Shown: positions 1 to 15,872 of the stretch, piece by piece
How the letters are laid out: every line of letters starts with the position of its first letter
Position numbering within the stretch: the first letter of the stretch is position 1
NCBI GenBank assembly: GCA_009777365.1
Contig: WRLZ01000003.1
Coordinates: 1-15,872 of the forward strand
Reading direction: 5' to 3'
DNA: 15,872 bases
From: Candidatus Saccharimonadota bacterium
Lineage (GTDB): Bacteria > Patescibacteriota > Saccharimonadia > Saccharimonadales > Saccharimonadaceae
Position numbers and translations under genes: made by a program
The notes under the pieces: model-generated
Told to the model about the DNA's origin: nothing
What the model saw: only the letters and a program-made list of their open reading frames with translations
Database searches by the model: none

Positions 1-42
1 GAATCCGAAATGGTTAGCTCGGCAGAGATTGGAAGAAGATAG
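1..42 (+). CDS. C-terminal end of a second serine recombinase copy (partial)
   Basis: The first 42 bases encode the last 13 residues of a large serine recombinase, ESEMVSSAEIGRR, then TAG. They are identical to the end of the complete recombinase read on the minus strand at 4522-6336. The rest of this copy lies left of the window. It is the coding part of the exact 111-bp inverted repeat. It either marks a second, oppositely oriented copy of the mobile element or, if the window starts at a contig edge, a repeat overlap made by the assembler. Confidence 0.7.
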   Translation, partial: ESEMVSSAEIGRR

Positions 43-111
43 CCCAAACAAGGCTATTCCAAGCCTTTTAATCCCTGCCCAAAAAACTGTTTTATGGGTA
101 GTGAGCCATGG
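1..111. repeat. Inverted repeat, copy 1 (mobile-element end)
   Basis: Positions 1-111 are the exact reverse complement of 4453-4563 (1 pairs with 4563, 111 with 4453). Identity stops right after the CATGG core, where this copy continues with CTTGGCTCCC and the other with GCCATTTCGG. The divergence point coincides with the inferred integration core, so the two copies are the same element end in two chromosomal contexts. The repeat may extend leftward beyond the window. Confidence 0.9.
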
Positions 112-161
112 CTTGGCTCCCAACGAAAGCTGTTGGGAAAATTATTTATTGTGCTTGTGCT

Positions 162-189
162 TTGTTGTGGTGGGGAAATGTGGTATAAT
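162..189 (+). promoter_or_regulatory. Extended -10 promoter of the 199-681 gene
   Basis: TATAAT lies at 184-189, preceded by TGg (extended -10). A weak -35 (TTGTTG, 162-167) sits 16 bp upstream. Transcription would start near 196, two or three bases before the ATG at 199, giving a leaderless or nearly leaderless mRNA. The promoter lies in the chromosomal flank, 50-80 bp from the element end. Confidence 0.6.
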
Positions 190-198
190 GAGGTTACT

Positions 199-681
199 AT
201 GGCGGATGAGGCGAAGTTTGAGAGAATGTTGCTTACGCAGTTTAATTATCGCGGGCAGGTGGAGAAGATTTTGTTGGCGAATGCCTATGTGGGGTCTATG
301 GCAAGTGCGACGGTGTTTATTGATGCCAAGGGGAATTTGATGACGTTTATTGCGTCCAAGACGCGGCTTAAACTGACGGAAGTGCAGAAAATTATCAATA
401 GGATGGGGATGAAGGCGAAGCTTTATTTGCCGCCGATGGGGGATACGACTTATTTTAACGCGATTGCGAGGGAGAAGTTTGAGACGACTTTCCCGGGGAA
501 AAGGATTACGCACCCGGATGATTTGGCGTATTATCGGACGCTAGTGCCTTATAATCCGGCGCTTGTGGTGATTAGTGAGGTGAAGGGTGGGGTGATAAAT
601 GTGTTTGATTCGGAAGCGGCGAATGGGTGGAGGCCGGCGGTGAATGTGAATTTCAAGGCTGAGGACGCGGCCTCTTCTTAG
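199..681 (+). CDS. Conserved-looking hypothetical protein, 160 aa
   Basis: I do not recognise a named family. The protein (MADEAKFERMLL... to ...KAEDAASS) is soluble, with no signal peptide or membrane segment. It has an alternating alpha/beta character (hydrophobic stretches SMASATVFIDAKGNLMTFIAS and NPALVVISEVKGGVINVFD) and a basic middle part rich in K and R. An upstream in-frame ATG at 94 would place the start inside the mobile-element end. The ATG at 199 is preferred because an extended -10 promoter ends 9 bp before it and the residues between 94 and 199 look non-coding. A GAGG at 190-193 could act as a ribosome site only for a transcript started farther upstream. The gene converges on the nuclease gene with an 11-bp gap and no visible terminator. 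Function unknown. Confidence 0.75.
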   Translation: MADEAKFERMLLTQFNYRGQVEKILLANAYVGSMASATVFIDAKGNLMTFIASKTRLKLTEVQKIINRMGMKAKLYLPPMGDTTYFNAIAREKFETTFPGKRITHPDDLAYYRTLVPYNPALVVISEVKGGVINVFDSEAANGWRPAVNVNFKAEDAASS

Positions 682-692
682 GAAGCATGAGA

Positions 693-1451
693 TTATTCCA
701 ATAGGATTGGTTCGTTGGGGCAGGTTTCTAGGACGCGGCGCATGGCGTCGGTTTCGGCCTGGGTGTTCCAAAGGCTGTATCGTATTTTGACGCTGATCAT
801 GCGTGCGACGAATTGGCAACGGAATGATTTTAGGGGTGGGAGCCAAGAGGCGGCGTCGCTGTCGCCTTTTTGTTGGTTGGCGGGGCCGTCGACGGCGAGG
901 AGGTTAAGGGGGTCGTTGGAAAATTCAATGCGCCGCTCGCGAGTCCAGCCCTGGGCGCCTTTTTGCCAGGCGTCGGAAAGCGCGATGACGTGATCGATTT
1001 GCACGGCGGAAGCGTTGGCGGAGCGATCAAATTCGATGACTTTTCCAGTGTAGGGGCAAGTTAGGGTGCCGGTTGCGATGACGCAGGAGTCACGCATTTC
1101 GATGTTGGTGAGGTCGCGGAAGAGGATGACGTTGCGAACGTCGCAGCCGCCCAATTGGCCCCAGCCGCTTCCAAACTCGGAGCGGGAGTAGCCGGTTCTG
1201 GGGGCGCGGCCTTTGATTTCGATTTCGTCGAGTTTGTCGATGGCGCGTGGGGTATTTGGGTCGATGGGGGTTTGGTTTGCGGGAGTTTCGTCTTGCTCGG
1301 CGTGGGCTTCTGGGGTTTCGTTAGTGTGAGACGCTTGTGGGATGTTGGCGAAGATTAGGCTGGCGACTCCAAGGAGAAGTGCGAAAAAGGCAACAGCGCG
1401 GCGGTTTTTTGGGTTGACTCTTTTGGGGCGGGTGGTTGATAAGGAAGGCAT
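693..1451 (-). CDS. Secreted or membrane-anchored HNH nuclease (DUF1524/GmrSD C-terminal type)
   Basis: The 252-aa protein starts with a basic segment followed by one hydrophobic helix (about residues 19-37, AVAFFALLLGVASLIFANI), a signal peptide or anchor. A low-complexity acidic/proline linker (40-80) leads to the nuclease domain (about 85-250). The domain holds the HNH-like core D153-H154-V in QIDHVIALSDAWQKGA, then NDPLNLLAVDGPANQQKGD (179-197) and SWLPP (202-206), the pattern of the DUF1524 family. Five cysteines (103, 123, 132, 212, 244) fit disulfide bonds outside the cell. Likely role: extracellular degradation of DNA, for a nucleotide-scavenging or competitive lifestyle (inference). 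The start lies 2 bp downstream of the stop of the oxidoreductase gene with no clear Shine-Dalgarno site, so translation is probably coupled. Confidence 0.85.
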   Translation of the reverse strand: MPSLSTTRPKRVNPKNRRAVAFFALLLGVASLIFANIPQASHTNETPEAHAEQDETPANQTPIDPNTPRAIDKLDEIEIKGRAPRTGYSRSEFGSGWGQLGGCDVRNVILFRDLTNIEMRDSCVIATGTLTCPYTGKVIEFDRSANASAVQIDHVIALSDAWQKGAQGWTRERRIEFSNDPLNLLAVDGPANQQKGDSDAASWLPPLKSFRCQFVARMISVKIRYSLWNTQAETDAMRRVLETCPNEPILLE

Positions 1452-1453
1452 GA

Positions 1454-2881
1454 TTATAATAATTTGCTGGTTATGTTGGGGATGAGGTCGGAATAGTTGA
1501 GGAAGGAGGTTTGGAGAGAGGCGAGGCTGGCGAGGGGGAGGTCGTTTTGGAGGGCGAGGGAGATCGGGGTCATGAGCTGGTCGGCGTGGGGGGCGACGAT
1601 GCAGGCGCCGAGGAGTTTTTTACCTCTGTCTGTGATGATCTTGATGAAGCCTTCGGCGCCGTCGATTGCGAAAGCGGAGGATTGGTTGAGTAAAATAACG
1701 GCTTTTTTAATGGGGACGTCTTGGCGGATGGCTTCGTTTTCGGTCATGCCGACGGTGGCGATCATTGGGGGGGTGCGGGTGATGCGGGGGAGGCCGGTAT
1801 AGTTGGCGGAAGTTTTCTTGCGGCCGTTTGGCGAGGTCTTGGGGAAGGCGTTGCTGGCGGCGATTTGGCCTTGGAGAACGGCTTTTTGCGGGGAGCTGTC
1901 GCTACGCACACAATAACCGGTCGCGGAGTTTTGGGGAGCGAAGCCGTCGTTTTCGGGGCTGATGCAATCGCCAGCCGCGAAGATGTGTTTGCGGTTGGTT
2001 TGCAGGGTTGGCGTGACGGCGATGCCGTTGTCATCAAAATGAATACCGGCGGCTTTGAGGTTGAGGACGGAAATATTGGAGGAGCGGCCGGTGGCGAGGA
2101 CGATTGCTTCGAAGCGCTCGGTGGTTTCGTTGCCGCCTGTGAGGAGCATGGCTTTGCTACTGATTTTATCATTGGCGATGGCTTCGACACGTGTGCCGAG
2201 GAGGAGGCGGATGTTTAGTCTGCGGGTGAAATAATTCTTGAAGAAAGTGCCAACTTCGTCGTCTTCGCGTGGGAGGAGATTTGGGCCTAGCTCGGCGATG
2301 GTTACTTTTGAGCCAAGGCTGGCCATGTAGCCTGCGAGTTCGGTGCCGGTTGCGCCGCCGCCGACGATGAGGACGGATTTTGGTAGCTTTGGGAGATTGA
2401 GAACGTCGGAGGGGGTGAGGAATGGGGTTTTGTCGACGCCTTGGATGTCGGGTAGAGAGATTTCGGAGCCTGTGGCGATGAGGATTTTTTTAGCGAAAAT
2501 TTGCCTGGAGCCGATTTTGAGGACGTGGCTGTCGATGAATGTGCCGAAGCCTTTGATAATTTCGATGCCAGCGTGTTTGTAGTCATTGCTGACGGCTGAA
2601 GCGATAGTTCTCCTGAGGCCGTTTTTCCACTTTTGCATGACGGGATAGTTTAGGCTTAGGGTGGCGCTATTTAGGCCCATGGCGACTTGGCTTTTGGCCT
2701 TGACAAAGGCGCGGCTGGCGTAGAAAACGGCTTCGCTGGGCAAGTCGGAAAACCAGACGGCGTCGCCGCCGATGGCTGTAGCTTCGATTACGGCAACAGA
2801 ATAGCCGGCGCTTGCTACTTGCAATGCTGCTGCTGAGCCTGCTGTCCCGCCACCTATAACTGCGAAGTCGAATTCTTCCAT
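1454..2881 (-). CDS. FAD/NAD(P) oxidoreductase of the disulfide-reductase fold, lacking redox cysteines
   Basis: The 475-aa protein has the full layout of the pyridine nucleotide-disulfide oxidoreductase family: an FAD-binding GGGTAG (10-15) with E33 at the end of the second strand, ATGS (136-139), an NAD(P)-binding GGGATG (174-179), a second ATGR (263-266), AAGDC (302-306) and a C-terminal dimerisation domain (about 350-475). The active-site motif GGTCxxxGCxPSK is replaced by GGDAVWFSDLPSE (38-50): both cysteines and the lysine are missing. The C-terminal HPTxxE catalytic pair is also absent (LQTSFLNYSD instead). It therefore cannot be a dihydrolipoamide, glutathione or mercuric reductase. 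A flavin-dependent NAD(P)H dehydrogenase acting on a quinone or another acceptor is the likelier role, as known for Cys-less members such as mycobacterial LpdA. A GGAGAG ribosome site lies 4 bp before the ATG. First gene of an operon with the nuclease. Confidence 0.85.
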   Translation of the reverse strand: MEEFDFAVIGGGTAGSAAALQVASAGYSVAVIEATAIGGDAVWFSDLPSEAVFYASRAFVKAKSQVAMGLNSATLSLNYPVMQKWKNGLRRTIASAVSNDYKHAGIEIIKGFGTFIDSHVLKIGSRQIFAKKILIATGSEISLPDIQGVDKTPFLTPSDVLNLPKLPKSVLIVGGGATGTELAGYMASLGSKVTIAELGPNLLPREDDEVGTFFKNYFTRRLNIRLLLGTRVEAIANDKISSKAMLLTGGNETTERFEAIVLATGRSSNISVLNLKAAGIHFDDNGIAVTPTLQTNRKHIFAAGDCISPENDGFAPQNSATGYCVRSDSSPQKAVLQGQIAASNAFPKTSPNGRKKTSANYTGLPRITRTPPMIATVGMTENEAIRQDVPIKKAVILLNQSSAFAIDGAEGFIKIITDRGKKLLGACIVAPHADQLMTPISLALQNDLPLASLASLQTSFLNYSDLIPNITSKLL

Positions 2882-3168
2882 TTAACTCTCCATATGTTTA
2901 TATTAAGTATATATGAGCGGAGAGAATAAAGCAAATATTCCCCATTATACAGATTATATCACACTTTGTCAAATTTGTCAAGGAAAAATGGGGATTTTGG
3001 GGTGGGTTTTGGGGGAAATTATTGTGGGTAACAGTAGTGGGATGGTTTGGGTGGAATTGGGGGATTTTACGGATGGGAAGTGGTTTTGGGGAAATTTGAG
3101 AGAAAAGGGGCAGAATTGCTTGGGTTTGGGGTAAGATTAATGGAAATAACAGATGGAGGGGGTTTTTC
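2882..3168. other. G-rich intergenic region between divergent operons
   Basis: No credible gene is seen here. The plus strand is unusually rich in G runs separated by T or A runs, including a G-quadruplex pattern at 2990-3015 (runs of 4, 4, 3 and 5 G with loops ATTTT, T and TTTT). A 73-aa ORF (2913-3134, plus) covers it but is only G/W/N-rich translation of this tract and has no ribosome site. The region holds the leftward promoter at its left edge; the rightward secE promoter follows at its right edge. Confidence 0.6.
2906..2934 (-). promoter_or_regulatory. Promoter of the oxidoreductase-nuclease operon
   Basis: On the minus strand a -35 TTGCTT (2929-2934) and a -10 TATACT (2906-2911) are separated by 17 bp. 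Transcription would begin near 2899, leaving about 18 nt of leader that contains the GGAGAG site before the ATG at 2881. Confidence 0.5.
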
Positions 3169-3197
3169 TTGATTTTTAATATAATGTATGGTATACT
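3169..3197 (+). promoter_or_regulatory. Promoter of secE-nusG
   Basis: A -35 TTGATT (3169-3174) and an extended -10 TGgTATACT (-10 at 3192-3197) are 17 bp apart. The predicted start near 3204 gives a leader of about 45 nt that ends in AGGGGG ahead of the secE ATG. Confidence 0.65.
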
Positions 3198-3249
3198 TGA
3201 CATGAAGACCTATCAAGATATGATAGGATTTTTTAATGTAAGGGGGAAA

Positions 3250-3504
3250 ATGTCGAAGAATGATAAGCCGAGGAAAGTGGGCAAAAAGTCAGACAAAACC
3301 GAAAAGGTTAGTAAAAATCCGTTTAAGATGCTACTTGCTTATGTGAAGAATTCGTTTCGTGAGATAAAGCAGTCGAAGTTTCCGAATGCGAAGGCGACGA
3401 GGAAGATGCTTTTTAGCGTGCTTGTGTATGTTGCGATAATTATACTCTTGATTTGGGGTTTGGATATTTTCTTTAGTTGGGTGTTTAGGGTAATTTTGGG
3501 ATAG
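3250..3504 (+). CDS. secE: Preprotein translocase subunit SecE
   Basis: This 84-aa protein is a single-helix SecE, the small clamp subunit of the SecYEG translocon. A basic, disordered N-terminus (1-27) is followed by the amphipathic segment AYVKNSFREIKQSKFPNAKATRKM (30-53), which carries the W/F-P pattern typical of SecE. One transmembrane helix (about 56-78, SVLVYVAIIILLIWGLDIFFSWV) ends the protein. The ORF opens upstream at a TTG at 3169, but that overlaps the promoter. The ATG at 3250 has AGGGGG 4 bp upstream and begins the SecE-like sequence. nusG follows after 12 bp with its own strong ribosome site, the usual secE-nusG order. Confidence 0.93.
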   Translation: MSKNDKPRKVGKKSDKTEKVSKNPFKMLLAYVKNSFREIKQSKFPNAKATRKMLFSVLVYVAIIILLIWGLDIFFSWVFRVILG

Positions 3505-3516
3505 AAGGAGAGAAAT

Positions 3517-4164
3517 ATGAGTAAGAAATTTGAAGAAGAAGAGAAGACTGAGAGGTTTTTGGATGTGGATGGGGCGCCTGAAGTGAAGGCTAAGAAGCCG
3601 GAGAAGGCTGATCGACAGGTGGTGAGTCGGTATGATACTGAGCGGGCTTGGTATGCTATTAACACGTATAGTGGCCACGAGGATAAGGTGGCGGATGCGA
3701 TTCGACAGAAGGCGCAGAGTACGGACATGGGTGAGTATATTTTTGATGCGCTTGTGCCGAAGGAGAAGCAGATTGGGGTTAAGGGTGGGAAGCGTAGGGG
3801 GGAGGAGCGCAAGATTTTCCAGGGGTACGTGCTTGTTGACATGAAATTGACAGATGAGTCGTGGTACGTTGTGCGGAATACGCAGGGCGTGAGCGGATTT
3901 GTGGGGATTGATGGGAAGCCGACGCCGCTCTCGAATGCGGAAGTTGCGAAGATTAAGAAGCGAATGGGTGTTGAGGATCCGAGGTATGATATTAACTATT
4001 CTGTGGGCGAGATTGTCAAGGTTGTTGATGGGCCGTTCAAGGGATTTGAGGGTTCGATTTCGGCGATTGATGCGGAGAAGGGTCGGCTTAATATGTTGGT
4101 GTTTATGTTTGGGCAGGAGATGCCGATTGAGCTGGATGCGCTTCAGGTGAAGAAGATTGACTAA
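3517..4164 (+). CDS. nusG: Transcription elongation/antitermination factor NusG
   Basis: The 215-aa protein has the NGN domain (about 43-150: AWYAINTYSGHEDKVADAI, IFQGYVLVDM, GFVGIDGKPTPLS) and a C-terminal KOW domain (about 160-215: SVGEIVKVVDGPFKGFEG, ELDALQVKKI). It binds RNA polymerase and links transcription to ribosomes or Rho. An N-terminal extension of about 40 charged residues (EEEEK and KAKKPEKADR) is longer than in E. coli NusG (181 aa). GAAGGAGAG lies just before the ATG. The genes that usually follow nusG (rplK, rplA) are absent: a strong terminator, then FGE-like debris and the mobile element come next, so synteny is broken here. Confidence 0.95.
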   Translation: MSKKFEEEEKTERFLDVDGAPEVKAKKPEKADRQVVSRYDTERAWYAINTYSGHEDKVADAIRQKAQSTDMGEYIFDALVPKEKQIGVKGGKRRGEERKIFQGYVLVDMKLTDESWYVVRNTQGVSGFVGIDGKPTPLSNAEVAKIKKRMGVEDPRYDINYSVGEIVKVVDGPFKGFEGSISAIDAEKGRLNMLVFMFGQEMPIELDALQVKKID

Positions 4165-4214
4165 ACTCCTAACTTTTCTTTTAGAAAGAAAAGTTAATAA
4201 AAGAAACAGGTTAA

Positions 4215-4256
4215 GCCCTGGAACTGGAAGTGAATCCCAGTTCCAGGGCGTTTATA
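4215..4256 (+). terminator. Rho-independent terminator of secE-nusG
   Basis: A perfect 13-bp stem, GCCCTGGAACTGG (4215-4227) with its complement at 4237-4249, has a 9-nt loop and is followed by GTTTATAATTATT. It lies 50 bp after the nusG stop. A weaker AT-rich hairpin (AACTTTTCTTT / AAAGAAAAGTT, 4170-4194) lies between them. Confidence 0.85.
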
Positions 4257-4315
4257 ATTATTGTGAATTTTCCCACGCATGCGCCGCAGGGGGCCACGGC
4301 TTTAGCCGTGGGGGT

Positions 4316-4452
4316 CCACGAAAACCGATGTGTGCGTGCACGCCGCCGTGTGTGGCACTGAGGGATTCGACACCTGGGGCAGTGGTATCGACCATAGCTG
4401 ACACGCCGCCACGCATGAACCAGCGGCCAACGGTGTCATTGACCGAAATGGC
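4316..4452 (-). pseudogene. C-terminal remnant of an FGE-like (C-type-lectin-fold) protein, distal part
   Basis: Read on the minus strand this encodes AISVNDTVGRWFMRGG, then GVES, HGGVHAH and IGFRG, the W-x2-RGG ... GVE ... GG ... IGFR pattern of the C-terminus of formylglycine-generating-enzyme-like/SUMF1 surface proteins. There is no start codon or proper end: after IGFRG it runs into a small hairpin (CCACGGC tttA GCCGTGG, 4294-4311). The matching upstream part lies on the other side of the mobile element at 8291-8315. Joined through the CATGG core, the two parts form one reading frame, ...KSSEWSGAW-AISVND... The remnant is homologous to 9668-9843. Such folds are common variable proteins of diversity-generating retroelements, but no reverse transcriptase is in view. 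Confidence 0.6.
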
Positions 4453-4563
4453 CCATGGCTCACTACCCATAAAACAGTTTTTTGGGCAGGGATTAAAAGG
4501 CTTGGAATAGCCTTGTTTGGGCTATCTTCTTCCAATCTCTGCCGAGCTAACCATTTCGGATTC
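4453..4563. repeat. Inverted repeat, copy 2 (recombinase-proximal element end)
   Basis: This is the exact reverse complement of 1-111. It contains the last 14 codons (stop included) of the recombinase gene, about 69 bp of non-coding end and the terminal repeat with the CATGG core. Confidence 0.9.
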
Positions 4564-6276
4564 TAATATATCCAGCTTTCCTATAGCCCCTATAAGGCTA
4601 AAGTGGACTGTTATCTCTTGAATCCGTTTGCCCGTGCTTTTGTCGGGCGCGTGGACTTCTATCTGCTCAATCAGCTCATTGAGAATTGTGGGCGTTAGAT
4701 TCGTAACATTGGTCTGCCTGCGAATAATCCGTACAAACTGCTCCACGCCCACGGACTTCTGCTCGGTTTCCTCAATTTGCTCTCTAAGGCTTTTGGCACT
4801 GGCTTCCAGCTCTTTCTGCTCACGTTCGTAACCCTCGGATAGTTTGTTAAACCGCTCATGGGAGAGCCTGCCGTCAACATTATCCTCAAAAAGACGCTGA
4901 ATGTATCGGTCTAGCTCCACGATGCGGCTCTCTATCTTGGCAAGGTTGCTCTTGTCGGCAATGAGTGCTTTACGGCTCTTAGCCTCCGCTCCCTGCATAA
5001 TGTGAGCAACAAAGGCTTTCTCATGCTGGGTGGCAAAATCTTTGACACGCTCCAAGTATTCGGATACCATTTGCTCAAGCGTAACAGAGCGGATATAGTG
5101 CGAATGGCTACAGGTTGCTTTCTTGCTACGAAAGCCAGAGCATACGTAAGCATCTTGTTCTTGTGTCTGATTAGCTCCCGATGTAAAGTAATGCCTACTG
5201 CCGCACTCTTCGCAGAAAACAATTCCCGCAAACAGTCCGACTCTTCCGCTGTTGGTACGTCTACGTCTGCCCTCTCGGAGTGTCTGCACTCGGTCAAAGG
5301 TTTCTTGGTCAATTATGGCGGGGTGGGTGTCCTCGAACACGACTTGGCTTTCAAGAGGATTATGCATGGTGGTCTTGTTTCTGAAAGACTTTGAGTAGGT
5401 TTTGAAGTTGACGGTGTGTCCTAGATACTCACGCCGAGCCAGTATGTTTTTTACGGTCGCTCCCTCCCAATCGTAGGGAATGGTTGGGAGTTTCTGTGGT
5501 ATACTAATACCCATATTAGCAAAATGGTGTGAGGGTGTTAGAATCTGTTCGTCTTTCAGTCTATTGGCAATGTGCGTTACGCCAAGTCCCGCAAGGCACA
5601 AGCGAAAGATTTTCCTCACCACTTCGGCGGCTACTTCGTCAATTACTAACTTCTTCTTGTCGCTTGGGTCTTTCATGTAACCATATGGAGCGAAAGAAGA
5701 TAACCTCTCTCCCGCCATACCCTTAGCCCGAAATACTGCTCTAACCTTTTTACTGGTATCACGAGCATAGTATTCGTTGAATAGACTGCGAATCGGAGCC
5801 ATGTCGTTCTCGCCTTTTGATGAATCAATGTTGTCGTTAATGGCAACAAATCTCACGTCAAGGTCGGGGAACATTATCTCGTGGTAGTAGTCTACCTTGA
5901 GACGGTCTCTTCCAAAGCGCGACAAGTCTTTCACAACAAAGCTCTTGACTCGTCCTGCTTCCACCAGGCCTAATGCCGCTTGCACGTCTGGTCTGTCGAA
6001 TGTTGTGCCGCTTATTCCGTCATCAACGAAGAAAACAGGATTAGGTAGGCGGTTGTCGTAGGCGAACTTGGCGAGGATTAGCTTCTGGTTCAAAATACTG
6101 TCAGAATCGTCCTCCTTGGTCTTGTCTTTACTCCTTTGCTTGTCGTCCTTAGACAGCCTAGCGTAGAGTACGGTTATGAAGTCGGGCAGGACAAGTGTTG
6201 CGGTATAGTCCGGTATTGAATTGTAAGGTGCTACAAGTCCAGCGTAAGGTGCTGGCTCCCTTTTGGGTTCTCTCAT
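4522..6276 (-). CDS. Large serine recombinase (TnpX/TndX-like)
   Basis: The enzyme cuts and joins the element ends and target through a serine-DNA intermediate. Numbering from the upstream ATG at 6336 (604 aa): the catalytic domain has YARLSKDD (serine 62), DDGISGTTFDRP (105-116) and DLSRFGRD (137-144); a recombinase domain follows (about 215-350); a zinc ribbon uses CEEC (375-378) with C399 and C409; a coiled coil spans about 420-520; and the end (about 540-604, IEQIEVHAPDKS, ITVHFSLIG) matches the DUF4368 tail of Firmicutes transposases. The start at 6276 (MREPKREP) is preferred: a promoter with -10 TATAAT lies at 6322-6327, so the first ATG would be upstream of the transcript start, and AAAGG sits 8 bp before 6276. 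That gives 584 aa. The stop lies about 70 bp from the element end. It has the same 3' end as the partial copy at 1-42. Confidence 0.92.
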   Translation of the reverse strand: MREPKREPAPYAGLVAPYNSIPDYTATLVLPDFITVLYARLSKDDKQRSKDKTKEDDSDSILNQKLILAKFAYDNRLPNPVFFVDDGISGTTFDRPDVQAALGLVEAGRVKSFVVKDLSRFGRDRLKVDYYHEIMFPDLDVRFVAINDNIDSSKGENDMAPIRSLFNEYYARDTSKKVRAVFRAKGMAGERLSSFAPYGYMKDPSDKKKLVIDEVAAEVVRKIFRLCLAGLGVTHIANRLKDEQILTPSHHFANMGISIPQKLPTIPYDWEGATVKNILARREYLGHTVNFKTYSKSFRNKTTMHNPLESQVVFEDTHPAIIDQETFDRVQTLREGRRRRTNSGRVGLFAGIVFCEECGSRHYFTSGANQTQEQDAYVCSGFRSKKATCSHSHYIRSVTLEQMVSEYLERVKDFATQHEKAFVAHIMQGAEAKSRKALIADKSNLAKIESRIVELDRYIQRLFEDNVDGRLSHERFNKLSEGYEREQKELEASAKSLREQIEETEQKSVGVEQFVRIIRRQTNVTNLTPTILNELIEQIEVHAPDKSTGKRIQEITVHFSLIGAIGKLDILESEMVSSAEIGRR

Positions 6277-6321
6277 AAAGAAATTCCTTTCTTTAAGAGA
6301 AACCTCCTCCTTGTGCGTTCC

Positions 6322-6350
6322 ATTATACCGCATCATGGCTAAATCTCCAA
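6322..6350 (-). promoter_or_regulatory. Promoter of the recombinase gene
   Basis: On the minus strand a -35 TTGGAG (6345-6350) and a -10 TATAAT (6322-6327) are separated by 17 bp. They overlap the end of the tnpW-like gene and the first codons of the longest recombinase ORF, which supports translation from the internal ATG at 6276. Between the start site and that ATG is AGGAGGAG, and the second ribosome site lies in the loop of a weak AAAGAAA/TTTCTTT hairpin. Confidence 0.55.
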
Positions 6351-6626
6351 GTCTTTACTGGTTTCGTCATTATTCTCAATTAGTCTAAGTAGTTTATCTA
6401 CCATTCCCTCGCTTGCGCCTTGCTTGAATTTGGCGGTCAGTATGTATGTGGTATTGCCAATCTTCCGCATAATGGTTTCATCTTCCGTGAATGGAGCGGG
6501 GGCGTGAACCTTTGCAGGTGGCATAGGCACAGTTATTGATTTGATGTGGGAAGAATCCCCAACCCTATCCTTCACCAACGCGCCCACGTCGGGCGGTCTT
6601 GTATTTGTGATATAGTTATTGTTCAT
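6339..6626 (-). CDS. TnpW-like transposon-encoded protein
   Basis: This 95-aa protein ends in a domain (about 50-90) with MRKIGNTTYILTAKF, then MVDKLLRLIENN, which matches the TnpW family of small proteins in Tn4451-type and other Firmicutes conjugative or mobilizable elements. Their function is not established. The N-terminal half (NTRPPDVGALVKDRVGDS) is proline-rich and probably flexible. A GAGAGGA ribosome site lies about 10 bp before the ATG. Its stop precedes the longest recombinase ORF by 2 bp, so the two genes form a unit, though the recombinase also seems to have its own promoter. Together with the recombinase it identifies the element type. Confidence 0.7.
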   Translation of the reverse strand: MNNNYITNTRPPDVGALVKDRVGDSSHIKSITVPMPPAKVHAPAPFTEDETIMRKIGNTTYILTAKFKQGASEGMVDKLLRLIENNDETSKDLEI

Positions 6627-6694
6627 AGTATTAGTTTCCTCTCGTCATTACATAAGTAATCTCTCCTTAAAGTTTATTTGGTGTACGGATTGTC

Positions 6695-6862
6695 CTAGAA
6701 CGGCAAGTCCGTAATTATTCGTGTGAGGATACGCCGAATAGGCGTATCAGTCATTTCCCTTAATGGCAAAACGTCGGCGTGTTCACAGAATTGTTGGCAA
6801 TGTGAATAGTCCTCCGAAAAGACAAGCGATTCGGTCGGAAGATTTGACTTGTATTTTGTTAT
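6695..6862 (-). CDS. Possible 55-aa protein with a non-standard start
   Basis: An open frame after a TGA runs to TAG at 6695. It gives a protein-like sequence (ITKYKSNLPTESLVF, SHCQQFCEHADVLPL, MTDTPIRRILTRI). No ATG, GTG or TTG is near the front. The first codon consistent with coupling is ATA at 6862, overlapping the TAA of the preceding small ORF in an ATAA arrangement. A shorter 19-codon product could start at the internal ATG (at 6754, after AAGGGA). It is downstream of the 35-aa ORF and upstream of tnpW. A perfect hairpin (GATACGCC/GGCGTATC, 6728-6748) lies within it. Not recognised; weakly supported. Confidence 0.3.
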   Translation of the reverse strand: MTKYKSNLPTESLVFSEDYSHCQQFCEHADVLPLREMTDTPIRRILTRIITDLPF

Positions 6863-6966
6863 GCTGCTTCTTTTGCCTCATAAGGAGCAAAAGAAGTCAA
6901 CGATTCTGGCATTGTAGTGTGATACACTATTGTCGGTATTGTTGTGTCATGATTGGCGTTTGCCAC
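6859..6966 (-). CDS. Small element protein, 35 aa, GTG start
   Basis: A GTG at 6966, 7 bp after a strong ribosome site (AAAGGAG), opens a 35-codon frame: MANANHDTTIPTIVYHTT, then MPESLTSF and YEAKEAA. It is too short for standard gene finding and I do not recognise it. The strong ribosome site and its place behind an extended -10 promoter (7034-7042) support translation. It heads the leftward unit of the element, before the possible 55-aa ORF and tnpW. Confidence 0.45.
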   Translation of the reverse strand: MANANHDTTIPTIVYHTTMPESLTSFAPYEAKEAA

Positions 6967-7033
6967 GTTTTCGCTCCTTTCTTTGAATGTTGCAGAATGG
7001 AACAAAAGCCCCACACTCCGCAACTACACTGTA

Positions 7034-7042
7034 ATTATATCA
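7034..7042 (-). promoter_or_regulatory. Extended -10 promoter of the leftward element genes
   Basis: On the minus strand TGaTATAAT (7034-7042) is an extended -10. TTGACA (7049-7054) lies too close (9 bp) to serve as its -35. It drives the small ORF at 6966 and probably tnpW. A short hairpin (GTTGC...GCAAC) lies in the leader of about 60 nt. Confidence 0.45.
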
Positions 7043-7194
7043 CGGGTATGTCAATATCTGGGAGGATATTTTGACTATGCGGTCAATGGCTAATTCCGAA
7101 AAGACAGAGTAAAACAGATTAGGATATGTGCTTTAATGTACACGTTACATGAAGTCAAAAAGAGGCATGAAATTACAAAAAAGACTTGACAGGG

Positions 7195-7222
7195 TTGAAA
7201 ACATTCCCAAATATGCTACAAT
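7195..7222 (+). promoter_or_regulatory. Promoter of the 76-aa cargo gene
   Basis: A -35 TTGAAA (7195-7200) and an extended -10 TGcTACAAT (-10 at 7217-7222) are 16 bp apart. A TTGACA at 7186-7191 is 25 bp from the -10 and probably not used. It is divergent from the leftward element promoter, with a spacer of about 150 bp and no obvious operator. Confidence 0.6.
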
Positions 7223-7246
7223 AAAAGAACAAAGAAAGGTAATAAT

Positions 7247-7477
7247 ATGTCAAATTATATGGATAATAACGATAATGCCGAATGGAAAGTAAGTGATGAG
7301 AAGGTAGAACTTCATGTTCCGCACGGAGATCATTTTCACAAGCCTGATCTTACAAATGAAACACTTGATAGAATGTACAATGAGACAGGCAAGGCATTTG
7401 GGGAGGCACACGCTAGGCAGCATAACGAAGCGCATAATAAAAACGCAACGCCCAGCGACTCCGAGGTTACGCAATAA
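7247..7477 (+). CDS. Unknown 76-aa His- and Asp-rich protein (element cargo)
   Basis: The product (MSNYMDNNDNAEWKVSD..., ...SDSEVTQ) has no signal or membrane segment and is strongly hydrophilic. It carries a histidine-rich core, VELHVPHGDHFHKPD (21-35), and a second His-rich stretch, EAHARQHNEAHNKN (53-66). These could bind metal, but no family is recognised. AAAGG lies 8 bp upstream of the ATG and a good promoter lies just before it. It is the only rightward gene in the element and the only candidate for an accessory function. A 26-bp perfect palindrome follows 16 bp after the stop. Confidence 0.65.
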   Translation: MSNYMDNNDNAEWKVSDEKVELHVPHGDHFHKPDLTNETLDRMYNETGKAFGEAHARQHNEAHNKNATPSDSEVTQ

Positions 7478-7493
7478 CTAACACACCCCTCAA

Positions 7494-7519
7494 CCTATAT
7501 ATTATATATAATATATAGG
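7494..7519. repeat. Perfect 26-bp AT-rich palindrome
   Basis: CCTATATATTATA (7494-7506) is followed by its exact reverse complement (7507-7519) with no loop. It sits 17 bp after the stop of the 76-aa gene. It could terminate transcription, extrude as a cruciform, or bind a dimeric protein. No U-tract follows. Confidence 0.8.
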
Positions 7520-7673
7520 TCATTACCCTCTAGTGAATGTTTACCACACCAAATCCCTACGGCATAGGGCTTTGGCTATTGTAACTCTACTGTAACCGAC
7601 ACCGAAATAAAAGCTGGCTGGTTACAGAGAAGACACACTACACCTCGACTATTCTACATGACCCCAAACGATA

Positions 7674-7826
7674 CCAACCACGCCCGCCACGTTAGTAGCA
7701 TGAAACTCCCCATTTCTCCACGTTTTCTCAGAGCTAGAGGGGTCTCGGAATCTCCGAGACCCCTCTAGCTCAACGTGGTAGAAAAAAGTGTGGTGGGGAG
7801 TTGTAGTTCGTGGCGGGCGTGGTTGG
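7674..7826. repeat. Long imperfect inverted repeat, 153 bp
   Basis: The outer arms CCAACCACGCCCGCCACG (7674-7691) and their exact complement (7809-7826) enclose further pairing: ACTCCCC with GGGGAGT, CCACGTT with AACGTGG, and a perfect 19-bp stem GAGCTAGAGGGGTCTCGGA (7731-7749) with its complement (7753-7771) around a 3-nt loop ATC. No clear target duplication flanks it. It may be a folded MITE nested in the element, or a functional structure such as an origin. Confidence 0.85.
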
Positions 7827-7903
7827 AGTTATTTTATGGGTGTGTAATGTATTTGGGTGGGAATTTATGTAGTATGATAGATATTATTTAGATTTAATAT
7901 ATA

Positions 7904-7975
7904 CTTACTTTTTCTTTTCGATAGAGTGTATGTGCTATGGGGGAGCTTGGAGCAGAAGCCAAAAGAAAAAGTAAG
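7904..7975. repeat. 15-bp inverted repeat with 42-nt loop
   Basis: CTTACTTTTTCTTTT (7904-7918) is exactly complementary to 7961-7975. The 42-nt interval contains a GGGGGAGCTTGG stretch; GCTATGGGGGAG here resembles GCATAGGGGGAG near 8036. It could be a small structured RNA or a recombination accessory site. Confidence 0.7.
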
Positions 7976-8290
7976 ACAAAAAGAAAACGTAGAATGCTGG
8001 CTTTGGGTACTAAGGCGACAGGAGGCTTTGTGTGCTGCATAGGGGGAGATTGTTCATAGATTTGGGATAGTAAGGCATGGTTGCAGAAGTGAAGCGACAC
8101 AGGGGCTGACAATGCCTGTTATTTACTATATACTTAGAGTAGACAAACATCATAAGAAGATAAGGCGCTCCGCTAGGGAGCGCCTATTTGCGATATTCTA
8201 TCGCATGATTACAAGGGGGATAGTTTCTCTTTAGTATTTAATTGATTTATTCGCTAATTTTCCATACTGTTTTATCTGTAGTGAGCCATG

Positions 8291-8315
8291 CCCCCGACCA
8301 CTCAGAGGATTTAAG
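8291..8315 (-). pseudogene. FGE-like remnant, proximal part, cut off by the element
   Basis: Read on the minus strand it encodes LKSSEWSG and then enters the element at the CATGG core. It is 24 of 25 identical to the start of the homologous remnant at 9819-9843 (LKSSGWSGA). With the element removed it continues in frame into 4452-4316. The homology ends 5 bp from the -35 of the glycosyltransferase promoter. Confidence 0.6.
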
Positions 8316-8320
8316 GATGG

Positions 8321-8349
8321 TTGAATGGAGAGGGAGTTTGTGCTACAAT
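8321..8349 (+). promoter_or_regulatory. Promoter of the glycosyltransferase unit
   Basis: A -35 TTGAAT (8321-8326) and an extended -10 TGcTACAAT (-10 at 8344-8349) are 17 bp apart. The predicted start is near 8356. The mobile element ends only 30 bp upstream of the -35, so the promoter itself survived the insertion. Confidence 0.7.
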
Positions 8350-8377
8350 TGGAGTGTAAAACAGAAAGGAGTGCATG

Positions 8378-8488
8378 ATGGTAGAAGATGCAGCGGATAG
8401 TTATTATGGAGAGAATGATGACTATGATACAGATTTGGATATTAGTTTTTTGAAAGATGAAGACACGGCCAAAAAAGACGAGGCATAG
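8378..8488 (+). CDS. Small acidic leader protein, 36 aa
   Basis: After AAAGGAG (8365-8371) a 36-codon frame starts at the second of two adjacent ATGs (8378; 8375 is also in frame). The peptide (MVEDAADSYYGENDDYDTDL, ISFLKDEDTAKKDEA) is very acidic. It overlaps the first 32 bp of the glycosyltransferase ORF in another frame. The glycosyltransferase has no good ribosome site of its own, so this ORF probably serves translational coupling. It could also be an acidic partner of that enzyme's strongly basic N-terminus. No family recognised. Confidence 0.55.
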   Translation: MVEDAADSYYGENDDYDTDLDISFLKDEDTAKKDEA

Positions 8489-9665
8489 TTCTCGTAATCA
8501 GGGAAAATCGATTAGGGTGGCACTGGTAGTGCCACATGTTTTTATCAATCGTGATTTGCTCCCGAGGGTGATTTTTTCGCCGGGGCATTTGGCCCTAAAG
8601 CTGGCGGAGGGACTTGGAGAATTTGGTGTCGATGTAACATTATTTACGCCGGGTCCTGCCGATACTAAGCTACCGAATATCAACGCGGATATGTCGTATT
8701 TTGAGAAGGAACTTATGGGGCGTGGGTATGGCTATATGGAATTATTAAAGAAGCATCCTGCTACTTTTGTGGCGTTGGCGCGACAGGTGCAGGCCGAGCT
8801 GATGGCGAAGGTTTATGAAGTGGCGAATGATGGGGATTTTGATGTGGTGCATGTTTATACGAATGAAGAAGATATTGCGATGGTTTTTGCTGACTTTTGC
8901 CAGAAACCGGTGTTATTTACCCACCATGATCCGTTTAATTTTTTGATAAAATATAAGTCTGTGATGCCAAAATATAAGTATTTGAGTTGGATTTCGATGA
9001 GCCAATCTCAACGACTTGGTATGCCAGAGGATACGAATTGGGTGGCGAATATTCACCACGGGGTTGACCCAGATGATTATGTGCCGAGGTTTGAAACGGA
9101 TGGTGAAACGGAGGAGGATTATTTTGCGTTTGTCGGGAGGATTATTGAGCCGAAGGGGGTGCATTTGGCGATAGAGGCTGTGAAGTTATATAATAAGAAA
9201 AATCCCGAAAAGAAAACTAGGCTTAGAATTGCGGGGAAGCATTATAGCGACAGTAGTAAGGATAAGTATTGGTCGGAAGTTGTTGAGCCGTGTCTTGGGG
9301 AAGAGGTTGAATATGTAGGGTTTTTGCAAGGGAAAGAGCTGAATGATTTTTTGGCTAGGGCGAGGGCGCTTGTGGTGCCGTCGACTTTTTCGGAGCCTTT
9401 TGGGATGGTAACATTAGAGGCTCTGGCTTCGGCGACGCCGGTTATTGGGCTGTCGGTCGGTGCTACTTCGGAGATTATTGAGAATGGGAAAACAGGGTTT
9501 ATTATAATGGCGGAAGATGAAGCATCTCGCATTGGGGGGATTGCTGAGGCGATGGAGAGGGTATCGGAGATAGATCGGCGGGATTGTCGCAGGCATTTTG
9601 AGCAGAATTTTACTTTGGAGAAGATGATTCGTGAGCATGCGGAGTTGTACAAGTTTTATAAATAA
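8457..9665 (+). CDS. GT4-family (GT-B fold) glycosyltransferase
   Basis: The 402-aa protein transfers a sugar from a nucleotide-sugar donor to an unidentified acceptor, probably for cell-surface glycans. The N-terminal Rossmann domain begins IRVALVVPHVF (about 19-29), with an acceptor-side loop at FSPGHLALKLAEGL. The C-terminal domain begins FAFVGRIIEPKGVHLAIEA (about 223-241). The donor-binding E-x7-E motif is E313 and E321 in EPFGMVTLEALAS, followed by PVIGLSVGATSEII and GKTGFI. The first 18 residues are very basic and could bind the membrane surface. The start at 8457 lies within the small acidic ORF, and no alternative ATG precedes the conserved core. The gene ends 2 bp before an FGE-like remnant that runs on the opposite strand. 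Confidence 0.88.
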   Translation: MKTRPKKTRHSSRNQGKSIRVALVVPHVFINRDLLPRVIFSPGHLALKLAEGLGEFGVDVTLFTPGPADTKLPNINADMSYFEKELMGRGYGYMELLKKHPATFVALARQVQAELMAKVYEVANDGDFDVVHVYTNEEDIAMVFADFCQKPVLFTHHDPFNFLIKYKSVMPKYKYLSWISMSQSQRLGMPEDTNWVANIHHGVDPDDYVPRFETDGETEEDYFAFVGRIIEPKGVHLAIEAVKLYNKKNPEKKTRLRIAGKHYSDSSKDKYWSEVVEPCLGEEVEYVGFLQGKELNDFLARARALVVPSTFSEPFGMVTLEALASATPVIGLSVGATSEIIENGKTGFIIMAEDEASRIGGIAEAMERVSEIDRRDCRRHFEQNFTLEKMIREHAELYKFYK

Positions 9666-9667
9666 CC

Positions 9668-9843
9668 CCACGAAAACCAATATCTCCAGCGGGGACAGGA
9701 CCACCAGGTCCCCTGGCGGTCGCCTCTACTCCCGAGGTGGCACCCGAAGCACCTCCGCCGCGCGTAGACCACGGACCATTATTGCCAGAAGGATCCTCTA
9801 GGACAGACCAAGATAGTGCCCCCGACCACCCAGAGGATTTAAG
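9668..9843 (-). pseudogene. FGE-like C-terminal remnant or cassette
   Basis: On the minus strand the 176 bp encode LKSSGWSGALSWSVLED, then NNGPWSTRGGGASGA, SGVEA, PGGP and GDIGFRG, which aligns with the split remnant 8291-8315 + 4316-4452. The first 26 bases (CTTAAATCCTCTG-g/a-GTGGTCGGGGGC) and the last (GGTTTTCGTGG) are nearly identical in both copies, while the middle has diverged. There is no start codon. The frame is open upstream to the thyA TGA and runs on into the antisense of the glycosyltransferase. It fills the whole gap between the convergent glycosyltransferase and thyA genes. A stem GGGGAC/GTCCCC (9699-9721) within it might help terminate both. Confidence 0.55.
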
Positions 9844-9864
9844 ATGACTTTTCCTAGAGTGAGA

Positions 9865-10710
9865 TCAGATTATGACGATGGGGACTTTGATGGCTGGGTG
9901 GGATTTGTAGTTAATCACCTCAAAGTCGTCGAACTTGAAATCGTCGATGGTTTTTTGATCGCCGTGGATTTTTAGCTGGGAGAAGGGGAGGGGTTTTCTT
10001 TGCAATTGCTCTTTTGCGGCTTCGAGCTGGTTGGTGTATAGGTGTGCATCTCCGATGCTGATGACAAATTCTCGCGCTTCTAGTCCAGTGATTTTGGCAA
10101 TCATCATTAGTAATTGTGTGTACTGCGCGATATTGAAGGGTAGGCCCAGGAAGACGTCGCTGGCACGCTGATAGAGTTGCAAGTAGAGTTTGCCTTTGAT
10201 GACGTCGAGTTGGAACATGGTATGGCAAGGGGGGAGTCGCATTTCGCTAAGCTCTCCAGCGTTCCAGCCCGAGACGATAATGGCTTTGCTATTTGGGTTG
10301 TTCTTGACTTCGTCAATTGCCCACTGGAGTTGGTCGAACTCTGTTCCGTCGGGGCGTTTCCAGTGTCGCCACTGAACTCCGTAGATTCGTCCGAGGGTTC
10401 CTTCCTTGACGGAGCCGTCGTCTTGGAAGCCGTCCCAAATTTTCACGCCATTTTTATTCAAATATTCCGGGTTTTGGCATTTGCCGGAGATGAACCAGAG
10501 CATTTCGTGCGTCAAGGCCTTGAGCCCGAACATTTTTTTGGTGGTCATCAGTGGGAATCCGTAGCGTAGGTCAAAGCGAAGCTGAGCTCCGAAGACGGAC
10601 TTGATCGGAACGATGCCGCGGGTTTGTTTGGTTTTACCTTCCTTTAGGATGCGGGCTAGTAGTTCCAAGTATTGATACTCGGGGTGGACAGATTTCTTCT
10701 CTTTACTCAT
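9865..10710 (-). CDS. thyA: Thymidylate synthase
   Basis: ThyA methylates dUMP to dTMP with methylene-tetrahydrofolate. The 281-aa protein is full length and has all key residues: R31 for phosphate binding, EMLWFISG (69-76), W129 region, the catalytic C162 in LPPCHTMFQ, QRASD (181-185), GLPFN (189-193) and DAHLYTNQ (221-228). SGWN replaces the common SAWN (147-150). It ends ...IKVPIVII, the normal family end. AGGAGG lies 4 bp before the ATG, inside the end of the dCMP deaminase gene (8-bp overlap). The upstream deaminase supplies dUMP, so the pair forms a short dTMP pathway. Confidence 0.97.
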   Translation of the reverse strand: MSKEKKSVHPEYQYLELLARILKEGKTKQTRGIVPIKSVFGAQLRFDLRYGFPLMTTKKMFGLKALTHEMLWFISGKCQNPEYLNKNGVKIWDGFQDDGSVKEGTLGRIYGVQWRHWKRPDGTEFDQLQWAIDEVKNNPNSKAIIVSGWNAGELSEMRLPPCHTMFQLDVIKGKLYLQLYQRASDVFLGLPFNIAQYTQLLMMIAKITGLEAREFVISIGDAHLYTNQLEAAKEQLQRKPLPFSQLKIHGDQKTIDDFKFDDFEVINYKSHPAIKVPIVII

Positions 10711-11593
10711 TATACCTCCTATATTTTATCCCAGCCCTGCTAAATAAATTATACCCGTAGTCGTCGCCGTAGTCAAGTTCGTAGACTACTTCCTTGATGC
10801 CAGCGTAGAGGATGTTTTTGGCGCAGTGGGGGCAGGGAAAAGTTTGCATGTATAGTGTTGCGCCTTTTGCCTTTGGGCCTGCTTCCATCAGGGCTGCGGT
10901 TTCGGCGTGGACTGTGTCGTATTTTGAGCTATCACCTGGGGGAGATTTGTGTTTTTCTCGCTCGAGGCCGTGGTGCCAGGCGTAGGTTTCGTAGGGGACT
11001 ACTGTGTTGTGGGCGAGGGCGATTATTTTGTTGTCTTTTACTACTGCGGCTGCGGTTTGGAAATCGGTGATGAAGGCTTTACTGGCTTCTTTTTTGATAA
11101 TTTCTTGCAGGCTGGGGTCAGATAGACGAGAATCGGTCAAGAGATCTTCACGGCCGCTAGTCTCTTGACGCGATTCTGTCTGTTTAACTTTATCCGCAAA
11201 ATCTTTAGCTTCCTGCTCGTCGACGAATGGGGATTCGTAGCGGATTTCGGCGCCTTTTGATATAATGGCGTCGCATTCTGGGCGGAGGTGGAAGCTGCGG
11301 TGGAAGGAGCCGTTGATGATGATGGCGCGGTTGAAGTCTAGTTGGTTTATCATGTCTACTCCGTCTGATTGAGGGTATTCTACTACTGTGAGACGGCCGC
11401 CGGATTTGGCGGCTAGGTTCTTGACGAAGTCGCCTTGGAGGGTTTTGAATTGGGGTTGATTCTCGAAGCCGGCAATATATTTCTCATGAGCGATGCCGAA
11501 AGTAACTTTGCCTCGGGGAAGGTATTTTTTAAGGAGGCTCTTGATTCTCGCTTGGCTCATTTCTCGGGGTGCTAGGACAAAATACTTATTCAT
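10703..11593 (-). CDS. Two-domain protein with C-terminal dCMP deaminase
   Basis: The C-terminal domain (about 165-296) is a zinc-dependent cytidine/deoxycytidylate deaminase: H229-A-E231 (VHAETAAL) and C254-P-H-C257 (FPCPHCAKNILYAGI) are the zinc ligands and catalytic glutamate. The product dUMP feeds ThyA, whose gene overlaps by 8 bp. The N-terminal domain (about 1-125) begins FVLAPREMSQARIKSLLKKY and has an alternating strand-helix pattern ending RYESPFV; I do not recognise it. The linker (about 138-159) is encoded by a 64-bp palindrome (11119-11182) that looks like an in-frame insertion. The start overlaps the HIT gene by 8 bp, indicating translational coupling. At 296 aa it is about twice the usual length of a dCMP deaminase. 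Confidence 0.85.
   Translation of the reverse strand: MNKYFVLAPREMSQARIKSLLKKYLPRGKVTFGIAHEKYIAGFENQPQFKTLQGDFVKNLAAKSGGRLTVVEYPQSDGVDMINQLDFNRAIIINGSFHRSFHLRPECDAIISKGAEIRYESPFVDEQEAKDFADKVKQTESRQETSGREDLLTDSRLSDPSLQEIIKKEASKAFITDFQTAAAVVKDNKIIALAHNTVVPYETYAWHHGLEREKHKSPPGDSSKYDTVHAETAALMEAGPKAKGATLYMQTFPCPHCAKNILYAGIKEVVYELDYGDDYGYNLFSRAGIKYRRYNE
11119..11182. repeat. In-frame palindromic sequence in the deaminase linker
   Basis: Arms 11119-11143 (containing AGAATCGGTCAAGAG) and 11162-11182 (CTCTTGACGCGATTCT) pair almost completely, with one bulge in the inner 15 bp and a looser outer CAGA/TCTG, around an 18-nt loop (ATCTTCACGGCCGCTAGT). It encodes residues 138-159, between two folded domains, without breaking the frame. 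Confidence 0.7.
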
Positions 11594-12110
11594 ACTTGTC
11601 GGAAAACCTTTTGCTGAGTTTTTGCAGTTTGTCGTGTTTGTTTTTGTAAAGATTGGAGTTTTCTGCGGGGGTGTGCTTTAGTTTGCGATAATTCCAAACG
11701 GATAGGTCTGGTTCGTCGAAGGGTATGACTTGGAAGTGGATATGGTCGGGGACGGTGGCTTGGGAGGTGACGCCGTCTTTTTGGACGTATTGAACACTCT
11801 TGATGCCATGGACTTCTCGGATGATCTTCTTGGCTAGGTACATGAATTTGCGGATGGTCTCCCATTCTTCAGTGGTTAGATCCTTGACTGAGCGTACGTG
11901 ACGGCGGGGGACTATGAGAATATGGCCGTCGATGTAGGCGTATAATGGTACGGTCATGACTACGCCGTTTTCTTCATGGAAGACGTATTTGTCGTTCATT
12001 TCGCAAAAGCAGCATTTTCCGACGGTTTGCCAGATGTTGTCGTATTTGCCGGTTATACGAGCGTCGCGGTAGTTGGCTTGTTTCTGTTCCTCTGTAAAAT
12101 CCTTTGCCAT
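11586..12110 (-). CDS. HIT-superfamily hydrolase/transferase
   Basis: The 174-aa protein has the histidine-triad signature H123-I-H125-F-Q127 in PDHIHFQVIP. The third His of HxHxH is Gln, as in the Ap4A phosphorylase/GalT branch, so it may be a nucleotidyl transferase or phosphorylase rather than a Hint-type hydrolase. A CCFC cluster (33-36) and DGHILIVPRRHVRS (61-74) are the usual N-terminal features; the Cys may bind zinc. The C-terminal 35 residues are basic and probably helical. It starts one base after the stop of the nucleotidyltransferase gene with AAGGAG upstream, and overlaps the deaminase by 8 bp, so all four genes form one operon. Its nucleotide substrate is not known. Confidence 0.85.
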   Translation of the reverse strand: MAKDFTEEQKQANYRDARITGKYDNIWQTVGKCCFCEMNDKYVFHEENGVVMTVPLYAYIDGHILIVPRRHVRSVKDLTTEEWETIRKFMYLAKKIIREVHGIKSVQYVQKDGVTSQATVPDHIHFQVIPFDEPDLSVWNYRKLKHTPAENSNLYKNKHDKLQKLSKRFSDKYE

Positions 12111-12111
12111 G

Positions 12112-12660
12112 TTACTCCTTGAGGGGGTCCTTGCGGTATTGCATAAAATCTTTTAGAATATCTGAAAGGGAGCCGCCGATGGCGCGGGCTACGATGGCCG
12201 AGGTGGAGATTCTGCTGGATTGCCGGTCGACAACTTCTACTCTTCCACCATATTTCACCACGGTCTTATACTCCTTGGAGTTTTTGTAATCTGCGGCCCA
12301 GTCTTCGCGAACGGTCATGTAGACGTCTGGCTTCAGGAGGCCGAGGGAGGGTTGGCAGCTGGGTTCCGGTACGATGGTTACGAAGTCTACGGCGCGGAGA
12401 TATGTCAAGACTTCGGCTCGGGCTTTTTCTCCGAGGATTGGCTTGTTCGGGCCCTTGACTCGGCTGATGGCTTTGTCGCCGACGACTCCGACGACTAGTA
12501 TGTCGCCGAGCTTTTTGCCTTCTTCCAAGTAACGACACTGTCCGGCATGAATCAAGTCCCAAGAACCTGCTGTGAAGACAATGCGTTTGCCACTTTCGCG
12601 GAGCTTTTCACCAAGCTCCATCAAGTCGCTCTGTCCCACCAGACGCTTTTTCCAACTCAT
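12112..12660 (-). CDS. HxGH-type nucleotidyltransferase (RfaE domain II/cytidylyltransferase-like)
   Basis: The 182-aa protein has the RfaE-D2-like layout: a helix with RLVGQSDLMELGEKLRESG, the strand VFTAGSWDLIHAGQCRYLEEGKKLGD (28-53), VVGVVGDKAISRVKGPNKP (58-73), a helix RAEVLTYLRAVDFV (81-94), and ISTSAIV (151-157) for ISSTxIR. The second His of the ATP/CTP-binding HxGH is Gln41 (HAGQ), a notable change. It may activate a sugar phosphate or alcohol phosphate with a nucleotide. The ORF opens at 12768, but the ATG at 12660 begins the conserved part and has GGAGG 5 bp upstream. That ribosome site can pair with an upstream CUUCCG, so initiation may be regulated. First gene of the operon leading to thyA. 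Confidence 0.8.
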   Translation of the reverse strand: MSWKKRLVGQSDLMELGEKLRESGKRIVFTAGSWDLIHAGQCRYLEEGKKLGDILVVGVVGDKAISRVKGPNKPILGEKARAEVLTYLRAVDFVTIVPEPSCQPSLGLLKPDVYMTVREDWAADYKNSKEYKTVVKYGGRVEVVDRQSSRISTSAIVARAIGGSLSDILKDFMQYRKDPLKE

Positions 12661-12664
12661 GTTT

Positions 12665-12690
12665 CCTCCGTAATTTATCTGCTGCGGAAG
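12665..12690 (-). promoter_or_regulatory. Ribosome-site-sequestering hairpin in the operon leader
   Basis: On the minus strand CTTCCG (12685-12690) can form six pairs (one G-U) with the ribosome site CGGAGG (12665-12670) across a 14-nt loop. AATTAC occurs twice just beside these segments, and an upstream GTAATT could pair with either copy, so alternative folds are possible. Confidence 0.4.
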
Positions 12691-12761
12691 GTAATTCCAA
12701 AAGTGTGGTCCTGAAATTACTCTTAAAGGGCCTCTGCTTACGCTTTGGCGCTTTGCTCCCG

Positions 12762-13940
12762 CTAACAATTATATTGTAGCATATTACTTGCAAGAAGTAT
12801 ATCTCGGGTTTTCAGATAGTGGTGGTTGCTTGCTAGGGATTCGTAGGGGTTGTGGCGAAGGAATTTGTAGAAGTCGTGGATCAGGAAGAAGTTTGCTAGG
12901 GATTCAAACAGTTTCGGATCGAGGTCTATTTGGCTCTGGCCACGCTTGTTGTATCCTGATTCTATGAGGTACTTGAAAATCTTTTTTGGGGGTTTGCTGG
13001 GGACGTCGACGAGGAGGAAGGCGAAGGAGCGGGCGAGGTCTAGGGTTGGGTGGCCTAGGGCGGCTTTTTCGAAGTCGATGATGCCTGAGAGATGTACAGA
13101 ACCTACACGCCAGCAACTCAGACAAGATAACTCCAAGCGTACAGCGTCGTCCGCACCCGTCGCTACGGGGCGGACGCGCTTCTCTCTCAAGCTGCCGCTT
13201 TCCGAGATGCCGCTTGGAGTTGATTCGCCCAAGTCAACCTCAAATTCGACTTCTGCGCCTTCGGAGCGGCCGATCCAGTTTTTCTGGGCTTCTTTGACGC
13301 CGGATGGCCAGTCGAGGGAGTCGACGTCGCCCAAGAGTTGGTCGGCGTAGGCTGTGATTTTGAAGAACCATTGGTTCATGCGGCGTTTTTCGACTTGGCA
13401 TTTGCAGCGCCAGCAGAGGCCGTCTTCGACTTGTTCGTTGGCGAGGACGGTTTTGTCATTTGGGCACCACCATTGGAGGTTTTCAGCGCGATAGACTAGG
13501 CCGCGTTCATAGAGTTTCTTGAAAATCCATTGGGTCCAGCGGTAATATTCGGGGTCGGAAGTGAGGATTTCCCTGCTCCAGTCGATGGAAACGCCCATGC
13601 GCTTGAATTGGCGCTTGAAGTTGGTGACGTTTTCGATTGTTACTTCTTGGGGGCTTTTGCCGGTTTTGATGGCGTAGTTTTCGGTCGGCATGCCGAAGTT
13701 GTCCCAGCCCATTGGGTTTAAGACGTTGTGGCCGCTTTGGCGGTAGAATCGGGCCATGGCGTCGACGATGGCGTAGACTTTGGCGTGGCCGGCGTGGAGG
13801 CCGGCGGCGGAAGGATATGGGAATTGTCCGGCGACGTATTTTTTGGGTTTTGGGTCAAAATCTTTAGCTTTGAAGGTTTCTTTGTCTTCCCAGATTTTTT
13901 GCCATTTTGGTTCAATGTTGCTTGGATTGTACCGTTTCAT
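12762..13940 (-). CDS. Chimeric ORF: LeuRS N-terminus fused to APH-like kinase tail
   Basis: Residues 1 to about 236 are a clean leucyl-tRNA synthetase N-terminus: PYPSAAGLHAGH (41-52, the HIGH motif is HAGH), NPMGWDNFGMPTENYAIK (75-92), WFFKITAYADQLL (191-203), NWIGRSEGAEVEFEV (221-235). LeuRS then stops at the beginning of the editing domain: no KMSKS, anticodon-binding or C-terminal domain. Residues 240-271 come from a 93-bp palindromic insert. From about 284 to 392 the sequence is the C-terminus of an aminoglycoside-phosphotransferase/choline-kinase-like protein: GIIDFEKAALGHPTLDLA has the metal-binding DxE and D..LA features, but the kinase N-lobe and catalytic HxD loop are missing. Neither activity should be complete. 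It may be a fused remnant of two genes, or an assembly join. An ATG with AAGGAG upstream and a promoter at 14061-14089 remain. Confidence 0.75.
   Translation of the reverse strand: MKRYNPSNIEPKWQKIWEDKETFKAKDFDPKPKKYVAGQFPYPSAAGLHAGHAKVYAIVDAMARFYRQSGHNVLNPMGWDNFGMPTENYAIKTGKSPQEVTIENVTNFKRQFKRMGVSIDWSREILTSDPEYYRWTQWIFKKLYERGLVYRAENLQWWCPNDKTVLANEQVEDGLCWRCKCQVEKRRMNQWFFKITAYADQLLGDVDSLDWPSGVKEAQKNWIGRSEGAEVEFEVDLGESTPSGISESGSLREKRVRPVATGADDAVRLELSCLSCWRVGSVHLSGIIDFEKAALGHPTLDLARSFAFLLVDVPSKPPKKIFKYLIESGYNKRGQSQIDLDPKLFESLANFFLIHDFYKFLRHNPYESLASNHHYLKTRDILLASNMLQYNC
12768..12778 (-). promoter_or_regulatory. Possible promoter of the nucleotidyltransferase-thyA operon
   Basis: On the minus strand TGcTACAAT (-10 at 12773-12778), immediately followed by TATAAT (12768-12773), lies in the last codons of the chimeric ORF. 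No good -35 is seen. It would give a leader of about 100 nt for the nucleotidyltransferase gene. Confidence 0.45.
13129..13221. repeat. 93-bp palindromic insert in the LeuRS/kinase ORF
   Basis: Perfect 11-bp terminal inverted repeats (AACTCCAAGCG, 13129-13139, and its complement, 13211-13221) enclose a strong internal hairpin: GTCCGC-a-CCCGT, loop CGCT, then ACGGG-GCGGAC (13149-13175). GAT flanks both sides (13126-13128 and 13222-13224), a possible 3-bp target duplication. Its length, 31 codons, keeps the reading frame open. Confidence 0.75.
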
Positions 13941-13991
13941 TTTATAGAATCTCCTTAGTTAGATAAATTATTTTCGTTCGCGATAAAATTA

Positions 13992-14054
13992 TTAATAGAA
14001 ATAGAATGCCCCTTTGGGCAAGACGAGGGTGAAAATGGAGATTGTTTGATTCAT
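13992..14054 (-). CDS. Possible leaderless 20-aa leader peptide before the LeuRS-like ORF
   Basis: An ATG lies exactly 6 bp after the -10, so transcription would start at or next to its first base. The frame encodes MNQTISIFTLVLPKGAFYFY then TAA, 51 bp before the downstream ORF. A small GCCC/GGGGC hairpin followed by a U-rich stretch overlaps its second half. It contains two Leu codons (CTC, TTG), so leucine attenuation is not obvious; F and Y dominate the end. Confidence 0.35.
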   Translation of the reverse strand: MNQTISIFTLVLPKGAFYFY

Positions 14055-14060
14055 GTTTGT

Positions 14061-14089
14061 ATTGTATCATGTTTGTCTTGATTTTTCAA
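14061..14089 (-). promoter_or_regulatory. Promoter of the LeuRS-like ORF
   Basis: On the minus strand a -35 TTGAAA (14084-14089) and an extended -10 TGaTACAAT (-10 at 14061-14066) are 17 bp apart. The downstream leader of about 110 nt contains a 20-codon ORF and AAGGAG before the ATG at 13940. Confidence 0.65.
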
Positions 14090-14102
14090 TAAAGCTCAAG
14101 AT

Positions 14103-14130
14103 AAAACACCCTAAGCTGCTAGGGTGTTTT
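14103..14130 (-). terminator. Terminator of the ABC transporter operon
   Basis: AAAACACCCTA (14103-14113) pairs perfectly with TAGGGTGTTTT (14120-14130) around a 6-nt loop. On the minus strand the stem is followed by a T run. It lies about 30 bp after the permease stop and separates that operon from the LeuRS-like promoter. Confidence 0.85.
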
Positions 14131-14161
14131 GTGCGAAAAAGCTTCTTGTTACTACTGGTGG

Positions 14162-15079
14162 TTATTCTGTTCTGAGGGCTTCGACGGGGTCGAGTTTGGC
14201 GGCTTTGCGAGCTGGGAACCAACCAGATAGGACGGCGACGATGACGAGGCTGGCGATGAGGATGAGGGCTTGGAAGATGTTGATTTGGAGGAGGCGGGTG
14301 GATGGGTCGCTTAGCTCGAGGAATGAAGCAAAGAGAGGGTTGGCAAGAGTAATGAGCCAAGCGATGACTACGCCGATGAGACCACCGAGGAAGCCGATCC
14401 AAGCGGCTTCGTAGCGGAAGAGGCGGGCAATATCGCGGCGGCGCATGCCGAGGGCGCGCATGAGGCCGATTTCGCGGGTGCGTTCGAGGACGGAGATGTA
14501 TTGCGTGTTGATGACGCCGAAGATTGAAGCTAGGACTGCAAGAGCGCCGAAGCCAATGAGGCCCCACTGGGCGACGTTGATGGATTGCATGGTACCTTCG
14601 CGGCGATCCCATTCAGATTGGATAAAAAATGTCACAAAGCCCAGGTCTTCAAGGGTTCTACTGATTGCTATTGATGTTTCATCAATACTACTCCTGCCTT
14701 CATGCTTGGCACGAACGACAACCGAGTAGGCGCAATCTGTTTCGTTGCCGTCTTCATCGGTCATTGTTCCATATCTGCTATCGAAAAACACCTCTTCAAC
14801 TTGCTCAAGGCTTTCTAGTTTTTCAATTTCTGGGGCACAGAACATGTCATATTCTTCTGTTTCTGGGTTCATGCCACCTGCATGAACCGTCATATCACGA
14901 GGGCTGATGCCGCTGTTTTCCATTTGTTTAGTGATCATATCACGACCGCCGTTGCCGGCGGCAAGGGCGAGGCAGATGGTGGTGGCGCCAACGGCGATGG
15001 CGAGGGAGGTTAGGATGGTGCGGCCTCGCGATTGTTTGAGGTTGCGGCGGGCGCGGTTTATTAGATCAATTCGTTTCAT
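14162..15079 (-). CDS. ABC transporter permease (MacB/FtsX type), short form
   Basis: The 305-aa membrane protein has four predicted helices: about 19-43 (RTILTSLAIAVGATTICLAL), 170-193 (WGLIGFGALAVLASIFGVIN), 226-247 (AAWIGFLGGLIGVVIAWLIT) and 268-290 (IFQALILIASLVIVAVLSGW). The typical MacB/FtsX segment ISVLERTREIGLMRALGMRRRDI (about 195-217) and the end GWFPARKAAKLDPVEALRTE are clear. The outside domain between helices 1 and 2 is about 125 residues, shorter than usual, and the protein is about 100 residues below the family norm, so an internal loss is possible. It overlaps the ATPase gene by ATGA, showing coupled translation of one transporter. The substrate (lipoprotein, peptide or lipid) cannot be told. 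Confidence 0.88.
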   Translation of the reverse strand: MKRIDLINRARRNLKQSRGRTILTSLAIAVGATTICLALAAGNGGRDMITKQMENSGISPRDMTVHAGGMNPETEEYDMFCAPEIEKLESLEQVEEVFFDSRYGTMTDEDGNETDCAYSVVVRAKHEGRSSIDETSIAISRTLEDLGFVTFFIQSEWDRREGTMQSINVAQWGLIGFGALAVLASIFGVINTQYISVLERTREIGLMRALGMRRRDIARLFRYEAAWIGFLGGLIGVVIAWLITLANPLFASFLELSDPSTRLLQINIFQALILIASLVIVAVLSGWFPARKAAKLDPVEALRTE

Positions 15080-15867
15080 GACTTAGCTCCTTTATGTGAC
15101 GGGTCCTGTCGGCCGTTTCCCCCAGAAAAGGTCGACAAGTTTGCGACTTTTCTGGTGGCCCCCCTCCGGCCGCCACCCGTCATTAAAAGACCATCTTTTT
15201 CTATCTTCTCGACTTGGCCGTCGCTGATGTGGATTTGCATGTCGCATTTGGTTGCTAGGGCTTCGTCGTGGGTGACGATGATGAGGGTGGTGCCGTTCTT
15301 TTTGTTGTATGAGAAAAGTAGCTTTTCGATTTGGTCGCCGGTTGTTGTGTCGAGGTTGCCAGTGGGTTCATCGGCGAAGAGGATTCGGGGGTTGTCTACG
15401 ATGGCGCGGGCGATGGCGAGGCGTTGTTTTTGGCCGCCGGAGAGGTTGCGTGCAAGCTCGTGACGCTTGTCGGATAGGTCGACGGCTTTTAGGGCTTTGT
15501 CTATGGCGGATTGGCGTTCGGCATGGGAGATGTCGTTGATTTCAAGTGGCAGGCCGACGTTATTGGAGCAGGTTTCGTTGCCGCTGACGAAGAAGCTTTG
15601 GAAAACAAAGCTCATTTCGCTGGCGCGGAAGTCGTCGATTTTGTTTTCGGGCCACTCTAGGATGTTTTGTCCGTCGATGATGATTTCGCCCTGCTCTGGT
15701 CGGTCGAGTCCGGAGATGACGTGCATTAGGGTGGATTTGCCCGAGCCGCTTCGACCGACGATAGCGACGCTGGTGCCATCAGGGATCTCGAAACTGACGT
15801 CTCTGAGCGCCGTGAAGGTATTACCCTTGGTGCCGTAGATTTTTGTGATATTTTTTACTTTTATCAT
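15076..15867 (-). CDS. ABC transporter ATP-binding protein (MacB/LolD type)
   Basis: The 263-aa ATPase powers the permease encoded by the overlapping downstream gene. Walker A is GRSGSGKST (38-46), the Q-loop FVFQSFF, the signature LSGGQKQR (about 143-150), Walker B ILFADEP and the H-loop THD. The normal domain ends near DGQVEKIEKDG (about 226). The last ~35 residues (TGGGRRGATRKVANLSTF, GGNGRQDPSHKGAKS) are not part of the family and are encoded by an 86-bp palindromic sequence (15097-15182). The ATG at 15865-15867 is preceded by AGGAA at the window edge; any promoter lies outside. LolD/MacB-like proteins are usually 220-230 aa, so the tail is an addition. Confidence 0.92.
   Translation of the reverse strand: MIKVKNITKIYGTKGNTFTALRDVSFEIPDGTSVAIVGRSGSGKSTLMHVISGLDRPEQGEIIIDGQNILEWPENKIDDFRASEMSFVFQSFFVSGNETCSNNVGLPLEINDISHAERQSAIDKALKAVDLSDKRHELARNLSGGQKQRLAIARAIVDNPRILFADEPTGNLDTTTGDQIEKLLFSYNKKNGTTLIIVTHDEALATKCDMQIHISDGQVEKIEKDGLLMTGGGRRGATRKVANLSTFSGGNGRQDPSHKGAKS
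15097..15182. repeat. 86-bp palindromic sequence at the 3' end of the ABC ATPase gene
   Basis: TGACGGGT (15097-15104) pairs with ACCCGTCA (15175-15182). Inside, CGGCCG occurs on both sides and CCAGAAAAGGTCG (15122-15134) pairs with CGACTTTTCTGG (15144-15155) with one bulge around a 9-nt loop. It encodes residues 229-257, beyond the end of the conserved ATPase domain, and keeps the frame to the ATGA junction with the permease. Confidence 0.7.
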
Positions 15868-15872
15868 TTCCT

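What the first reader, a model, noticed from the sequence alone, without database searches (positions are those of the whole stretch)
11119..15182. Three palindromic sequences sit in frame inside three different ORFs
Seen directly: foldable segments of 64, 93 and 86 bp (11119-11182, 13129-13221, 15097-15182) lie in a domain linker, a fusion junction and a C-terminal tail. None breaks the frame. Their sequences differ, so they may be separate families or only share a mode of insertion. Rickettsia palindromic elements are the known precedent for hairpin elements inserted in frame into protein genes at tolerated sites. I know of none described for this group. Inference: a selfish or recoding palindrome system adds surface peptides to proteins.
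Basis: partly seen in the sequence, partly recalled or inferred. Interest (0 to 1): 0.75.

Follow-up and report, generated by a model that had tools for sequence, protein, structure and literature searches.

The report
Palindromic DNA inserted inside bacterial genes
Short hairpin-forming DNA elements have spread through the genomes of some tiny Saccharibacteria and sit in frame inside housekeeping protein genes, adding about 20 to 50 amino acids; a similar phenomenon was known from Rickettsia, but these families look new.

Summary
The three hairpins are real and lie in frame in three ORFs. Two belong to dispersed families with conserved unpaired cores and freely changing, still-paired stems.

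F1 (11119-11182, deaminase): 10 full copies in this genome, three well inside ORFs, none convincing in relatives. Stem covariation 0.69 against 0.25 in shuffles.

F2 (13129-13221, LeuS ORF): found in 30 of 131 genomes of the family, up to 28 copies each. Of 83 copies collected, 43 lie in frame in ORFs, including PriA, Der, ObgE, LeuS, IleS, AlaS, DnaX, PolA, UvrC and TrmD. Between two same-genus genomes, 6 of 11 comparable sites are empty. Covariation 0.765 against 0.234.

In three of six comparisons, judged by eye, one arm is host sequence and the opposite arm its inverted copy: a hint at how insertion builds the stem, not proof.

The third hairpin has no detected copies. The LeuS-kinase "fusion" may be a misjoin or rearrangement at the repeat. 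The elements work like Rickettsia palindromic elements; membership was not shown. No description was seen in the paper listings searched.

The parts
11119..11182 (+). F1 palindromic element: core AGATCTTCACGGCCGCTAGTCT (11142-11163) with paired arms; covariance match 11118-11186; in frame in the linker before the deaminase domain
10703..11593 (-). host ORF of the F1 copy: cytidine/dCMP deaminase family protein, domain at residues 164-272
   Evidence: Pfam PF00383 E 1.8e-16; orthologues aligned
13129..13221 (-). F2 palindromic element: outer stem plus two inner hairpins; apex read as PVATG; in frame
   Evidence: R3 100.4 bits; this copy is one of those the model was built from
12762..13940 (-). 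host ORF of the F2 copy: LeuS N-terminus (13233-13931), then F2, then the C-terminal part of a gene that lies near the deaminase in four of six relatives (kinase-like by eye, recalled; no Pfam match to this part); possible chimera at the element
15097..15182 (-). orphan hairpin in the C-terminal tail of the ABC ATPase; no second copy detected
15076..15867 (-). ABC transporter ATPase carrying the orphan hairpin in its tail
   Evidence: PF00005 E 2.6e-35; homologue tails

Best explanation
F1 and F2 are small dispersed palindromic elements, about 67 bp (F1) and about 90 bp plus outer arms (F2), apparently non-autonomous and selfish. They insert at many places in certain Saccharibacteria. Copies in genes persist where the inserted DNA is open and in frame and falls in a loop or linker, so the protein gains about 20 to 50 residues (supported by ORFs and by empty orthologous sites). 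What is conserved is the unpaired core; stems may have almost any sequence as long as they pair (shown by covariation). Inferred: hairpin formation in single-stranded DNA, not the encoded peptide, is what mobilises or preserves the element, and the outer stem is at least partly built from the target by inverted copying of a flanking host stretch, as in template switching. The enzyme or process that moves them is unknown.
For: Copies: F1 10 full loci in G000, nine of them the model's own sequences and C76 found by it; F2 in 30 of 131 family genomes at E<=1e-3, up to 28 per genome; six of the 30 had supplied sequences to the model. Structure: covariation 0.693 vs shuffles 0.254+-0.034 for F1 (9 sequences) and 0.765 vs 0.234+-0.007 for F2 (83 copies), slid controls at most 0.239 and 0.135; unpaired model columns 83% identical, paired 61%. 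In-frame insertion: 43 of 83 F2 copies in ORFs, 31 of these 43 in ORFs with an NCBIfam match (28 F2 ORFs scanned); 25 of 37 in the G002/G086 stretches. Empty sites: RsuA-like, TrmD, AlaS, IleS, UvrD-like and ObgE N-site between G086 and G002; Der linker 61-67 aa in 13 of 19 measured proteins, 97-115 aa in the three with a strong F2 match there; F1 sites in Dus and methylase absent in G086 or G002. Orientation 23 same, 20 opposite; all six frame classes used. Outer-arm pairing beyond the model exceeds the 99th percentile of random positions in 51 of 83 copies, 30 of 43 in ORFs. Inverted host arm in IleS, UvrD-like and TrmD, by eye.
Against: No target-site duplication above control, no transposase searched for, no live transposition seen. 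Same-genus comparisons are at about 63-87% protein identity, so exact insertion boundaries are uncertain. In RsuA-like and AlaS both arms look inserted and in ObgE both look host-like, and the automatic DNA alignment failed for AlaS and was poor for UvrD, so the inverted-copy step is neither general nor firmly measured. TruB and the TIGR01177 methylase hold element-like sequence in both genomes and ObgE's C-site is indeterminate. Open frames in ORF copies (3.74 of 6, vs 2.42 outside and 2.53 in shuffles) are biased, because an ORF copy needs at least one open frame. Of the 43 ORFs, 12 had no NCBIfam scan and some (L233, L244) may not be genes. At the methylase site G010 and L204 have variable residues. 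The deaminase gap is 10 aa, less than the element length. The orphan hairpin is not explained by F1 or F2.
Confidence: 0.77

Rival explanations
1. The elements are functional structured RNAs or mRNA regulators; stems covary because selection keeps an RNA fold.
For: Strong compensatory change in stems with conserved unpaired positions is what a structured RNA shows; the F2 model has a branched fold.
Against: In-ORF copies lie in either orientation relative to the gene (23 same, 20 opposite) in unrelated genes; same-genus orthologues lack several of them; no Rfam match in 8 F2 loci at E<=0.5 beyond a tRNA, and only tRNAs in the window and nine own loci at gathering thresholds.
Confidence: 0.12
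2. Ordinary coding linkers that happen to fold, or artefacts of amplification and assembly.
For: The window's LeuS ORF looks chimeric at the element and G000 is a fragmented draft; the orphan hairpin has no detected copies.
Against: Copies of one covarying family sit inside long contigs of several genomes (for example G130:C2 117,713 bp and G010:C3 156,522 bp, lengths matching named records); shuffled sequence gives no such hairpins.
Confidence: 0.05
3. The insertions are bypassed in translation or removed from the mRNA, so the peptides are never made (as reported for palindromes in Magnusiomyces mitochondria, mentioned in PMC6649704).
For: Insertion into conserved enzymes such as IleS, AlaS and PolA would be tolerated more easily.
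Against: In the in-ORF copies the element is open and the gene continues in the same frame after it; bypassing needs neither. This is partly by selection of the sample.
Confidence: 0.06

Closest known systems
Rickettsia palindromic elements (RPE) and Wolbachia palindromic elements
   Same: Palindromes of about 100-150 bp in several families, in and between genes, some in ORFs without destroying the frame (PMC3767692 and PMC10969869, passages read).
   Different: Other phylum; no RPE sequence was compared. RPEs are described as encoding a conserved peptide (PMC10969869, passage) and as losing arm identity with time (PMC6649704, discussion read); F2 stems change freely yet stay paired, and all frames are used.
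REP elements (GTAG- and CGTC-tagged)
   Same: Small palindromes, some inside ORFs of replication, repair and tRNA synthetase genes (PMC3733652, passages read).
   Different: REPs are 20-40 bp with a tetranucleotide tag at one end (abstract) and GTAG types are linked to RAYT transposases; F1/F2 are longer, with variable ends, and no fixed end tag was seen.
Coding palindromes of Nematomorpha mitochondria
   Same: Arms that stay perfectly paired inside protein genes, with template switching proposed (PMC6649704: abstract, introduction and discussion read).
   Different: There both arms encode conserved protein regions and no shared core is described in the parts read; F1/F2 are inserted families with a conserved core.
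Integron attC sites
   Same: Conserved fold with variable sequence (recalled).
   Different: In attC the outer boxes are conserved and the interior varies (recalled); here the core is conserved and the outer stem varies. No integrase was looked for.

Membership tests
Rickettsia palindromic elements | palindromic repeat dispersed in the genome in many copies | tested here: met
   F1 10 loci; F2 up to 28 per genome; not met for the 15097-15182 hairpin
Rickettsia palindromic elements | located in frame inside protein genes that have element-free orthologues | tested here: met
Rickettsia palindromic elements | one preferred frame giving a conserved peptide | tested here: not met
   F2 in-ORF copies: same strand phases 2, 0, 1 = 11, 9, 3; opposite phases 0, 2, 1 = 10, 5, 5. 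F1: two copies share QET[S/G]GRE, too few to judge
Rickettsia palindromic elements | sequence homology to an RPE family | not tested
   no RPE sequence was fetched
REP / RAYT system | GTAG or CGTC tag at one end and an associated RAYT transposase | tested here: inconclusive
   no fixed end tag seen in the F1 or F2 alignments; transposase not searched
MITE | terminal inverted repeats shared among copies and target-site duplications | tested here: not met
   outer arms differ from copy to copy; flanking direct repeats no more frequent than control
Known Rfam RNA families | match above threshold | tested here: not met

The most novel reading that the evidence does not exclude
Each insertion makes its own outer stem from the target: a conserved core is placed at a site and a neighbouring host stretch of about 15-20 nt is copied in inverted orientation onto the other side, so the element carries only a core and borrows its arms from the gene it enters. 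That would be a mode of DNA mobility without shared terminal repeats or target duplication that I do not know from any described element.
Probability: 0.3. Interest if true: 0.92.

Novelty: new variant of a known kind. Interest (0 to 1): 0.8.

Why it matters
Protein-coding palindromes have been treated mainly as a speciality of Rickettsia and Wolbachia. Finding separate families in Saccharibacteria, in dozens of housekeeping genes of small genomes, would show the phenomenon is not confined to that lineage. Because cores are conserved while stems co-vary freely across genera, there are enough copies to ask whether selection on structure or template-switch copying keeps the arms paired, and how new peptides are added to conserved proteins.

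Tried and rejected
Considered and dropped: chance folding; intrinsic terminators (no T-run after the F1 arms by eye; no terminator scan was run); DGR target hairpins (several F1 copies sit beside 'GFR' cassettes, but the window, C15 and C76 copies are inside genes; cassette variation judged by eye is not confined to particular codons); Rfam families. The F1 core found nothing in genome contigs or viral contigs and F2 patterns nothing in viral contigs; the tool warns that the own genome may be left out. Breadth of F2: of 286 genomes of the phylum, 9 matched at E<=1e-4; 4 are of the family, 4 others have one match each (E 6e-6 to 9e-5), and G529, of another family, has three (best E 3.5e-10), not followed up. 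The R1 matches in G004, G042, G011 and G039 (E 0.004-0.56) I do not count.

Literature searches for palindromic elements in Saccharibacteria or Patescibacteria: 15 of 26 listed; 12 of 102; 0; 12 of 40; 0; 10 of 1,561. I saw titles and abstract starts only and none described such an element; open-licence PMC papers alone were searched, so this is weak evidence of absence.

Rows left out: the LepA row (29% paralogue) and the DnaX and other partial rows were not used; PolA (only shorter) and LigA (ambiguous) are not counted as empty. In one search, 61 of 80 Der loci were dropped because my motif pattern did not match, leaving 19; L257 (84 aa), L269 (86) and L276 (97, E 0.097) have long linkers without a strong match. 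LeuS rows win, L047, L037, L085 and L049 were left out of the alignment and L051 was replaced by the G010 translation; L084 is a longer exception there. The C33 and C39 half copies and an F1-like hairpin at L115:5145-5227 (C18) are not among the 10. C21 (F1) is covered by a 151-aa open frame that ends near the contig end and is not counted as in a gene. The A4 and A5 alignments are fitted to the model, which favours pairing. One search sampled loci chosen from strong hits, and only part of the copies in G083, G130 and G086. Searches used stricter filters and scored only the best candidates, so counts are lower bounds.
Full report
Observation. The three segments fold far better than shuffled sequence on both strands, and each lies in frame in an ORF of the minus strand. 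The window is the whole contig C3 of an unnamed draft genome, G000 (645,058 bases, 88 contigs, 64% complete).

Family F1. The 11119-11182 hairpin shares its core with other loci of this genome while the arms differ and remain complementary. A pattern scan of 295 genomes of the family with up to two mismatches found it only in G000 (8 places, one of them the C33 half copy; reversed control 0). A covariance model (9 sequences; 22 of 26 pairs with changes on both sides; covariation 0.693 against 0.254+-0.034, 0 of 500 shuffles) found those nine loci again and one more, C76, in G000, the C33 half copy at E 0.09, and only weak matches in 30 relatives. Three of the 10 lie well inside ORFs: the deaminase of the window, a TIGR01177-type methylase on C15 (below NCBI's cut-off) and a 126-aa ORF on C76 (called Dus-like from the alignment and recall, since NCBIfam gave no match). 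G002 and G086 lack the methylase insertion (about 21 aa net) and G086 lacks the Dus one (about 30 aa); G010 and L204 have variable residues at the methylase site. At the window's own site the closest orthologue (65%) has a linker 10 aa shorter and the others have linkers of varying length.

Family F2. The 13129-13221 hairpin recurs in G000 at C5 (inside priA, with a 27-bp outer stem unrelated to the window's), C9 and, split, C53. A model from three copies already reached other genera. A second model, R3, from 22 copies of six genomes found matches at E<=1e-3 in 30 of 131 family genomes and 14 of 61 genera, up to 28 copies in one genome. Of 286 genomes drawn from the phylum, 9 matched at E<=1e-4: four of the family, four others with one match each, and G529 with three (best E 3.5e-10). 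On 83 copies, 35 of 37 pairs show changes on both sides, covariation is 0.765 against 0.234+-0.007 and slid structures give at most 0.135. Unpaired model columns average 83% identity, paired ones 61%; median pairwise identity is 54%.

Insertion into genes. Of these 83 copies, 43 are covered in frame by an ORF of at least 130 aa with at least 25 aa before and 3 aa after the element. I scanned 28 of the F2 ORFs, holding 31 of the 43 copies, plus two F1 ORFs, with NCBIfam. All 28 had a match: PriA, LeuS, ValS, IleS, AlaS, Der, ObgE, DnaX, PolA, LigA, UvrC, RecJ, TilS, TrmD, TruB, LepA, a pseudouridine synthase, and, below the curated cut-off of their family, TlyA-like, thioredoxin-reductase-like, UvrD-like and TIGR01177 methylase; one is a P-type ATPase. 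The other 12 copies were not scanned this way (the window's ORF was scanned with Pfam), and L233 and L244 may not be genes. Orientation relative to the gene is 23 same and 20 opposite, and every phase is used. In the G002/G086 stretches, 25 of 37 matches at E<=0.01 are in ORFs.

Empty sites. Between G086 and G002 (same genus) a usable spanning alignment existed for 11 sites; 6 are empty in the other genome (RsuA-like 37 aa, TrmD 33, AlaS 37, IleS 34, UvrD-like 49 in two gaps, ObgE N-site 23), PolA is shorter, LigA is ambiguous, and TruB, the methylase and the ObgE C-site carry sequence in both. In Der the distance from NKxD to the second P-loop is 61-67 aa in 13 of 19 measured proteins and 97-115 aa in the three with a strong F2 match there, two of which are the G010 and G130 copies already counted. 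In LeuS the G010 and G130 elements fill a loop that is short and variable in most of 28 other sequences, L084 being longer.

How the arms arise. F2 pairing continues beyond the model into the flanks in 51 of 83 copies above the 99th percentile of random positions; whole palindromes have a median of 127 bp over 88 copies, and flanking direct repeats are no commoner than control. By eye, in ileS, the uvrD-like gene and trmD of G086 the arm on one side corresponds to residues of the empty-site orthologue while the opposite arm, present only in the insertion, is its inverted copy; in ileS the 34-aa insertion equals the 85-nt model match plus a 17-nt arm. In the rsuA-like gene and alaS both arms look inserted, and in obgE both look host-like. 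I therefore give inverted copying of a host flank as the likeliest source of the outer stem, at low certainty.

The other two window features. The LeuS ORF stops being LeuS near residue 235, where three relatives carry Nudix-like insertions, continues through F2, and ends as the C-terminus of a gene (kinase-like by eye) that lies near the deaminase in four of six relatives. No strong match to another LeuS part was listed in G000. This is a misjoin or a rearrangement at the repeat; the data do not decide. The 15097-15182 hairpin lies in an ABC ATPase tail that is 41 aa after the aligned core against 9 in the same-genus G001, but tails vary from 2 to 82 aa among 29 homologues and no other copy was found.

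Comparison with known systems. RPEs and some REPs are the precedent for palindromes in genes (PMC3767692, PMC10969869, PMC3733652: passages read; PMC6649704: abstract, introduction and discussion read). F1 and F2 work like them, but differ in host phylum, lack a preferred frame (F2), and have stems that change freely while staying paired. Homology to an RPE sequence was not tested. I rate this a new variant of a known kind.

Noticed in passing
window about 4225-4430, 8289-8320, 9660-9845; L002, L005, L007 (several), L008, L009, L010, L011, L095, L097: Dispersed fragments with conserved ends (GAATCCTCTGGGTGGTCGGGGGC ... GGTTTTCGTGGGG) and variable middles, read as SSGWSGA...W(F)xRGG...NGFRG: orphan C-terminal cassettes scattered between genes, no Pfam match at E 0.1 for four tested ORFs; several beside F1 hairpins. 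Possibly a silent reservoir for a variable surface protein.
   Followed up: partly
L083, L084, L085 (G003, G007, G022) and L044, L045, L048, L049, L050, L052, L083: LeuRS of relatives carries Nudix-like inserts (named by eye, no family scan) of roughly 100-160 aa at two places in the editing-domain region, one at the position where the window's LeuS meets F2.
   Followed up: no
window 1-111 and 4453-4563: A 111-bp perfect inverted repeat between the contig start and the end of a serine recombinase gene (4522-6336): contig end in a repeat, or a possible invertible segment.
   Followed up: no
window 7655-7851: Large imperfect palindrome of about 200 bp with a perfect 19-bp inner hairpin (7731-7771) and an 18-bp outer one (7674-7826) in a gene-poor stretch.
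   Followed up: no
L009 (C33) and L010 (C39): Half F1 elements: one arm plus part of the core, both ending at nearly the same point near the apex (GACTAGCGGC), with unrelated sequence after it.
   Followed up: no
L199 1501-1734, L200 1219-1589, L201 1501-1746, L263 1998-2204: F2 copies in pairs of opposite orientation some 40-200 bp apart.
   Followed up: no
G529 (contigs C13, C23, C11): Three F2 model matches (best E 3.5e-10) in a genome of another family of the phylum.
   Followed up: no
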